This document shows, in pieces, positions 1 through 64,000 of a DNA stretch of 64,000 nucleotides (its first letter is position 1; each line of letters begins with the position of its first letter). Position numbers and translations under genes: made by a program. Under the pieces are notes generated by a model. That model was not told where the DNA came from. It made no database searches and worked only from the letters and a program-made list of their open reading frames with translations. This DNA comes from Verrucomicrobiota bacterium (lineage in GTDB: Bacteria > Verrucomicrobiota > Verrucomicrobiia > Opitutales > Opitutaceae): contig JAPLTN010000099.1 in NCBI GenBank assembly GCA_026398135.1, positions 1 to 64,000 of the forward strand, given 5' to 3'.

Positions 1-2
1 CC

Positions 3-1205
3 TCGGCTGATTGGTTCTTATTGGGTGTGCTCAATTCCAAACCCGTTTGGAGTTGGATCACCCAAACGCTTTCTCCTCTTCGCGGCGGCTACTGGGAGTT
101 TCGCGCCCAATACCTAGAGCAACTCCCAATCCCCAGAGCCTCCGCCTCCGACCGTGAGGATGTCGGCAAGCTCGCGAAACAGGCCCAAACTCTGCACGGG
201 CGGCGCCGCGCCCTCTGCGAAAATTTCATCCGTGCTCTCGGCCTCGATCCCGCCGACAGTGGCTCGCGCAATCCCTTGGAGCAACCGTGGTCACTTGCGG
301 CCGACGACTACGCCAAACGCGCCCGCAAACAACTCCAAGGCCGTGCGCCGGACATGAAGCTCTACGAAGCGGCGCGCGACGAAACCGCCGCGCTCACCGA
401 GCAAATCGCTAAAATGGAGGCCGAAATCGACTCCCGCGTCGCCGCCCTCTACGGCCTCGACGCCGAAGACCAACGCTGGGCCGCCAAGTCCGCCCCGGTA
501 GAGGCCAAGCAAACCGTGCTTTTTGATCTTCTCGGCCGCCTCAAGGCCCGCCGCGCCCACTTCTCCCACACGGAGGTGCAGGCCGCCGTCAACGACGCCG
601 AACTTTCCCTCACCGACGAGACGCTCAACGTCTATCTCAGTGAAGCCACCAAGCAGGGCATCATCCACGATGCCGGTCGCGGCTGGTATTCGCGTCTCTC
701 CGAGCCGCTCCAGCTCGATTCGCAGCCGGTGCAAAAACTCATCCGTGCCACCCAAAAGGCGCTACCGCTCCTCGATTTCTGCGCGTGGAGCACCGCCCAG
801 CTCAACCCTTGGATGCACCATCTGCTGGCCCAGCCGGTCGTCTTCCTTTACGTGCCCCGCGAAACACTCGAATCGGTCGGCGACACCCTGCGCGCCCAAG
901 GCTGGGAAGTATCGGTCAACCCCGGTAAAAAGGAAGCCGCCCGCGATGTCCGTCCCGGCGAAAAAATGGTCGTCCTCCGCCCCTCGAACTCGAAGCAACC
1001 AAGCCCGAGTGGACACCAAGCCGCCCCCGAGCAAGTGCTGGTCGAAATGCTCCTGGAAACCGAGGCTCTCGCCCTCATGGACAGCTCTGAGGCCAAAGGC
1101 GTGCTCGTGCGTGCCACCGATGCGGGTTGGGTAAAACTGTCTGAAGTAAAACGTTTTGCGGAGTTCCGTAAGCTCGAATGGAGCGATTTTTGGCCGATTA
1201 ACTAA
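3..1205 (+). CDS. Type IIG-like R-M specificity C-terminus fused to an AbiEi-like antitoxin domain (5' end outside window)
   Basis: The frame is open to the left edge, so the N-terminal part (expected methyltransferase and nuclease domains) is missing. Residues counted from position 21 as 1: residues 1-40 contain the L-N-S-K and L-R-G-G-Y-W-E-F-x-x-Q-Y-L-E-Q-L-P-I motifs typical of the TaqI/Eco57I-like C-terminal specificity domain. A charged coiled-coil-like segment runs to about residue 155. From about residue 166 the sequence changes to an AbiEi/DUF6577-like antitoxin (H-F-S-H-T-E; D-A-G-R-G-W-Y-S; L-L-D-F-C-A-W-S-T-A-Q-L-N-P-W-M-H-H-L-L). There is no stop codon between the parts, so they form one polypeptide, although GTG at 516 could serve as an internal start for the antitoxin alone. 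The AbiEii-type toxin gene lies 47 bp downstream. The R-M assignment is from family resemblance of a fragment; the antitoxin assignment is supported by the neighbour. Confidence 0.7.
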   Translation, partial: SADWFLLGVLNSKPVWSWITQTLSPLRGGYWEFRAQYLEQLPIPRASASDREDVGKLAKQAQTLHGRRRALCENFIRALGLDPADSGSRNPLEQPWSLAADDYAKRARKQLQGRAPDMKLYEAARDETAALTEQIAKMEAEIDSRVAALYGLDAEDQRWAAKSAPVEAKQTVLFDLLGRLKARRAHFSHTEVQAAVNDAELSLTDETLNVYLSEATKQGIIHDAGRGWYSRLSEPLQLDSQPVQKLIRATQKALPLLDFCAWSTAQLNPWMHHLLAQPVVFLYVPRETLESVGDTLRAQGWEVSVNPGKKEAARDVRPGEKMVVLRPSNSKQPSPSGHQAAPEQVLVEMLLETEALALMDSSEAKGVLVRATDAGWVKLSEVKRFAEFRKLEWSDFWPIN

Positions 1206-1252
1206 CGCCACAAAATAAAATAAAGTGGCATTGATTAATTACAGCTGAATCC

Positions 1253-2356
1253 GTGTTTCCCTCCGCCGTTTACACCCGAGCCTGGGCAGACAAAGAGCGA
1301 AAAAAGCTGGGTAACTGCGACCCCGGTCTTCTGGAGAAATGCGTGCGCGCCCTGACCCTCTTGGGGCACCTCGCCGATAGCGGGCTGCCCTTCATGTTCA
1401 AAGGCGGCACCAGCATCTTGCTTCACCTGCCGGACATACGCCGTCTATCCATCGACATTGATATTGTGTCACCGGCTGGTGACGACGAATTGAACCGTGT
1501 GGTTGCCCGGATTGGCCGGATCGCCCCTTTCACCCGCAGCGAGGAAAGCGTTCGCGGCACCACCTCCGGACGGGAACCGCTGCCCCGGCGGCGGCATTTC
1601 AGGTTCTGGTTTCCCAGCGAACGGGCAAAGACCGGCGAAGATTTCATCCTGCTCGATGTCGTGCAAGAGGAGCACTGTCCGCACGTAACCGTTCAGCGCA
1701 CAATCCGCACCTCCTTCGTGACCCCGGATCGCGAGATCAGGGTCGCCTTGCCCACCGTCGAAAGCTTGCTCGGCGACAAGCTCACCGCTTTCGCCCCAAC
1801 AACAACCGGCGTGCGCCTGCGCAAAGCGGGCGGTGACGAAGGCGAAACAATGCAGGTGGCCAAGCAGCTTTTCGATGTCGGGGTTTTGTTTGAGCATGCT
1901 ACCGACTTCGCTGAGGTCGCCCGTGTATATGACGGTGTGCAGGCCCAGGAATCCGGTTACCGGGAAAACCTCCACAGCCGTGAAGCAACCCTGACCGACA
2001 CCCTGAACGCCTGCCTCGGCGTCACCGGTCAGCGGGTCAGATTAGCTCCGGCCACGGTATTTCCGGACGCTCCGCTTTTGGTGGAAGGTTTTGATCGCTT
2101 GACCGGCCACCTCACCCAACCGCGCATTGATGACAATGGCCGGCGCATCCTCGCCGCGCGGGCTGGCGTCTTGGCGGCACACCTCCGCGCTGGTCGTGCC
2201 CTCGATTTTGCCGCGATCCGTTACACCCAAACCGCAGCCCAACTGGAAACACTGCGCGCGGCCACCCTCAAGGGCCATCCCCACGCATGGCTTGACGGTA
2301 TCAAAGCCGGGAACGCCGAGGCATATCATTACTGGCACATGGGCTTAACGCTGTAA
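1253..2356 (+). CDS. AbiEii/AbiGii-type nucleotidyltransferase toxin
   Basis: A 367-residue nucleotidyltransferase of the AbiEii family, the toxin of type IV toxin-antitoxin and abortive-infection systems. The polymerase-beta-like motif is complete: F-K-G-G-T-S at residues 49-54, then S-I-D-I-D-I with D68 and D70 as presumed metal ligands. The downstream G-D-K-L-T-A-F-A-P motif (about residues 176-184) is also characteristic of the family. GTG at 1253 is the first usual start after an in-frame stop at 1232; ATT at 1238 is the only other possibility. It follows the antitoxin-domain gene in the same direction and is probably co-transcribed. By family knowledge the toxin transfers nucleotides to tRNA or another acceptor and is held in check by AbiEi; that mechanism is not visible here. 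Confidence 0.85.
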   Translation: MFPSAVYTRAWADKERKKLGNCDPGLLEKCVRALTLLGHLADSGLPFMFKGGTSILLHLPDIRRLSIDIDIVSPAGDDELNRVVARIGRIAPFTRSEESVRGTTSGREPLPRRRHFRFWFPSERAKTGEDFILLDVVQEEHCPHVTVQRTIRTSFVTPDREIRVALPTVESLLGDKLTAFAPTTTGVRLRKAGGDEGETMQVAKQLFDVGVLFEHATDFAEVARVYDGVQAQESGYRENLHSREATLTDTLNACLGVTGQRVRLAPATVFPDAPLLVEGFDRLTGHLTQPRIDDNGRRILAARAGVLAAHLRAGRALDFAAIRYTQTAAQLETLRAATLKGHPHAWLDGIKAGNAEAYHYWHMGLTL

Positions 2357-2389
2357 GGGAAAAGTTATCCGCCATGCCGACCGTCTTTA

Positions 2390-2430
2390 ATAAAACCAAC
2401 GTGTCTCCGGTTCGATTCCGGGTCTTGCAG
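2390..2430 (+). repeat. Detached tRNA 3' half, probable attachment-site remnant
   Basis: The segment reads as the last part of a tRNA: a 5-nt variable loop (2401-2405), a T-arm with stem TCCGG/CCGGG around loop TTCGATT (2406-2422), and a 7-nt acceptor strand plus discriminator. The box-B consensus GGTTCGATTCC is exact (2409-2419). No D-arm, no 5' acceptor strand and no partner for the anticodon stem lie upstream, so it is not a working gene. A tRNA 3' end directly beyond a defence cassette is the usual footprint of integration by a tyrosine recombinase. No integrase is present in the window. The remaining DNA of the 2357-2554 gap shows nothing else. Confidence 0.6.
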
Positions 2431-2554
2431 TAAACTTAAATAAACCAATTATAAAAAGCTGTTTACGGGTTTTGGGTTGGTTGCCTTGGCGAAGTGGCGA
2501 CTCGATCCGCGAGTTTGGCGTGACTCGCTGCGAAGTAGGGGCGTGAGTTGAGGC

Positions 2555-4873
2555 ATGATTTTTCTGCGTTTTCTCTGGGTTGGTCTGGCTTCAGGCGCTC
2601 TGCTGCTCGCACGCAGCGGTTTCGATACCGGCATGGGACTGGCGGATAACCGCGACATCTTCGTCTCCCGGGGTGTGACGGGTCGGGAGGTGGAGTGGAT
2701 TCGGATTCGCGCCGTGGCCGAGAGTGGCAGCGAGGGCGATCATCCTACGCGCGTCCTGGAGACTGACCGGCAGGCGCTGCGCGATCTGCGGGCAAGCGGG
2801 GTGCGCACCTGCGTGATTTTGCGCTGGGGCGACGAGGCTTGGAAGACGGGTTTCCGGGTGCGGCAACAAGGTGCGGGGGTGCGCGCACCGCTCGATCTGC
2901 GCGAGGCTTTCGAGCGCACCCGCCGGCTGGCGGCCAGCTACGGCGATTTGGTGGACGCTTGGGAAATCGATAACGAGCCCGATATTGGGTTTTTCGCCGA
3001 CAACGCCGATGTTTTTGCCGCCTATTACAAGGCGCTCGCGCTCGGTCTGGCCGCCGGGCGGGCGGAGGCCGGAGTGGCGGGCGGTCCGCCGCTGGGCAGT
3101 CAGTTAAACTACACCGCCCCGGCGCGCATCCTGATGGCCGCTCCGGGCCTGCCTCCCGGGCCGCATTTCGAGCAATTGCTGGCCAACGGCTACCTGAGCT
3201 ACACCGAGGGGTTTAACTATCACCACTATGGCTTCGCGATGGATTACGCCGGGGTGTATGCCAGTTTTAAGGACGCGATGGGGCAGTTTTCCGGGCGTTC
3301 GGAAAACCGGGATTATCCGGCCCGTCGCCTGCCGGTGTTTCTTACCGAGTGGGGCTACAGCCTGCTGGATGGTTACGAGGCGCAAACCGTGGCCGGGCGG
3401 GTGCGGCAGTGGGCGTATTTCCGCGACGTCACCACGCTGAACCACCGGTTGCGCGTGGCCGCGCCGATGGCGTTTGTCGCCATGCCTTACTACGAGCAAG
3501 GGATGAAGGAGTTTGGTTTGGTCATGCCTGCGGCGGACCAACGCGCGGCGCACTACGGATTTGCCGTCGCGGCGCGGGAGGACGCGCAGGGCATGGCGGG
3601 TAAAAGCTATTCCGCGGGCGGCATGGTGTTCCGTCCGGAGGATTTCGGCGCGACGCAGCCCGAGCCGTGGATGCGGCGGATCGGCGAGACCGGCTGGCGC
3701 GGCGAGGCTTCCCCTGCGCTCGCCTGGCTGCTCACGCACGCCACGCCCGAGGCAGACTACGCTGCGGGGCTTCGCTGGCCTTTGCGCAAACCCGCCGGCG
3801 CGGGTGAGCCCCGTCCGGCCTCGTCGGGGGCGGGCGATTGGACGGCGCGCACGCCGGCGGCTTCCCCGGTGGTGCTCGATATGGCGCCGGGCGACGATGC
3901 GCTGGCGGTTAAATCTTACCAAGGATACTGGTTGCGAACGCCGTCGGGGGACGAGGCCTGGACGGGGCAAGCAAAGCTGGTACTTTACAACTTCGCCGCC
4001 AGGGAGGCGCGTCTCCGTTTTAATTGGCCGCAAGGAATGGCTCCGCAGCAAGCGGACGAGGGGGTGTTTGAGGCAACTCTGGCGGCGGGAGAGCGCAGGG
4101 AGATTCCGGTGCGTTTCTCGGTGTCGGCGCGGGTGTTTGAGCCCAGCGCGGTTAATCTCGCGGCGGAGGTGCAGTTCGCAGGCCAGCCGGTTGCGCAGAC
4201 CACGTATTGGGCGTCGCGGTTTTACCCTTGGCCGAAGGGACTCGCCGCCAAAGACAGGAAGGATTTCACCGCATTTTCCGCCCGGGATGCTTCGGACAAT
4301 CGGGCACGGCTTTTGGGTCGTCCACTCGCCCCGGAGGAGCCTGCTTTGATCGAGCAAGGTCGCTGGCTGGTGACGCCCGGGGTGCGGGTGGAGGATACGC
4401 CAAATGGGTGGAGGATCCACCTCGACCGACTGCCTGGTGTCGGCGCTCGGCCGTCGGTGGCGGAGCTGCCCCTGCCGAAGGATTGGCGCATGCCGGTGGG
4501 CACGATGTTGAGTTACGATTATCGCCTGACGCCGCTGGAGGGGGCGCAAGAGCTGCGCAGCGATTCGACGGATGCCGGCCTGCGTCCGCTGGGAGGGCGT
4601 TTCGGCGATATGGCGGAGTCCTATATTCGCACTGAAAACGGAAATTTGTTTTCGACCGTGCCCAGGCTCATGCCGACGGAAACATGGAAGCGGTATAATC
4701 AAAACGCGGAAAACCTGACCCTGCACTTTCTCGGGCGAACCGCGCCGCCCTGGCGTTTCCTGGACAACCGGCCGGCCGCGCTGGTGTTTTTTATTCGTCC
4801 GAAGCAGTTGCCTGCGGTGTTTGAGGTACGCGATCCCCACATCGCCAGCTGGGTGAAGGCGGGGCGTGAGTAG
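2555..4873 (+). CDS. Secreted glycoside hydrolase-like protein, clan GH-A fold
   Basis: A 772-residue protein with an N-terminal hydrophobic segment (residues 3-19) that looks like a signal peptide, so it is probably exported. The region to about residue 330 resembles a (beta/alpha)8 clan GH-A hydrolase (GH5/GH39-like). A likely acid/base glutamate is E141 in W-E-I-D-N-E-P-D, and a likely nucleophile is E265 in F-L-T-E-W-G-Y-S. The rest (about 430-772) looks like beta-rich accessory domains. The substrate cannot be read from the sequence, and neighbouring genes give no polysaccharide context. The ATG at 2555 is preceded by a weak GAGG. A long reading frame on the opposite strand here is a product of high GC content. 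Confidence 0.7.
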   Translation: MIFLRFLWVGLASGALLLARSGFDTGMGLADNRDIFVSRGVTGREVEWIRIRAVAESGSEGDHPTRVLETDRQALRDLRASGVRTCVILRWGDEAWKTGFRVRQQGAGVRAPLDLREAFERTRRLAASYGDLVDAWEIDNEPDIGFFADNADVFAAYYKALALGLAAGRAEAGVAGGPPLGSQLNYTAPARILMAAPGLPPGPHFEQLLANGYLSYTEGFNYHHYGFAMDYAGVYASFKDAMGQFSGRSENRDYPARRLPVFLTEWGYSLLDGYEAQTVAGRVRQWAYFRDVTTLNHRLRVAAPMAFVAMPYYEQGMKEFGLVMPAADQRAAHYGFAVAAREDAQGMAGKSYSAGGMVFRPEDFGATQPEPWMRRIGETGWRGEASPALAWLLTHATPEADYAAGLRWPLRKPAGAGEPRPASSGAGDWTARTPAASPVVLDMAPGDDALAVKSYQGYWLRTPSGDEAWTGQAKLVLYNFAAREARLRFNWPQGMAPQQADEGVFEATLAAGERREIPVRFSVSARVFEPSAVNLAAEVQFAGQPVAQTTYWASRFYPWPKGLAAKDRKDFTAFSARDASDNRARLLGRPLAPEEPALIEQGRWLVTPGVRVEDTPNGWRIHLDRLPGVGARPSVAELPLPKDWRMPVGTMLSYDYRLTPLEGAQELRSDSTDAGLRPLGGRFGDMAESYIRTENGNLFSTVPRLMPTETWKRYNQNAENLTLHFLGRTAPPWRFLDNRPAALVFFIRPKQLPAVFEVRDPHIASWVKAGRE

Positions 4874-4899
4874 TGGGTGAGTTTCGTCAGTCGGCGAAG

Positions 4900-5217
4900 C
4901 CGGGCTTACCAAGCGGGGGGGGGCGGGGACGACGCGGGGCCAGGCACCTCGCAGGCAGGCCTGGCGACGAGTAAGCAAAGCGAAGCCGGGGGTGGCGGGG
5001 TCGGGGGCGACGGGACGGCCGGAGGCGTCGAGGTAGCGGCAGCCGAGCTCCTCGGCGGGCAGGGCATTGATGAGTTGCTCGGAAGCGCGAACGGCGTGAG
5101 AAACCGTTGTTTGAGATCGACGAGCGTGAGCGGTTCCCGGAGGTGGACGTCTTTTAAGTCATCCGGGCGATAGCGGCTGTTACGGACGAGTTCGTTGAGG
5201 ATGAAGAGGGGACTCAT
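4900..5217 (-). pseudogene. Frameshifted third gene of a nucleotidyltransferase cassette
   Basis: The gene begins at ATG 5217, overlapping the stop of the upstream nucleotidyltransferase in an ATGA arrangement, so the two were translationally coupled. Its first 41 codons look protein-like (M-S-P-L-F-I-L-N-E-L-V; L-T-L-V-D-L-K-Q-R-F-L). They then run into a low-complexity frame. Shifting by one base at about 5095 restores a sensible sequence (A-S-E-Q-L-I-N-A-L-P-A-E-E-L-G-C-R-Y-L-D; G-F-A-L-L-T-R-R-Q-A-C-L-R-G-A-W-P), pointing to a single-base deletion. The restored frame has no nearby stop, so the original C-terminus is unclear. Function unknown. Confidence 0.55.
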
Positions 5218-5768
5218 GCCGGGGTCTTTGGCGGGTGCGGCCAAGCGAGGGCACCGAGGGGGAGCCAGCCGTCGTTTAGGAATACGAGGTCGATGAAGTC
5301 GCGGATGACCATGCGGCCTGCGCCGGCGAGGATTTTATTGGTGGCAAGGTCGGCCCAATGAAGGCGATAGCCGAGGATGGGGTCGGGTTCGACCGGGAAG
5401 AAGCGGAAGGCACTATCGCGCGCCCATTCGAGTTTGATGCGTTCGCCAGTGGCGGGGTCGGCGACCCAGGCGCGGAGGAAGGTCTCGTGTTCGGTATCCC
5501 AATGCACGGCGAGACCGGCGGCGCGCAGGGTGGCCAAGTCTTGCGCGGCGAAGTCCCGAACCCTGACGGTGGGATCGTGAAAGATGTCCACATCCTCCGA
5601 ATAGCGCGGAGAGAGCGGGTCGCGGTGCAGGGCGGAGGCCTCGGCGACGTAGCTGTCGGGGTTGCGGTGTTGCGCTATGAGGCTAAAATACGCGCCTGAA
5701 ATGGATGGAGCGGCATAATTTTGCGGCGAGCAGGAAGCCGGGTTTTCCGCCGTAGAGGCGCAGGGCAC
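5214..5768 (-). CDS. Nucleotidyltransferase (AbiEii-like) of a decaying cassette
   Basis: The core from about 5690 downwards resembles small AbiEii-type nucleotidyltransferases: A-L-H-R-D followed by R-Y-S-E-D-V-D-I-F-H-D with the metal-binding D-x-D, and later K-I-L-A-G and R-D-F-I-D-L. The start is a problem. The convincing part begins exactly where the preceding gene stops, and the codon there (5678-5676) is ATA, not ATG. The only conventional in-frame starts are GTG 5768 and TTG 5804, both inside the preceding gene, and they add a tail that does not look like protein. Either an ATG mutated to ATA or an unusual start is used. The stop overlaps the next gene by 4 nt. Possibly no longer functional. 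Confidence 0.6.
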   Translation of the reverse strand: MPCASTAENPASCSPQNYAAPSISGAYFSLIAQHRNPDSYVAEASALHRDPLSPRYSEDVDIFHDPTVRVRDFAAQDLATLRAAGLAVHWDTEHETFLRAWVADPATGERIKLEWARDSAFRFFPVEPDPILGYRLHWADLATNKILAGAGRMVIRDFIDLVFLNDGWLPLGALAWPHPPKTPA

Positions 5769-5937
5769 CGCCTGTAGCGGGAAGCCGCTCCTTGGTGACC
5801 TCAATGGGTTCGGGCCAATTCCAGAAACACAGAGCGCGCCAGCGGGGAGTGGTTACGAGTTCGCGGGCGAGGCGCAGCCGCTCTTCCAAAGGAGGAAGCG
5901 TCGCAGGGGTGGTGGCGCGGGTCGCGGGAACGGGCAT
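5683..5937 (-). CDS. Small hypothetical protein, first gene of the nucleotidyltransferase cassette
   Basis: An 84-residue protein with no recognised domain. It contains a conserved-looking stretch (P-R-W-R-A-L-C-F-W-N-W-P-E-P-I-E-V and A-L-R-L-Y-G-G-K-P-G-F-L-L-A-A-K-L-C). Its stop lies five bases before the presumed start of the nucleotidyltransferase gene, so it occupies the antitoxin position of a two- or three-gene toxin-antitoxin-like cassette. The antitoxin role is inferred from position only. The next two genes of the cassette carry lesions, so the locus may be relict. Confidence 0.5.
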   Translation of the reverse strand: MPVPATRATTPATLPPLEERLRLARELVTTPRWRALCFWNWPEPIEVTKERLPATGGALRLYGGKPGFLLAAKLCRSIHFRRVF

Positions 5938-6050
5938 GGGGTGAATTTGGTCGTGAGTAGCTGGGGCTTCAATGCATGGGGTTTAGGGTGGATCCGTGAT
6001 AGAGCATGAACGCACTCGTCTGGATGTGCTGCGGTGATGCGGCGTAGTTT

Positions 6051-7085
6051 TTAGCCAAGGAGTTCGCGGATCCAGCGGCGGTGGGGGCCGGAGATCAGGA
6101 CGGTTTCCACCTCTTCGACCGGCACCCAGACGAGTTCGGCGGGCAAGGGGCTGGGCAGGGAGGCGGCGGGCAGGGCGTGGATGGGCTCGGTGAAACGGTA
6201 GCGGGTGATGCCGCGTTTGCGGGTGGCGAGATGCGGGCCGGCGGCGGCGAGGGCGGCGGGGGTGAGTCCGAGGTGTTCGGCGGAGGGTAATTCGTGTTGT
6301 CCGGCGAGACGTCGGGCGTCGGCGGCGTTGCGGTGCAACAGGAGCGCGTGATCGCCGGGGCGGCGGCACCAGGCGCGCAGTACCGTGCGGGCTTCGATGA
6401 TTTTGGCCGCGAGGCGGGGGTAGGCCTCGGGGTCGCCGGCGCGGGCGGCGGCGCAGAAGGGGCGCACCGGGCAGACGGTGCAGAGCGGGTTGTGACGGGT
6501 GCAGATCGTGGCCCCGAGCTCCATCATGGCTTGGTTGTGGTCGCCGGGTTCGGCGTGATTGAGCACGGTGCCAGCCAGCGGGGTGAGGGCTTTGCCGGCG
6601 CTGGTGGTATCGCGCCACGCGGTGGCGTCGGCGGTGAGGCGGGCGAGGATGCGGACGACGTTGCCATCGACCACGGCGGCGGTCGCGCCGAAGGAGATGC
6701 TGGTAATGGCGGCGGCGGTGTAGGGGCCGATGCCGGGGAGTTCGCGCCAGGCGGCGGGGGTGCGGGGGAGTTCCGGCAGGGCGACGAGGGCGCGGGCGAG
6801 TTTGTGCAGGTTGCGGGCGCGGGTGTAGTAGCCGAGGCCTTCCCAGAGTTTTACGACCTCGGCTTCGGAGGCGGCGGCTAGGGCGGTGAAATCCGGCAGG
6901 GCATCCATCCAGCGGGCGAAGTAGGGCAGCATGGTTTTGACCTGCGTTTGCTGGAGCATGAATTCGCTCACGACGGTGCGATAAAGCGAGGGTTCTTCGC
7001 GCCAGGGCAGACGGCGGCGCTGGGTATGATACCAAGCGAGCAGGGCGGCTTGAAAGGCGGGGGCGTCGGAGGGAAGGGCAGGCAC
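6051..7085 (-). CDS. mutY: A/G-specific adenine glycosylase MutY
   Basis: Removes adenine mispaired with 8-oxoguanine or guanine in base-excision repair. With the GTG start at 7085 the protein has 344 residues, usual for the family. Visible features: catalytic E41 in S-E-F-M-L-Q-Q-T-Q-V, helix-hairpin-helix L-P-G-I-G-P-Y-T-A-A-A-I (116-127), catalytic D140 in V-V-D-G-N-V, and a 4Fe-4S cluster motif C195-x6-C202-x2-C205-x5-C211. The C-terminal ~120 residues form the NUDIX-like 8-oxoguanine recognition domain. The frame is open upstream to 7259, but that would cross the eno terminator and overlap the eno end, so the internal GTG is preferred. It lies directly after eno on the same strand but behind a terminator. 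Confidence 0.93.
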   Translation of the reverse strand: MPALPSDAPAFQAALLAWYHTQRRRLPWREEPSLYRTVVSEFMLQQTQVKTMLPYFARWMDALPDFTALAAASEAEVVKLWEGLGYYTRARNLHKLARALVALPELPRTPAAWRELPGIGPYTAAAITSISFGATAAVVDGNVVRILARLTADATAWRDTTSAGKALTPLAGTVLNHAEPGDHNQAMMELGATICTRHNPLCTVCPVRPFCAAARAGDPEAYPRLAAKIIEARTVLRAWCRRPGDHALLLHRNAADARRLAGQHELPSAEHLGLTPAALAAAGPHLATRKRGITRYRFTEPIHALPAASLPSPLPAELVWVPVEEVETVLISGPHRRWIRELLG

Positions 7086-7120
7086 GGCGGGCAGGTAGGC
7101 GCAAGCAGGCGGGCGGGGCG

Positions 7121-7157
7121 AAAACAAAAAAGCCCCGGCCGCGGGTGCGGTCGGGGC
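7121..7157 (-). terminator. Rho-independent terminator of eno
   Basis: A 9-bp GC-rich stem (7132-7140 with 7149-7157, one G-T pair) with an 8-nt loop. Read on the minus strand it is followed by an interrupted T tract of about eleven bases, just after the eno stop codon. Confidence 0.85.
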
Positions 7158-7182
7158 CTTGAAGCTAGCCGGAACGGGTGGC

Positions 7183-8592
<1,410 letters not shown>

Positions 8593-8663
8593 CTAACGCG
8601 ACGCGGCTGCGGCGTTTTCGCCAAATTGTGCGCCGGTCCGGGGCGCCAGGCTTCGGGCGAAGC

Positions 8664-9689
8664 TCAGCCGTTTTTGGTCAAACCCAGCCAAGACCGCAGG
8701 CGTTCGCTCAGGCTGGGTGGGCCGGGTTGAACGTGTTCGGGCAACTGGCCGAGGTGGCCGCGATGGCGGGCGACTTGGAGCGGCGTGGTGCCGGCGTAGT
8801 TGCGCAGTTCGAGCAGTTCTTTGCTGAAAATGGCGGGCGGGATCTGGTCAAGGTGGCCTTCGGCGGCGGCGGCGTGCATGGGGGTGTCGCCGTAGTCGTT
8901 GCGAAGGCGCAACAGGTCGCTGGTGAGGGAAGCGCGGGGAATGGCCGCCAGTTGTCCGCTCTCGGCGGCGGCATGAATGACGGTGTAGCCGGTCTTGCTG
9001 GCGGCGCTGAGGGTGTCGTGCACGAGGTGTTCGGCCGGGATGTGATCCAGGTGGTGGGCGAGGGCGGCGGCGTGGAGCACGGTATCTCCGGCGCTGGTGC
9101 GGGTGAGCAAGGCTTGGCGGGTGAGCAGGGCGAGCGGCACTTGGGCGAGGTGGCCGTTTAGCGCGGCGGTGTGCAGGGGCGTTTCGCCGGTAAGATTAAC
9201 CAAGGCGAAGGACGCGGTGTTTTGGAAAATCGGGGGCAGCGCGTCGATCTGGCCGGTCTCGGCCGCCTCGTGAATCAAGGTGTTTCCGAGGTGGGTGCGA
9301 ATGGTGAGCAGCTCGGGGGTCAGAATGGAGTGGGAGAGTATGCTGAGATGCCCGTTGGCGGCGGCGAGGTGGTAAACCGAGAAGCCGGCATTGCTGGTGA
9401 TGGCGAGCAGGTCGTGAAGCAGGAGGCGGGGAGGTAATTCGGAGGGAGGTGAAGTAAACTCGAAGGCGCGATGCAGCGGAGTGTAACCGGCCTGGTTTCT
9501 CAGGGAGAAATTCTCCGCCTTGAACAGTTCTGGCGGGACGAGGTTGAGGCGTCCGTGGCGAGCCGCTACGTGAAGCGCGGTGTTGCCGCTGGCGTTTGGA
9601 GTCAGCCACAGCTCGGGCGAACCGAGTTCAGGCGTGTAGGGTAGATCGTCACGGTTTCGAAGTGCGGCAAGGAGCGAGGAGACGTCCAT
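8664..9689 (-). CDS. Ankyrin-repeat protein
   Basis: About 341 residues composed almost wholly of nine ankyrin repeats of 33 residues, each with the G-x-T-x-L-H-x-A-A-x-x-G-H-L pattern and a proline closing the second helix (for example G-N-T-L-I-H-E-A-A and G-D-T-P-M-H-A-A-A). The ninth repeat has Q for the conserved histidine. There is no signal peptide or membrane segment, so it is probably a cytoplasmic protein-binding scaffold. The partner is unknown. ATG 9689 is preferred over TTG 9731. The 8500-8663 gap between it and eno shows no clear element. Confidence 0.85.
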   Translation of the reverse strand: MDVSSLLAALRNRDDLPYTPELGSPELWLTPNASGNTALHVAARHGRLNLVPPELFKAENFSLRNQAGYTPLHRAFEFTSPPSELPPRLLLHDLLAITSNAGFSVYHLAAANGHLSILSHSILTPELLTIRTHLGNTLIHEAAETGQIDALPPIFQNTASFALVNLTGETPLHTAALNGHLAQVPLALLTRQALLTRTSAGDTVLHAAALAHHLDHIPAEHLVHDTLSAASKTGYTVIHAAAESGQLAAIPRASLTSDLLRLRNDYGDTPMHAAAAEGHLDQIPPAIFSKELLELRNYAGTTPLQVARHRGHLGQLPEHVQPGPPSLSERLRSWLGLTKNG

Positions 9690-9808
9690 GGTGGTGACGA
9701 ATATGTGGGCAGGACGCACAGCATGGAGCAACCACGGAAAGACTGGGTTTTATTAACCAGTGTAAAACGGTTTGCCATGGACGCGCCGCTCGCGGAGAAA
9801 GTACGCAC

Positions 9809-10219
9809 ATGACGCCGGCCAGCTCTCCCGCCCCATCCACCAACCCCTTGGACGCCGTTCTTGTCGTTGATGACGAGTCGCCGATTCTGGAAATGTTTGA
9901 GGGGGCATTATCTCCTTATTTTCAGGTCGTGACCGCCAGCTCGGTCAAAGAAGCCGAGACGGCTTTGCGTAAACGTGCTTTTCGCGTGGTGGTGGCGGAT
10001 CATCTGATGCCCGGAGGCAACGGGCTGAGTTTTCTGGTGCATCTTCGGGAGGAATACCCCGATACCGCTCGTGTTCTTGTCACCGGTTACATGAAGCCCG
10101 AGATGCTTTTGCGGGCGGTGAACGAGGCGGCGGTTTTCCGCTATTTGGTAAAACCAGTCGCATTGAAGGAACTGATCTCCGTGGTCCGAGACGCGGCCAA
10201 AAGCGTCGGGGCCGCTTGA
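9809..10219 (+). CDS. Single-domain response regulator
   Basis: A 136-residue CheY-like receiver domain with no output domain. Key residues are present: acidic pair D21-D22, phospho-acceptor D64 in V-V-A-D-H-L-M-P-G-G-N-G, T92 and K115. About 13 extra residues precede the domain. No histidine kinase lies nearby, so its partner is unknown; single-domain regulators usually relay phosphate or bind a target protein directly. Confidence 0.9.
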   Translation: MTPASSPAPSTNPLDAVLVVDDESPILEMFEGALSPYFQVVTASSVKEAETALRKRAFRVVVADHLMPGGNGLSFLVHLREEYPDTARVLVTGYMKPEMLLRAVNEAAVFRYLVKPVALKELISVVRDAAKSVGAA

Positions 10220-10308
10220 CAGGGCTGAGTTTGGCCGATGCCGCAATACGGGGTCGCCGGGGCTTGTTATCGTAGCGGGGCCACGAAGCTGATTTGAGCG
10301 CAGATGCG

Positions 10309-11385
10309 ATGAAGAATTGGTTTAACGCCGCTTTTTACCAACGCACCGCCGAACAGCTGAGTGGGCTGGAACCGCGGTTTGATGCGGAGCGGTTTCTCGA
10401 CCACGTGCTCCCCGGTTTGGCCGAACGAGAATTGCTCGCGCGGCTGCATCGCACCGCCGGGGCCTTCCATCTTGCCCTGCCGATTACGTTCCTCGAACAA
10501 CTCGCGGTGCTGCGGGCTCACGCGCCGCAAATCGGGCACAATTTTACCGCCATCTGGCCCTGCGCCCACGTGGCCGCACGCGGACTCGAACACCCGGATG
10601 TGGCTTTGGGCGCGCTGCACGATTTGACGGAGTTTGGTTCGGCTGAATTCGCGCTCCGGCCTTTTTTGATCCGTGATCAGGTCGGCGTTCTCGCCGTGCT
10701 TGCCGAGTGGGTGCGCTCGCCCAACGAGCATGTGCGTCGCCTCGCCAGCGAGGGATCCCGGCCACGTTTGCCCTGGGGCGAAAAACTGGGCGCTTTCGTG
10801 GCGGATCCTTCGCCCACGCTTCCTCTGCTCGACGCCCTTCGCGCCGACCCTTCGCTCTACGTGCGGAAATCGGTGGCCAATCATCTCAACGATATCACCA
10901 AGGATCACCCCGAGCTCGTCTTGGATTTCGTCGCGGGCTGGGACCGCGCTGATCCGCGTACTGCCTGGATCGTTCGCCACGCTCTGCGCACGCTGATCAA
11001 GCGCGGCCACCCTCGCGCCCTTGCCCTGTTCGGCGCGGGTGAAAAGCCGCGTTTAACGGCCGGCTTCACCGCAGCACCCGCGCGGCTGCGTCTCGGCGAG
11101 AAACTCACCCTGTCCGCCACACTGGTTTCGGAGGCGCGCCGACCGCAGGATCTGATCGTCGATTACGTGGTGCATTACGCCCGCGCCTCGGGTCGTGCCT
11201 CGGCCAAGGTTTTTAAGTGGAAAACACTCACCCTCCGCCCCGGGGAGTCGATAACGCTGACCAAGCGCCAGCTCATTCGTGATTTCAGCACCCGCCTTCA
11301 CCACCCCGGACGACACGAGTTGGAACTACAAATCAACGGGCGCATCGTGGCCCGCACTCATTTCCTGCTGCGCACGTCCGGGTAG
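10309..11385 (+). CDS. alkC: AlkC-type DNA alkylation repair glycosylase
   Basis: About 358 residues of HEAT-like helical repeats, as in the AlkC/AlkD family that excises alkylated bases such as 3-methyladenine and 3-methylcytosine. The H-V-R-R-L-A-S-E-G-S-R-P-R-L-P-W motif and the P-S-L-Y-V-R-K-S-V-A-N-H-L-N-D motif are typical of AlkC. The C-terminal ~100 residues look like the Ig-like beta domain (L-R-L-G-E-K-L-T-L-S-A-T-L) known in AlkC but not AlkD. ATG 10309 is chosen over TTG 10294. It stands alone between a response regulator and a hairpin. Confidence 0.85.
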   Translation: MKNWFNAAFYQRTAEQLSGLEPRFDAERFLDHVLPGLAERELLARLHRTAGAFHLALPITFLEQLAVLRAHAPQIGHNFTAIWPCAHVAARGLEHPDVALGALHDLTEFGSAEFALRPFLIRDQVGVLAVLAEWVRSPNEHVRRLASEGSRPRLPWGEKLGAFVADPSPTLPLLDALRADPSLYVRKSVANHLNDITKDHPELVLDFVAGWDRADPRTAWIVRHALRTLIKRGHPRALALFGAGEKPRLTAGFTAAPARLRLGEKLTLSATLVSEARRPQDLIVDYVVHYARASGRASAKVFKWKTLTLRPGESITLTKRQLIRDFSTRLHHPGRHELELQINGRIVARTHFLLRTSG

Positions 11386-11413
11386 TGGATTATCCTTACT
11401 TCCCGGGTGGAAA

Positions 11414-11436
11414 ACACCCCGGACCTTGCGGGGTGT
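11414..11436. terminator. Hairpin after the alkC gene
   Basis: Perfect 8-bp stem ACACCCCG/CGGGGTGT with a 7-nt loop, 28 bp after the alkC stop. No T tract follows, so termination is only a possibility. Confidence 0.35.
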
Positions 11437-11520
11437 ATCCGCAAAACGCCCGGGGGTGATTCCCCTTTTGCTTAAGCGTGCGTGACGGAGGCCGATGTCG
11501 AAGCCAAGCCCAACTCCGTC

Positions 11521-11736
11521 ATGAATCATGTAACCCTCCAGGAACCCACCCAGTTCCAGACCCAGAACTACCTCGGCGCAAAACACCGCTACGACCACGA
11601 ACTCAATGTCGCGGTCGGACCCAAAACCCAGACCGTGCCGCACGGTGCCAACGCCATTCAGCTATTGGAATCCGCCGCGCCGGCCAACCCGGACCCCAAG
11701 CCCGATTCGGGGTCCAATTTTAACGCCTACGCCTGA
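11521..11736 (+). CDS. Small hypothetical protein (doubtful)
   Basis: A 71-residue frame from ATG 11521 (84 residues if GTG 11482 is used), hydrophilic, rich in N, Q and P, with no recognised domain and no clear ribosome-binding site. It ends a few bases before the convergent esterase gene. It is listed because the gap of about 350 bp would otherwise be empty; it may not be a gene. Confidence 0.2.
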   Translation: MNHVTLQEPTQFQTQNYLGAKHRYDHELNVAVGPKTQTVPHGANAIQLLESAAPANPDPKPDSGSNFNAYA

Positions 11737-11743
11737 ACGGAAA

Positions 11744-12529
11744 CTACGCCTGAAGCCCGAGGTTTTCGGCGTGGAACGCAAGCGCTTCGCGGACGTGCAG
11801 ATCCCAGTAATCCCAATCGTGGGCGCCGGGAAACTCCCGGTAATGATGCGGCACTTCTTCGGCCAGCAGCCGGGCGTGGAAAGCGCGGTTGTCTTCGAGT
11901 AGAAAGTCCTCGGTGCCGCAGTCCAAAAGCAGTCGCGGCAGTTGGTCGGATGCTTGTGCCCTTCTGGCCAGCCATGCCACGTCATGCTCGGTGCCGCGCG
12001 GATCGTCGCCGAAAATGGCCCGTAACTCGCGTTGAAAATCCGCTCCGTAGCCATGCAGCGACGGATGGGTGGCGAAATCATTTTGGAGGTTGAGTGCGCT
12101 CCAGCCGACCGCGCCTGAGTGGCTGTTAGCCGAGCAAAAGCGGTCGGCGTGAGCCAGCCCTACGCGCAACGCGCCGTAGCCGCCCATGGAAAGTCCGCCG
12201 ACGGCTCGCGCTGAGCGTTCGGGACGGGCTTGAAAATGCCGCTCGATGCAGTCGGGCAGCTCCACTCCGATGTGCGCGGCGAAATCCGGTCCTGCGGGCG
12301 GCCGGGTATAAAAGCTCCGATAACCATCAGGCATTACCACGATAAGCGGCAAATCGCGCACGTAGTGTTCGATGCGGGTGCGTCGCAGCCAGATCGAGGA
12401 GTCGTCGCTCAGACCATGGAGCAGGTAAAAGGTCGCGAAGGGCGGCTTGCCTGACTCGGGCAAAATCACTTGCGCGGTGGTTTGTTTGTCGAGGATTGGA
12501 CTGAACCAGTGGAGGGTGCTTAAGGCCAT
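11744..12529 (-). CDS. Esterase of the alpha/beta-hydrolase fold (esterase D-like)
   Basis: A 261-residue cytoplasmic serine esterase similar to the putative esterase/S-formylglutathione hydrolase family. Visible motifs are Y-L-L-H-G-L-S-D-D (oxyanion loop), V-V-M-P-D-G, the nucleophile elbow G-G-L-S-M-G-G-Y-G-A-L-R, an aspartate in L-L-D-C-G-T-E-D, and the histidine in G-A-H-D-W-D-Y-W. ATG 12529 is used; the open frame to 12685 lacks family resemblance. The natural substrate is unknown, and no formaldehyde-detoxification genes lie nearby. Confidence 0.85.
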   Translation of the reverse strand: MALSTLHWFSPILDKQTTAQVILPESGKPPFATFYLLHGLSDDSSIWLRRTRIEHYVRDLPLIVVMPDGYRSFYTRPPAGPDFAAHIGVELPDCIERHFQARPERSARAVGGLSMGGYGALRVGLAHADRFCSANSHSGAVGWSALNLQNDFATHPSLHGYGADFQRELRAIFGDDPRGTEHDVAWLARRAQASDQLPRLLLDCGTEDFLLEDNRAFHARLLAEEVPHHYREFPGAHDWDYWDLHVREALAFHAENLGLQA

Positions 12530-12652
12530 GGCTTTGGTGGGGGCTTGTCTATGGTCGCTTGCAGGGCGGTGAAGCGAAGGAAATACTGATCGGCTTACTT
12601 TAGCCGTTTCTGCGGGCGGACTTAAGAAAACGAGTGCAGTCCCGATGGGTGC

Positions 12653-13444
12653 ATGGCCCGGCAACTTCAATGCGTCTTGGGACACCCCATCCTTATCATT
12701 TTCGATATAAACGTCCGCCCGATACGGACTATCGCGGAAGCAGGGGAGTTTCGCCCCGAGGAAATTTTTTTTCCACCACGGACCTCAAGGGCGTTATCCT
12801 ATCCGGAAACGACGTGTTTCCCGTATCAGCGGCCACAGCAAGGCCGCGCTTTACGGCGATCCGCACACTATCATCCGGCATCCCGATATGCCGCGCGCCG
12901 CTTTTTATCTACTCTGGGCCAAATTGAAACAGGGCCTGCCCTTCGCCGGTTATGTGAAAAACATGGCCAAGGACGGACGCTATTACAGGGTGTTTGTTTT
13001 GGCGGTCTCGGCCGGCCCGCAGCGTTATCTTTCGGTGCGTTTCAAACCCACCACCGCGCTCCGCGGGACGCATGCCTTGCGTGAAAAAATCGGTGCCATC
13101 ACCCAGTGTACTGAAGTGATCAACACGCGCATTTCCATGGCGCATTTGCAGATGGAGATGCTCCGGTTTTTTCAAAAGGAAGCCGCCGCACGTCAAACCC
13201 CGCCCTGGCCCGGCTCCGGGAAATCATCGCCCCGCTAACAGCCTGTCGCGATAAATCATAATCACCATCGAGATGACGCAGGTTTTTGGAAACACCGAGA
13301 CGGCGCGCATTCCCAATGGAGAAAAGCTGGCTGCGATGTTCTCTCTTTTTCGGAAAAAAAATGGCCTTAACCCGCGCGCAAATGGAGGAGCTTTCCAACG
13401 TGATTCAAGGCATCACGGAAATCACCGGCGGATCGGCGGAGTAA
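12653..13444 (+). pseudogene. Broken PAS-domain (chemoreceptor/Aer-like) gene
   Basis: One PAS protein is readable only by joining three frames. Part 1 ends E-F-R-P-E-E-I-F-F at a run of eight T (12767-12774). Part 2 gives F-S-T-T-D-L-K-G-V-I-L-S-G-N-D-V-F up to about 12818. Part 3, from about 12822, gives R-I-S-G-H-S-K-A-A-L-Y-G-D-P-H-T-I-I-R-H-P-D-M-P and continues through F-Y-L-L-W-A-K-L-K to 13238. This is the N-terminal PAS of Aer-type energy-taxis receptors and related MCPs. Further protein-like pieces in other frames reach 13444, so more lesions are likely. No signalling domain is recognisable. Either decayed or indel-rich sequence. Confidence 0.6.
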
Positions 13445-13456
13445 ACCGCGACTCGG

Positions 13457-14143
13457 TCAATCGCGTCGCGGCAGGTGCGATACGCTTCCACGTTGGCGGG
13501 CGATGGTGGCGGGGGGCAGATAGCCGGTGAAAGAGGTGCCCGGGGCGACCAAGGCTCGTTTGCCGAGCACGCTGCCGGGATTGAGCACGGCGTTGCAGCC
13601 GACTTCGGCGGCGTCGCCCATAATCGCGCCGAATTTCCTCAGCCCTGTCTCGTAGGTTTGTTCGGGGGTGCGCACCGTGACCGGCTTTTGGTCGAGGCGC
13701 AGGTTGGAGCAAATCGCGCCTGCGCCGAGGTGCGCTTTGTTACCCAGCACCGAGTCGCCGACGTAGGAAAAATGCGGCACCTGCACGCCATCGAGCAGCA
13801 GGCAGTTTTTGAATTCGCAGGCGTTGCCGATCACGCAGCCCGCGCCTATGATCACGTTGCCCCGAATAAAAGCGCCCGGCCTTAGTTCCGTGCCCGGGCC
13901 GATCCAGGCCGGGCCGAGGATGGTACAGGTGACCGGCAGTTTTACGTCGGGCGCGATAAACACATCGCCCTCGATCCGCACCGCCGGGGAAGGCGACACG
14001 GCGCGCACCCAGTCCTCTTGCGAGTGGCGGGCTAGCGCAGGCGCGATGGCCTTGATCCACGCCCAGGGTTCGGCTGCCGGGACGAAGTCGGACGCGAAAC
14101 GTGCCAGCGAGGGCGGAAGAGTGAAGAAATCAGCGGCTTTCAT
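13457..14143 (-). CDS. Left-handed beta-helix nucleotidyl/acyltransferase-like protein (GlmU C-terminus-like)
   Basis: About 228 residues. An N-terminal helical part is followed by hexapeptide repeats of the left-handed beta-helix type (I-L-G-P-A-W-I-G-P-G-T-E-L; I-I-G-A-G-C-V-I-G-N-A-C-E-F-K-N), as in the C-terminal half of GlmU and sugar-nucleotide acyltransferases. The K-N-C and S-Y-V-G-D-S motifs resemble the acetyl-transfer half of GlmU, but the uridylyl-transfer domain is absent. A role in amino-sugar nucleotide metabolism is inferred. Another beta-helix gene lies 72 bp upstream on the same strand, so the two are probably co-transcribed. Confidence 0.75.
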   Translation of the reverse strand: MKAADFFTLPPSLARFASDFVPAAEPWAWIKAIAPALARHSQEDWVRAVSPSPAVRIEGDVFIAPDVKLPVTCTILGPAWIGPGTELRPGAFIRGNVIIGAGCVIGNACEFKNCLLLDGVQVPHFSYVGDSVLGNKAHLGAGAICSNLRLDQKPVTVRTPEQTYETGLRKFGAIMGDAAEVGCNAVLNPGSVLGKRALVAPGTSFTGYLPPATIARQRGSVSHLPRRD

Positions 14144-14215
14144 GCGGAGCGAGGTGCGCATCCAGGGTGAAGCGCGGGCCGACCGCAAGCCGCCCGGGGC
14201 GAAGTGGGGCGTATT

Positions 14216-14755
14216 CTACACTTTGTCAGCCGATTGAAGGGCGGCGTGGGCGCGGGCGACTTCCACATATTTCTCCGCCAGGCGCCGGCCTGCGCCGCGT
14301 TCGGCGTCGGTCAAGGGACGCGTTACCTTGGCGGGTCGGCCCATGACCATGGACCCCGGCGGACAGGTAAAGCCCATGGTAACCAGAGAGCCTGCGCCCA
14401 CGATGCTGTCGGCACCGATCACCGCGCGGTCCAGGATAATGGCTCCCATGCCGATCAAACAGCCGTCCTCGACGGTGCAGGCGTGCAGCGTCGCGGCGTG
14501 TCCGACCGTCACATAATCGCCCACGACCACGCCTTGGTCGTCGGACAGGTGCACGATGGCGTTGTCCTGGAGATTGCTGCCCGCGCCGATCACGATGGGG
14601 GCGATGTCGCCGCGCAGGACCGCCCCGTAAAAGACGCTTGATTCCGGTCCCAGGCGCACGTCGCCGCACACGGTGGCGTTGGCCGCGATGAACACGGCCG
14701 GAGCCGTTTCCGGCGTTTTGGCTAGATGTTGGTGGAGTCGTTCAGACAATGTCAT
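14216..14755 (-). CDS. Gamma-class carbonic anhydrase family protein
   Basis: A 179-residue hexapeptide-repeat trimer protein of the gamma-carbonic anhydrase/YrdA/PaaY type. The three-histidine metal site is visible: N-A-I-V-H-L and V-G-H-A-A-T-L-H. The stretch S-V-F-Y-G-A-V-L-R-G-D and G-S-N-L-Q-D-N are family signatures. Carbonic anhydrase activity is not assured, because many relatives have no measured activity. ATG 14755 is chosen. Its start lies 58 bp from the divergent nucleoside transporter gene, so the two share a promoter region. Confidence 0.88.
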   Translation of the reverse strand: MTLSERLHQHLAKTPETAPAVFIAANATVCGDVRLGPESSVFYGAVLRGDIAPIVIGAGSNLQDNAIVHLSDDQGVVVGDYVTVGHAATLHACTVEDGCLIGMGAIILDRAVIGADSIVGAGSLVTMGFTCPPGSMVMGRPAKVTRPLTDAERGAGRRLAEKYVEVARAHAALQSADKV

Positions 14756-14813
14756 GGGCACAGCCTCGCGCGGCACGGAGCCTGCGACAAGTCTGCCAAC
14801 TCCGCATTTTCTC

Positions 14814-16157
14814 ATGGATTTTACGCACGTTCTACGCGGCCTGCTCGGACTGGCCGCCCTCTTGGGCATAGCAGTGCTTTTTAGCACCAATCGCAGGGCT
14901 ATTCCCTGGCGCGTGGTCTTCGCCGGGCTGGCGCTCCAGCTCGTGCTCGCGCTGCTCATTTTGAAGGTGGATTTCGTGCGCGGGCTTTTTGACGGGGTGG
15001 GGGCCTTTTTCGTGAAATTGCTCTCCTTCACCGCCGAGGGCAGCGCCTTGGTTTTCGGCTGGCTCTTCCAGATCCCCTACGGCGGGCAGGGTCTGGTGGT
15101 CGCGGCCACCGACGGGCGCACGTTTAATACGTTTGCCCCGGTTTTCGCCATTTCGGTGCTGCCCAGCATCGTGTTTTTCGCCGCGTTGACCTCGTTGCTC
15201 TACCGTCTGGGCTTGCTCCAGCTGGTGGTAAAAAGCTTCGCCTGGATCATGTCGAAAACGCTGCGTCTGTCCGGCCCGGAGACCTTGAGCGCCTCGGCCA
15301 ACATCTTCGTCGGCCAGACCGAGGCACCGCTTTTGATCCGGCCGTTTTTGGATAAAATGACCCGTTCCGAACTGCTGGCCGTGATGGTCGGCGGCATGGC
15401 CACCATCGCCGGCGGCGTCATGGCGGTTTACATCACCCTGCTCGGCGGTTCCGACCCCGCCGAACAAGTGCGCTGGGCCACCCATTTGCTGACGGCTTCG
15501 GTGTTGTCGGCTCCGGCGGCCTTGATCACCGCGAAAATCCTTCTCCCGCAAACCGAGCCGGTGGACGAATCGCTCATCCTGAGCGCGGAGCGACCCGGCG
15601 CCAACGTGATCGACGCCATCTGTCTGGGCACCACCGACGGACTGAAACTCCTGGTGAATGTCGCCGGCATGCTCATCGTTTTTACCGCGCTGGTGGCGAT
15701 GGGAAACTGGATACTCTCCGCCGGACCCGGCGAGTGGTTCGGACTCAATGCCACCGTCAACCAGCTCACCGGCGGTCAGTTCAAGGTGTTCTCCCTGCAA
15801 TTTCTCTTCGGCATGGTCGGCGCTCCCTTCGCGTGGTTGATCGGCATCGACGGCGATCTTTTGTTGGTCGGCGGGCGTCTGCTGGGCGAGAAGGTGGTGC
15901 TAAACGAGTTCGTCGCCTACTTCACCATGTCCAACATGCAGACCACGGGTGAGCTGGTGGACGATCGCTCGCGCATCATCCTTACCTACGCGCTGTGCGG
16001 GTTTTCCAATATCGTTTCCATCGGCATTCAAGTGGGCGGTCTGGGTGCCATGGCTCCCAATCGTCGCGCCGATCTGGCCCGTCTGGGTTGGCGTGCCTTG
16101 CTGGGCGGCAACATCGCCTGCTTTTTCACCGCCTGCATCGCGGGGATGCTTTTTTGA
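14814..16157 (+). CDS. Concentrative nucleoside transporter (NupC/CNT family)
   Basis: A 447-residue inner-membrane protein importing nucleosides with an ion gradient. Many hydrophobic segments are visible. CNT signatures include G-Q-T-E-A-P-L-L-I-R-P (nucleoside site), M-A-T-I-A-G-G-V-M-A-V-Y, and the late F-V-A-Y-F-T-M-S-N-M and Y-A-L-C-G-F-S-N segments. ATG 14814 is chosen because the upstream open frame overlaps the divergent gene's coding region. Ion specificity cannot be told from the sequence. Confidence 0.92.
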   Translation: MDFTHVLRGLLGLAALLGIAVLFSTNRRAIPWRVVFAGLALQLVLALLILKVDFVRGLFDGVGAFFVKLLSFTAEGSALVFGWLFQIPYGGQGLVVAATDGRTFNTFAPVFAISVLPSIVFFAALTSLLYRLGLLQLVVKSFAWIMSKTLRLSGPETLSASANIFVGQTEAPLLIRPFLDKMTRSELLAVMVGGMATIAGGVMAVYITLLGGSDPAEQVRWATHLLTASVLSAPAALITAKILLPQTEPVDESLILSAERPGANVIDAICLGTTDGLKLLVNVAGMLIVFTALVAMGNWILSAGPGEWFGLNATVNQLTGGQFKVFSLQFLFGMVGAPFAWLIGIDGDLLLVGGRLLGEKVVLNEFVAYFTMSNMQTTGELVDDRSRIILTYALCGFSNIVSIGIQVGGLGAMAPNRRADLARLGWRALLGGNIACFFTACIAGMLF

Positions 16158-16175
16158 CCGGCGATCGTTCGTGGC

Positions 16176-16463
16176 TTAGTCCTGAAAGCGGAAAACGAAC
16201 TCCTCCGGCTTGGCGTAGCCCAGGCGGCGGCGGATGACCATTTCAACGTAGGCGGGGTCGGTGCGGAGGCGTTCCAACACGATTTCCTGCTCGGCCAGGC
16301 GCACCTCGATCTCCGCCAGGCGCTGACGCGTCTGTGCCTCGATTTGCAGCATCCGCGTGTATTCGGCCCGGGTGCGGGAGAGCACGACCACCAAGCCGCC
16401 GATCACGCCGAGCGAGAGCACGGCGAGCAGGAGGAGGAGGAAGCGATGCAGCCAGGCGGGCAT
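16176..16463 (-). CDS. DivIC/FtsB-like septum formation initiator protein
   Basis: A 95-residue bitopic membrane protein: a short cytoplasmic start, one transmembrane helix (about 7-28), then a coiled coil (about 30-65) and a small C-terminal segment with R-R-R-L-G-Y-A-K-P-E-E-F-V-F. This layout and ending are typical of FtsB/DivIC, which link FtsL and FtsQ in the divisome. In Proteobacteria the gene often follows eno; here eno is about 8 kb away. It is convergent with the nucleoside transporter and divergent from the gspA-like gene. Confidence 0.85.
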   Translation of the reverse strand: MPAWLHRFLLLLLAVLSLGVIGGLVVVLSRTRAEYTRMLQIEAQTRQRLAEIEVRLAEQEIVLERLRTDPAYVEMVIRRRLGYAKPEEFVFRFQD

Positions 16464-16584
16464 GGTGGTGTGGATAATGCAGGGTGTGACGAATCCGCCG
16501 CCGCCTGTAAATGTCCGCCCGGAAAAATCTGCGCGAGTGATTTGGCGTGCCATGGCTGCCTTCCGCCCGCTAGTTGTGCCCCCG

Positions 16585-17403
16585 ATGTATCAGAGCTATT
16601 ACGGTCTTTCCGAACTACCTTTCCACATCACCCCCGACCCTAAGTTTCTTTATTTAAGCCCCACCCATCAAGAGGCGCTTCAGCACCTCAAATACGGGGT
16701 TTTTGAGAAAAAGGGATTTATCGTGATCGTGGGCGAGGTCGGCTGCGGCAAGACCACCCTGTGCCGCCAGTTCCTGAACGATCTGGAGTCTGACGGGCGT
16801 TTTGATACTGCGTTGATTCTTAACCCAAGCATCAACGAAACCCAGATGCTCCGGGCGATTTTGACCGAACTCGGCCAGACGCCGGCTCACGTTGAGCAGC
16901 CCGATCTGCTCGGCCAGCTTAACCGCTTGTTACTCGACCGCATCGCCGCCGGGCGGGACATCCTGCTCATAATCGACGAGGCGCAAAATCTCTCCTACGA
17001 GGTGCTGGAGCAGGTTCGCCTGCTCTCCAATCTGGAGACCGATAAACACAAGTTGTTGCAGATCGTTTTGATGGGGCAACCCGAACTCAAGGATCTGCTG
17101 CGTCAGCCCCAGCTTCGTCAGCTACGCCAGCGCGTGCTTGTGCATTATGATCTGCGCCCGCTCACGCGCACCGATCTCGATCACTATGTGCACCACCGCT
17201 TGACCCGGGCCGGGAGCCAGGGGCGGCCCTACTTTACGCGTTGGGCCTTGCACTCCATTCATCGCTTCAGCGCGGGCATACCGCGCGTCGTAAACAATCT
17301 TTGCGACAAGGCCCTGCTGGCGGCCTTTATCCGCGAATCCGACGAGGTCACTTGGTGGGATGTGCGCCGTGCGATCAAGGATCTTAAAAGTCTCACCGAG
17401 TAA
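16585..17403 (+). CDS. ExeA/GspA-like AAA ATPase
   Basis: A 272-residue AAA ATPase starting M-Y-Q-S-Y-Y-G-L-S-E-L-P-F, the hallmark N-terminus of ExeA/GspA. Walker A is G-E-V-G-C-G-K-T-T (50-58), Walker B is L-L-I-I-D-E-A-Q-N-L with D131/E132, and a sensor region follows (I-V-L-M-G-Q-P-E-L). In type II secretion GspA works with GspB to assemble the secretin. Unlike full-length GspA it lacks a transmembrane and peptidoglycan-binding C-terminus. The next gene looks like its GspB partner, 51 bp downstream. Confidence 0.88.
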   Translation: MYQSYYGLSELPFHITPDPKFLYLSPTHQEALQHLKYGVFEKKGFIVIVGEVGCGKTTLCRQFLNDLESDGRFDTALILNPSINETQMLRAILTELGQTPAHVEQPDLLGQLNRLLLDRIAAGRDILLIIDEAQNLSYEVLEQVRLLSNLETDKHKLLQIVLMGQPELKDLLRQPQLRQLRQRVLVHYDLRPLTRTDLDHYVHHRLTRAGSQGRPYFTRWALHSIHRFSAGIPRVVNNLCDKALLAAFIRESDEVTWWDVRRAIKDLKSLTE

Positions 17404-17454
17404 CCTTTAAAGCGTTTCCCTTCCTGTTGTTTTACGACCTGACACCCCCGCGCC

Positions 17455-18183
17455 ATGAGCCTGATCAATGAAGCCCTGAAAAAAGCCCAGCGTCAGCGCA
17501 GCCTGGACAATGCTCCGCTCTCCTCCGCGCCCAGCGGAGTGGCCGCCGCCGCCGTCACCACTCATGTGCGCGCGGCGAGTCATCGGCGTTCCTCCGCGCC
17601 CGTCTATTTCGGGCTCGGTTTGCTGGGGTTGGGGGTGGTGAGCACGGTGGTGGTCATGCGTTATGGGGTTGCGCCCGAATCGCCCGCTCCGGTCACGATA
17701 GTGCCGACATCGGTCGCTTCTACGCCGCCTGTCGCAGTGGCGCCAGTCGCGCCGACCACTGCGGAAACCGTCGGATCCAAGTCGGCGGAAGTCGTGACCG
17801 TAACGATGCCCTTGGCTGCTCCGGCACCCAAGGCTCCTGAGCCAGTGGCGACCCCAACGGTCGTTTCGCCGCCTGACGCCGCGAGCGTAGTAGCGGAAAA
17901 AACGCCGGTTTCGCCGCCGTCCGTGGTAGCCGCGCCGCCAAAGCCCAAGCCGACAGGGCCTACCGATGCGGAGCGGGAGGCGCGCGCCCAGGCATTTATC
18001 AGCACCGTGCGACTTACGGGCGTGCGCGGACTCGGTGCGCAGGCGCGCGTCCTGATGAATGAAAAGGTGTATCGTTTGGACGATATCGTCGAACCGGGTA
18101 TTCCCCTGCGTTTGAGCGCGGTTCGTGCCGGCCTGCTGGTGTTTACCGATGGCAAGGGCCGGACCTACGAGAAGACGTATTGA
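17455..18183 (+). CDS. GspB-like periplasmic/inner-membrane protein
   Basis: A 242-residue protein beginning M-S-L-I-N-E-A-L-K-K-A-Q-R-Q-R, the conserved cytoplasmic start of GspB-type proteins. A single membrane helix follows (about 50-70), then a long proline/valine/alanine-rich periplasmic linker (about 75-175). A compact C-terminal domain (about 180-242; G-A-Q-A-R-V-L-M-N-E-K-V-Y-R-L-D-D) resembles the GspB/secretin-pilotin-like fold. Together with the preceding ATPase it probably serves secretin or pilus assembly. No other type II secretion genes except one pseudopilin are in the window. Confidence 0.78.
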   Translation: MSLINEALKKAQRQRSLDNAPLSSAPSGVAAAAVTTHVRAASHRRSSAPVYFGLGLLGLGVVSTVVVMRYGVAPESPAPVTIVPTSVASTPPVAVAPVAPTTAETVGSKSAEVVTVTMPLAAPAPKAPEPVATPTVVSPPDAASVVAEKTPVSPPSVVAAPPKPKPTGPTDAEREARAQAFISTVRLTGVRGLGAQARVLMNEKVYRLDDIVEPGIPLRLSAVRAGLLVFTDGKGRTYEKTY

Positions 18184-18537
18184 CGGAAAACGGCTGCTTG
18201 AGCGAATCGCCTCAAGGGAAAGGACGCATTCGATTTAATTCCAATGCACTTTCAAGTTGATCGGAATTGGCCGGAAAAGAAGCATTTTCTTTCCCTTTCT
18301 CCGCGCCTTTGCGCCTCTGCGTTATAGTCTGAATGTTTGGGGCTATCGGTATCAGGCGCCTGCAGACGCGCGGAGGAGGCAACGATTTTACCCCAGGATT
18401 TCTTGTGATTTTCGTGGCAATCCGTGTCCGACGTTTTGCGCTTTCGTGAATACCCGCTGGAGCGATCCGTATTTCGCAAGATTTGTTCTTGCCGAACGCG
18501 GTTTGGGTTGTCCTTACTCCGCGTCCCAAATTTTAGC
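18184..18537. other. Intergenic region with dispersed-repeat-like text
   Basis: No gene is visible. Around 18295-18328 there is a CT-rich phrase (CTCCGCGCCTTTGCGCC, CTCTGCG) and at about 18405-18430 a phrase with GATTTTCGTGGCAATCCG. Both resemble degenerate interspersed repeats seen between genes of many GC-rich bacteria; this is from memory and could not be searched. The region also contains the promoter area of the following tRNA gene. Confidence 0.35.
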
Positions 18538-18614
18538 GGACCCTTAGCTCAGTTGGTTAGAGCGTTTCCTTGACATGGAAGAGGTCACTGGTTCGAGTCC
18601 AGTAGGGTCCACCA
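18538..18614 (+). tRNA. tRNA-Val (anticodon GAC)
   Basis: A complete 77-nt cloverleaf with encoded CCA. The acceptor GGACCCT pairs with AGGGTCC, box A is TTAGCTCAGTTGG, box B is GGTTCGAGTCC, and the anticodon loop TTGACAT reads GAC, decoding GUC/GUU. Confidence 0.97.
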
Positions 18615-18679
18615 TTTGGCGCTTAGCGCTTGGCTGATTTGGAGTTGCGTAAGTTACGCGACCGAAAAACACGGTTATT

Positions 18680-19222
18680 TCAGTCCACAATGACCACGTG
18701 GTCGCCAACCCTCACTTCGTCGTAGAGGCCCACGATGTCCTGATTGCCCAACAGCACGCAGCCCGCGCTGTGCGGATGGCCGAGGCGGTCTTCCCGGTTG
18801 GTGCCGTGGATGTAAACGTAGCGATCGTAGGTATCGACGACGTTGCCGTGTTCGTCGCGGCCGGCGTTGCGCCCTGGCTCCAAGCCGCGCAGCCAGAGGA
18901 TGCGGCTGGTGATGAGGTTTCCATTGTCCTCGTGCTCGGAAAAGTGGCGGCCGGTAGGGCGGCGGGACTTGAAAACCATTCCGGCGGGTTGTTCGCCGCC
19001 GATGCGTTCGGCGATCTCGTGCAGGCCGCGCGGGGTGCCGAGCGAGTCTTTCACGTTGCTGGGCGGTTTGAGCGAGGTGCAGGCGGGGTAGGCGCGCACG
19101 AGTTCGCCGCCGCGGAAGAACTGCAAGGTCTGCGCGCCGATGCGCACGACAAGCAGCCGGTCTGCGGGCTTGATGCCCAGCGCTGCGCAGGTTTTGCTGA
19201 TCGACTCTTTAATATCATCCAT
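18680..19222 (-). CDS. L,D-transpeptidase (YkuD domain)
   Basis: A 180-residue protein consisting of a YkuD catalytic domain, which cross-links peptidoglycan or attaches proteins to it. The motif H139-G-T-N and S152-A-G-C155 supplies the catalytic histidine and cysteine; the usual S-H-G-C-x-R is altered to S-A-G-C-V-L. No signal peptide is visible, unusual for a periplasmic enzyme. ATG 19222 is chosen. That start is separated by a single base from the divergent asd start, so each gene's promoter and ribosome-binding site must lie in or very near the other's coding sequence. Confidence 0.85.
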   Translation of the reverse strand: MDDIKESISKTCAALGIKPADRLLVVRIGAQTLQFFRGGELVRAYPACTSLKPPSNVKDSLGTPRGLHEIAERIGGEQPAGMVFKSRRPTGRHFSEHEDNGNLITSRILWLRGLEPGRNAGRDEHGNVVDTYDRYVYIHGTNREDRLGHPHSAGCVLLGNQDIVGLYDEVRVGDHVVIVD

Positions 19223-19223
19223 C

Positions 19224-20285
19224 GTGAACACGCGTAAATATGTTGTCGGTATCGTCGGCGCCACCGGCGCGGTCGGTCAAGAACTGGTCCGCCTGATGCA
19301 GGAGCGTAATTTCCCGCTCTCCCGGCTGAGGCTTTTTGCCTCGGCGCGCTCGGCTGGAAAAACCGTCAAACTGGGCGGCGAAACCCTCACCATCGAAGAG
19401 GCCAAACTGGGCGCGTTTGCCGGCGTGGACCTGGCGTTTTTTGCCGCCGGCGGCTCTGTCACGCGTGCGCTGGCGGCGGATGCCATCGCCAGCGGCTGCA
19501 CCGTGATCGACAAGAGCTCCGCCTACCGTCAGCAGGCCGATGTGCCGCTGGTCGTGCCCGAGATCAACGCCGACGCGCTGCGCACGCACCGGGGCCTGAT
19601 CGCCAATCCGAACTGCTCCACCGCAGTCATGCTCATGGGGCTCTACCCGTTGCATCAGCTTTTCGGGCTGAAGCGCATCTTCGTTTCCACCTACCAATCC
19701 GTGTCCGGCACCGGCGCGGAGGCGGTCAAGGAGCTGGCCGAACAAATCGCCGCGCACTCGGCCGGACAGCCGCTCACCGCCAAGGTTTACCCCTACCAAA
19801 TCGCGTTCAACTGCATCCCGCAGATCGATACGTTTGGCGCCGACGGCTACACCGGCGAAGAGGAAAAAATGCGCCTGGAGAGCCGCAAGATTCTTGGTCT
19901 GCCCGGCCTTCGCGTCTCCGCTACCTGCGTGCGCGTGCCGGTGGTGCGGGCGCACTCGGTGGCGGTCAGCGCCGAGTTTGAGCGTCCGGTCAACGTCGAG
20001 CAGGCGCGCGCGGCCATCGCGGCCTTCCCCGGTGCGGAACTGGTGGACGATCCCGCCACGAAAAAATACCCGACCCCGCTCGATTTCGCCGAAAAAGTGA
20101 AGTGCGGCGTGGGCCGCGTGCGTGTCGATACCGCCTTCGACAACGGTCTCTCCTTCTGGGTGAGCGGCGATAATCTCTGGAAGGGCGCCGCCCTGAATGC
20201 GGTGCAAAACGCCGAGCTGATGTGCCGCGAAGGCTGGCTGCTTTGCCACCGCCCGGCCGCTCAATCCGCATCGGCAAGCAAATAA
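19224..20285 (+). CDS. asd: Aspartate-semialdehyde dehydrogenase
   Basis: Reduces aspartyl phosphate to aspartate semialdehyde in the shared pathway to lysine/diaminopimelate, threonine and methionine. It has 353 residues. The NADP loop is G-A-T-G-A-V-G (12-18), the catalytic cysteine is C131 in N-P-N-C-S-T-A, and the histidine lies in V-V-R-A-H-S-V-A-V-S. GTG 19224 is the only sensible start, since no ATG occurs in the first part of the domain. Upstream codons belong to the divergent transpeptidase. A tRNA-Val gene follows 48 bp after its stop. Confidence 0.95.
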   Translation: MNTRKYVVGIVGATGAVGQELVRLMQERNFPLSRLRLFASARSAGKTVKLGGETLTIEEAKLGAFAGVDLAFFAAGGSVTRALAADAIASGCTVIDKSSAYRQQADVPLVVPEINADALRTHRGLIANPNCSTAVMLMGLYPLHQLFGLKRIFVSTYQSVSGTGAEAVKELAEQIAAHSAGQPLTAKVYPYQIAFNCIPQIDTFGADGYTGEEEKMRLESRKILGLPGLRVSATCVRVPVVRAHSVAVSAEFERPVNVEQARAAIAAFPGAELVDDPATKKYPTPLDFAEKVKCGVGRVRVDTAFDNGLSFWVSGDNLWKGAALNAVQNAELMCREGWLLCHRPAAQSASASK

Positions 20286-20333
20286 ACCCTTGTCAGGCGG
20301 CGTGACCGCTTGCTTACCTCCGACCTTTGGTTC

Positions 20334-20410
20334 GGACGCTTAGCTCAGTTGGTTAGAGCACCTCGCTTACACCGAGGGTGTCGGGGGTTCGAGTCCCTCA
20401 GCGTCCACCA
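20334..20410 (+). tRNA. tRNA-Val (anticodon TAC)
   Basis: A 77-nt tRNA with encoded CCA. The acceptor GGACGCT pairs with AGCGTCC, the anticodon loop CTTACAC reads TAC, and box B is GGTTCGAGTCC. It is the second valine tRNA in 2 kb and lies just upstream of ilvH. Confidence 0.97.
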
Positions 20411-20445
20411 AGAACTTTTCCCCCTTTCGTTTCTCTCCTTTCACC

Positions 20446-20919
20446 ATGCGTCACACGATCTCGATTCTCGTTGAGAACAAGTTCGGCGTTCTGGCCCGCG
20501 TCACCGGACTTTTCTCCGGTCGCGGCTTTAACATCGACTCGCTCAACGTCGCGCCCACGCACGTGGCGGCGTTGTCTCGTATCACCGCCGTGTTGATGGG
20601 CGACGAGGCCGCGCTGAATCTCGCGATCAAGCAGCTGCGCAAGCTGGTCAACGTGGTCGAGGTCACCGATTTCAAGGACGGCCAGGCCGTGCAGCGCGAA
20701 CTGGTTTTGGTCAAGGTCAAGGCCTCGGCTAAGTCCCGTTCCGAAGTCATGCAGATCTGCGAGATTTTCCGCACCAAGATCGTCAACGTGGATCACAAGG
20801 ATGTGATCGTCGAACTCGTCGGAGACTGCGCCAAAGTCAGCGCGTTTCTCAACCTGCTCGAACCCTTCGGCATCATCGAAATCGCCCGCACCGGCACCTT
20901 GGCCCTCAAGCGCGCCTAA
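20446..20919 (+). CDS. ilvH: Acetolactate synthase small (regulatory) subunit
   Basis: A 157-residue ACT-domain protein that binds the large subunit (encoded at 36959-38734) and confers valine feedback inhibition. The N-terminus M-R-H-T-I-S-I-L-V-E-N-K-F-G-V-L-A-R-V-T-G-L-F-S-G-R-G-F-N-I is split here for clarity and is classical; the C-terminal domain ends G-I-I-E-I-A-R-T-G. It lies 35 bp after tRNA-Val and 60 bp before ilvC, with which it forms an operon. The large subunit gene is about 16 kb away, whereas ilvB usually precedes ilvH. Confidence 0.95.
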   Translation: MRHTISILVENKFGVLARVTGLFSGRGFNIDSLNVAPTHVAALSRITAVLMGDEAALNLAIKQLRKLVNVVEVTDFKDGQAVQRELVLVKVKASAKSRSEVMQICEIFRTKIVNVDHKDVIVELVGDCAKVSAFLNLLEPFGIIEIARTGTLALKRA

Positions 20920-20979
20920 GCCGTCGCCCTTCTCACTTTCCCGTTTCCTTCCCCTAAACCCACCACCTCTTTTCCCAAC

Positions 20980-22011
20980 ATGCCTGCCAAAGTATACACC
21001 GACAAAGACGCCGACCTCGGCTTTTACCAAAACAAGACCATCGCTGTTCTCGGCTACGGTTCCCAAGGCCATGCCCACGCCTTGAATCTCAAGGATTCCG
21101 GCGTAAACGTGATCATCGGCCTCTATCCAGGCTCCAAGTCCAAGCCCGTCGCCGAGAAGCACGGCTTCAAGGTCGTCTCGACCGCCGAGGCCGTGAAGCT
21201 GGCCGACGTCATCCTGGTCGGCTTGCCCGACATGAAGCAGGCCGACGTTTACCTCACCGACATCGCCCCGAACCTCACCAAGGGCAAAACCCTCGTCTTC
21301 TCCCACGGTCTCGCCATCCACTTCGGCCTGATCAAGGTCCCGGCCGACATCGACGTCATCCTCGTCGCCCCCAAGGGCCCCGGCCACATGGTCCGCCGCC
21401 TCTACGTTGAAGGCAAAGGCATGCCCGCCCTCATCGGCGTGTTCCAGGACAAGTCCAAGAAGGCCAAGAAGACCGCCCTCGCCTGGGCCAAGGGCATCGG
21501 CAGCACCCGCGCAGGCGTGCTCGAGACCACCTTCAAGGAAGAGACCGAGACCGATCTCTTCGGCGAGCAGGCTGTGCTCTGCGGCGGCGCTTCCGCCCTC
21601 GTGCAGGCTGGCTTCGAGACCCTCGTCGAGGCCGGTTACCAGCCCGAGATGGCCTACTTCGAGTGCCTCCACGAGCTGAAGCTCATCTGCGATCTTATGT
21701 ACGAGAAGGGTATCTCCGGCATGCGTTTCTCGATCTCCGAGACCGCCAAGTACGGCGACATCACCCGCGGTCCTCGCGTGATCAACGCGAACACCAAGAA
21801 GGAGATGAAGAAGATCCTAACCGAGATCCAGAACGGCAAGTTCGTGAAGCAGTGGGTCGCCGAGTACAAGGGCGGCCTGAAGAACTACAACGCCCTGCTC
21901 AAGGCCGGCGAGAAACACCAGATCGAGAAGACCGGCGAACGCCTTCGCAACCTGATGCCTTGGATGCCCAAGCGCAACATCAGCGGCGTGGCCGGCTCCT
22001 ACGCCTCGTAA
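20980..22011 (+). CDS. ilvC: Ketol-acid reductoisomerase, class I
   Basis: Converts acetolactate or acetohydroxybutyrate to the dihydroxy acids of valine and isoleucine synthesis with NAD(P)H and Mg2+. Its 343 residues fit the short class I form. The Rossmann motif is [12 protein letters not shown]. The cofactor loop G-L-Y-P-G-S-K-S has tyrosine where arginine is common. The metal-binding segment is [10 protein letters not shown] followed by C-L-H-E-L-K-L. Second gene of the ilvHC operon, followed by a terminator. Confidence 0.96.
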
Positions 22012-22040
22012 GTAACCGCGCTTCACCTCGCATTCCCAAG

Positions 22041-22075
22041 CGGGCGCCGACCCTTTTCCGGGCGGCGCCCGTTTT
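22041..22075 (+). terminator. Rho-independent terminator of ilvHC
   Basis: Stem CGGGCGCC/GGCGCCCG (22041-22048 with 22064-22071) with a 15-nt loop, followed by TTTT and further T-rich sequence. Confidence 0.8.
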
Positions 22076-22125
22076 CGTTTTTCGAGTTTCAACCGCTCTG
22101 CCTCCGCGCCCTTCTTTCGCTTCTC

Positions 22126-22983
22126 TTGAACAAAATCATCCTCGCCACCCGCAAGAGCCCGCTCGCCCTGGCCCAGAGCGAGCAGGTCGCCGCGCACCTG
22201 CGCGCCACCCTCGGCTGCGAGGTGGAGTTGTTCAAAATCGTCACCACCGGCGATAAACGCACCGAGTGGTCGCTGGAGAAGCAGGGCGGCAAGGGACTTT
22301 TCACCAAAGAGCTCGAAGAGGCCTTGCTCCGCGGCGACGCCGATCTCGCCGTGCACAGCTGCAAGGACCTGCCGGGCGAATTGCCCGCCGGCCTCACCGT
22401 CGCCGGTTACATGCCGCGCGAAGACCCGCGCGACATGCTGGTGCTGCGCGACGGGGTGGAGACGCCCGCCCTCATCGCCACCAGCAGCCCGCGCCGCCGC
22501 TTGCAGCTCGGCATGATTTTCCCGGACGCCACCTTTAACGAGATCCGTGGCAACGTGGACACGCGTCTGCGCAAGATCGGTCAGGACCACGTGGCCGATG
22601 CCACCGTGCTCGCCTGCGCCGGTCTGCGGCGGCTGGGCATCGGCGGCTGGCAAGGCGTTAAATTCCACGCCTTGCCCTGCGAACACATGGTGCCCGCAGT
22701 CGGTCAGGCGGCCATCGCCTTGCAAACCCGCACCGAGGACGCCGCGTTTTTCGCCCCGGTGCTCGATCACCGCACCTGGCGGGCGGTGACCTTGGAGCGC
22801 GCCTTCCAGGCCGCGCTCGGCGGCGGTTGCCAGACGGCCTTTGCCGCCCACGTCACCGCTGACACGCTCTGGTTTTACCATCACGAGATCGGCCTGCGCA
22901 GCCTCCCGCTGAGCGACGCCGAGATCGATTCCCCGGTCGAGACCGCCCGCACGATTTTAAAACACCTCGGCTTTCAGCTCTAG
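22126..22983 (+). CDS. hemC: Hydroxymethylbilane synthase (porphobilinogen deaminase)
   Basis: Joins four porphobilinogen units into hydroxymethylbilane for heme, siroheme and cobalamin. The 285 residues are a little short; the C-terminal domain 3 is trimmed. Visible motifs are A-T-R-K-S-P-L-A-L-A-Q-S, H-S-C-K-D-L-P with D81, and S-S-P-R-R. The dipyrromethane-cofactor cysteine is C235 in G-G-G-C-Q-T-A. The start is TTG 22126; no ATG precedes the conserved N-terminus. It is followed after a repeat-bearing gap by the cobA-hemD fusion that takes its product onward. Confidence 0.93.
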   Translation: MNKIILATRKSPLALAQSEQVAAHLRATLGCEVELFKIVTTGDKRTEWSLEKQGGKGLFTKELEEALLRGDADLAVHSCKDLPGELPAGLTVAGYMPREDPRDMLVLRDGVETPALIATSSPRRRLQLGMIFPDATFNEIRGNVDTRLRKIGQDHVADATVLACAGLRRLGIGGWQGVKFHALPCEHMVPAVGQAAIALQTRTEDAAFFAPVLDHRTWRAVTLERAFQAALGGGCQTAFAAHVTADTLWFYHHEIGLRSLPLSDAEIDSPVETARTILKHLGFQL

Positions 22984-23090
22984 TAGCGAGTAGCGGGAAG
23001 TGAGTAGCGAGCATCTCAAGAACCGGAAAACCACTCTCTGACCATTCCTAAACGACTCGTTACCCGCTACTCGCTACCCACTACTTACCC
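22984..23090. repeat. Purine-rich repeat with an inverted counterpart between hemC and cobA-hemD
   Basis: The left arm is built of GTAGCGAGTAGCGGGAAGTG-like units just after the hemC stop. The right arm (from about 23056) is its approximate reverse complement (CGTTACCCGCTACTCGC and so on). About 45 bp lie between, so the RNA could form a long imperfect hairpin. It belongs loosely to the AGCGGGGAG-type repeats found elsewhere in the window. Confidence 0.6.
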
Positions 23091-23097
23091 ATCGATC

Positions 23098-24621
23098 ATG
23101 TCTTCCACTGGTATTGTCTATCTTGTCGGCGCCGGTCCCGGCGATCTTGGTCTGGTCACCTTTCGCGCCAAGGAGCTCGTCGCGAGCGCCGATGTGCTGG
23201 TTTACGACTACCTCGTGCACCCCGAGTTGGTGAAGTGGTGCCGGACCGACTGCGAAGTGTTCTACGTGGGTAAAAAAGCCGGTTGCCACACCGTCCCCCA
23301 GGAGGAGATCGAGGCCCTGTTGGTGAAGCACGCCCAAGCCGGTAAGCAAGTGGTGCGGCTCAAGGGCGGCGACCCCTATATCTTCGGGCGCGGCGGCGAG
23401 GAAGCCCGCGCCTTGGTCAAAGCCGGCGTTGCCTTCGAGGTCGTTCCCGGCGTCACCGCCGCACTCGCCGCCGGGGCTTACGCCGGCATTCCCCTCACGT
23501 ATCGGAATCTCAGCACGTCGCTGGTTTTGCTCACCGGCCACGAAGACCCGAACAAGACCGGCACCCAGGTGGATTGGCGAAGCTTCGGCGCGCTCAAACA
23601 CACCACGCTCGCCATCTACATGGGCATGGGGCGGCTGGAGTTTATCCTCGCCGAGTTGCAGGCCGGCGGCCTCGCCGCGACCACCCCGGCCGCCGTCGTG
23701 CAATGGGCCTCGCTCGGCCGCCAGCGCAGCGTGGCCGGCACCGTGGCCGATCTCCCGGCCAAGGTGACAGCCGCCAAGCTGGCCGCGCCCGCGATCATCT
23801 TCATCGGCGAAGTGGTGCGCGATCACGAAGCCATCGACTGGTTCGAGCACCTCCCGCTCTTCGGACGCCGCGTGGCCATCACCCGTACCCGCGACCAAAA
23901 CAGCGAACTGCGCGAGAAACTCGAAACCCTCGGCGCCGAGGTCTTGGAGCTGCCCCTCATCACCATTTCCAAGGCGGTGGATAAACACGGCTTCGTCGAG
24001 ATCCTGGCCGAGCTGGGCGGCTACGATTGGATCGTGTTCACCAGCGCCAACGGCGTCCGCTACTTCTTCGAGGATTTCCTCAAAGGCTTTAAAGACATCC
24101 GCGCGCTCGGCCTCCTGCGCTTCGCCTGCATCGGTCGCGCCACCGCGTGCGAGATTGAGAAATACCACATCCGCGTGGAGTGCATGCCCGACACCGCCAC
24201 CGGCACCTCGCTGGCCGAAGCCCTCATCGCCACCGGCAGCCTCGACAGCGCCAAGATCATCGTCGTCACCGGCAACCTCAACCGCGATAAACTCGTGCGC
24301 AAACTGGAGGCCGCCCGCGCCATCGTGGACCAGCTCCCGCTCTACAAGACGGAGAAAACCGACCTCACCAACGACCCCGTGGCCGACGACTTCCGCCAGC
24401 ACGGAGCCGATGCGATCCTCTTTGCCAGCTCCTCGGCCGCCGAGTCCTTCCACGCCCAGGCGGAAGGCTTGAAACTCGCCCCCGGAGCGAAAAAACCCCT
24501 GGTCGGCAGCATCGGCGAACAGACCACCGAGAGCCTGACCGAGCTCGGCATGCCCCCGGATTTCATCGCCGCCAAGCCCAGCCTCGACGCCCTCCTCGCG
24601 GCCTTAAAAACGCGTTTATAG
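23098..24621 (+). CDS. cobA-hemD: Uroporphyrinogen-III C-methyltransferase / uroporphyrinogen-III synthase fusion
   Basis: A 507-residue bifunctional enzyme. Residues 1 to about 250 are the SAM-dependent methyltransferase (V-Y-L-V-G-A-G-P-G-D; V-R-L-K-G-G-D-P-Y-I-F-G-R-G-G-E-E; V-V-P-G-V-T-A-A) that makes precorrin-2. Residues from about 255 to the end are HemD (R-R-V-A-I-T-R-T-R-D; D-W-I-V-F-T-S-A-N-G-V; A-D-A-I-L-F-A-S-S-S-A-A), which cyclises hydroxymethylbilane. With hemC it provides the branch to siroheme and cobalamin. Fusion of these activities is known in several phyla. Confidence 0.95.
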   Translation: MSSTGIVYLVGAGPGDLGLVTFRAKELVASADVLVYDYLVHPELVKWCRTDCEVFYVGKKAGCHTVPQEEIEALLVKHAQAGKQVVRLKGGDPYIFGRGGEEARALVKAGVAFEVVPGVTAALAAGAYAGIPLTYRNLSTSLVLLTGHEDPNKTGTQVDWRSFGALKHTTLAIYMGMGRLEFILAELQAGGLAATTPAAVVQWASLGRQRSVAGTVADLPAKVTAAKLAAPAIIFIGEVVRDHEAIDWFEHLPLFGRRVAITRTRDQNSELREKLETLGAEVLELPLITISKAVDKHGFVEILAELGGYDWIVFTSANGVRYFFEDFLKGFKDIRALGLLRFACIGRATACEIEKYHIRVECMPDTATGTSLAEALIATGSLDSAKIIVVTGNLNRDKLVRKLEAARAIVDQLPLYKTEKTDLTNDPVADDFRQHGADAILFASSSAAESFHAQAEGLKLAPGAKKPLVGSIGEQTTESLTELGMPPDFIAAKPSLDALLAALKTRL

Positions 24622-24793
24622 ACCCGGTCGTGCCTTTGCATTAAGCCGCACGAGTCCGAACCTTGGAGTCCCGCCTTTAAGCGGTCCGAAGCATCCATCC
24701 GTCCCATAGTCCGACATCCGTCATTAGGCATTCGTCATTCCCCTTCCGCCCCCCATGCAGGGCGGGTCGCTTCGACGCTCCGCCACCTCACCT

Positions 24794-24887
24794 CGGAATT
24801 GGCCGAGGACGGCCGACGCTACATGTAATGTATAGCTTACTCACATCAGGAGGTTTGTGTAGCGTTGGCCCTCGCCGGCCAATTCCG
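24794..24887. repeat. Inverted-repeat element, copy 1 (GGAATTGGCCG family)
   Basis: Two 30-bp arms (24794-24823 and 24858-24887), nearly perfect reverse complements, begin CGGAATTGGCCG and end GCTACA towards the 34-bp centre. A related copy with 28-bp arms lies at 36845-36934. The rest of the 24622-24921 gap shows no gene. The form fits a REP/MITE-like dispersed element. Confidence 0.75.
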
Positions 24888-24921
24888 ACATTCTGTTCAT
24901 CCTGACTGCGAATTGGAATAA

Positions 24922-26664
24922 TCAAGAACCGACGGAAACAGCAGCCGAGGCGGGAGTTGCGTTGCGGTTTACGGCCACTACCCCGTCGTGGTTGAGCTCG
25001 CGCAGCAAGGTACCGAGGTAGGGGATAAGTTGTTTCTTGCGGCTGACGATGCCGGGAAGGTCGAAAATCTCGCCGTCTTCGACGCTGGGGTAGGTGATGC
25101 GTTTGGTGATTTCCGGGTCACCCTTAAGCAGGAGCAGCGAGTTTTGCGTGTTGATGTCGGTGACTAAAAGGCAGGCGAAGCAAAGACCTTCCTGTGTGCA
25201 GAGTTCATCGAGCGCGCGGAGGAGGGATCTGGAGTTTTGCCAGAAATTACCGAAGCCGAGCTCCTCAACCTGCGAAACCGCGAAACGGACGGCTTCTTCG
25301 TCGTAAATTTTAAAATCGGTGCGGATGACTTTTTCCGGAGGATTGGAGAGAATCACCGAGCCGGAGCTGAAAATCAGATCTGCCAGTTGCCGGGAGTTCA
25401 CATCGGCGATTTTAGACAACCAAGTAAGGAGGAGGGTGTCTTTTTCCGTCGAAGTGGGGCTCTGCAGGTGGAGGGTATCGGAGATAATTCCGCCCATGAG
25501 AATACCGGCAATTTGCGGCGTTGGGGTGAGCCCTTCGCGACGGAAAAGATCGGCTATGATGGTGCAGGTCGAGCCTACCGGATCATTGATAAAAAGGATC
25601 GGCTGGTTGGTGGTAAATGCCCCTATACGATGGTGGTCAATAATTTCCGTTATAGTGACTTCTTCCGCACCGGTCACCGCCTGGGTCATTTCGTTGTGAT
25701 CAACCAGCACCAATTTGGTGCGCACGGGTTTGAGCATGTCCGTCTTGGTCAGGATGCCTTGGAGGCGGCCATCGTCGCCGAGCACCATGTAAGCGGCGAC
25801 ATTGGAAGTCGCGAGTTTTTTGCGCACCTCCGACAGACGTTGATCGGGCGAAAGCGAGGTGAAGCGGCGGTCAACGATACGGTCGATTTTGGTGGCGGAG
25901 CGAATGACCCAGGCGGTGGTGGCGGTATCGTAAGGGCTGACCATCACCGCCACTCCGGTGGAGCGGGCATATTCCACGATGAAGCTGTCCACTGGCAGAT
26001 TGCCCGTGATCACGAGCAAACGGACATTCATGTTAATGGACTTCAGTTGAATGTCGGCACGGTCGCCGACGATGATGATCGATTGGCTGGCCAGGATGCC
26101 GTCGCTCTGGGCGGCTTGTCCGAACGATTTAACATCCATCGCACCGACGCGAACAAACAGCTCTTCTTCGCGAGCGGCGTCGGAGAGATGGATGACGTTG
26201 GCGTGCAGGGCTCGGGCGATTTGGTTAAGGCTGGTTTGTACTTTGCGCATCTCTCGCAACGCACGGACCTTGGGAACGAAGAAGCCGCCGAGTTGAAAGA
26301 TAGACACGGTGCCGACGAGACGGCGGTCAGCCGCCACCACGGGAAGCACCCGCACGTCATGTTCGTCGATGAGTTCGAGGGCCTCGGAGCAGGTGGCATC
26401 CTGGGGTATAACCACGACATCGCTGACCATGACATCGCGGACGCGCGGAGTGACGTCCATGAGCAAGGTGGGCAAGGGGTGCTGAAACCGGTTGAGGATG
26501 GCGTCGATGCGGGCGTTGGAGTTTCCGCACCTGGCGGCGATGTAGCCGTGCTGGCCGCAAGCCTCTTTGAAGGCGGCATAGGCGATGGCGGCGCAGATGG
26601 AATCTGCGTCGGGGTTTTTATGGCCGATAACGTAAGTGGGAGCGGCAACAGAGGGACCGGACAT
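24922..26664 (-). CDS. Family II manganese-dependent inorganic pyrophosphatase with CBS and DRTGG domains
   Basis: A 580-residue enzyme hydrolysing pyrophosphate. The DHH N-terminal motif is G-H-K-N-P-D-A-D-S. An insert of about 240 residues follows: a CBS motif, a DRTGG-like domain and a second CBS motif. DHH catalysis then resumes with L-V-D-H-N-E and I-I-D-H-H-R-I-G. The C-terminal DHHA2 domain carries V-S-R-K-K-Q. Known relatives (for example in clostridia) are regulated by adenine nucleotides and diadenosine polyphosphates bound to the CBS domains; that regulation is inferred here. ATG 26664 starts the conserved N-terminus. Monocistronic. Confidence 0.93.
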   Translation of the reverse strand: MSGPSVAAPTYVIGHKNPDADSICAAIAYAAFKEACGQHGYIAARCGNSNARIDAILNRFQHPLPTLLMDVTPRVRDVMVSDVVVIPQDATCSEALELIDEHDVRVLPVVAADRRLVGTVSIFQLGGFFVPKVRALREMRKVQTSLNQIARALHANVIHLSDAAREEELFVRVGAMDVKSFGQAAQSDGILASQSIIIVGDRADIQLKSINMNVRLLVITGNLPVDSFIVEYARSTGVAVMVSPYDTATTAWVIRSATKIDRIVDRRFTSLSPDQRLSEVRKKLATSNVAAYMVLGDDGRLQGILTKTDMLKPVRTKLVLVDHNEMTQAVTGAEEVTITEIIDHHRIGAFTTNQPILFINDPVGSTCTIIADLFRREGLTPTPQIAGILMGGIISDTLHLQSPTSTEKDTLLLTWLSKIADVNSRQLADLIFSSGSVILSNPPEKVIRTDFKIYDEEAVRFAVSQVEELGFGNFWQNSRSLLRALDELCTQEGLCFACLLVTDINTQNSLLLLKGDPEITKRITYPSVEDGEIFDLPGIVSRKKQLIPYLGTLLRELNHDGVVAVNRNATPASAAVSVGS

Positions 26665-26721
26665 GAATGGAATATAGTTTAATGCTTAAACTAACTTAGA
26701 GTAGGACAAATTATGAAGAAC

Positions 26722-26751
26722 AAAAAACCCGACCGGGTAGGTCGGGCTTTT
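26722..26751 (-). terminator. Terminator of the pseudopilin gene
   Basis: Stem CCCGACC/GGTCGGG (26728-26734 with 26740-26746) with a 5-nt loop. On the minus strand it is followed by six T; the plus strand has four T, so it could work in both directions. Confidence 0.85.
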
Positions 26752-26773
26752 GGGCCTTGTGGTGGAGCAAAAA

Positions 26774-27514
26774 TTATGGACCTGAGCCTGCTGCACCACC
26801 AGAGGTGCCAATGCCAGCATTTGTACTACCATATACCGAAGCGGTCGGACGAAGTACTTGTAGAAGTTGTTTGGTTCGAGCTCCCGAGGCACGTACGAAC
26901 ACGCCGCTGCCATCGCTGCTAGCAGTATCCTTGTAAAAAGTAACGTTACCACCGATATATCCTACGTGACCACCTTCATCCTTGTACGCACCTTTGGTCG
27001 CCACCCACTGTCCAGAATTGTTGTCTAGCCCACGGGTGAAAACGATTGGAGTAGTTGAAGCATCCGATTGACGTACGCCCGCCACGATTTCGACCGACAG
27101 CTCGGCATTGTTAAAATCTGTATTCAACCCAGTTTTGGTCTCGTTAAGAATCGTCCTCGGAGTGGATTCAGGCGCTAACGAATCATTTTTTGAAATGTAA
27201 AAAGAAGGTTCGTTGACTCCTGAGTTTAATGCCAATGTCCCAGCCCATTTCCATAAATCATTTGCTTGGGTGCCGGTTCCACTAAAATTGCGAATCGTGG
27301 TTCCGGGAAATTTACCATCGTTATCGTTGGCGTAGAGCATCGCGCTTTGGATGACCTGCTTTATGTTGTTGAGATCGGTCGTGCGATGCGCTTTGGCCTG
27401 AACATTTCCAACCGTTGGGATAATTATGGCGGCAAGAATACCGATAATTGCAATAACCGTGAGCAACTCGATCAGCGTGAAGCCCTTGGAGAATCTAGAT
27501 TTTGAGGTAAGCAT
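26774..27514 (-). CDS. Type II secretion/type IV pilus pseudopilin-like protein
   Basis: A 246-residue prepilin. The leader peptide ends K-G, and cleavage before F12 is expected in K-G-F-T-L-I-E-L-L-T-V-I-A-I-I-G-I-L-A, with E16 as the usual position-5 glutamate. A hydrophobic helix (12-34) is followed by D-L-N-N-I-K-Q-V-I-Q-S-A and a glycine-, serine- and threonine-rich globular domain of GspG/GspH style. Its base composition is clearly more AT-rich than that of its neighbours, suggesting transfer or relaxed constraint. No peptidase or assembly ATPase is adjacent. The GspA/GspB-like pair at 16.6-18.2 kb may belong to the same kind of machine. Confidence 0.88.
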   Translation of the reverse strand: MLTSKSRFSKGFTLIELLTVIAIIGILAAIIIPTVGNVQAKAHRTTDLNNIKQVIQSAMLYANDNDGKFPGTTIRNFSGTGTQANDLWKWAGTLALNSGVNEPSFYISKNDSLAPESTPRTILNETKTGLNTDFNNAELSVEIVAGVRQSDASTTPIVFTRGLDNNSGQWVATKGAYKDEGGHVGYIGGNVTFYKDTASSDGSGVFVRASGARTKQLLQVLRPTASVYGSTNAGIGTSGGAAGSGP

Positions 27515-27619
27515 GGAGAGGGATAAGAGGCGTCAAAATCTTCCGCAGGGACCGGTTTTACAAGTCAAAACTCGACGCGGGCTGGACAAATTTGGGCGGG
27601 TTGCTCCACCGTGTGCGCG

Positions 27620-28486
27620 ATGAAGATTTACCTCGATGGCCAGTTCGTCGATCAAGCCGACGCCAAAGTTTCCGTGTTCGATCACGGTCTGCTCTATGGC
27701 GACGGCGTATTTGAAGGCATACGCCTTTACCAAGGAAACATTTTCCGGCTCGATGAGCATCTCGAGCGGCTCGAAATGTCGGCCAAAGCCTTGCTCTTGG
27801 ATATGCCTTGGTCGCGCCAGGAAATCGCCGAAGCCACGTGCGAGACCTGCCGCCAAAATGGACTCACCGATGGCTACATTCGCCTCGTGGTGACTCGTGG
27901 GGTGGGCGACCTTGGCCTGTCCCCCTGGCTTTGTCCCAAGCCGTCCATTTTCATTATCGCGGCCAAGATCGCGCTCTATCCGGCCGAGCATTATACCTCC
28001 GGGCTGAGCATTTGCACGGTGGCCACCCGCCGCATTAGCCCCGCCGCGCTGCCTCCTACGGTTAAGTCTCTCAACTACTTAAATAACATTCTCGCCAAGA
28101 TCGAGGCGCGTCAGGCCGGATGCCTGGAGGCGATTATGCTCAACGATCAGGGCTACGTGGCCGAGTGCACGGGGGATAATATCTTCACGGTTTTCAAAGG
28201 CACGATCGTCACCCCCGCCGCCTCGCAAGGCGCGCTGAAGGGCATTACCCGCGATACCATTTTTGACATCGCGACCGAAATCGGGGTGCCGATGCGCGAG
28301 GGGAATCTCACCCGTTATGACGTTTGGAATGCGGACGAGTGTTTTCTCACCGGCACCGCCGCCGAGGTCATACCCGTGGTCAAGCTGGACGGGCGCGTGA
28401 TCGGCACCGGCAAACCAGGCAGCATCACCGCGCGCGTGCTGGAGGCTTTCCGTCGTCGCGTCTTGGTCGAGGGTACCCGGCTTTAA
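27620..28486 (+). CDS. ilvE: Branched-chain amino acid aminotransferase
   Basis: A 288-residue fold-type IV PLP enzyme catalysing the last step of leucine, isoleucine and valine synthesis. Visible motifs are F-D-H-G-L-L-Y-G-D-G-V-F-E-G-I-R (20-35), the Schiff-base lysine K149 in T-V-K-S-L-N-Y-L-N-N, E-A-I-M-L-N-D-Q-G-Y-V-A-E-C-T, and I-T-R-D-T. ATG 27620 is preferred to GTG 27611. D-amino-acid aminotransferase activity is a less likely alternative. It is a single gene followed by a hairpin. Confidence 0.9.
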   Translation: MKIYLDGQFVDQADAKVSVFDHGLLYGDGVFEGIRLYQGNIFRLDEHLERLEMSAKALLLDMPWSRQEIAEATCETCRQNGLTDGYIRLVVTRGVGDLGLSPWLCPKPSIFIIAAKIALYPAEHYTSGLSICTVATRRISPAALPPTVKSLNYLNNILAKIEARQAGCLEAIMLNDQGYVAECTGDNIFTVFKGTIVTPAASQGALKGITRDTIFDIATEIGVPMREGNLTRYDVWNADECFLTGTAAEVIPVVKLDGRVIGTGKPGSITARVLEAFRRRVLVEGTRL

Positions 28487-28520
28487 TGGTGAGCGGTCGG
28501 TTTGAGCGCTGACTTCGCAC

Positions 28521-28557
28521 CACCCGCACCCGCGCCAGATCCGCGCAGGTGCGGGTG
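28521..28557 (+). terminator. Hairpin after ilvE
   Basis: Stem CACCCGCAC/GTGCGGGTG (28521-28529 with 28549-28557) containing a small inner GCGC pair. Only a weak T-rich run follows, about 20 bp later, so termination is probable but not certain. Confidence 0.5.
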
Positions 28558-28735
28558 AACTTTGCGCCGTGCTGGCGCGTATTTTCTTTTTGTTTTTCGG
28601 GTCTGCCGTCGCGTCGCGAGTGACGGCGGTGCGAATTTGCTCTGGCATACCGCGTGCAAAGCCTACGTGGTTTTACCGTTCACTTTTTATCCGGCGAAGG
28701 TCGAGTTTTCCATCAACCTCACATAACTCTTTAGC

Positions 28736-29275
28736 ATGGCCAGTTCCCTTAAATGCGACCTTTGCGGCAAGTCCGCCACGGTTCACCTCACCCAGATCGT
28801 CAACGGCAAGATGCACAAGGTGGACTTGTGCGAGGCGTGCGCGCAGGCCAAGGGCGTGACGGATCCGGGCGGGTTTTCCCTCGCGGACCTGTTGCTCAAG
28901 GCCTCGCTCAATCCCGAGGAAACCATTCAAGGCTCGGAATGCCCGACCTGCGGATTCAAGCCCAGCGATTTCAAGAAACTGGGCCGCTTCGGCTGTCCGC
29001 AATGTTACCGCACATTCGAGGGCATGGTCACGCCGATGCTGGACAACATGCACAAGGGCACGCGCCATGTCGGCAAGGTACCGCACCAAGCTATTGAGCG
29101 ACGTTCGTTGCTGGAACGCGTGACCGAGCTGGAGGGGGCGCTTGCCGACGCGATCAAGACCGAGCGTTACGAGGACGCCGCCCGCGTGCGCGACGAATTG
29201 GTTCAAGCCCGGCTCGCCATATCCAAACCTGTTGGTCCATCCACTGGCACCCGCGCCACCCCCGCCCGTTCATGA
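28736..29275 (+). CDS. mcsA: McsA-like zinc protein, activator of the arginine kinase
   Basis: A 179-residue protein with four C-x-x-C zinc-binding motifs (K-C-D-L-C-G; L-C-E-A-C; E-C-P-T-C-G; G-C-P-Q-C-Y) and a C-terminal UVR motif (A-L-A-D-A-I-K-T-E-R-Y-E-D-A-A-R-V-R-D-E). In Bacillus McsA activates McsB. The stop overlaps the mcsB start (ATGA), so they are translationally coupled. First gene of mcsA-mcsB-clpC; ctsR, which precedes mcsA in Firmicutes, is absent. The 28560-28735 upstream stretch must carry the promoter, but no known operator can be recognised. Confidence 0.92.
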   Translation: MASSLKCDLCGKSATVHLTQIVNGKMHKVDLCEACAQAKGVTDPGGFSLADLLLKASLNPEETIQGSECPTCGFKPSDFKKLGRFGCPQCYRTFEGMVTPMLDNMHKGTRHVGKVPHQAIERRSLLERVTELEGALADAIKTERYEDAARVRDELVQARLAISKPVGPSTGTRATPARS

Positions 29276-30357
29276 AAATCGCCGCGCTTCTCGCCTCTCC
29301 TTCCGAGCTTACCGACACCGCCAGCTCCAAGTGCGCGGTGGTGCTCATGACCCGTATCCGCCTGGCGCGAAATCTGGCCGGTCACTCTTTTCCCGGTTGG
29401 TGCAAGGAAGCTCAACGCGAGGCCGTGCTGGAACGGTGCCGCGAAGCGCTCGGCGCAGCCGCGCCGATGAAGCGCTCGGTCAATGTGCCGGTGTCCGAGC
29501 TCACCGAACTGCAAAAACAGATCTTGGTGGAGCGTCACCTCATCTCGCGCGAATTGAGCGGCTCCAAGCACGGCGGCGGCTTGGTGATCAATCGCGACCA
29601 AACGTGCTCGGTCATGATCAACGAAGAGGATCATCTGCGCATCCAGGTGCTGCGGGCCGGGTTCCAACTCAAAAAAGCGTGGTCGCAAATCGACAGCCTA
29701 GACACCGAGTTGGAAGGACGGCTCGATTACGCCTTCGATCCTGCGCTGGGGTATTTGACCGCGTGCCCGACCAATCTGGGCACCGGCATGCGCGCCTCGG
29801 CCATGATGCACCTTCCGGCCCTCGTGATCTCCAGCCAGATGGAGAAAGTGGTGCGGGCGGTGAACCAATTGGGCATGGTGGTCCGCGGTTTGTTCGGCGA
29901 GGGCTCCGACGCCTCCGGCAGTATTTTCCAGATCTCCAATCAAACCACGCTCGGCGAGTCTGAAGAGGCCATTCTCAAACGGCTCGGCAGCGTGCTTCAG
30001 TCGATCATCGAGCATGAGCTAAACGCCCGCGAAAAGCTGCTCGAAGCCGACGCCCCCAAACTTTTTGACAAGATCGGCCGGGCCTACGGCATTTTGCAAA
30101 ACTGCCATCAGCTCAGCTCCAGCGAGGCCATGAACTTGCTCTCGCTGCTTCGTCTGGGCATCGACTTAGGACTTTTCCCCGAGCCTACCCGCGCCCTTAC
30201 GGACCGACTCTTTATCGAGGCGCAACCCGGCCACGTGCAGGCCGCCGCCCGCCACGAGCTAGATTCCGGTCAACGCGACGCGCTTCGTGCCGATAATATA
30301 AGGACTGAATTTGCCAGCATTGCCCGGCCTGATTTTAGCTTACACCAGAAACCCTGA
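29272..30357 (+). CDS. mcsB: Protein-arginine kinase McsB
   Basis: A 361-residue phosphagen-kinase-fold enzyme that phosphorylates arginines on proteins and marks them for ClpC-ClpP. Signatures include V-L-M-T-R-I-R-L-A-R-N, the catalytic N-E-E-D-H-L-R-I-Q, and C-P-T-N-L-G-T-G-M-R-A-S. The C-terminal allosteric phospho-arginine motif R-D-x-x-R-A, described in Bacillus McsB, is present as Q-R-D-A-L-R-A-D, so autoregulation is probably conserved. It lies between mcsA and clpC, with 84 bp before clpC. Confidence 0.94.
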   Translation: MKIAALLASPSELTDTASSKCAVVLMTRIRLARNLAGHSFPGWCKEAQREAVLERCREALGAAAPMKRSVNVPVSELTELQKQILVERHLISRELSGSKHGGGLVINRDQTCSVMINEEDHLRIQVLRAGFQLKKAWSQIDSLDTELEGRLDYAFDPALGYLTACPTNLGTGMRASAMMHLPALVISSQMEKVVRAVNQLGMVVRGLFGEGSDASGSIFQISNQTTLGESEEAILKRLGSVLQSIIEHELNAREKLLEADAPKLFDKIGRAYGILQNCHQLSSSEAMNLLSLLRLGIDLGLFPEPTRALTDRLFIEAQPGHVQAAARHELDSGQRDALRADNIRTEFASIARPDFSLHQKP

Positions 30358-30441
30358 TTTTCCCCGCAGTTTTTCGCTCATTCTCCCTCGCGCGCTTCAG
30401 CTTCGCCCAGGGCCGATAGCCAACCTCTAAAAAAACACTTT

Positions 30442-33009
30442 ATGGAACCGATGAACAATTTCACCCCCCGCGCCCAGCAGGTCCTTGCGCTCGCCCGCAA
30501 GGAAGCTGATCGCTTCCACCATAACTACGTCGGCACCGAGCACTTGCTGCTCGGCCTGATCAAGTTGGGCCAAGGTGTGGCGGTGTCCGTTTTGCAGAAA
30601 ATGGGCCTCGACCTCGAAACCGTGCGCGCGGCGGTCGAAAAACAGGTCGGCACCGGCCAGGAGACCAAAAACCAAGGCTCCATCCCCTATACTCCACGGG
30701 TTAAAAAGGTCCTCGCGCTCGCCGGCAAAGAGGCCAAGGCGCTTAATCATTCCTATGTAGGCACCGAGCACATCCTGCTCGGTTTACTGCGCGAGGGCGA
30801 GGGCGTCGCCGCCCGGGTTTTGAAGTCTCTCGACATCGACATCGAGCGCACCCGCAACGAGATCCTGCGCGAACTCGATCCCCAGTTTTCCGGCGGTGAA
30901 GAGGGTGCCGGTTCCGGCGAGGCCGGTGCGCCCGGCGCGTCTGATTCCGCCGCCCGGAGCGGTGAAGAGACCGCCGCCGGTTCCGGTCGCTCCGAGGATG
31001 GCAAGAAGGACGTCAAGACCCCCGCGCTCAAGGCCTTTGGTCGCGATCTCACCGAGCTCGCGCGCAAGGGAGAACTCGACCCCGTGGTCGGTCGCAAGAA
31101 CGAGATCATGCGCGTTATCCAAATCCTCTGCCGCCGCACCAAAAACAATCCGGTGCTCATCGGCGAGGCTGGCGTCGGCAAGACCGCCATCGTCGAAGGT
31201 CTGGCCCAGGAAATCGTCAACGGCATCGTGCCCGAAATCTTGATCGACAAGAAGGTCATCACCCTCGACCTCGCCCTCATGGTCGCCGGCACCAAATATC
31301 GCGGCCAGTTTGAGGAGCGTATCAAGGCAGTGATGGACGAGATCAAGCGCGCCAAAAACATCATCCTCTTCATCGACGAGCTCCACACCATCGTGGGCGC
31401 CGGTGCGGCGGAAGGCGCGATGGATGCCTCGAATATCTTCAAGCCCTCCCTCTCCCGGGGTGAATTGCAGTGCATCGGCGCGACCACCCTTAACGAATAC
31501 CGCAAGTATATCGAAAAGGACTCCGCCCTGGATCGCCGCTTCCAAAACGTGAAGGTGGAGCCGCCGTCCATCGAAGACACGATCATCATTCTCAAAGGCA
31601 TTCGCGGCAAATACGAGGATCACCACAAAGCTATCTTCACCGACCCCGCCATCGAAGCCGCAGCCAAGCTTTCTGATCGCTACATCACCGGTCGTTTCCT
31701 GCCTGACAAGGCCATCGATGTGATGGACGAAGCCGGTTCCCGCGCCCGCATCGGCGCGTTGACTCGTCCGCCCGCGTTGGAAAGTCACGCCAAGGAAATC
31801 GAAACCGTCTGCGCCCAAAAGGAAGACGCCATTGCCAAGCAGCACTTTGAAGAGGCGGCCAAGTTCCGCGACACCGAGAAACAACTGCGCGCCCGCCTGG
31901 AGCAAGTGACCGAGGAGTGGAAGAAATCCCGCGAAGAGAAACGCGTTACCATCGACGAAGACCTGATGATGAAAGTCGTCGCCGATTGGACCGGGATCCC
32001 GCTTTCTCGCATGGAGAAAAAGGAGTCCGAGAAACTGCTCGGACTCGAAAAAGAGATTCAAAAGGTCGTCATTGGCCAGGACCTCGCCTCCACCTCGATC
32101 GCCCGTGCCCTGCGCCGTTCGCGCGCCGACCTAAAGGATCCCCGACGTCCCATTGGTTCCTTCCTCTTCGTCGGTCCGACCGGCGTGGGTAAGACGGAAA
32201 CGGCCAAGCAGGTCGCCGCCCAGATGTTCGGAAAGCAGGACGCTCTGGTGCAGATCGACATGAGCGAATACATGGAGAAATTCGCGGTCTCCCGGCTGAT
32301 CGGCTCGCCTCCCGGCTACGTCGGTTACGAAGAGGGCGGCCAGCTCACCGAAGCGGTGCGTCGCAAGCCTTACTCCGTGATTTTGTTCGACGAAATCGAG
32401 AAGGCCCATCCCGACGTCTTGCAGCTCTTGTTGCAGATTCTGGAAGACGGGCGCCTGACCGATTCGCTTGGTCGTCAGATCGATTTCCGCAATACGATCA
32501 TCATCATGACCTCCAACGTCGGCGCGCAGCTCTTGATGCGCCAGACCTCGATGGGCTTTGCCGCCGCCGGTTCCGGGGCCTTTGGCGACCATGAGAAGAT
32601 GCGCGAGAAGGTGCTGGAAGAGGCCAAGCGCGTGTTCAAACCCGAGTTCCTGAACCGTATCAGCGACATCGTGTTCTTCCGCCCGCTGGCCAAGACCGAC
32701 CTGATGCGGATCGTCGATATCGAGTTAACGAAGTTCACCAAGCGCCTCACCGAGCGTAAGATCGAGCTGACGTTCTCGGCGGAGGCCAAGGACCTGCTTA
32801 TCGAAAAGGGTTACGACGAAAAGATGGGCGCCCGTCCGCTGCGTCGCGCGGTGGAGCATTACCTGGAGGATCCGTTCGCCGAGTCTTTGCTCAAGGGCGA
32901 GATCACCGAGGGGCAACACCTGCACGTCACCCGCAAGGGCGAGGTGTTGGAATTTACCCTCAAGGATCCCAGCGCTTCATCGAGCGCCGACACCAACGTG
33001 TCGTCGTAA
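30442..33009 (+). CDS. clpC: ATP-dependent Clp protease ATP-binding subunit ClpC
   Basis: An 855-residue AAA+ unfoldase. It has two N-domain repeats ([18 protein letters not shown]), first Walker A G-E-A-G-V-G-K-T with I-L-F-I-D-E-L-H, a middle domain with a UVR motif (about 435-470), and second Walker [10 protein letters not shown] ClpP-docking loop is probably S-M-G-F. The C-terminal D2-small domain includes A-R-P-L-R-R-A. A glycine/serine-rich linker at about 152-185 is longer than usual. The adaptor-kinase pair lies upstream; clpP is not in the window. ATG 30451 is an alternative start. Confidence 0.96.
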
Positions 33010-33038
33010 TATCCGAAGCGTTTTTAGCTTCTTTCAAA

Positions 33039-33064
33039 AAGCACCGCGCGGGCGGTGCTTTTTT
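33039..33064 (+). terminator. Terminator of the mcsA-mcsB-clpC operon
   Basis: Stem AAGCACCGC/GCGGTGCTT (33039-33047 with 33052-33060), a 4-nt loop, and a run of T on the 3' side. Confidence 0.9.
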
Positions 33065-33114
33065 GTGCACGGGTTTCTACTCATTCCAGTTCGTTTTCAA
33101 GAGTAGCTTAACTG

Positions 33115-33223
33115 GTCCGGGGGGCGCCTGCGTCTCGCAGGCTGTTTCTGGCGTCTCGCCGGAAACTCAGATCACAGGGCGGGACGCCCTGCGAAGCACC
33201 CGGGACGGGTGCGCTCCCCGGAC
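33115..33223. repeat. 109-bp structured element: 13-bp closing stem enclosing four hairpins with complementary loops
   Basis: The outer arms GTCCGGGGGGCGC (33115-33127) and GCGCTCCCCGGAC (33211-33223) pair over 13 bp with one G-T. Inside are hairpins at 33127-33141 (5 bp), 33144-33166 (9 bp), 33175-33191 (6 bp) and 33196-33212 (6 bp). All four loops have five bases: GTCTC, GTCTC, GGGAC and GGGAC. The first two can pair with the last two, allowing kissing loops. It lies between two convergent genes (clpC and the EVE gene), after the clpC terminator. No coding capacity is visible. Whether it acts as DNA or RNA is unknown. Confidence 0.8.
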
Positions 33224-33245
33224 ATTACAAAGCCTCGAAATTGCG

Positions 33246-33662
33246 CTAGGCGCCCTGGCCTAGTTTTACGATGCGGTCGAATTGGGCGCGGGTGAGTGGC
33301 ATGACGGAGAGGCGGCTTTGTTTCAAAAGCGGAAGGTCGGCCAGTTTCGCGTCGGCCTTGATGGTGGCGAGTTCGACGGGGCGGGCGAGGGTTTCAACGG
33401 CTTCCAGTTCGACCGAGGACCAGTCGCCTTCGGTGGCGGTTTTATCGGGAAAAAACGCCTTCGTTACTTGGGCGGTGCCGAGCACCGCTTTGGTGGTGAC
33501 GCTGGCGTAGAAGAGAACGGCGTCGCCGGGGCGCATGGCGCGCAGATGATTTCTCGCCTGGTAATTGCGCACGCCGTCCCAATTCGTGCGGCGGTCGCGC
33601 AGGAAGGTTTCCCACGCGTAGGCTTCGGGCTCGGTTTTTACCAACCAGTATTGGGTTGTCAT
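33246..33662 (-). CDS. EVE domain protein
   Basis: A 138-residue protein made only of an EVE domain, a PUA-like fold thought to bind modified bases. Motifs: Y-W-L-V-K-T-E-P, W-D-G-V-R-N-Y-Q-A-R-N-H-L-R and G-D-A-V-L-F-Y-A-S. The length and completeness match stand-alone EVE proteins of bacteria (YtcJ/thymocyte nuclear protein 1-like). EVE domains often accompany modification-dependent defence, but no such partner is next to this gene. Confidence 0.92.
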   Translation of the reverse strand: MTTQYWLVKTEPEAYAWETFLRDRRTNWDGVRNYQARNHLRAMRPGDAVLFYASVTTKAVLGTAQVTKAFFPDKTATEGDWSSVELEAVETLARPVELATIKADAKLADLPLLKQSRLSVMPLTRAQFDRIVKLGQGA

Positions 33663-33673
33663 AGCTGATCACG

Positions 33674-33823
33674 ATGAATGCGGTGCCGCCCATGGACGCA
33701 ACTCCGCCTGATGAAGAGATACGGCTGGCCGCGCAAACGGCGCGGGCGAGGAAACTCCTTTTCGGCGTAATGGCCTTGATGATTGGTTTACCGGTCTTGC
33801 TGTTCGTGATCTTCCATACCTGA
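33674..33823 (+). CDS. Small membrane protein (49 residues)
   Basis: The frame runs from ATG 33674 (or ATG 33692) to TGA 33823. It encodes a charged N-terminal part (E-E-I-R-L-A-A-Q-T-A-R-A-R-K) and one transmembrane helix (L-L-F-G-V-M-A-L-M-I-G-L-P-V-L-L-F-V-I-F, about 28-47). It sits 17 bp before the PIN-TRAM gene in the same direction, with start 11 bp from the divergent EVE start. Codon use is consistent with its neighbours. Function unknown; a two-gene unit with the next gene is likely. Confidence 0.55.
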   Translation: MNAVPPMDATPPDEEIRLAAQTARARKLLFGVMALMIGLPVLLFVIFHT

Positions 33824-33840
33824 GTGGCCTTTTCTAACCG

Positions 33841-34848
33841 ATGAATCGCACTCTGCTTCCCATTCGCCTCGTCTTTGTCCTGCTGTGTGCCGTGGTCGGC
33901 TGGCTGGTGTGTTATACCATCACGGAATGGGACGCGTTTAGATTGAAGGCATCGCTGTTCGGGTTGATGTTGGGCGTGCTGGTGGTGCTGGTGGATCTGC
34001 TCTTAAAGGGATTTTCGCTGCGCGGGTTGTCGGCCATTACGTTTGGCTTGGGGGTTGGGTGTTTGATTTCGTTTTTGATCAGCGTCTCCCCGCTCTTCAG
34101 CGAGGGGGACCGGGAGACGATTTACTTGGTCCGTTTGGGTTTGTTTTTGGTTTCCACCTATTTGTGCACGGTCATCGCCCTGCGCGGGAAGGATGAGTTC
34201 AACTTGGTTATTCCCTACGTGCGCTTCGTGCCGCACGAGGTGGATGTGCCGCTCATTATAGTGGATACCAGCGCGTTGATCGACGGCCGGATCGCACGTA
34301 TCTGCCACAGTGGGTTTGCGCCCGGCGCGCTCATCATCCCTCGGTTCGTGCTCAACGAATTGCAGGGTATCGCCGATTCCCATGAACCACTTCGCCGGGC
34401 GAGGGGACGGCGCGGATTGGATACTTTGGGCGAGTTGCGCCGCATCAAGCTGCTCGATTTACGAATCCAGGAGAGTGAGGCCAAACGCTCCGAGGTGGAG
34501 GCCAAGCTCGTCTTCCTCGCGACGTCGATGAAGGCGAAGGTGATCACCACCGACCAAAATCTGGCAAAACTCGCCGAGTTTCACGGGGTTATTTGTATTA
34601 ATCCCGGAGATCTGGCGCGCGCCATTCAGCCGATTTTGGCCGTCGGGGAGGCGGTGGATGTGGATCTGGTCAAGCCTGGCAAGGAAGATGGCCAGGCGGT
34701 GGGGTATCTCCTGGATGGCTCCATGGTGGTGGTCAACGAAGCCAAGTCGGCGATCGGCATGCGCATCGCGGCGGAGATCATCAGCATCATGCCCTCTGCG
34801 GGCGGACGTTTGATTTTCGCCCGTCCCATTATGCGTGAGAACGTTTAA
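33841..34848 (+). CDS. PIN-TRAM domain membrane protein (YacL-like)
   Basis: A 335-residue protein with four predicted membrane helices in the first ~115 residues. A PIN nuclease domain follows (I-I-V-D-T-S-A-L-I-D-G-R-I, then I-T-T-D-Q-N-L-A-K-L-A), and then a TRAM RNA-binding domain (about 270-330; G-K-E-D-G-Q-A-V-G-Y-L-L-D-G-S-M-V-V-V). This order is that of the widespread YacL family, putative membrane-attached ribonucleases. It is upstream of a pseudouridine synthase gene by only 9-60 bp, so they probably share a transcript. Confidence 0.92.
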   Translation: MNRTLLPIRLVFVLLCAVVGWLVCYTITEWDAFRLKASLFGLMLGVLVVLVDLLLKGFSLRGLSAITFGLGVGCLISFLISVSPLFSEGDRETIYLVRLGLFLVSTYLCTVIALRGKDEFNLVIPYVRFVPHEVDVPLIIVDTSALIDGRIARICHSGFAPGALIIPRFVLNELQGIADSHEPLRRARGRRGLDTLGELRRIKLLDLRIQESEAKRSEVEAKLVFLATSMKAKVITTDQNLAKLAEFHGVICINPGDLARAIQPILAVGEAVDVDLVKPGKEDGQAVGYLLDGSMVVVNEAKSAIGMRIAAEIISIMPSAGGRLIFARPIMRENV

Positions 34849-34911
34849 AGCCTGTCCTTGGTTTACGTCCTCGCCAGCGACAAACGAGGCGCGAGCATGA
34901 CGCCTTCCTGC

Positions 34912-35850
34912 ATGTCCACGTCCAATCTTAGTTACACTGTTCCCGAAGGCACGCGCCGCGAGCGTGCCGACAAGCTCCTCGCCGCCGCGTTTCCGGAGCA
35001 TTCGCGCTCGGCCTGGCAGCGGACTTTCGATGCGGGCCGGGTGCTGCGCGCCGGGTTGGTGTTGGATAAAAAGGACGAACTGCGCGCCGGCGACACGGTG
35101 GAGTTTTCCCATGCCGAGGTGGTGCCGTCAGAGCTCAAGGCATCGGACACGATTCTGGATATTATCTATGAGGACGAACACCTGCTGGTGGTAAACAAGG
35201 CGGCGGGCATGGTCGTGCATCCGGGCGCGGGCACGGGCGAGGATACGCTGGTCCATGCGTTGCTGGGCCATTGCGCCGGTTCGCTTTCGGGCGTGGGCGG
35301 GGTGGAGCGGCCGGGCATCGTGCACCGGCTGGATCGCGATACCACGGGCGTGATCGTGGTGGCCAAGACTGACACCGCCCATCGCGGGCTATCGACGCAG
35401 TTCTCCGAGCGTAATTTACACAAGGAATACCTGGCCTTGGTCGTGGGCGTGCCACGCTTGTTGAGCGGACGCATCGAGACCGGCATAGCCCGGCATCCGA
35501 CGCATCGGCACAAGATGGCGGTCAGCGACGAAGGCCGGCCTTCGCGCACCGACTGGACGCGCGAGAAGTCGTTTCCGCCCTATGCCGCGCTGATGCGTTG
35601 TCACATCCTCACGGGGCGCACCCACCAGATTCGGGTGCATTTGAAGTCGATCGGGCACTCGCTGCTGGGCGACGCGATTTATGGCTGGAAGGATAGCGCG
35701 CCCCTGCCGATGAAGCCGCCGCGCGTGATGTTGCATGCGGAATATCTGGTTTTTGAGCATCCGATTTCGGGCAAAAAACTCGAAATGCGCGCGCCGCTTC
35801 CGACGGACTTCAAGGCCATGATCGACGCCTTCGAGCGTCCGGCCAAATAG
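34912..35850 (+). CDS. RluA-family 23S rRNA pseudouridine synthase (RluD-like)
   Basis: About 312 residues from ATG 34912; ATG 34897 is also possible. It has an N-terminal S4 RNA-binding domain (R-R-E-R-A-D-K-L-L-A through L-R-A-G-D-T-V-E-F) and a catalytic domain with the aspartate in H-R-L-D-R-D-T-T-G. Other family motifs are V-V-N-K-A-A-G-M-V-V-H-P and L-L-T/I-L-T-G-R-T-H-Q-I-R-V-H. The exact target uridines cannot be told; the S4 fusion favours RluD-like action on 23S rRNA. Confidence 0.92.
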   Translation: MSTSNLSYTVPEGTRRERADKLLAAAFPEHSRSAWQRTFDAGRVLRAGLVLDKKDELRAGDTVEFSHAEVVPSELKASDTILDIIYEDEHLLVVNKAAGMVVHPGAGTGEDTLVHALLGHCAGSLSGVGGVERPGIVHRLDRDTTGVIVVAKTDTAHRGLSTQFSERNLHKEYLALVVGVPRLLSGRIETGIARHPTHRHKMAVSDEGRPSRTDWTREKSFPPYAALMRCHILTGRTHQIRVHLKSIGHSLLGDAIYGWKDSAPLPMKPPRVMLHAEYLVFEHPISGKKLEMRAPLPTDFKAMIDAFERPAK

Positions 35851-35915
35851 CGCTTTGGCACGTTTTTCGTTTTTCGTCCGTGTCATTGCCCGGTATCCGT
35901 GGACACTTGAGCGAC

Positions 35916-36722
35916 ATGCCAAGCTCCGAACTTCTCGCCCGCATCGCCGCCGCCAAAGTCGCCGTTCTGGCCCAGACCGATTTTTTGCACCGGGATTTTG
36001 GCCGGGTGCAGAGCACCTGGAAGAGCGATGGTTCGCGCGTGACTGCGGCGGACATCGCCATCTCGGAGGCGATTTTCAAGGAGCTCGTCGCCCGGTTTCC
36101 CGAAGATGAATACCTGAGCGAAGAACTCGGGGACGGCACGGCCGCCATTCCCCTGCGGGCCCGGTTCGCCTGGGTGCTCGATCCGATCGACGGCACCAAT
36201 AACTACGCCACCGGCATTCCCTATTGCGCCATTTCCCTGGCCTTGCTGGAAAATGGCACGCCGGTTTACGGAGTGATCTACGATCTGGCGCGACGAGTCT
36301 TGATGCACGGCGGGCCGGCGTTCGGAGCTTGGGACGGCGAGCAGCCGGCAAGGGTGAAAACCGAAACCCCCCAAGGGCAACGCACACTCGGGTTTCACAG
36401 CCCGATGGATAAGCGCTTTTCGCCCCACGCCACGCTCTTGGTCGAGCGTTTCAAAATTCGCGGGCTCGGGAGCAGCACGCTGCACCTGGCCTACGTCGGG
36501 GCCGGTCTGCTCGACGCCACCGTGGACCACAACGTGAAGGTGTGGGACATCGCCGCCGCCGTGCCCTTTTGCCAAGGCGCGGGCGGCGAGGTTCGTTATC
36601 TAAAGGAGCCCCTTTTCCCGCTGCGGATTTTTGATCTCAACATGGCCAGGGTACCCTTTGTGGCCGGTGCTTCTGCGGTCTGCGAAGAGCTGGTCGCCTT
36701 GCTCGGCTACCCAAAAGCTTAA
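35916..36722 (+). CDS. Inositol monophosphatase family protein
   Basis: About 268 residues with the lithium-sensitive phosphatase motifs: E-E-L-G-D (metal 1), W-V-L-D-P-I-D-G-T-N-N-Y-A-T-G, and the late V-W-D-I-A-A-A. Substrates of the family include myo-inositol phosphates, 3'-phosphoadenosine 5'-phosphate and histidinol phosphate, and the sequence does not decide between them. ATG 35916 is preferred to TTG 35880. Same direction as the pseudouridine synthase gene, 65 bp downstream. Confidence 0.88.
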   Translation: MPSSELLARIAAAKVAVLAQTDFLHRDFGRVQSTWKSDGSRVTAADIAISEAIFKELVARFPEDEYLSEELGDGTAAIPLRARFAWVLDPIDGTNNYATGIPYCAISLALLENGTPVYGVIYDLARRVLMHGGPAFGAWDGEQPARVKTETPQGQRTLGFHSPMDKRFSPHATLLVERFKIRGLGSSTLHLAYVGAGLLDATVDHNVKVWDIAAAVPFCQGAGGEVRYLKEPLFPLRIFDLNMARVPFVAGASAVCEELVALLGYPKA

Positions 36723-36753
36723 CCCGAGTTCCGCAGTTGGCGCGGGTCACGCG

Positions 36754-36780
36754 ACAAAGTAACCCATTAGGTTACTTTGT
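36754..36780. repeat. Perfect 11-bp hairpin with GTAACC core
   Basis: ACAAAGTAACC and GGTTACTTTGT surround a 5-nt loop, 32 bp after the phosphatase gene. There is no T run, so it is a weak terminator candidate at best. Its GTAACC/GGTTAC core is shared with the three palindromes inside uvrA (45281-45403). Confidence 0.6.
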
Positions 36781-36844
36781 GTTGGAGGCGGGCGCGGGTC
36801 GCTCGGGCTTTTTCCAATTCGCGTTCAAGATGAGCCGAAAACCG

Positions 36845-36934
36845 TAATTGGCCGGGGACGGCCAACGCTACACAACGCATCATCTGAAAGTAATTTGTGC
36901 AGTAGATGCAGGGTTGGCCGTACCGGCCAATTCA
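36845..36934. repeat. Inverted-repeat element, copy 2 (GGAATTGGCCG family)
   Basis: Arms 36845-36872 and 36907-36934 (28 bp each, TAATTGGCCGGGGACGGCC and so on) are imperfect reverse complements and match the arms of the element at 24794-24887. The centre (34 bp) differs from that of copy 1. It lies between the phosphatase and ilvB genes, which converge. Confidence 0.75.
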
Positions 36935-36958
36935 GCTAAATTTGCAGGCAAATCAGGC

Positions 36959-38734
36959 TTACTTGAGGATCATTTCCTTCACCGTTTTACCGGCGGGGAT
37001 CATGGGCAGCACGTGTTCGGTGTAGGGCACGATGACGTCGAGCAGGTATGGGCCGTCGTGATCGAGCATCTCCTGAATCGCCTCGCGCAGCTCGGAGCGT
37101 TTGGAAACGCGGCGGGCCTTTACGCCGAAGCCTTTGGCGATGGTCACGTAGTCGGGATAGATGGCGGCCAGATTATCGGGCGAGCCGACGTTGTTTTTGT
37201 CACCGAGGATGGTGTTGCCGCGCACGCTGTTGTAGAAGCGGTCTTCCCATTGCACGACCATGCCGAGGTGTTGATTGTTCAAGATCATGGCCTTGGCGGC
37301 GATTTTCTCGATGTGGCAGGTGGCCAGCTCTTGCACGTTCATGAGGAATGAGCCGTCGCCGTCGATGTCGATCACGTGCTTGTCGGGACAGGCGACCTTC
37401 GCACCCATGGCGGCCGGGTAGCCGTAGCCCATCGCGCCGAGTCCAAGCGAGCTGATGTAGCGACGGGGTTCTTTAAAGGGATAAAACTGGGCGGCCCACA
37501 TCTGATGCTGGCCCACGCCGGTGGTGATGATTGCTTCGCCCTTGGTGAGCTCGTGCAGTACCTCGACCGCTTCCTGCGGCACGATGTGGCGGCTGTCCTC
37601 ATAGCTGAAGGGATAGTCGCGTTTCCAGGCGGAGCACTGGGTGTGCCAGGGCTTGGTATCGGGCGGGGTGAACTTAAGGGCGGCGATGAGTTCGTTGAGG
37701 CGCTTGAGGGCGTGCTTGATGTCGCTCTCTATGGCATACTGAACGCGTTTGTTTTTGTTATGTTCGGAGGCGTCGATGTCGATGTGGACGATGGTCGCGC
37801 CACCCGCGAATTTACCGGCGTCGCCCGTGATACGGTCATCAAAACGCGCACCGAGGCAGAGGAGCAGGTCGCATTGATCCACCGCCCAGTTGCCGAAGGC
37901 CGAGCCGTGCATGCCAAACCAGCGCAGGGAAAGCGGGTGGTCCTCCGGGAACGCACCCAGCCCCATAAGGGTGGTGGCGACCGGGATATTGGTTTTCTCG
38001 GCAAAGAGACGCAGGTCGGCGGAAGCCTCGGCAGATACGAGGCCGCCGCCGGTGTAGAGGATGGGCCGCTGGGCCTTGGCGACGAGGTCGAGGACCTGCT
38101 TGAGCTGGTCGTCGCTCGCGAGCGGGAACTCGGTCAGGGATTTGTTGGCAAACTCGATCGTGGCCGGAAAAACGGGCGTGAGTTTTGCCTGCTGAACGTC
38201 CTTGGGAATGTCGATGATGACCGGGCCGGGCCGACCGGAGCGGGCGAGGTAAAACGCTTCTTTGAAAATACGGGGCAGGTCGGCGGCGTTCAGCACGAGG
38301 TAGCTGTGCTTTACGATGGGCAGGGTCATGCCGAAGAAATCCGTTTCCTGAAACGCGGATTTGCCGATGAATTTGGAGAAAACCTGGCCGGTGATGCACA
38401 CCATGGGGGTCGAGTCCATGAAGGCGTCGGCGATGCCGGAGACGAGATTGGTGGCGCCGGGGCCGGAGGTGGCCATGCATACGCCGACTTTGCCGGTGGC
38501 GCGGGCGTAGCCTTCGGCGGCGAAGACACCGCCTTGTTCGTGGCGGGGCAGGATGACGCGAACCTTGTCGCTGCGGGCCAGGGCCTGGTGAAGTTCTTGC
38601 GAGGCGCCGCCGGGATAGGCGAAGATCACGTCCACATTCTCGCGCGAGAGACACTCGACGACGACATCAGCACCGTTCATGGCGCGGCCGATTTCGGGCT
38701 GAGGAGACGAGGTGGTCGAGGGGGACGGTTTCAT
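36959..38734 (-). CDS. ilvB: Acetolactate synthase large (catalytic) subunit
   Basis: A 591-residue thiamine-diphosphate enzyme condensing pyruvate with pyruvate or 2-oxobutyrate. The N-terminal PYR domain has F-A-Y-P-G-G-A-S and the catalytic glutamate in [14 protein letters not shown]. The FAD-binding middle domain follows, and the PP domain has the [12 protein letters not shown]...N-N-Q-H metal motif. The regulatory subunit gene ilvH is 16 kb away. ATG 38734 lies 6 nt after a TTG alternative. It follows argH by 163 bp on the same strand; that gap has a short inverted repeat (AGGCAAGAG/CTCTTGCCT) but no clear attenuator. Confidence 0.95.
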
Positions 38735-38896
38735 GGGCAAAAGAGAAAAGGAAAAGGGGGAGCAAAACGTCGGGCGGGGGCGCGAGGCAAGAGGGAAGGC
38801 TGACGCTCGGCCTGGGAGGGTAACCCAAACCGAAGTCAGTGAATTCGTGAGGCAGTCACTCTTGCCTGGTGGATTCGCTTCGAAGGCAAGCGGAGA

Positions 38897-40300
38897 TCAA
38901 GCGGCGAGGGTTTTGGTCCAGCGGGCGATTTGTTTTTTCACCTGCGCGGGGCCGGGCATGCCGGTGCCGCGGCGTTTGGCCATGGCGCGTTTGAGATCGA
39001 ACACCGTGGCCCAGTCGTCCGCGTAGGCGGCGTGGCATTTTTTCACGTCGGCGGTGGCGAGTTGATTCAAGGGCTTGCCCTGAACTTCGGCGAGTTTCAC
39101 CACCGCGCCCACGGCGTGGTGCGCCTCGCGGAAGGGTACGCCGCGCTCCACGAGGTAATCGGCAAGATCGGTGGCGAGCAGGGCGGGATCGGCCACCGCC
39201 GCCGCGCAACGGGCGGGATTGACCGTCAGTCCGGCCAGCGTGCCAGCGAGCACTTCGGCCGAGACCGCCACGGTATCGAAGGTATCGAATACCGGCGGTT
39301 TGTCTTCCTGGAGGTCGCGATTGTAGGTCAGAGGCAGGCCTTTCACCATCGTGAGAAGCGCGGAGAGGTTGCCCACCAGTCGTCCGGATTTGCCCCGGAG
39401 TAATTCGCAGGAGTCGGGGTTTTTCTTCTGCGGCATGAGTGAAGAACCGGTGCAGAAGGCGTCGGGCAGTTCGATAAACTTAAACTCGGCGCTGGACCAC
39501 AGGATCAAATCTTCGGCGATACGGGAGACGTGCACGCCGAAGAGTGCACCGGCGGCGGCGAACTCCAGGAAGAGGTCACGGTCGGCCACGGTATCCATGG
39601 AGTTTTGGGTCACGCGCGGGCGGCCTTTTTCATCTACGAAACCGAGCTGGGTGGCGGTAAACTCGCGGTCGATGGGCAGGGTGGTGCCGGCGATGGCCCC
39701 GGCGCCGAGCGGGCACCAGTTGGCGTGTTTGGCGACGGCGAGGAAACGGGCGTGGTCGCGGTCGAGCATCTCCATCCAGGCGAAGAGGTGGTGGGCGAGG
39801 TAAACCGGTTGGGCGCGTTGGAGGTGGGTGTAGCCGGGGATGAGGACGCCGGTCTCGCGTTGCGTGAGAGTCAGCAAGGCGAGTTGGGCGTTGCGGATGC
39901 GAGTCTGCACCTCGGCGCAGGCCCACTTGAACCAGAGGCGCATGTCGGTCGCCACTTGGTCGTTGCGAGAGCGGGCGGTGTGGAGCTTGGCGGCGGCGGG
40001 CACGCGGGCGGTCAGCGCCTGCTCGATGTTCATGTGCACGTCTTCGAGCTGGATGCTCCAGGGGAACTTGCCCGCCTCGATCTCCTTTAAAATCGAGTCC
40101 AGCCCGGCGTGGATGGCGTCGCGCTCCTTGGGGGTGATCAGACCGACATGCGCGAGCATGGCGGAGTGGGCCTTGCTGCCCGCGATGTCGAAAGGAGCGA
40201 GGCGTTTATCGAAGGAAACGGATTCGCTGAATTGCTGCATCAACGCGGCCGGTCCGCTGGAAAAACGCCCGCCCCAAGTCGCCTGAGATTTTTTCGCCAT
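38897..40300 (-). CDS. argH: Argininosuccinate lyase
   Basis: A 467-residue member of the fumarase/aspartase superfamily, splitting argininosuccinate into arginine and fumarate. It begins W-G-G-R-F-S-S-G-P and carries [19 protein letters not shown], and the mobile signature loop [12 protein letters not shown] with the catalytic serine. ATG 40300 is chosen. Other arginine genes are not in the window. Confidence 0.96.
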
Positions 40301-40414
40301 GTGTTTTTTATAATGAAGCGGCCAGCACACGGCGCGGCTAAAGCTTGGGCAACGCGAATGTGTGAGCGACGCACGAGCTTGGGTTATAACTGTGCGCCAG
40401 CGCGGAGAAAAAAA

Positions 40415-40825
40415 TCAGTCCGCCCAGACGAACACGATGTCTTTCTGAACTTCAGGGGCGAGGGAGCGGTGCACGGGACAGCCGCGGGCGGCGCGTTCCA
40501 GTTCGCCGGCGGGCACGCTGCGCGCGGAGGCGGGCAACCAGATCGTGGCCGCGAGGCGGGCGATGGAGCGCGGCGGCGTGGCGGTCATCTCTTTGGTCAC
40601 TTCGTAACGCAGAGGGCCGAGTTCCTGCCCGTGTTTGCGGGCCATCAAGGCCATGGTGGTGGCGATGCAGGTGACGAAGGCGGTGGCGACGAGATCGGTG
40701 GGGGAGAAGGATTCGCCCAAACCCTGGTTGTCGCGGGGGGCATCGGTGGCGAGAGACGTGCCCGAGGGCTCGTGTTTGGCGGTGCAGCGCAGGCTGCCAT
40801 CGTAGGTGCCGGTGATTTTGACCAT
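40415..40825 (-). CDS. OsmC-family protein
   Basis: A 136-residue thiol peroxidase-like protein (OsmC/Ohr fold). Two conserved cysteines are visible: one in A-F-V-T-C-I-A-T-T-M and one in R-G-C-P-V-H-R-S-L. The spacing matches the YhfA/OsmC-type subgroup. A role in reducing organic peroxides is inferred from the family. Its start lies 38 bp from the end of the tRNA-Arg gene on the same strand. Confidence 0.9.
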   Translation of the reverse strand: MVKITGTYDGSLRCTAKHEPSGTSLATDAPRDNQGLGESFSPTDLVATAFVTCIATTMALMARKHGQELGPLRYEVTKEMTATPPRSIARLAATIWLPASARSVPAGELERAARGCPVHRSLAPEVQKDIVFVWAD

Positions 40826-40863
40826 GCGTGATTAAGGTTAAACCTCACGTCGTGAGGCAAGCG

Positions 40864-40940
40864 TGGTGTGCCCGGCGGGATTCGAACCCACGACCGTCCG
40901 CTTAGAAGGCGGATGCTCTATCCAGCTGAGCTACGAGCAC
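40864..40940 (-). tRNA. tRNA-Arg (anticodon TCT)
   Basis: A 77-nt tRNA on the minus strand with encoded CCA. The acceptor GTGCTCG pairs with CGGGCAC (one G-T), the anticodon loop CTTCTAA reads TCT, and box B is GGTTCGAATCC. Confidence 0.97.
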
Positions 40941-41037
40941 ATGTTTCGCTGACTGGAGATGACTATTTTCGCTCCGGGCCCGGCGGCAAGACGCGTTTCG
41001 CCGTAAGGGCGAGGAAACGCGCGGGCGGGAGTAGGCA

Positions 41038-42168
41038 TCAAAGTTTGAGCTTGGTGCGGAGGTAGGGCGCGGTGGGGGAATTCTTTTGTTTAAGCAGGCC
41101 GGCGAGGGGGCCTTCGTAGAGGAGTTCGCCGCCGTCGGGGCCGCCGACCGGGCCAAGTTCCAAGATCCAGTCGGCCTCGGCGAGCAGGTCGAGGTGGTGT
41201 TCGATGACGATCACGGTGTGGCCTTGATCGACGAGGGCGTGGAGTACGCCGATGAGTTTTTCGCAGTCGCTCAGGTGCAGGCCGATGGTGGGCTCTTCGA
41301 GGATGTAGAGGTTTTGAAAACCGATGTTGCGGCTGCGTTCGCGGTAGCTGGCGAGGCCGTGGGTGAGCTCGGTGACGAGTTTGAGGCGCTGGGCTTCGCC
41401 GCCGCTCAGGGTGGGGGATGACTGGCCGAGGGTGAGGTAGCCCAGGCCGCAGTCGCACATGAGCTGGCAGACTTGGCTTAGTTGGCTGTGAAAATCGAAA
41501 TAGGTGACGGCCTCCTCGAAGGTGAGGGCGAGCACGTCGGCGATGTTTTTGCCCTTCCAGCGAAGATCGGAGAGTTCGGGCGCATAACGGGTGCCGCGGC
41601 AGTCGTCGCAGGGCAGGTAGGTGTCGGGCATGAAGGCCATTTCGAGTTTCACCCGCCCGCCGCCGGCACAGGTCTCGCAACGGCCGCCGGCGGTGTTGAA
41701 GGAGAAACGTCCGGCGGTGTAGCCGCGGATTTGAGACTCGGGGATGCCGGCGAAGAAGGTGCGGATGAGGTCGAAAATGCCGAGGTAGGTGGCGGGGGTG
41801 GAGCGCGGGGTTTTGCCGATGGGGGACTGGTCCACCTCGATAACTTGTTTGAAGCCGTGGGCTCCCGTGAGCGTGGAGAAGGGCGCGGAGAGCGTGGAGT
41901 CGGAGGCGGCATTCGCAAGCGAACGCCCTACGCCGGAGGAGGGGTAGTCGGTGGCTTTGGCGTAGGCTTTTCCGGTGAGTTTGGCGGTCTTGGTTTTGAT
42001 CGCGTGGGCGACGGCGGGGTAGAGCATGTCGCGGAAGAGGGTGGATTTACCCGCGCCGGAGGGACCGCAGACCATCGTCAGACGCCCGAGGGGGATATGG
42101 ACGTCGAAGCCTTTGAGGTTGCGCAGGCGGGCGTCGGTCAGGGTGAGCCAGGTGGGGGCGGAAGACAT
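41038..42168 (-). CDS. UvrA-like protein, detached C-terminal ATPase half
   Basis: A 376-residue protein equal to the second ABC half of UvrA. It has L-R-N-L-K-G-F-D-V-H-I-P-L-G with Walker A G-P-S-G-A-G-K-S-T, Q-S-P-I-G-K-T-P-R-S, a zinc module C-E-T-C-x-G-G-G ... C-D-D-C-R-G-T-R-Y, and the ABC signature L-S-G-G-E-A-Q-R-L-K-L with Walker B Y-I-L-E-E-P-T-I-G-L-H. It is the piece missing from the end of the 1627-residue UvrA-like gene upstream on the same strand. A palindromic repeat at 41908-41931 adds V-G-R-S-L-A-N-A-A near residue 79. Whether the two proteins reassociate is unknown. Confidence 0.88.
   Translation of the reverse strand: MSSAPTWLTLTDARLRNLKGFDVHIPLGRLTMVCGPSGAGKSTLFRDMLYPAVAHAIKTKTAKLTGKAYAKATDYPSSGVGRSLANAASDSTLSAPFSTLTGAHGFKQVIEVDQSPIGKTPRSTPATYLGIFDLIRTFFAGIPESQIRGYTAGRFSFNTAGGRCETCAGGGRVKLEMAFMPDTYLPCDDCRGTRYAPELSDLRWKGKNIADVLALTFEEAVTYFDFHSQLSQVCQLMCDCGLGYLTLGQSSPTLSGGEAQRLKLVTELTHGLASYRERSRNIGFQNLYILEEPTIGLHLSDCEKLIGVLHALVDQGHTVIVIEHHLDLLAEADWILELGPVGGPDGGELLYEGPLAGLLKQKNSPTAPYLRTKLKL
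41908..41931. repeat. VGRSLANAA-coding palindromic repeat, copy A
   Basis: The sequence GGCATTCGCAAGCGAACGCC plus CTAC has an 8-bp inverted repeat around CAAG. It is in frame in the detached UvrA half. GGAGGC precedes it and CGGAGG follows nearby, as at copy D (46978). Confidence 0.85.
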
Positions 42169-42230
42169 GGGAGCGAGGGCCGCAGGGAGTCACCGTTTGG
42201 AGTAAATGTCAGGCGGGCGGGCCGGAAAAA

Positions 42231-42653
42231 TCAGCTCAAGAGGTGGAGGGCGGCGGGGCCACCGGGGATGAGGGTGGGGTCGAGGGCGCGGTCGAAGGTG
42301 GCGAGGCGGGCGTGGCGGGAGACGGCGAGGGCGAGCAGGTAAAGGTCGGTCAGGTGCGCGGCGGCGGGAAGGCGTGGGAAGCGGCGGGCGTCGAGCAGGG
42401 AGTGGGCGTCGGGCCAGAATTGGTGGCCGGGCAAGGAAGTGATACTGGAGAGCAGGATGCGGGTGGCTTCGGTGGAGCCGGGGCTGTTGGGATAATTGGG
42501 ATTCCCGAGGATGCGAAGCACGGCGTTTTCGGTGATGGGGCAGGTGGCCCAGCCGGAGCTTGAGTGGGCCTTGAAAAAGGCTTTTGCGGGTTGGTGGTGA
42601 GGATGGGCCGGATCGAGCAGGGCGATCAGGACGTTGACATCGAGGAGGTGCAT
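42231..42653 (-). CDS. VapC-like PIN-domain toxin
   Basis: A 140-residue PIN ribonuclease beginning M-H-L-L-D-V-N-V-L-I-A-L-L-D with catalytic D5. E43 lies in T-E-N-A-V-L-R-I-L, and further acids in H-L-T-D-L-Y-L-L-A-L-A and L-A-T-F-D-R-A. It is the toxin of a type II toxin-antitoxin pair and probably cleaves tRNA or rRNA, as VapC proteins do. ATG overlaps the antitoxin stop by one base (TAATG), so translation is coupled. The pair lies between the two halves of uvrA. Confidence 0.9.
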   Translation of the reverse strand: MHLLDVNVLIALLDPAHPHHQPAKAFFKAHSSSGWATCPITENAVLRILGNPNYPNSPGSTEATRILLSSITSLPGHQFWPDAHSLLDARRFPRLPAAAHLTDLYLLALAVSRHARLATFDRALDPTLIPGGPAALHLLS

Positions 42654-42946
42654 TAGCTTCGGCGGGCGAAATTTATGGCACGGTCGAGTTCCTCTTGGTC
42701 GATGTCGTCCTGGATTTTGCAGATGGTCTCGAGGGTAACAGTTTCGCCGGGGTGGCGTTTGAGGACCAGAAAGCCGAGTTCGTTGAGTTCGAACTTATCG
42801 TCGGGAAGGGGTGCGGCGGGGGCGGGTTGCTGGATTTCGCGACGGAGGGCGTGTTCGACGATGGCTTTGAGGGTGGTGTGGCGGCGGGCGGCGACGGCCT
42901 TGGCCTCAATGAGCAAATCGTCGGGAAGATCGAGGGTGGTTTTCAT
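42653..42946 (-). CDS. VapB-like ribbon-helix-helix antitoxin
   Basis: A 97-residue protein. The first ~35 residues (M-K-T-T-L-D-L-P-D-D-L-L-I-E-A-K-A-V-A-A, then L-K-A-I-V-E-H-A-L-R-R) form a ribbon-helix-helix DNA-binding domain. The acidic remainder (D-D-K-F-E-L and D-I-D-Q-E-E-L-D-R-A) would wrap the toxin. It precedes vapC and probably autoregulates from the repeats just upstream. Confidence 0.88.
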   Translation of the reverse strand: MKTTLDLPDDLLIEAKAVAARRHTTLKAIVEHALRREIQQPAPAAPLPDDKFELNELGFLVLKRHPGETVTLETICKIQDDIDQEELDRAINFARRS

Positions 42947-42976
42947 ATATGGGTGGATATATGGTTATATGGGTTA
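42946..42976 (-). promoter_or_regulatory. Candidate vapB operator/promoter: three CCATATA-type repeats
   Basis: Directly before the antitoxin ATG, the minus strand has three copies of CCATATA-like sequence at about 10-nt spacing in an AT-rich stretch unlike its surroundings. This fits an operator for the ribbon-helix-helix antitoxin overlapping the promoter. Confidence 0.4.
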
Positions 42977-43040
42977 AGGGCAAGGCCGGGGTGTAAATCC
43001 AAGGTGTGGCCGATGCCGATGCAGCCCGGCGCTCCGGGTC

Positions 43041-43454
43041 CTAAGGAGGTTGGCGCTGGCCGTAGTTAGGCGAGGGAAAGGCGGTGATGACGTAGGGGTT
43101 GCCGCGTTCGAGGTCCCAGAAGTAGTGAAGATTGCCGTTGGAAAGGATGACGAAGCGGCAGTTCTGGGATTTGGCGTAGCGGCGGGCCTGCTCTTTTCCG
43201 ATGAGCGGGTTTTTATCCTCGGCCTTGGCTTCGAGCACGATGAAGGGGAAGCCCTTGTCGTTGAGCAGGAGGAAGTCGATGAAGCCCTTGGCGGCCGTCT
43301 CAAAGTTTTCGCCGAGTGCGTCGAGATCAGCGGGGCGCAGGGTGACGCTGGGCTCGAGCTGGATGTTGGCAGGGCCGGAGGAGTCGGAGAAAAAGCGCCA
43401 GCCCGCAGCTTCGAGGAGGCGGTTGATTTTGATGCGGGCGGAGGCTTCTTTCAT
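43041..43454 (-). pseudogene. Truncated HsdR-type (type I restriction R subunit) N-terminus
   Basis: Only 137 residues remain of a protein family normally 800-1000 long. The N-terminal PD-(D/E)XK-like nuclease region is recognisable: G-F-I-D-F-L-L-L-N-D, F-I-V-L-E-A-K-A-E-D-K-N-P-L, and E-Q-A-R-R-Y-A-K, ending F-V-I-L-S-N-G-N-L-H-Y-F-W-D. The frame stops after Y-V-I-T-A-F-P-S-P with a short unrelated tail. The helicase part is gone. It probably marks a deletion or rearrangement in former defence DNA next to vapBC, within the uvrA gap. The 43455-43569 stretch holds nothing recognisable. Confidence 0.7.
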
Positions 43455-43569
43455 CGAGGCGCGGTTGTGACAGTGGGCTGTCCGTATACGGCGATAAGTG
43501 GATGTGTTGTGGGTGAAGTGGCTGGGTGCAGCAAGTGTGCACAGCGGTAGGGGGTAAGGAGTGCGGATG

Positions 43570-46500
43570 TCAGCTGCGGGAGCGTGGCTTGGCGGCGGGA
43601 GGCTTGGGCACGGGACGGTAGGAACCGCGCAGGGGGTGTTTGATGCCGTGGCTGAGGTAGCGACCGGTGAGGGATTTTTCGATGCGCTTCACCTCGGCGG
43701 GGGTGCCTTCGGCGAGGATCTCGCCGCCGTGTATGCCGGCGGCGGGGCCGAGGTCGATGAGGTGGTCGCAGCGCTCCATGAGGTCGTCGTCGTGCTCGAC
43801 GACGAGGAGGGTGTTTCCTTTGTCGCGCAGGGCCTGGAGGGTCTCGATGAGGCGGTCGTTGTCGCGGGCGTGCAGGCCGATGGACGGCTCATCCAGCACG
43901 TAGAGCACACCGGCGAGGTTGGTGCCGAGCTGGGCGGCGAGCCGGATGCGTTGGGCTTCGCCGCCGCTGAGGGTATCGGTGGGGCGGTCGAGGCTGAGGT
44001 AGCCGAGGCCGACGTGGTCGAGGAATTTGAGGCGTTCGCGGATCTGGGGCAGGATGTCCTGTACGATGGCGCGGCCGCGTTCGTCGAGGTCGAGTTGGTC
44101 GAGGCTGCGCAGGAGCGAGGCGGGCGGGGCTGCGAGCAGCTGGGGGAGGGAGAGGGGCGGGTGTTTGCCGGTGAAGTGGAGTTTTACGGCGCGGGGAATG
44201 CGGGCGAGGCGCTGGCCGTGGCAGTCGGGGCAGGCGGCGCCGGCGTCGGCGAGATCGGCTTCAGATTCGATGCCAAAGGCGCGGAGACGGGCGGCAGGAT
44301 CGTCGTCGTTTTTGGCGTCGTCGTCGGGCACGAGCATCCAGGGGAAAACGCGGCCGTGGCCCCGGCAGGTGGGACACCAGCCGCGGGGGGAGTTGTGGGA
44401 AAAGTGCTTGGGGTCGAGTTCGGGGAAACTCTCGCCGGTCTCGGCGTCGGTGCGGGTAGTGGAAAACCAACTGAGCACGGTGCCTTTTTCGCTGAGGAGG
44501 AAACACGCGCCTTTGCCGAGGCGGAGGGCTTCGTCGAGAGCGGCGGCGGGTTTTTCTTTGGCGTTGGTGGTTTTGAGATCGGCGACGACGACTTCGACGT
44601 CGTGTTCGGAGTAGCGGTCGAGCTTGGAGAAGGCGGAGACGGGGAAAACTCGGCCGTCGGCGCGCATGAGTTCGTAGCCGTGGTCTTCGATCCAGGTGGC
44701 GATGGGTTGATGGTGTCCCTTGCGGCCGCGCACGAGAGGGGCGCAGAGGTAGAGGTGTTTGGCTTTTTTGCCGGCGGGGGAGGCGATAACGGTGGCTAAG
44801 AGGCGGGCGAGCTGAGGGCGGCTGAGGGGGCGGACGGGGCGGTCGGTATCGGGGTGGTGCTGGATGCCGAGGCGGGCGTAGAGGAGGCGGAGGTATTGGG
44901 CGACCTCGGTGATGGTGGCGACGGTGCTCTTGCGGGAGCCGCGGGTGATGCGTTGCTCGATGGCGACGGTGGGCGGGATGCCGGTGAGGCGGTCCACGGC
45001 GGGGCGCGGCATCTGCTCGACGAATTGGCGGGCGTAGGCGCTCATGGAGTCCATGAAGCGGCGCTGGCCCTCGCCGAAGATGATGTCGAAGGCGAGGGTG
45101 CTCTTGCCGGAGCCCGAGACGCCGGTGACGACGTTGAGCTGGCGGTGGGGGATGGAGAGAGAGAGGTTTTTTAGGTTGTTTTCGCGTGCGCCCTCGACGC
45201 GAAGGACGGGGGCATTCGCAAGCGAGCGCACTACTTCGTGGGCGGGCTCGGCTGCGAGCTGGTCGGCGTCGGCGGCAGTAGTGTAACCAATTTGGTTACA
45301 CGTGTCGGTCTGGCCAGTGCGGCAAGGTGTAACCAAATTGGTTACACTTTTCAGGAGAGTGGATGTGGGGATCGGGGGGATGGTGTAACCAATATGGTTA
45401 CACTGTAGCGCCAGGGCTAGGTAGGGGGCGGTGGCGGTGGGGGAGCGGGAGACGTCTTCGGGCGTGCCTTCGGCGACGATGTGGCCGCCGCCAGAGCCGG
45501 CGTCGGGGCCGATCTCGATGAGCCAGTCAGCGGACTTGAGGACGTCGAGGTTGTGCTCGATGACGATCAGGCTGTGGCCGCGATCCACCAGGGATTGGAG
45601 CACGGTGAGCAGGCGGGCGACGTCGTGGCGGTGCAGGCCAGTGGTGGGTTCGTCGAGGAGGAGAAGAGCGCCGCCGCCGACGGCGGCGGAATGACCAATG
45701 GAGGAGGCGGATGACGGAGCGGCATTCGCAAGCGAACGCCCTACGGTGTCGGTCGTGTAGCCGGTGAGGTATTTGACGAGTTTGAGGCGTTGGGCCTCGC
45801 CGCCGCTGAGGGTGTTGAGGGGTTGGCCGAGCGTGAGGTAGCCGAGGCCGACTTCGTCGAGCACGGCGAGGCGGGCGCGGATGGCGGGTTGGGCGGCGAA
45901 GTGTTCAAGGGCGTCGCTGACAGAGGTGTTGAGCAGGTCGGCGACGGATGTGCCTTGGTGGGTGATGGCAAGGATCTCGGGCTTGAAGCGGCGGCCTTCG
46001 CAGACGGGGCAGGGGACGAAGACGTCGGAGAGGAACTGCATCTCGACGCGTTCGTAGCCAAGGCCCTGGCAGTGGTCGCAGCGGCCGTCGCCGGCGTTGA
46101 AGGAGAAACTCGACGCGCTGAAGCCGGCGGCTTCGGCGGCGGGGGTGTCGGCGTAGAGTTCGCGGATGAGTTCCCAGGCTTCGGTGTAGAGGGCGGGGTT
46201 GGAGCGCGGGGTGCGGGAGAGGGGGGACTGGTCCACGAGGACGATCTCGGTGAAGGCGTCGTCACCGGTGATGGAATCGATCTGGGCGGCGTCTTCGGTG
46301 AGCTGGCGGCGTTTGGCGAGCAGGCCTTGGTGGATGACTTTGTCGAGCAGGGTGGATTTGCCGGAACCGGAGACGCCGGACAAAGCCACGAAGCGGTGGA
46401 GGGGGAGGTGGAGGGTGAGGTTGCGGAGGTTGTGCTTGTTGACGCCGGTGAAGGTGAGCCAGGGCTGATTTATGATTTGAGATTTATGATTTGAGATTTG

Positions 46501-48453
46501 TTGAACCGGGCGGCGGGTGGACGGCGTGGGGATGGTCTGGCGGCCGGAGAGGTAGGCGCCGGTGAGGGATGCGGGGTGGCGGAGGAGCGCAGGGAGGTCG
46601 CCTTGGAAGACGAGGTGGCCGCCTTTGGTTCCGGGGACGGGGCCGATTTCGACGACGTGGTCGGCGGCGCGGATCATGGCTTCGTCGTGCTCGACGACGA
46701 CGACGGTGTTGCCCGCGTTTACCAGGGTGCGGATGATGCCGATGAGGCGGTCGATGTCGCGGGGGTGCAGGCCGACGGAGGGTTCGTCGAGAACGAAGAG
46801 GGTATCGACGAGGGAGGTGCCGAGGCAGGCGGTGAGGCCGACGCGCATGGTTTCTCCGCCGGAGAGGGTCTTGCTGGTGCGGTCGAGGGTAAGATAGCCG
46901 AGACCGACTTGGGTAAGATAGCGCAGGCGGGTTTGGATGGAATCGAAGGCGAGGTGGGCGCTGCGGGCGTCGGAGGCGGCATTCGCAAGCGAACGCCCTA
47001 CATCGGAATTTAAGAGGGCGGTGAGCTTGGAGACGGGGAGTTGGTAGAGCTCGGGGAGGGTTTTACCCTGCCATTTCCAACAGAGGGAATCGGGGGAGAG
47101 GCGCGCGCCTTGGCAGTCGGGGCACTCGTTGTAGGCGCGGTAGCGGGAGAGGAAGACGCGGACGTGGGTCTTGTAGGTGTTTTTTTCCAGCCACTGGAAA
47201 AAGCCTTTGAGGCCATACCAGGCGTGGGGCCATTCGCGGCCGGGCTGGCCGTAGTCGGGCTCGCCTTCGAGCACGAGTTTCTGGTGGGCGGGGCTGAGGT
47301 CGGCGAAGGGGACGCTGACGGGGAGCCCGATTTTTTTGGCGAAGCGGAGCAGGTCTTTGAGCGATTCGCCGTAGGTCTCGCCCTGCCAGGCTTTGATCGC
47401 GCCGTCGGCGATGGAGAGGGAGCGGTCGGGGATGGCGAGGTTGAGGTCGTTTTCGATTACGCGGCCGAAGCCCCGGCAGCGCGGGCAGGCGCCAAGGGGG
47501 GAATTGAAGGAAAAGAGGGCGGGTGAGGCGGGGCGGAAGGTGCGGTCGCTGGAGGGGGAATGGAGGCCGCGGGAGTAGTGCCCAGCGGGCACGAAGCTGG
47601 GAGCAGGCAGCGAGGAGCTGGGAGTCGATTCGGAGGGGGCGAAGAGGTGGAGTTGGCCTTGGCCGAAGTGGAGGGCCTGTTCGGCGGCTTCGAGGAAACG
47701 CTGGCGGGCGTCGGGGTTCAGGGTGATGCGGTCCTGAGCGACGTAGAAGTGGTCGGCGGCGGCGAGCGGGGCGGGATCGGTGAGGAGGTCGTCGATGCGG
47801 TGGGAAGTAAGCGGGGAGCGGGGAGCGGGGAGCGGGGAGTGAGTAAGTGGGAGCAGGGCGCGGACGTAGGACTGGCCTTTGAGGCTGGTGAGGATTTCGG
47901 GCCAGGTGAGGTTGGCGGGGCGAGGGATTTTAAAGGCGATGACGAGGGTCTGGCCGGGGTGGGCGGCGTGGGCTTGGGCCCAGATGGTGGCGGGGGTGTC
48001 GTCCTGGACGGGTTGGCCGGTGGCGGGGTCGAAGCAGGTGGCGACGTGGCTGAACCAGACCTTAAAGTAGTCGGCCAGCTCGGTCATGGTGCCGACGGTT
48101 GATCGGGAGGTTTTTACGGTGTTGGTCTGCTCGATGGCGATGGAGGGGCGGATGTTCTCGATCGAGTCCACCTTGGGTTTGTCGAGCAGGTCGAGGAACT
48201 GGCGGGTGTAGGCGGAGAAGGTCTCGACGTAGCGGCGCTGGCCCTCTGCGTGGAGGGTGTCGAAGACGAGGGAACTTTTGCCCGCGCCGCTGGGTCCGGT
48301 GACGACGATGTAGCGGCCGAGGGGGAGATCGAGGTCCCAGCCCTTGAGGTTGTTTTGGCGCACGCCGCGCAGGCGGATGCACTCGGGGGCGGGCGCGGCG
48401 GCGGGCGGCGCGTTGCGGGCGGGGGCGGAGGGAGAGGATGCTTGGCGAACCAC
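43570..48453 (-). CDS. uvrA: Giant UvrA-like protein: one complete UvrA plus the N-terminal half of a second
   Basis: 1627 residues against about 940 for ordinary UvrA. Unit 1 (about 25-1015) has Walker A G-P-S-G-A-G-K-S-S and signature L-S-G-G-E-T, then G-V-S-G-S-G-K-S-T-L-L and L-S-G-G-E-A-Q-R-L-K-L. Unit 2 (about 1075-1627) has G-V-S-G-S-G-K-S-T-L-A-F-D-I and L-S-G-G-E-A-Q-R-I-R-L but ends after Y-L-S-H-G-I-K. Its partner half is the gene at 41038-42168. Zinc motifs (C-P-R-C, C-P-D-C, C-D-H-C, C-P-V-C, C-P-T-C, C-P-D-C) are present. UvrA recognises DNA damage for nucleotide excision repair. Repeats in linkers lengthen it at about residues 215, 275, 485, 645, 903 and 1017-1075. Confidence 0.9.
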   Translation of the reverse strand: MVRQASSPSAPARNAPPAAAPAPECIRLRGVRQNNLKGWDLDLPLGRYIVVTGPSGAGKSSLVFDTLHAEGQRRYVETFSAYTRQFLDLLDKPKVDSIENIRPSIAIEQTNTVKTSRSTVGTMTELADYFKVWFSHVATCFDPATGQPVQDDTPATIWAQAHAAHPGQTLVIAFKIPRPANLTWPEILTSLKGQSYVRALLPLTHSPLPAPRSPLTSHRIDDLLTDPAPLAAADHFYVAQDRITLNPDARQRFLEAAEQALHFGQGQLHLFAPSESTPSSSLPAPSFVPAGHYSRGLHSPSSDRTFRPASPALFSFNSPLGACPRCRGFGRVIENDLNLAIPDRSLSIADGAIKAWQGETYGESLKDLLRFAKKIGLPVSVPFADLSPAHQKLVLEGEPDYGQPGREWPHAWYGLKGFFQWLEKNTYKTHVRVFLSRYRAYNECPDCQGARLSPDSLCWKWQGKTLPELYQLPVSKLTALLNSDVGRSLANAASDARSAHLAFDSIQTRLRYLTQVGLGYLTLDRTSKTLSGGETMRVGLTACLGTSLVDTLFVLDEPSVGLHPRDIDRLIGIIRTLVNAGNTVVVVEHDEAMIRAADHVVEIGPVPGTKGGHLVFQGDLPALLRHPASLTGAYLSGRQTIPTPSTRRPVQQISNHKSQIINQPWLTFTGVNKHNLRNLTLHLPLHRFVALSGVSGSGKSTLLDKVIHQGLLAKRRQLTEDAAQIDSITGDDAFTEIVLVDQSPLSRTPRSNPALYTEAWELIRELYADTPAAEAAGFSASSFSFNAGDGRCDHCQGLGYERVEMQFLSDVFVPCPVCEGRRFKPEILAITHQGTSVADLLNTSVSDALEHFAAQPAIRARLAVLDEVGLGYLTLGQPLNTLSGGEAQRLKLVKYLTGYTTDTVGRSLANAAPSSASSIGHSAAVGGGALLLLDEPTTGLHRHDVARLLTVLQSLVDRGHSLIVIEHNLDVLKSADWLIEIGPDAGSGGGHIVAEGTPEDVSRSPTATAPYLALALQCNHIGYTIPPIPTSTLLKSVTNLVTPCRTGQTDTCNQIGYTTAADADQLAAEPAHEVVRSLANAPVLRVEGARENNLKNLSLSIPHRQLNVVTGVSGSGKSTLAFDIIFGEGQRRFMDSMSAYARQFVEQMPRPAVDRLTGIPPTVAIEQRITRGSRKSTVATITEVAQYLRLLYARLGIQHHPDTDRPVRPLSRPQLARLLATVIASPAGKKAKHLYLCAPLVRGRKGHHQPIATWIEDHGYELMRADGRVFPVSAFSKLDRYSEHDVEVVVADLKTTNAKEKPAAALDEALRLGKGACFLLSEKGTVLSWFSTTRTDAETGESFPELDPKHFSHNSPRGWCPTCRGHGRVFPWMLVPDDDAKNDDDPAARLRAFGIESEADLADAGAACPDCHGQRLARIPRAVKLHFTGKHPPLSLPQLLAAPPASLLRSLDQLDLDERGRAIVQDILPQIRERLKFLDHVGLGYLSLDRPTDTLSGGEAQRIRLAAQLGTNLAGVLYVLDEPSIGLHARDNDRLIETLQALRDKGNTLLVVEHDDDLMERCDHLIDLGPAAGIHGGEILAEGTPAEVKRIEKSLTGRYLSHGIKHPLRGSYRPVPKPPAAKPRSRS
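45211..45234. repeat. VGRSLANAA-coding palindromic repeat, copy B (diverged)
   Basis: GGCATTCGCAAGCGAGCGCA plus CTAC; two changes from the consensus weaken the palindrome. It is in the same frame as the other copies and encodes V-V-R-S-L-A-N-A-P in the linker between UvrA units. Confidence 0.75.
45281..45403. repeat. Three 21-bp perfect or near-perfect palindromes inside uvrA
   Basis: Arms GTGTAACCAA and TTGGTTACAC around one central base at 45281-45301 and 45327-45347; a variant with ATA at the centre at 45383-45403. Start-to-start spacing is 46 and 56 bp. Translated on the minus strand they add C-N-Q-I-G-Y-T and S-V-T-N-L-V-T segments in the linker between the two UvrA units. They are lower in GC than their surroundings. 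Confidence 0.85.
45721..45744. repeat. VGRSLANAA-coding palindromic repeat, copy C
   Basis: Identical 24-bp core to copies A and D (GGCATTCGCAAGCGAACGCC plus CTAC). It is inserted in the variable stretch just before the second Walker B (L-L-L-L-D-E-P-T-T-G-L-H) of UvrA unit 1. Confidence 0.85.
46468..46500. repeat. Tandem 14-bp AT-rich repeat inside uvrA
   Basis: ATTTATGATTTGAG occurs twice in tandem (46468-46481, 46482-46495), followed by a partial third copy. It encodes Q-I-S-N-H-K-S-Q-I-I-N-Q in the linker before the second ABC half of unit 1 and is markedly AT-rich against its surroundings. Confidence 0.8.
46978..47001. repeat. VGRSLANAA-coding palindromic repeat, copy D
   Basis: The same 24-bp core as copies A and C. 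The flank CGGAGGC before the core is shared with copy A, showing that the duplicated unit is longer than the palindrome. It encodes D-V-G-R-S-L-A-N-A-A-S-D near residue 485 of the large UvrA. Confidence 0.85.
47811..47838. repeat. GCGGGGA heptamer array inside uvrA
   Basis: Four perfect tandem copies of GCGGGGA, followed by degenerate AGT/GGGAG units to about 47853. It encodes S-P-L-P-A-P-R-S-P-L on the minus strand. Related purine-rich text lies at 47593-47625 in uvrA, 53595-53640 between ettA and recD2, and 55024-55070 inside recD2. Confidence 0.75.
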
Positions 48454-48517
48454 GCCCGCACGAAGTTCAGGCGGCGGGCGAAGGCAAACGCGGAGACGCG
48501 TTGCGAAGGGGTGGCGG

Positions 48518-49291
48518 CTACTCGCTGGCGGGAGCGATTTCGATGTTGGCCTTGGCGGCTCGGATGGAGGCGGCGATGGCGGGGGCGGGGGCGCGGTCGG
48601 TGACGAAGGTGAAACGCGGGTCGAAGGGGCAGGCGAGGGCGAGGGCTTTGCGGCCGAATTTGGAGCCGTCGATGGCGAATAGGGTGCGCTCGGACGCGGC
48701 GATCATGCGGCGCTGGGAGGCGACGAGGAGGGCGTTATGGTTCCAGACACCGGCTTCGGTGACGCCGGCGGCACCTAGAATGGCGAGGTCGGCGTGGATC
48801 TGGCCGAGGGATTGTTCGCAGAGCGGGCCGACGAGCACGCCGAGGCGGTTGTCGATGCTGCCGCCGGTGACGATGGTTTCGAGGGAGCCGAGGTCGGCGT
48901 AGAGCGCGGCGATGGGCAGGGAGCTGGTAATGACTTGCAGGCGCTTGGTGGCGAGCAGGCGAGCGACGGCGTAAACGCTGGTACCGCCGTCGAGGATGAT
49001 GGTCATGCCGGGCTGCACGAGGTCGGCGATACGGCGGGCGACGGCGTGCTTTTCGGCGGCCTGGCGTTGGTCGCGGGCGATGAAATCGTATTCGCGGGCG
49101 CGTTCGTCGGTCTCGATCAGGGTGGCTCCGCCGTGGTGGCGGCGGAGCACGCCGCGAGTCTCCAGGGTGTCGAGAGCGCGCCGGATGGTGGAGAGTGACG
49201 TGTCGCAACTCGACGCGAGGGTGTGCAGATCCGCGTATTTATGTTCGCGGATGTAGCGTTCGATGAGGTCGAGGCGCTGCTTAGTTGTCAT
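48518..49291 (-). CDS. DeoR-family transcriptional regulator
   Basis: 257 residues: an N-terminal winged helix (residues 1-57; R-L-D-L-I-E-R-Y-I-R-E-H-K, then S-L-S-T-I-R-R-A-L-D-T-L-E-T-R-G) and a sugar-phosphate-sensing DeoRC domain with D-G-G-T-S-V-Y, T-S-S-L-P-I-A and G-S-I-D-N-R-L-G. Members usually repress sugar-catabolism genes. No such operon adjoins; the nearest sugar-related candidate is the MsmK/UgpC-type ATPase at 50.7 kb. ATG 49291 is used. Confidence 0.9.
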   Translation of the reverse strand: MTTKQRLDLIERYIREHKYADLHTLASSCDTSLSTIRRALDTLETRGVLRRHHGGATLIETDERAREYDFIARDQRQAAEKHAVARRIADLVQPGMTIILDGGTSVYAVARLLATKRLQVITSSLPIAALYADLGSLETIVTGGSIDNRLGVLVGPLCEQSLGQIHADLAILGAAGVTEAGVWNHNALLVASQRRMIAASERTLFAIDGSKFGRKALALACPFDPRFTFVTDRAPAPAIAASIRAAKANIEIAPASE

Positions 49292-49372
49292 GCTTCGCGA
49301 TACCCGCAGCGGGGACGGGCGGGAAGGATTTATTTCGTTGCGACGGCCGGGGCCGGGCGAATGGTGCGCGGG

Positions 49373-49828
49373 ATGAACAGTCGGTTTCTGAATCTGATCG
49401 TGCGGTGGCTGGTGCTGGCGCTGGGCGTGACGCTGGCGGAGAAGATCGTGCCGGGCATCCATTGCGACGACGCGGGCACGCTGGTCGTGGTCGTGGTGTT
49501 GTTGAGTTTTTTCAACGCGGTGCTGCGGCCGCTGCTGGTGTTGTTCACCCTGCCGTTTATCGTGCTCACGCTCGGGCTGGGGCTGGTGGTGATCAACGCG
49601 CTGCTATTTCTGCTGGTGAGCCGCCTGGTGGAGGGATTCCACGTGGACGGGTTCTGGGCGGCGTTTTGGGGCGCGATTATCGTGGGTATTACGAATCTGC
49701 TGCTGGCCAGAAACACGGGAAGGCCGAACGGCGGCGCTGGACGCGGAGGCAATGCAGGCGGCGGTGGTGGCGCGGCGAATGAGCCCGTGCGCAAGGTGCG
49801 AGGCGGGCCGGATGTGATCGATGTGTGA
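49373..49828 (+). CDS. Phage holin family (4-TMS, superfamily IV) membrane protein
   Basis: About 151 residues with four hydrophobic segments in the first ~115 (L-V-L-A-L-G-V-T; T-L-V-V-V-V-V-L-L-S-F-F-N; L-P-F-I-V-L-T-L-G-L-G-L-V; F-W-A-A-F-W-G-A-I-I-V-G-I). The motif F-N-A-V-L-R-P-L-L-V-L-F-T-L-P-F is typical of the chromosomal PF04020 family. A glycine-rich tail follows. There is no phage context; these are common housekeeping genes of unknown function. ATG 49361 is an alternative start. Divergent from the DeoR gene. Confidence 0.85.
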   Translation: MNSRFLNLIVRWLVLALGVTLAEKIVPGIHCDDAGTLVVVVVLLSFFNAVLRPLLVLFTLPFIVLTLGLGLVVINALLFLLVSRLVEGFHVDGFWAAFWGAIIVGITNLLLARNTGRPNGGAGRGGNAGGGGGAANEPVRKVRGGPDVIDV

Positions 49829-49855
49829 GCCCGGCTGGTGGCGGGTGTGAGGAGC

Positions 49856-50509
49856 TCAGGGCTGGACGAGCGGGTTTTTCTTCAGCTTGTCGATCTTTGG
49901 ACGGATGACGGCCTGACAGTAGCCGGCACCGGGGTTATTGCGATAGTAGTCCTGATGGTAAGCTTCGGCCGGGAAGTAATCGGGTAGCGGGGAAACTTCG
50001 GTGACGATTTTGCCGTCCCAGCCGGGGTTGGCGCGCTCGCGGGAGGCGAGGATGAGGGCCTTTTCGGCGTCGTTGGCGTAGTAGATGACCGAGCGGTATT
50101 GCGTGCCGGTGTCGGCGCCCTGGCGGTTGAGGGTGGTGGGGTTGTGGATGTCCCAAAAGTAGTCGAGCAGGGCGGTGCGGGTGACCTTGGCGGGATCGAA
50201 GGTGAGTTTGACGACCTCGGCGTGGCCGGTGACGCCGGTGCAGACCTGCTCGTAGGTGGGGTTGGGGCGTTTGCCGCCCGCGTAGCCGCTCTCGGCGGCG
50301 AGTACGCCGGGGACGAGTTCGTAGGCGGCCTCGACACACCAGAAACAGCCGCCGCCGAGGACGAGGGTTTCGGCATTGGCGGGGATGACGACGGGCGAGG
50401 AGGCGGCGGGAAGATCGGCGGAGGAGTTGGTGCAGGCGGACATAAGGAGGGTGGCGAGGGCGAGCAGCGGGGCGGGCAGGAGTCGGGTGAGTTTGGTGTC
50501 GAAGGGCAT
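49856..50509 (-). CDS. msrA: Peptide-methionine (S)-S-oxide reductase, lipoprotein form
   Basis: 217 residues. A signal peptide ends in a lipobox (L-L-M-S-A-C, C at about residue 26), so the enzyme is probably anchored in the envelope, where it repairs oxidised methionine. The catalytic motif G-G-G-C-F-W-C-V-E-A follows, with G-Y-A-G-G, T-G-H-A-E-V-V and Y-H-Q-D-Y-Y. The C-terminal G-Y-C supplies a resolving cysteine. No msrB is adjacent. The 50510-50737 gap beyond it shows no element. Confidence 0.93.
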   Translation of the reverse strand: MPFDTKLTRLLPAPLLALATLLMSACTNSSADLPAASSPVVIPANAETLVLGGGCFWCVEAAYELVPGVLAAESGYAGGKRPNPTYEQVCTGVTGHAEVVKLTFDPAKVTRTALLDYFWDIHNPTTLNRQGADTGTQYRSVIYYANDAEKALILASRERANPGWDGKIVTEVSPLPDYFPAEAYHQDYYRNNPGAGYCQAVIRPKIDKLKKNPLVQP

Positions 50510-50737
50510 GACGATGAGAGCGGGAGCATGCCTAAGATATTCCCGGGGGCAAACGGGGCGGACGGGGGAACGGAATTAAGGCAGTATTTTAACCGCTAAG
50601 GCAGCGGCTCAATGAGCGCTGCTGGGAGCGGTGGTTTCGCGGAGCGAAACTTGGGGTGTCGATGGTTCGGCCAATGGCCTCAGTTAAGGAGGGAGGCGGG
50701 GGCGGGGTTGCGAGCGGCGGGGTGCGGCGATCCCGAC

Positions 50738-51880
50738 TTACACGGGGAGGCGGAGTTGGGTGGCGGGGTCGAAGAAGTGGGCGCGCTCGGCGTCGATGTG
50801 GAAGTGCTGGCGGGTGCCGGGAGCGAGAGATTCGTGGCCGACGGGGTTTTTGCTGATGAAGGCGTGCGCGCCGGTATGGGCGTAGAGATAGGTTTCGGAG
50901 CCCATGGGCTCGACCATTTCCAGGGTGGCTTGGAAGTCGGTGGCGGTGGAGTGGCCAGCGAGGCGGCAGTTTTCGGGGCGCAGGCCGAGGATGAGTTCGC
51001 GGCCTAAGTGGGCGGTGGTGGCGGGGCGTTCGGGCAGGGGGAGGACGAGGGTGCCGGGGGCGTTTTCGCGGAAGACGAGGCCGGAGGGTTCTTGGTGGAG
51101 CGTGCCTTTGAAAAAATTCATCGGCGGGCTGCCGAGGAAGCCGGCGACGAAGAGGTTGGCGGGCTCATGGTAGATTTTGAGCGGGGTGTCGATTTGTTGG
51201 ACGATGCCTTCCTTCAGTCCGGTGGCGGGGTTGAGCACGGCGTCCATCACGACGATGCGGGTGCCCATGGTCATGGCTTCGATCTGGTCGTGGGTGACGT
51301 AGATCATGGTGGCCTGGAGGCGGCGGTGGAGTTTGATGATCTCGGCGCGCATCTGGACGCGCATCTTGGCGTCGAGGTTGGAGAGGGGTTCGTCGAAGAG
51401 AAAGACCTTGGGCTGGCGCACGATGGCGCGACCGACGGCGACGCGCTGGCACTGGCCGCCGGAGAGGGCCTTGGGAGTGCGGTCGAGGAGCTGGCCGAGA
51501 CCGAGGATTTCGGCGGCGGCGGCGACGCGGCGCTGGATTTCGTCTTTGGGGGTTTTGCGCAGCTTGAGGCCGAAGGCCAGGTTTTCGAAAACGGTGAGGT
51601 GGGGGTAGAGCGCGTAGTTTTGGAAAACCATCGCGATGTCGCGGTCCTTGGGCGGGGTGTCGTTCATGCGCACGCCGTCGATGCAGAGTTCGCCGCGCGA
51701 GATGGACTCCAGTCCGGCGATCATGCGCAGGGTGGTGGATTTGCCGCAGCCGGAGGGGCCGACGAACACGATGAATTCGCGGTCGGCGATTTCGAGGTTG
51801 AAGTCGCGCACCGCCGTGACCTCCCCGGTTTTGCCGCCGGGGTAGGTTTTGTAGAGGTTCTGGAGCGAGACGGTGGCCAT
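50738..51880 (-). CDS. Carbohydrate ABC transporter ATP-binding protein (MsmK/UgpC type)
   Basis: 380 residues. The ABC domain has Walker A G-P-S-G-C-G-K-S-T, signature L-S-G-G-Q-C-Q-R-V (cysteine where arginine is usual) and Walker B V-F-L-F-D-E-P-L-S-N-L-D-A-K. A C-terminal TOBE/MalK-like regulatory domain follows (L-G-L-R-P-E-N; E-M-V-E-P-M-G-S-E-T). Such ATPases serve several sugar or glycerol-3-phosphate importers. No permease or binding protein is adjacent, so it probably works with systems elsewhere. Its start lies 24 bp after the ettA stop. Confidence 0.92.
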   Translation of the reverse strand: MATVSLQNLYKTYPGGKTGEVTAVRDFNLEIADREFIVFVGPSGCGKSTTLRMIAGLESISRGELCIDGVRMNDTPPKDRDIAMVFQNYALYPHLTVFENLAFGLKLRKTPKDEIQRRVAAAAEILGLGQLLDRTPKALSGGQCQRVAVGRAIVRQPKVFLFDEPLSNLDAKMRVQMRAEIIKLHRRLQATMIYVTHDQIEAMTMGTRIVVMDAVLNPATGLKEGIVQQIDTPLKIYHEPANLFVAGFLGSPPMNFFKGTLHQEPSGLVFRENAPGTLVLPLPERPATTAHLGRELILGLRPENCRLAGHSTATDFQATLEMVEPMGSETYLYAHTGAHAFISKNPVGHESLAPGTRQHFHIDAERAHFFDPATQLRLPV

Positions 51881-51904
51881 GAGTGGGAGCGGGACGGGCG
51901 GCGT

Positions 51905-53593
51905 TTAGCGGGAAAGCTTGCGGTATTTGATGCGGTGGGGGCGGTCGGCTTCCTTGCCTTTGCGCTTTTTGAAATCTTCGAGGTAGGCGGAGTAGTTGCC
52001 GTTGTAGTAAACGACTTCGCTGTCGCCCTCGAAGGCGAGGATGTGGGTGGCGACGCGGTCGAGGAACCAGCGGTCGTGGGAAACCACCACGGCGCAGCCG
52101 GCAAAGCCTTCGAGGCCTTCTTCGAGGGCGCGGATGGAGTTTACGTCGAGGTCGTTGGTGGGCTCGTCGAGGAGGATGAGGTTGGCTCCGCTTTTGAGCA
52201 GGCGGGCGAGGTGGACGCGGTTGCGTTCGCCGCCGGAGAGGACGCCAACTTTTTTCTGCTGATCGGCCCCGGTGAAGCCGAACTGGGCGCAGTAGGCGCG
52301 GGCGTTTACCTCGCGTCCGGGCATGCGGATGATCTCTTCGCCGCCGCTGATGGCTTCGTAGATGGTTTGGGTGTCGGGCAGGGAATCGCGCGACTGGTCC
52401 ACGTGGGAGATGAGCACGGTGTCGCCGATGCGCAGGGTGCCGGTATCGGGTTTTTCGGCACCGGTGATGAGGCGGAAGAGGGTGGTTTTGCCCGCGCCGT
52501 TGGGGCCGATGACGCCGACCAGGCCGCCGGGCGGAAGGGAGAAGCTGAGGTTCTCGAAGAGAACTTTTTCGCCGTAAGCTTTGGCCACGCCCTTGAGCTC
52601 GACCACGAGCTGGCCGAGGCGCGGGCCCTTGGGGAGAATGAGCTCGAACTCGCGGTCCTGATCGGCGGTGACAGAGCTGCTGACCATTTTTTCGTAGGCG
52701 CTGATGCGGGCCTGGGATTTGGCGTGGCGGGCCTTGGCACCCTGGCGAATCCATTCGAGCTCGCGGGCCATGGCTTTCTGACGTTTGTCCTCGGTGCGTT
52801 GCTCGGCGGCGAGGCGGGCGGATTTTTGTTCGAGCCAGCCGGAGTAGTTGCCCTTCCATGGAATGCCGTGGCCGTGGGCGAGTTCGAGGATCCACTGGGC
52901 GACGTTGTCGAGGAAGTAGCGGTCGTGGGTGACGGCGATGACGGTGCCCTCGTAGCGGGCGAGGTGTTGTTCGAGCCAGTGGACGGATTCGGCGTCGAGA
53001 TGGTTGGTGGGCTCGTCGAGCAGGAGGATGGCGGGCTTCTGGAGAAGGAGGCGGGCGAGGGCGACGCGGCGGCGTTCGCCGCCGGAGAGGGTGTCAACGA
53101 GGGCTTCGGGCGCGGGGCAGCGAAGGGCGTCCATGGCCATCTCGACTTGGGGAGCGACGTCCCAAGCACCGAGGCGCTCGATCTCGGCTTGGAGTTTGGC
53201 CTGGTTTTCGCCGATGGCGTCGCGGGCCTCGTCGGTGTCGGCGGCGGCGAGTTCGTCCCAAGAAGCATCGTAGGCGGCGGTGAGGTCGGTGAGGTGTTTG
53301 ACGCCCTCCTCGACGCAGGCGCGAACGGTGGAACCGGGGGTGAGCTGGGGTTCTTGTTCGAGCAGGCCGACGGCGTAGCCGGGTTCGAAGTGGAGTTGGC
53401 CGTCGATCTCTTTGTCACGGCCGGCGAGGATGCGCAGGAGGGAGGATTTTCCGGAGCCGTTGAGGCCGAGGACGCCGATTTTGGCCCCGTAGTAAAAGGA
53501 GAGGGAGATGTCGCGGAGGATCTCCTTGCGCTCGATTTTTTTCGAGACGCGCATCATGGAGAAAATGATCTTGGGTTCTTCGGGTTTGGCCAT
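51905..53593 (-). CDS. ettA: Energy-dependent translational throttle protein EttA (ABC-F)
   Basis: 562 residues with two ABC domains and no membrane part. It has G-L-N-G-S-G-K-S-S and L-S-G-G-E-R-R-R-V-A-L, then G-P-N-G-A-G-K-T-T and L-S-G-G-E-R-N-R-V-H-L, with D-E-P-T-N-H-L-D and D-E-P-T-N-D-L-D. The linker has the EttA-style R-T-E-D-K-R-Q-K-A-M-A-R-E-L-E-W-I-R segment. EttA binds the ribosomal E site and gates the first peptide bond according to ATP/ADP. The 5' leader contains a purine-rich repeat. Confidence 0.94.
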   Translation of the reverse strand: MAKPEEPKIIFSMMRVSKKIERKEILRDISLSFYYGAKIGVLGLNGSGKSSLLRILAGRDKEIDGQLHFEPGYAVGLLEQEPQLTPGSTVRACVEEGVKHLTDLTAAYDASWDELAAADTDEARDAIGENQAKLQAEIERLGAWDVAPQVEMAMDALRCPAPEALVDTLSGGERRRVALARLLLQKPAILLLDEPTNHLDAESVHWLEQHLARYEGTVIAVTHDRYFLDNVAQWILELAHGHGIPWKGNYSGWLEQKSARLAAEQRTEDKRQKAMARELEWIRQGAKARHAKSQARISAYEKMVSSSVTADQDREFELILPKGPRLGQLVVELKGVAKAYGEKVLFENLSFSLPPGGLVGVIGPNGAGKTTLFRLITGAEKPDTGTLRIGDTVLISHVDQSRDSLPDTQTIYEAISGGEEIIRMPGREVNARAYCAQFGFTGADQQKKVGVLSGGERNRVHLARLLKSGANLILLDEPTNDLDVNSIRALEEGLEGFAGCAVVVSHDRWFLDRVATHILAFEGDSEVVYYNGNYSAYLEDFKKRKGKEADRPHRIKYRKLSR

Positions 53594-53594
53594 G

Positions 53595-53640
53595 GGAGGA
53601 AGGAGCGAGGAGCTGGGAGCTAGGAGCGGGGAGAAAAGAG
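53595..53640. repeat. Purine-rich repeat between recD2 and ettA
   Basis: Degenerate units such as GGAGCGAGGAGCTGGGAGC and TAGGAGCGGGGAG, in the 51-bp space between the end of recD2 and the start of ettA. The same family as the arrays in uvrA and recD2. Confidence 0.6.
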
Positions 53641-53644
53641 GGAA

Positions 53645-55930
53645 TCAGGGGGTGGAAGTGGCTTGAAGGATTTTTTCCTTCAAGTGGGTGTTGCGGGTTT
53701 TGGCTTCGTTGTTGCGCACGGCCATGCCGTAGGCGGCGGGTTCGCCGACGAGGAAGACCTTTTTTTTGCCTCGGGTGATGGCGGTGTAGAGGAGGTTGCG
53801 CTGGAGCATCATGAAGTGGGCCTTGAGCAGGGGGATGACGACGGCGGCGTATTCGGAGCCCTGGCTTTTGTGGATGCTGATGGCGTAGGCGAGGGCGAGG
53901 TCGCCGAGTTCGCCGCGGGCGAAGGTGTGGCGGGTGCCGTCGAAATCGGCTTCGAGGGTGCCGGCGTCGGGGTCGGCGGCGACGACCACGCCGATGTCGC
54001 CGTTGAAGAGGCTTTTGTCGTAGTTGTTGCGCAGCTGGATGAGTTTATCGCCGACGCGGAATTCGCCGGAGGGGGCGCGCAGGCCGCGACCGTGGGCGTT
54101 GAGCGCGGTTTGGAGCTGGAGGTTGAGATTGCCGACTCCGGCGGTGCCCTTGTGCATGGGAGCGAGGACCTGCACGTCGCGGCCGGGCTTCAGCCACGGG
54201 TAGTGGGTGGGGATAAACTCGGCGCAGAGGGCGAGGGTTTTTTGGAGGCAGTCTTCGGCGTCGCGGGCGACGATGAAGGTGAGGTCGGCCCAGGGTTGGA
54301 GTTTTTCCAGTGAATCGATCGCGATGGGCAGGGAGGCGTTGCCCTCGTTGATGGCGTGGGCGGTGGTGACGATCTCGCTCTGGCCTTGCTGGCGGTGGAC
54401 CACGCTCAGGCGGGTGACGGGCACGGTGTCGGTGGCGATAAGGTCTTTGAGCACGTTGCCCGCGCCGACGCTGGGGAGCTGGTCGGTGTCGCCCACGAGG
54501 AGGAGATGGGCGCGGGAGGGCATGGCGGCGAAGACGGCGGCGGCGAGGCGGGTGTCGAGCATGGAGGCCTCGTCCACCACGAGGAAATCGAGGGCGAGCG
54601 GGGCGTCTTCGTTGGCGTCGAAGCCGCCGCGCTGGGGATTAAACTTGAGCAGGCGGTGGAGGGTTTGGGCGAAGGCGCCGGTGGTCTCGGTGAGGCGCTG
54701 GGCGGCGCGGCCGGTGGGGGCGGCGAGCGCGAGGCGGACTTTTTTGGCTTTGAGGATTTCGACCAGGGCGCGGAGTGAGGAGGTTTTCCCGGTGCCGGGA
54801 CCGCCGGTGAGAATGGAGACTTTGGATACGAGGGCGGCGCGCACGGCGTCGCGCTGGGCCTGGGCGAAAGTGAAGCCGGCTTTTTCCTCGGCCCAGATGA
54901 GGGCTGCGTCGAGTTTTATGGGCGGCAGGCTGCTGGGGACGACGCGGAGGCGCTGGAGCGAGCGGGCGATTTTTTGCTCGGCGCGGTCGAGGACAGGGAG
55001 CTGGAGAAGGGAAGTGCCGGGAAGAGGAGCGGGGAGCGGGGAGGCGGGAGAGGGGAGTAAGGAGGCAGGGGCGTGGCGGGAGAGGTTTTTTTCGGTGACG
55101 AGGGCGGCGCAGCGGGCCTCGATGCGTTCGCCGGAGGTTTCGAGCAGGGTGGCAGCGTAGTCGCGCAGGTCGCTCTCGCGCAGGGCGGTGTGGCCCTCTT
55201 CCTGGAGGGTTTCCATGGCATAGAGGATGCCGGCGTCGAGGCGGGGCGGGGCGTCGTTGGCGAAGCCGAGGTTAATGGCGATGCGGTCGGCGGTTTTGAA
55301 GCCGATGCCGTCGATCTCGCGGGCGACGCGGTAGGGTTGTTGTTGAAGAATCTGACGGGCCTCGGCCCCGTATTTCTCGATCAGCTTCACGCATTGGCCG
55401 GGGGTGACGCCGTAGGTTTGGAGGAAGATGTAGAGTTCGCGGAAGGTGCGCTGTTCGTCCCAGGCTTTTTTAATGGCGGTGGCGCGGACCTTGCCGATGC
55501 CGGGGACGTCGCGCAGGCGGGCGGATTCCTCGGAGAGCACGCGGAAGGTGTCGGTGCCGAAGGCGTCCACGATCTTGTTGGCGTAAACTTTTCCGACGCC
55601 GGGAACGAGGCCGGAGCCGAGGTATTTTCGGATACCGTAAACGCTGGAGGGCAGGGCGCTGGTGAAGCTCTCGATTTTGAACTGGGCGCCGTGCTGGGCA
55701 TGCGAAGTCCAGACGCCGTTGAGGCGGAGGGTTTCGCCGCATTGAACGCCGGGCAGGGCGCCGACGATGGTGACTTTTTCCTCGGTATCGTCGGGGCGGA
55801 ACTCGGCGATGGTGTAGTGGTTTTCCTCGTTAAGGAAAACGATGCGTTCGAGTACGCCGGTGACGGTGTTGCCGTCGGCGCGAGCAAGGGCCGGGGTGGG
55901 GCGGGGAGGTTTGGCGGGCGGAGGCGGCAA
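53645..55930 (-). CDS. recD2: RecD2-type 5'-3' DNA helicase
   Basis: 761 residues, superfamily 1B. The N-terminal OB-like part is followed by tandem helix-hairpin-helix motifs (V-P-G-V-G-K-V-Y-A-N-K-I; V-P-G-I-G-K-V-R-A-T-A-I). Walker A is L-T-G-G-P-G-T-G-K-T-S, with D-E-A-S-M-L-D, G-D-T-D-Q-L-P-S-V-G-A-G and the late H-K-S-Q-G-S-E-Y and Y-T-A-I-T-R. RecD2 acts outside RecBCD in replication-fork and mismatch-linked repair. A purine-rich repeat adds a proline-rich loop (about residues 288-310; S-P-A-S-P-L-P-A-P-L-P) before the helicase core. Confidence 0.93.
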   Translation of the reverse strand: MPPPPAKPPRPTPALARADGNTVTGVLERIVFLNEENHYTIAEFRPDDTEEKVTIVGALPGVQCGETLRLNGVWTSHAQHGAQFKIESFTSALPSSVYGIRKYLGSGLVPGVGKVYANKIVDAFGTDTFRVLSEESARLRDVPGIGKVRATAIKKAWDEQRTFRELYIFLQTYGVTPGQCVKLIEKYGAEARQILQQQPYRVAREIDGIGFKTADRIAINLGFANDAPPRLDAGILYAMETLQEEGHTALRESDLRDYAATLLETSGERIEARCAALVTEKNLSRHAPASLLPSPASPLPAPLPGTSLLQLPVLDRAEQKIARSLQRLRVVPSSLPPIKLDAALIWAEEKAGFTFAQAQRDAVRAALVSKVSILTGGPGTGKTSSLRALVEILKAKKVRLALAAPTGRAAQRLTETTGAFAQTLHRLLKFNPQRGGFDANEDAPLALDFLVVDEASMLDTRLAAAVFAAMPSRAHLLLVGDTDQLPSVGAGNVLKDLIATDTVPVTRLSVVHRQQGQSEIVTTAHAINEGNASLPIAIDSLEKLQPWADLTFIVARDAEDCLQKTLALCAEFIPTHYPWLKPGRDVQVLAPMHKGTAGVGNLNLQLQTALNAHGRGLRAPSGEFRVGDKLIQLRNNYDKSLFNGDIGVVVAADPDAGTLEADFDGTRHTFARGELGDLALAYAISIHKSQGSEYAAVVIPLLKAHFMMLQRNLLYTAITRGKKKVFLVGEPAAYGMAVRNNEAKTRNTHLKEKILQATSTP

Positions 55931-55935
55931 GCGGG

Positions 55936-56604
55936 TTAAACGGAGAGCAGGGCGGGAGTGAGGTCAACCAAGCCGGAGACGACGTGGGCGGCGGGCGCAC
56001 CGTGGGCGATGAGTTCGGCGGCGGTGTGGGTGCCGGTGGTGACGGCGAAGTAAGCGGCGAGGCCGCCTTGAAGGGCGGCGGAGACATCCCAAGGCGAATC
56101 GCCGACAAGGGCGGTGGTGGCGGCGGTGGCGGAGAGCTTTTCCAACGCGTAGGCGGTGAATTCGGGCTCGGGTTTTAGCCACGGGGTGTCGGTGGCACCG
56201 AAGACGCCGGCGAGGTAGGGATCGAGGCCGAGGTGGGTGCAGACGCGGCGGGCGGAGGGGGCGTGTTTGTTGGTGAACACGGCGACCTGGGCACCGGAGG
56301 CGTGGAGGGCGCGAACGAGGTCGAGAGCGCCGGGGAAGAGCGCGGCATCGTCGAGCATGGTGCGATCCCAGTAGGCGCGGTAAACGGGGAGGGCTTCGTC
56401 GAGCAGGTGGGCGTGGGTGGGGCCGAGGGTTTTGGCCAGGGCGGAGGGCAGGCCGCCGCCGATGGCTCCCATGACCTCGTCGCGGGTGGCGTCGGGCAAG
56501 CCGTAGTGGCGGCGCACGTGGGTGTGGGCGCGGTGGATGGCGGAAAAGTGGTCGAGGAGGGTGCCGTCGAGGTCGAAGAGGACGGTGCGGTAGCGCGGAG
56601 ACAT
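55936..56604 (-). CDS. HAD-superfamily hydrolase, phosphoglycolate phosphatase-like
   Basis: 222 residues. Motif 1 is L-F-D-L-D-G-T-L-L-D with the nucleophile D11 and acid D13; motif 2 is V-F-T-N-K; motif 3 is K-P-E-P, and motif 4 is V-G-D-S-P-W-D. The cap domain is of the Gph/PgmB alpha-helical type. The substrate is probably phosphoglycolate or another small phosphate ester, but this is not decided by the sequence. It ends 6 bp before the recD2 start, so the two are probably co-transcribed. Confidence 0.9.
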   Translation of the reverse strand: MSPRYRTVLFDLDGTLLDHFSAIHRAHTHVRRHYGLPDATRDEVMGAIGGGLPSALAKTLGPTHAHLLDEALPVYRAYWDRTMLDDAALFPGALDLVRALHASGAQVAVFTNKHAPSARRVCTHLGLDPYLAGVFGATDTPWLKPEPEFTAYALEKLSATAATTALVGDSPWDVSAALQGGLAAYFAVTTGTHTAAELIAHGAPAAHVVSGLVDLTPALLSV

Positions 56605-56687
56605 GATGCCCTATGGAGCAGGGGGAAGCGCGCGGGGGGCAAGGAATCGTTTGCACGGCGGGAAAATGCGGCAATGAATGCGTGCGA

Positions 56688-57833
56688 ATGTCGCGCACCA
56701 ATGCAAACCTGGCCCTCTCGCGTAGCGCGGCGGAAGTGTGCGTGGACGAAAGGGCGGACGGGGTGGTCGTTACGTTGAGCGGAGTATGGAAAATTACGGC
56801 GGCAAAGCCGGATTGGCGGCCAAGCCGTCTGGTGAAAAAACCGTCGGCGTTGCGGGTGGCGATTGCGCCCGGAATCGGGGAGTGGGACAGTTCGTTATTG
56901 TTGTTCGTTCATGAGCTTCGCAGCTGGGCGACGGTGGCGGACGTGGCGTGCAATCTCGATGCTTTGCCGGAGGAAATGCAGACCATGCTGGCTCAGTTCA
57001 GCCAGGCGTGTTTGCAGGCGAGGCCGCAGGATCGGAGCCGGAATTTCGTCGCGGCGATCGGAGTGGCCGCGCACGACGTGATGGACAAGACGCGCGAGAT
57101 CGCCCGCTTCATCGGCGAGTGTGTATATAGCGGCATTCATCTGGCTAAAAATCCGCACAAATTCCGGTTGCGGGATTGTCTGGAGGAAATGCAGCAGTGC
57201 GGAGCGATGTCGTTGCCGATTGTGAGCCTTATCGGGTTGTTGGTGGGCTTGATTCTCGCCTACCAGGCGGCGGTGCTGATGCGGCAGTTTGGCGCGGATA
57301 TTTATGTGGCAGATGCGGTGGGGCTCTCGATGGTGCGCGAGATGGGAGCGATGATGACGGCGGTGGTGCTGGCGGGTCGCACCGGGGCGGCGTTTGCCGC
57401 AACGTTGGGCAATATGCGGGCGAATGACGAAATTGATGCGCTGGAGACGCTGGGCATTCGGCCGGTGGATTTTTTAGTAATGCCTAAGATCGTGGCGTTG
57501 GGATTGATGATGCCGCTGCTGGCGCTTTACGCTAATTTCATGGGCATTTTTGGCGGGATGCTGGTGGCGCAAGGCATACTCGACATTCCTCCGTCGGCTT
57601 ACTGGATAGAAACGGTTTCGGCCATCGACCTTTCGGACGTGATGTCGGGCATGATCAAGGCCTCGGCTTTTGGTTTTTTGGTCGGTTTATCCGGGTGCCA
57701 TCGGGGTTTGTTGGCGGAGCGCAGCGCGGCGGGTGTGGGGCGCGCGGCGACCTCTGCGGTGGTTATGGCGCTGGTTTTGATCATTCTATCGGACGCGTTT
57801 TTCGCGATCGCGTTTAACCTTTTGGGTATCTGA
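56688..57833 (+). CDS. mlaE: MlaE-type ABC transporter permease
   Basis: About 381 residues from ATG 56688 (the frame is open to 56613). An N-terminal STAS-like domain (about 1-100; V-V-V-T-L-S-G-V-W-K-I) precedes the MlaE permease with five or so membrane helices. Visible motifs are M-S-L-P-I-V-S-L-I-G-L-L-V-G-L-I-L-A-Y-Q, R-E-M-G-A-M-M-T-A-V-V-L-A-G-R-T-G-A-A-F-A-A and E-I-D-A-L-E-T-L-G-I. Together with the next genes it forms an inner-membrane machine moving phospholipids between inner and outer membrane. The fused STAS form is common outside Proteobacteria. Confidence 0.9.
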   Translation: MSRTNANLALSRSAAEVCVDERADGVVVTLSGVWKITAAKPDWRPSRLVKKPSALRVAIAPGIGEWDSSLLLFVHELRSWATVADVACNLDALPEEMQTMLAQFSQACLQARPQDRSRNFVAAIGVAAHDVMDKTREIARFIGECVYSGIHLAKNPHKFRLRDCLEEMQQCGAMSLPIVSLIGLLVGLILAYQAAVLMRQFGADIYVADAVGLSMVREMGAMMTAVVLAGRTGAAFAATLGNMRANDEIDALETLGIRPVDFLVMPKIVALGLMMPLLALYANFMGIFGGMLVAQGILDIPPSAYWIETVSAIDLSDVMSGMIKASAFGFLVGLSGCHRGLLAERSAAGVGRAATSAVVMALVLIILSDAFFAIAFNLLGI

Positions 57834-57836
57834 ACC

Positions 57837-58658
57837 ATGGTCGCCTCTCGAAATCCACTGGAACCAATCGAACCCCCTGCCGTGGAAGCGGTCGGCATCG
57901 AGTGCGGTTATGGGAACGAGCCGATCTTGAAGGATCTTAGTTTCACGGTGCGTCCGGGAGAGGTGTTTTTTATCATAGGCGGCTCGGGCTGCGGGAAGAG
58001 CACCTTGCTGCGGCATTTGGTGGGCTTGAATCGGCCGACTGCGGGGGACGTGAAGTTTTTTGGCCATTCGTTTTTGGATGCCGACACAGCGGCGCGCCGG
58101 GACTTGCTGAAGCGTTTCGGGGTGCTTTACCAAGGCGGTGCGCTTTGGAGTTCGCTCACGTTGATGGAGAATGTCGCGTTGCCCCTGGAGGAGTACACGA
58201 CGCTCACCCGGCGCGAACGGAGTGAACTGGCGGCCTTCAAGCTCTCGCAAGTGGGCTTGGCGGGGTATGAAAACTATTACCCCTCGGAGATTTCCGGAGG
58301 CATGAAAAAACGCGCGGGGCTGGCGCGCGCCTTGGCCCTGGATCCGGCCATCGTGTTTTTTGACGAGCCTTCGGCGGGGTTGGATCCCATCACCTCGCGC
58401 AAGTTGGATGAACTTATCCTGCAGGTGCGGGCCTTGCAGGGAACCACCTGCGTGGTGGTATCGCATGAGCTCGACTCGATTTTTGGCATCGCGGATCGGG
58501 TTTTGATGCTGGATCGGACGGCCAAGGGACGGATCGCGCTGGGCGATCCGCGAGTTTTAGCAATGGAATCGACTGACCCGAGAGTGCGGGAGTTTCTCCA
58601 GCGTGGCGTCCGTCCGGGAGAAAAGGGTTTCGACAGTGGGCGCACCGGCAAACATTGA
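57837..58658 (+). CDS. mlaF: MlaF-type ABC transporter ATPase
   Basis: 273 residues with Walker A G-G-S-G-C-G-K-S-T, signature I-S-G-G-M-K-K-R-A-G-L-A-R-A and Walker B I-V-F-F-D-E-P-S-A-G-L-D-P. The Q-G-G-A-L-W-S-S-L-T Q-loop region is characteristic of MlaF. It starts 3 bp after mlaE and is followed by mlaD, showing a tight operon. Confidence 0.95.
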   Translation: MVASRNPLEPIEPPAVEAVGIECGYGNEPILKDLSFTVRPGEVFFIIGGSGCGKSTLLRHLVGLNRPTAGDVKFFGHSFLDADTAARRDLLKRFGVLYQGGALWSSLTLMENVALPLEEYTTLTRRERSELAAFKLSQVGLAGYENYYPSEISGGMKKRAGLARALALDPAIVFFDEPSAGLDPITSRKLDELILQVRALQGTTCVVVSHELDSIFGIADRVLMLDRTAKGRIALGDPRVLAMESTDPRVREFLQRGVRPGEKGFDSGRTGKH

Positions 58659-58677
58659 ACGAAAGCCATCAACCATC

Positions 58678-59700
58678 GTGAAAACCAAAGTCAGTCCCAC
58701 CATTGTCGGTCTTTTTGTCCTGGGCGGATTGCTGCTGGCCGCAGTGGCCTTGTTTTCGTTCGGCGGGGTGAACTTTTTTTCCAAGCCGGAGCGGTTTATC
58801 GTCTATTTCAATGAGTCGATACACGGACTTGATAACGGCTCTCCGGTTAAATTGCGCGGTGTTCGGATCGGCCGCGTGGTGGGCATGAATGTGCGTGCGA
58901 TTCCCGTCGAACCGGGCTCTTCGGCACCCCGTTCAGTCGTCGCGGTCGTCTGCGAGCTGAGTCGCAACGTGGTCGCCGACGGCAACGGTAAGTTGGTCGA
59001 TGTGTCCGATCGCAAGGAGTTGCAGCGCCTGATCGACGAGGGGCTGCGGGCGCAGTTGGGAGTTATCGGACTGGCCACGGGTCTGCTTTATGTGGAGCTC
59101 GATTTTTATGATCCCTTGCTCAACCCATTCACCCGCCGTTCGGGTGTTAATTCCGAGTATGTGGAAATGCCGCCGGTTAAATCGGCGATTGCGGAGTTTC
59201 AGGCGAATTTAACGGAAACGCTGAATAACATCAAACGCATCGATTTCGTCGGCCTTGCGACTGAGATTCAGGGGCTGATCGTGGATACGCGCCGACAAAT
59301 CAATACGGCGGATCTGGCGGCGGTGACCAAGGAATGGGCCGAAGCCGGTCGGGCGGTGCGGACCTTGGCGGATTCGCCTGAGACGCGAGTCATGTTAACT
59401 AACATTGCTTCGGCCTCCAAGCGTTTGGACTCCTTGCTGGCGGAGCTGGAGAAATCGGTCGGGCCCAGTGCGCAGGAACTCAATTTGGTTTTGAAAGATA
59501 CCCGCGTGGCACTGGGGCAATTCACGGAAACCACCACGATCATGAAACGCTTCGTGAACGCCCAGCAGTATCTGGGCGACGACGCATCCAAGGCGTTTCA
59601 GCGTTTCGGGGAGGCTTCTGCGGCGATCACGCGACTGGCTGATTTCCTGGAGCGCAATCCGAGTGCGCTGCTGAGTGGCCGCCCGGCGGACGCAAAGTGA
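58678..59700 (+). CDS. mlaD: MlaD-type MCE-domain protein
   Basis: About 340 residues from GTG 58678, 19 bp after the mlaF stop; GTG 58603 would overlap mlaF. One N-terminal membrane helix (about 6-30) is followed by a single MCE domain (about 38-130; F-I-V-Y-F-N-E-S-I-H-G-L-D-N-G-S-P-V-K-L-R-G written in two parts). A long helical tail (about 165-330) could form the hydrophobic channel or needle seen in MCE hexamers. It is longer than the Escherichia coli MlaD (183 residues). Confidence 0.92.
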   Translation: MKTKVSPTIVGLFVLGGLLLAAVALFSFGGVNFFSKPERFIVYFNESIHGLDNGSPVKLRGVRIGRVVGMNVRAIPVEPGSSAPRSVVAVVCELSRNVVADGNGKLVDVSDRKELQRLIDEGLRAQLGVIGLATGLLYVELDFYDPLLNPFTRRSGVNSEYVEMPPVKSAIAEFQANLTETLNNIKRIDFVGLATEIQGLIVDTRRQINTADLAAVTKEWAEAGRAVRTLADSPETRVMLTNIASASKRLDSLLAELEKSVGPSAQELNLVLKDTRVALGQFTETTTIMKRFVNAQQYLGDDASKAFQRFGEASAAITRLADFLERNPSALLSGRPADAK

Positions 59701-59730
59701 TCTAAAATTTATCGGTTTCCTTTTGTTTCT

Positions 59731-60378
59731 ATGAAATCCCGTCATCACTTTTTTAGCAGCGCATGGATGTTGATCGTCGCCAGTTGTCTGCTCGCTGGAT
59801 GCAGTTTCTTACCACAGCCAAAACAGGATCCGACCCGTTACTATGTTTTAACCGGTCCGAGTGTGGCGGCCACCAATCAGGGCTTGGTCAAGGGGACCTT
59901 AAAGATTGGCGTGCGCAGTGTTTCCATCGCGCCCTATCTGGATGGCAAGGCGATGATCGTCCGGCGAGGAGAGAACGAAATCGATTATTGCGAATACGCG
60001 CGCTGGGCGGAGCCGCTGGCCACCGGGGTGAGTCGCATGTTGATCGCGCGACTTCAGGGTTCCGATCAAGTCGCGCGCGTAGTGTCCCAGCCGTTCCCCT
60101 TTGACGTGCCGCGTGATGTGGATGTGGCGATTAACGTGTTGCGCTGCGAGGGGCGGGTGCGAGATGACGGAGTAACCGTGGTGGATTTCCGTTGTGATTT
60201 AGAGGTGATTCGCGTCGCTGGCAAAGAGTCGGTGGGCGGCGAGGTTCTCCTGCGGGAGGTTTTCGAGGCTACGGGCGTTGACTGGAAAGAAGGCGACTAC
60301 GCCGGATTGGCGCGGGGCTTGAGCACGGCGGTGGCGCAGCTCACCGATGCTATCATCGCGGCTCTGCCTGCGAAATAG
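59731..60378 (+). CDS. PqiC-like outer-membrane lipoprotein of the MCE transporter
   Basis: 215 residues with a lipoprotein signal peptide (L-L-A-G-C, cysteine at about 24) and an ABC-transporter auxiliary (DUF330/PqiC) domain: R-Y-Y-V-L-T-G-P, L-K-I-G-V-R-S-V-S-I-A-P-Y-L-D, Y-A-R-W-A-E-P-L and D-V-D-V-A-I-N-V-L. By analogy with PqiABC it would receive lipid at the outer membrane. It is the last gene of the mla-type operon, 30 bp after mlaD. MlaA, MlaB and MlaC homologues are not seen here. Confidence 0.88.
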   Translation: MKSRHHFFSSAWMLIVASCLLAGCSFLPQPKQDPTRYYVLTGPSVAATNQGLVKGTLKIGVRSVSIAPYLDGKAMIVRRGENEIDYCEYARWAEPLATGVSRMLIARLQGSDQVARVVSQPFPFDVPRDVDVAINVLRCEGRVRDDGVTVVDFRCDLEVIRVAGKESVGGEVLLREVFEATGVDWKEGDYAGLARGLSTAVAQLTDAIIAALPAK

Positions 60379-60391
60379 CCCGAGAACGGCC

Positions 60392-60826
60392 TTATCGCTT
60401 CAGTTGCGCGACGATCTCGGGGTGCGCGTCCAAGTGACGCGTCAGGCGTTCGAGGGCATCGAGAGTTTCGCCACTGATGTGATGTTCCATGCCTTCGACG
60501 TCGCGGAAAATAATGGCTTCGGGCAGGTCAAAAAACCGTAGAAGCTGGGTGAGCAGTTCGTGGCGGTGGGCGATACGCGTGGCCACGGCCTCGCCGGCGT
60601 CGGTCAAGACCATGCCGCGGTATTTCTCGTACTTCACCAGGCCATCGGCGTCGAGGCGCTGCACCATGGTGGTGACGCTCGCCTGGGAAATTTTTAATTC
60701 GGCGGCAATATCGACGACTCGAGCGTAGCCCTTGGTCCGGATGAGCGCGGCAATGCGTTCGAGGTAGTCCTCGGCGGCTGCGGTGGTGCGCGGAGTGGAG
60801 GGTGGAGTAGCTTCAGATTCGCTCAC
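60392..60826 (-). CDS. MntR/DtxR-family metal-dependent regulator
   Basis: 144 residues, short form without the FeoA-like C-terminal domain. The winged helix (Y-A-R-V-V-D-I-A-A-E-L-K-I-S-Q-A-S-V-T-T-M-V-Q-R-L) and dimerisation domain are clear. MntR-type metal ligands are present: D-Y-L-E-R near the N-terminus, H in A-H-R-H-E-L-L, and E-G-M-E-H-H. It probably represses manganese uptake when Mn2+ is sufficient. No mnt gene is adjacent. It converges on the lipoprotein gene with a 13-bp gap. Confidence 0.88.
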   Translation of the reverse strand: MSESEATPPSTPRTTAAAEDYLERIAALIRTKGYARVVDIAAELKISQASVTTMVQRLDADGLVKYEKYRGMVLTDAGEAVATRIAHRHELLTQLLRFFDLPEAIIFRDVEGMEHHISGETLDALERLTRHLDAHPEIVAQLKR

Positions 60827-60849
60827 GGTCTGCGGTAACGTGGATGGGC

Positions 60850-60879
60850 AAAAAAAGGCCGCGATCAGAGATCGCGGCC
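60850..60879 (-). terminator. Terminator of the small membrane protein gene
   Basis: Stem GGCCGCGAT/ATCGCGGCC with a 5-nt loop; on the minus strand seven T follow. It lies between the small membrane protein gene and mntR. Confidence 0.88.
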
Positions 60880-60901
60880 TGAGCTAGATCAGGGCGGGTG
60901 A

Positions 60902-61189
60902 TTACTTGGCGGCGCGCTCGGCCTTCAAGCGCTTTTCACCGGCGTAAACGACACGAAACATTTGAATCGCCATCCAGAAAACTCCGGTGACGCAGAGGGC
61001 GGTAGAAGCACCGAAGAAGATAACGAACTTGGGGTCGCTGGAGGCGACGTGGGTTTTAACCCAACCAAACATGAAGTAGAAAAATACCGAAACGAGCACG
61101 AGATCGGTGGCGATGGTCACGGGCGTGACGTGTTTTTGCTCCATGGGAGCGTGGATATTGTCGTTATGGGAAGAAGACGTGGAGGCCAT
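60902..61189 (-). CDS. Small two-helix membrane protein
   Basis: 95 residues, no known domain. Two predicted membrane helices (about 28-45 and 57-77) are separated by V-A-S-S-D-P-K-F. The N-terminal part is rich in S, H and N, and the C-terminal part is basic (G-E-K-R-L-K-A-E-R-A-A-K). Well expressed-looking gene structure with its own terminator. Its start is 134 bp from the divergent regulator gene. Function unknown. Confidence 0.65.
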   Translation of the reverse strand: MASTSSSHNDNIHAPMEQKHVTPVTIATDLVLVSVFFYFMFGWVKTHVASSDPKFVIFFGASTALCVTGVFWMAIQMFRVVYAGEKRLKAERAAK

Positions 61190-61323
61190 GCTAAGCCTAC
61201 TCAGAAGGTGGACGGCGGCTTGTCGAATGCGTTTTTATAACGAATGGGGATTCGTGGTTAGTGTTGCCGACTGCGTTTAACGTCGCACTTGTATCGTTCA
61301 GCTAATCATTTTTTGTCCCTCTC

Positions 61324-62241
61324 ATGAGTTCACCATCCGATTCCGCCCAACGTAGCCGCGAATTCGTGGACAAGCTCAAACGAAGTCGCATTTTCCGCGA
61401 TTACGAGCAGGCTTTCCGCGACACGACGGGCATGCCGATTAATTTACGGCCGCTGGAAGCGTTTGATCTTCCGCACCATCAAGACCCGAACGAAAATCCG
61501 TTCTGCGCACTTATGGCCAAATCGAACCAGAGCTGCGCGGCGTGCTTGCAGCTTCAGCGCAGAGTGGAGGTCGAGGCCCAGATCGAGCCCAAGACCCTCA
61601 AATGTTTCGCCGGGCTGTGCGATTCCTCGGTGCCGGTACGTGTCGGAGAGGATTTGGTGGCGTTTTTACAGACCGGGCAGGTCTTTTTGGATAAACCCGA
61701 CAAGCGTCGCTTCGATGCGGCCGCGCGGCAGATTTTGAAATTTGGTACGGAAATCGACATGAAGAAAGCCGAGGAAGCCTGGTTTCAGGGGCGGGTTTTG
61801 GATCGCCGCCAACATGATTCCATCCTGCGGTTGCTTTCGATTTTCGCGCAGCACTTGTCCACCCTTGGACAGGAGTTGGCGGTTCAGGCGGAGCATGGCG
61901 AGGCCCCGCCTATCGCCCGGGCGCGCGCCTTGATTTCTGCCCGCCATGGCGAAGATCTGGCGTTGGATGACGTCGCGAAGGCGGTGAACATGAGCGCGTT
62001 CTATTTCTGCAAGACGTTCAAGAAAGCCACGGGAATGACCTTCACCAATTATCTGGCCCGGGTGCGGGTCGAGAAAGTGAAGAATTTGCTGCTCAATCCG
62101 CACAAACGCGTGAGCGAGGCGGCCTTCGAGGCCGGCTTCCAATCGCTCTCCCAGTTTAATCGAGTTTTTCGCCGGATCGCGGGTCAGTCTCCGAAGACTT
62201 ACCGTGAACAGCTTCAGAAGCGCCTTTCACCGTCACGTTGA
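61324..62241 (+). CDS. PocR-domain AraC-family transcriptional regulator
   Basis: 305 residues. The N-terminal ~160 residues are a PocR ligand-binding domain (F-R-D-Y-E-Q-A-F-R-D-T-T-G-M-P; N-P-F-C-A-L-M with a cysteine cluster C-A-A-C and C-F-A-G-L-C). These cysteines resemble the metal or small-molecule site of PocR. The C-terminal ~100 residues are an AraC double HTH (L-D-D-V-A-K-A-V-N-M-S-A-F-Y-F-C-K-T-F-K-K; V-S-E-A-A-F-E-A-G-F-Q-S-L-S-Q-F-N-R-V-F-R). It may control the divergent small membrane protein or the oxidase genes beyond; both are guesses. Confidence 0.9.
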   Translation: MSSPSDSAQRSREFVDKLKRSRIFRDYEQAFRDTTGMPINLRPLEAFDLPHHQDPNENPFCALMAKSNQSCAACLQLQRRVEVEAQIEPKTLKCFAGLCDSSVPVRVGEDLVAFLQTGQVFLDKPDKRRFDAAARQILKFGTEIDMKKAEEAWFQGRVLDRRQHDSILRLLSIFAQHLSTLGQELAVQAEHGEAPPIARARALISARHGEDLALDDVAKAVNMSAFYFCKTFKKATGMTFTNYLARVRVEKVKNLLLNPHKRVSEAAFEAGFQSLSQFNRVFRRIAGQSPKTYREQLQKRLSPSR

Positions 62242-62722
62242 GCACTTCGTGAGCGTGTGTGTGACGTGCGGCGAGAATTGCCGTCGTCGCGTGCACGTGT
62301 GCCGCGCCCATGGCTGCTCCGCGCTGGCATAGACTGCAGAACAGGGCGATCTCTTCGGTCGCTACGCGGTACCAGGCTTTTCGCAGTTTGCGGCAGAGTT
62401 GTTCCCGTAATTCAGGCGCAAGAGGAGCAAGGGCGTCGGGCTGGGCCCAGAGCACGTCAAAGGCTGCGCACTCCCCGGTGAGGTAGAACGTAACCATGGG
62501 GTTGAGGCCGCAGCGGCAGTCCGACTCGGTATCTGCTGCGGTCGAGCTGTTCAACACCGACTCATGCCGCACACGCGCCAAGGCGGGGGCCATCAGAGGC
62601 GCGAGCAATTCGGGCGCGGCCAGCGCGCTGGATGGTGGAAGGGCGCGGAGTTGCTCACGCCAGCGGGTAAGAATGCGCGCTGCGTGGCGGTCAAGCAGGG
62701 GACGCGGATCGCCTAGGTTCAT
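62156..62722 (-). CDS. Hypothetical protein
   Basis: 188 residues with no recognised domain. The N-terminus (L-L-D-R-H-A-A-R-I-L-T-R-W-R-E-Q-L-R) and the middle (Y-L-T-G-E-C-A-A-F-D-V-L-W-A-Q) look protein-like and helical. Cysteines (D-C-R-C-G; F-C-S-L-C) suggest metal binding. The last 29 codons overlap the end of the convergent AraC gene, so a shortened product or a false call of the 3' part is possible. Divergent from the histidine-rich gene. Confidence 0.5.
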   Translation of the reverse strand: MNLGDPRPLLDRHAARILTRWREQLRALPPSSALAAPELLAPLMAPALARVRHESVLNSSTAADTESDCRCGLNPMVTFYLTGECAAFDVLWAQPDALAPLAPELREQLCRKLRKAWYRVATEEIALFCSLCQRGAAMGAAHVHATTAILAARHTHAHEVLNVTVKGASEAVHGKSSETDPRSGEKLD

Positions 62723-62833
62723 GATCTTATCCTAATCAAGTGCGGGGCAAGCTGCGCCGCCTTCTTTGGCCGACGCTACGCATGGCTTGGCACGCGTTTT
62801 TTGACCTGCGCAAAAAATGCGAGATCACCGCCA

Positions 62834-62852
62834 AGTCCCGCGCAGCGGGACT
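62834..62852. other. Short perfect hairpin upstream of the histidine-rich/ccoN genes
   Basis: AGTCCCGC and GCGGGACT around GCA, 55 bp before the histidine-rich gene. It could be a leader structure, an operator or a fragment of a repeat. No complete FNR site was found in this 184-bp divergent region. Confidence 0.35.
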
Positions 62853-62906
62853 GCGCTCGGTGCGCTAGGATGGAGTTCTTAATAACCCTCGCGCCGATCT
62901 CTAATC

Positions 62907-63254
62907 ATGGACGTCATACCGCTCACTCTCACGATCAGTTTATTGTTATCGCTTACTTTTATCGCGCTGTTTTTGCGCGAGTTCACCCGGCCGCGACGTG
63001 CCGGGGCTGAACACGATTCCCTTTTGCCACTCGAGGCGGACTTGGTTGCCACCTCTTCGGTGCCAATGGCTGCGCATAACCGTAATTCCGATACGCATGC
63101 CCACCACTCCGATCATCACCACGCCGAAGGTGAGGCGTGCTCGCAAGGCAAGCCCGGCGTCGCCTGTTGTAATTCATGCCGCCGCCGCCGTGAGCGTCAG
63201 GAACAAAAAGCCACAGCTGCGGCTGCCGCCAGCAACACGGACACCCACGCTTAA
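62907..63254 (+). CDS. Histidine-rich small membrane protein upstream of ccoN
   Basis: 115 residues. One membrane helix (about 5-24) is followed by R-R-A-G-A-E-H-D-S-L-L-P-L-E-A-D and then a strongly histidine- and cysteine-rich tail (H-A-H-H-S-D-H-H-H; C-S-Q-G; A-C-C-N-S-C), and basic residues. Position directly before ccoN (27 bp) and the metal-binding look suggest a part in cbb3 oxidase assembly, perhaps copper handling or a distant CcoS-like role. No family signature confirms this. Confidence 0.6.
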   Translation: MDVIPLTLTISLLLSLTFIALFLREFTRPRRAGAEHDSLLPLEADLVATSSVPMAAHNRNSDTHAHHSDHHHAEGEACSQGKPGVACCNSCRRRRERQEQKATAAAAASNTDTHA

Positions 63255-63281
63255 GAACGTTTTCCACCCTAACTTTTCATC

Positions 63282-64000
63282 ATGTCCGCCCGTACCGTAA
63301 CGATCCATTACAACGACAAGATCGTCCGCCAGTTCCTGCTCGCCTCCATAATCTGGGGTGTAGTGGGCATGTTGGTCGGCGTTTTGATCGCCAGCCAGCT
63401 GAACTTCTGGCGCGTCAATTTTGATTTGCCGTGGCTGACCTTCGGGCGGCTGCGTCCGCTGCACACCAACGCGGTCATTTTTGCCTTCGTAGGCAACATG
63501 ATGTTCGCGGGCGTGTATTACTCCACGCAGCGTCTGGTTAAGGCGCGGTTGGCGAGTGATTTTCTGTCCCAGCTCCATTTCTGGGGCTGGCAGCTGATTA
63601 TCGTTTCCGCCGCCATCACCCTCCCGCTTGGTTTTTCGCGCGGTAAGGAATACGCGGAGTTGATCTGGCCGATCAACATCGCCGTGGCGGGCATCTGGGT
63701 GGTCTTTGCGGTCAACTTTTTCTGGACGCTGGCGCGACGCCAGGAACGCGCGCTCTACGTGGCGATCTGGTTCTACATCGCGACCATCATCACGGTGGCG
63801 ATGCTGTACATCGTCAACCACTTGAGTCTGCCGACTTCGTTGACCCACTCGTATCCGGTCTTTGGTGGCGTGCAGGACGCGCTGGTGCAATGGTGGTATG
63901 GGCACAACGCGGTGGCGTTCTTCCTGACCACGCCGATTTTGGGCATCATGTATTATTTCGTTCCGAAGGCTGCGGAACGTCCCGTCTATAGCTACCGGTT
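63282..64000 (+). CDS. ccoN: cbb3-type cytochrome c oxidase subunit I, 5' part
   Basis: The frame opens at ATG 63282 and runs off the right edge; about 239 residues are visible of roughly 480-700. The first helices match CcoN: I-W-G-V-V-G-M-L-V-G-V-L, F-G-R-L-R-P-L-H-T-N-A-V-I-F with the low-spin heme histidine, Y-S-T-Q-R-L, and Q-W-W-Y-G-H-N-A-V-A-F-F-L-T with an active-site histidine. The catalytic subunit of the high-affinity terminal oxidase; the other cco genes presumably follow. Confidence 0.95.
   Translation, partial: MSARTVTIHYNDKIVRQFLLASIIWGVVGMLVGVLIASQLNFWRVNFDLPWLTFGRLRPLHTNAVIFAFVGNMMFAGVYYSTQRLVKARLASDFLSQLHFWGWQLIIVSAAITLPLGFSRGKEYAELIWPINIAVAGIWVVFAVNFFWTLARRQERALYVAIWFYIATIITVAMLYIVNHLSLPTSLTHSYPVFGGVQDALVQWWYGHNAVAFFLTTPILGIMYYFVPKAAERPVYSYR

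Follow-up and report, generated by a model that had tools for sequence, protein, structure and literature searches.

Positions 33115-33223 of the window (the whole 64-kb stretch of DNA analysed) lie between a gene for a ClpC-type ATPase and a convergent gene of the EVE-domain type, both named from sequence (Table 1). The element found there folds into four hairpins with five-base loops, GTCTC in the first two and GGGAC in the last two; the loop letters and positions reported in the initial annotation are confirmed by the sequence and by fold prediction. The minimum free energy of the element is -84.8 kcal/mol, against -55.1 +/- 4.1 kcal/mol for shuffled sequences (z -7.3), and none of 200 shuffles matched it, in agreement with the earlier remark that so regular a fold is hard to obtain by chance. 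Folding is just as stable for the complementary strand (z -7.2). A 13-bp closing stem had also been described; 11 bp of it are the paired heads of two units, but the other 2 bp belong to hairpins 1 and 4 family-wide, since columns 12-13 of the family alignment pair with columns 27-28 inside a hairpin. The left flank may be either part of the element or old target sequence.

Table 1. Features of the element, its surroundings in the window, and alaS loci of related genomes
Feature	Position	Strand	Remarks
ClpC-type ATPase gene	30442..33009	+	upstream neighbour
Intrinsic-terminator-like hairpin of the clpC-type gene	33040..33066	+	outside the element; also in a relative's empty site
Left flank	33097..33114	.	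approximately TTCAAGNTTGGCTTAACGG; weak likeness to flanks of other near-full doublets
Unit A, 53 nt	33115..33167	+	covariance model R1, 74 bits, E 1e-15
Unit A head	33115-33125	+	GTCCGGGGGGC; partner 33213-33223 available only via inversion of unit B
Unit A hairpin 1	33126-33142	+	loop GTCTC 33132-33136
Unit A spacer base T	33143	+	between hairpins 1 and 2
Unit A hairpin 2	33144-33166	+	loop GTCTC 33153-33157
Unit B, 53 nt, inverted	33171..33223	-	R1, 76.3 bits, E 4e-16
Unit B hairpin 2	33172-33194	-	loop 33181-33185, GTCCC on minus strand
Unit B hairpin 1	33196-33212	-	loop 33202-33206, GTCCC on minus strand
Unit B head	33213-33223	-	
Right flank	33224..33241	.	approximately CGTTCAAGCCTCGGAATT; weak likeness to flanks of other near-full doublets
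EVE-domain-type gene	33246..33662	-	convergent neighbour
GTAG-type REP repeats, inverted pair	24799-24882		
GTAG-type REP repeat, single	36848-36871		
alaS with insert	G092:C37		L295
alaS with insert	G105:C5		L296
alaS with insert	G067:C44		L297
alaS with insert	G041:C122		L298
alaS split over two contigs	G016:C18, C19		L306, L352

The 53-nt unit and its inverted doublets

Used as a query against its own genome, the element recovers eight copies over most of its length (83-100% identity in the aligned part), two further copies at ~75% and many half copies of ~46 bp. In reverse complement, the half copies align to the opposite half of the element as well, which identifies a single 53-nt unit as what is repeated. 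Each unit consists of the head GTCCGGGGAGC, a 6-bp hairpin, one base, and a 9-bp hairpin, and both loops read GTCYC. The head is near-invariant, also in single units, where it is partnerless. A covariance model built from the unit (R1) was used for all genome counts and detects 45 units in this genome, of which roughly half stand alone. It is positive in 12 of the 15 genomes of the genus and in 23 of the 120 of the family, the latter spread over 17 of 49 genera; the number of units per genome is patchy, ranging from 0 to ~50 overall and from 1 to ~50 among carriers. In another genome, three copies of the unit (L249; G027:C1:3560182, 3560491 and 3567439) are embedded in a longer duplicated stretch, as shown by the near-identical flanks of 40 nt or more that they have in common on either side.

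The stems of the unit covary. Thirty units of this genome align without gaps, with 96% of stem cells paired and 104 double-changed cells, compared with 38 after shuffling. The wider alignment of 76 units was fitted to the covariance model, which leaves the own-genome alignment as the cleaner covariation test; 97.4% of its cells are paired, 12 of the 15 pairs show double changes, and double-changed cells number 206 versus 59 in shuffles. G-U pairs make up only ~3% of paired cells (hand count from the 76-unit table), and DNA hairpins thus fit better than RNA. A modular dispersed repeat, one of the possibilities raised in the initial annotation, is supported by these copies and their compensated stems: the covariance-model search of the genome and its relatives and the check for compensating changes, both proposed there, yield dozens of compensated copies in multiple genera, rather than a solitary structure or stems that vary without compensation.

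Adjacent units face each other with their heads outward in 40 of 41 pairs in the sequences examined, mostly across gaps of 5-14 bp. Because the units are inverted in this way, their heads pair as the apparent closing stem; because the two inverted units carry the same loops, GTCYC faces GRGAC and the loops become complementary. A single unit has GTCYC in both loops, which leaves no pairing between them. Of 138 loop-loop combinations in inverted pairs, 88 (64%; ~50% by chance) have a mixed variable base, so the loops are not kept complementary; in the element of the window, one strand brings U opposite G and the other A opposite C, a mismatch. The loop complementarity first noticed is therefore true as read, but its interpretation as a design or a contact fails, the matching being a by-product of inversion. 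Covariation sought in the loops as well as the stems is not maintained in the loops, and a five-way junction locked by kissing loops does not survive as a functional object, as about half of the copies in this genome are single units, whose two loops are identical and do not complement each other. Single units and the unmatched loop bases of pairs rule out a conserved kissing-loop contact; what is conserved is the 53-nt unit, not the five-way junction. Striking loop-loop complementarity can thus arise as a by-product of inverted duplication.

Genomic setting and turnover

Neighbouring genes, called by a simple codon-usage gene finder, are available on both sides for 19 loci of this genome; 11 loci lie between convergent genes, 8 between tandem genes, and none between divergent genes or within a gene. 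Published REP families show the same location bias (PMC3733652). The clpC/EVE site is without the element in the two closest relatives (L031, with an EVE protein 96% identical, and L032), and the terminator hairpin of clpC is retained at these empty sites; the genomes concerned (G014 and G006, respectively) have units at other places. Comparison of flanks between G014 and the unit loci of this genome finds only two insertions in common (C33:12475 and C37:20565). The absence from both relatives rules out the element as a conserved part of the clpC/EVE region. That it is a dispersed two-hairpin repeat in an inverted doublet is essentially shown, and its status as non-autonomous mobile DNA, with presumed transposition, is strongly supported by the sequence comparisons.

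One alternative holds that the element is maintained by the host at gene 3' ends, as a bidirectional terminator, an mRNA stabiliser or a site for gyrase or a nucleoid protein, having spread long ago and been kept for its function. Such roles have been proposed for REPs (PMC3733652), and every analysed locus does lie downstream of genes, with none between divergent genes; the location bias, however, is equally explicable by where insertion is tolerated, the distribution is patchy with rapid turnover among close relatives, and clpC has its terminator in a hairpin of its own, which is conserved at sites lacking the element. Upkeep by the host is thus an unlikely explanation. For a mobile repeat, any host effect, such as a hairpin at the 3' end of an mRNA or the insulation of convergent genes, would be secondary.

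Y1 transposase genes adjoining the units

A screen for Y1_Tnp (PF01797) genes finds such genes in the genus, among them a long RAYT of 351 aa that scores over the cut-off of Pfam Y1_Tnp and has NF047646 (REP-associated tyrosine transposase) as its best NCBIfam model, at 61.7 bits under a cut-off of 80. This gene is multi-copy, with copies in this genome (G000) on C114, C95 (L267), C26 (L144), C94 (L268) and C27 (L372), and in a close relative on G014:C29 (L171); contigs that carry it, among them C114, C94, C95 and C27, break inside or beside the gene. A unit lies just 3' of the long RAYT at C114, C95, C26 and G014:C29. The last three have a common tail, in which the stop codon is followed by 110-160 bp, a GTAG-type REP, ~20 bp and a unit with its head outward, and similarity fades at the outer edge of the unit; at C114 a degenerate unit begins 5 nt past the stop codon. 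At C94 the tail differs, and the left end of the gene (C27, G014) has no unit, leaving units on one side only. The neighbouring GTAG-type REP could be this RAYT's own substrate. GTAG-type REP repeats, GTAGCGTTGGCCGTCYCCGGCCAA, also occur in the window (Table 1), and their hairpin tip holds GTCYC, like the two-hairpin unit.

The distribution of the long RAYT does not follow that of the units: both occur in 8 of 120 genomes, where ~6 are expected. The remaining Y1_Tnp genes in the genus and in unit-rich genomes show no further clear unit adjacency at the loci retrieved, with one exception (L335; G016:C1 ~450292), where weak, degenerate unit-like matches flank a different Y1 transposase gene; this is possibly a diverged version of the RAYT-between-units arrangement.

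That arrangement is found in a second RAYT lineage, which is bracketed by inverted units, clear on both sides, in genomes of four genera (G067, G105, G092, and G041, the last with an extra third unit). The unit-RAYT-unit block lies in frame within alaS, in open frames of 1,127-1,164 codons. In G016, where alaS is split, the RAYT and one unit are on one contig and an alaS start running into unit-type peptide is on the other. The inserted RAYT domain, of ~160 aa, sits in a variable loop of AlaRS; one AlaRS-RAYT protein scores 795 bits against TIGR00344 (alaS), and its RAYT part alone scores 83.5 bits against NF047646 (cut-off 80). All five alaS-borne RAYTs keep the HUH motif, as DHVH, and the YxxxNP tyrosine motif (YIVDNP, YIVNNP, YIVNNP, YILNNP, and YTLENP). 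Crude dN/dS estimates, with synonymous sites partly saturated, are 0.11-0.23 for the RAYT part, no higher than the 0.22-0.43 obtained for AlaRS itself. The alaS-type RAYT occurs in 5 of 252 family genomes, every time inside alaS; the same search did not find it in this genome, and alaS here and in the carriers' congeners has an ordinary short loop at the insert position. A PDB sequence search with the RAYT domain gave no match, and the literature searched holds no earlier report of a transposase domain with flanking repeats in frame inside alaS. In other genera the AlaRS loop in question is likewise longer, the added in-frame sequence being unrelated (L351 in G059 and L342 in G015); in G059 a RAYT gene also lies ~0.9 kb upstream of alaS.

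A single RAYT for all genomes is ruled out, the long RAYT not tracking the units and the alaS type being present in 5 of 252 genomes only. The failure to track the units and the terminal inverted repeats of the doublet would also suit a MITE-like inverted repeat that depends on a different transposase and lies close to RAYTs by coincidence. However, half of the copies are single and without inverted termini, a RAYT is directly bracketed by units inside alaS in four genera, units end RAYT copies in the genus, and a Y1 HUH enzyme is a good fit for hairpins accompanied by an unpaired, invariant head; on a transposase screen that covered Y1_Tnp genes, a MITE is accordingly improbable.

Relation to known repeats and proposed mobility

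The units are like those of REPs, REPINs and BIMEs and their associated RAYT (TnpA-REP) in being short and palindromic and in occurring singly or in inverted pairs (PMC2817692, PMC3116915, PMC3733652, PMC6006769). Further likenesses are an intergenic position at gene 3' ends, species-specific families, compensated stems, and a unit adjoining a Y1 transposase gene. In contrast to REPs, which have one hairpin and a length of 20-40, the unit has two hairpins and 53 nt; where REPs have a GTAG/GTGG foot it has the 11-nt head GTCCGGGGAGC, and its two hairpins share the same GTCYC loop. Features of GTAG-class REPs present here are dispersed compensated copies, inverted doublets, convergent or tandem intergenic sites, and a flanked RAYT, whereas the GTAG/GTGG foot and the single 20-40 bp hairpin are lacking; because these two strict features fail, the element is classed as a variant, though it is a REPIN/BIME by way of working. 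The initial annotation found no known RNA family to fit, which is right for Rfam (a search of the 64-kb window gave three tRNAs only over the gathering score and no match at the element), yet the REP/REPIN is a known kind of DNA repeat.

Three other systems invite comparison. TIRtrons (TIRYT) are Y1 transposase genes between terminal inverted repeats, some of them double palindromes and some dispersed as dimers; their motif GGGGWSAS resembles GGGGAGCG in the unit head with one mismatch (PMC3733652). The unit may be related to these double palindromic TIRs, a likeness of description and motif. CGTC-tagged REPs are also palindromic, mostly inverted dimers, and located at gene 3' ends, but their CGTC is an unpaired terminal tag, whereas CGTC occurs only at the hairpin tips of the present unit, and their A/T-initiated stem and CCA tail differ from the unit ends; no transposase has been linked to them (PMC3733652). 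Membership of this group is ruled out on anatomy. Rickettsial palindromic elements and in-frame REPs are likewise palindromes tolerated in frame in genes, some of them tRNA synthetase genes, but the alaS described here carries an entire transposase domain with flanking repeats in frame (PMC3733652).

The best explanation, given a probability of about 0.8, is that the element consists of two inverted copies of a REP-like repeat of 53 nt and two hairpins, a doublet resembling a REPIN/BIME, and that it is presumably recognized, cleaved and moved as single-stranded DNA, likely by a RAYT. When a strand is exposed, for example as lagging-strand template, the GTCYC-loop hairpins would form; a RAYT-type Y1 HUH transposase would recognize the hairpins and the unpaired head, cleave, and then copy or move the unit, or the inverted pair, into intergenic sites elsewhere. 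Anatomy and adjacency make a RAYT the likely enzyme moving the units, and the suggestion of a DNA target for a protein, also made at the outset, gains support, with a RAYT as the probable protein. A more tentative proposal is that the unit is the substrate of the REP-type transposase housed in frame and repeat-bracketed in AlaRS in four genera, where it would be under purifying selection. A structured noncoding RNA or riboregulator built as a five-way junction with kissing loops is very improbable in spite of the stable fold and compensated stems, as about half of the copies are single and form no junction, loop complementarity is an unmaintained by-product of inversion, Rfam holds no match, copies lie 3' of many unrelated genes in either orientation, and both strands fold alike with G-U pairs scarce.

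With the REPIN/BIME-like doublet, the REP-type mobile repeats gain a form that is family-wide, has two hairpins and is non-GTAG; its many covarying copies define what the enzyme may read, with head and loops fixed and stems free. The link between the repeats and the in-frame alaS transposase domain opens to experiment how an essential gene may shelter a selfish enzyme. If the unit is the substrate of that domain, a transposase lodged like an intein in an essential gene would serve, or would have served, a population of two-hairpin REPs in trans.
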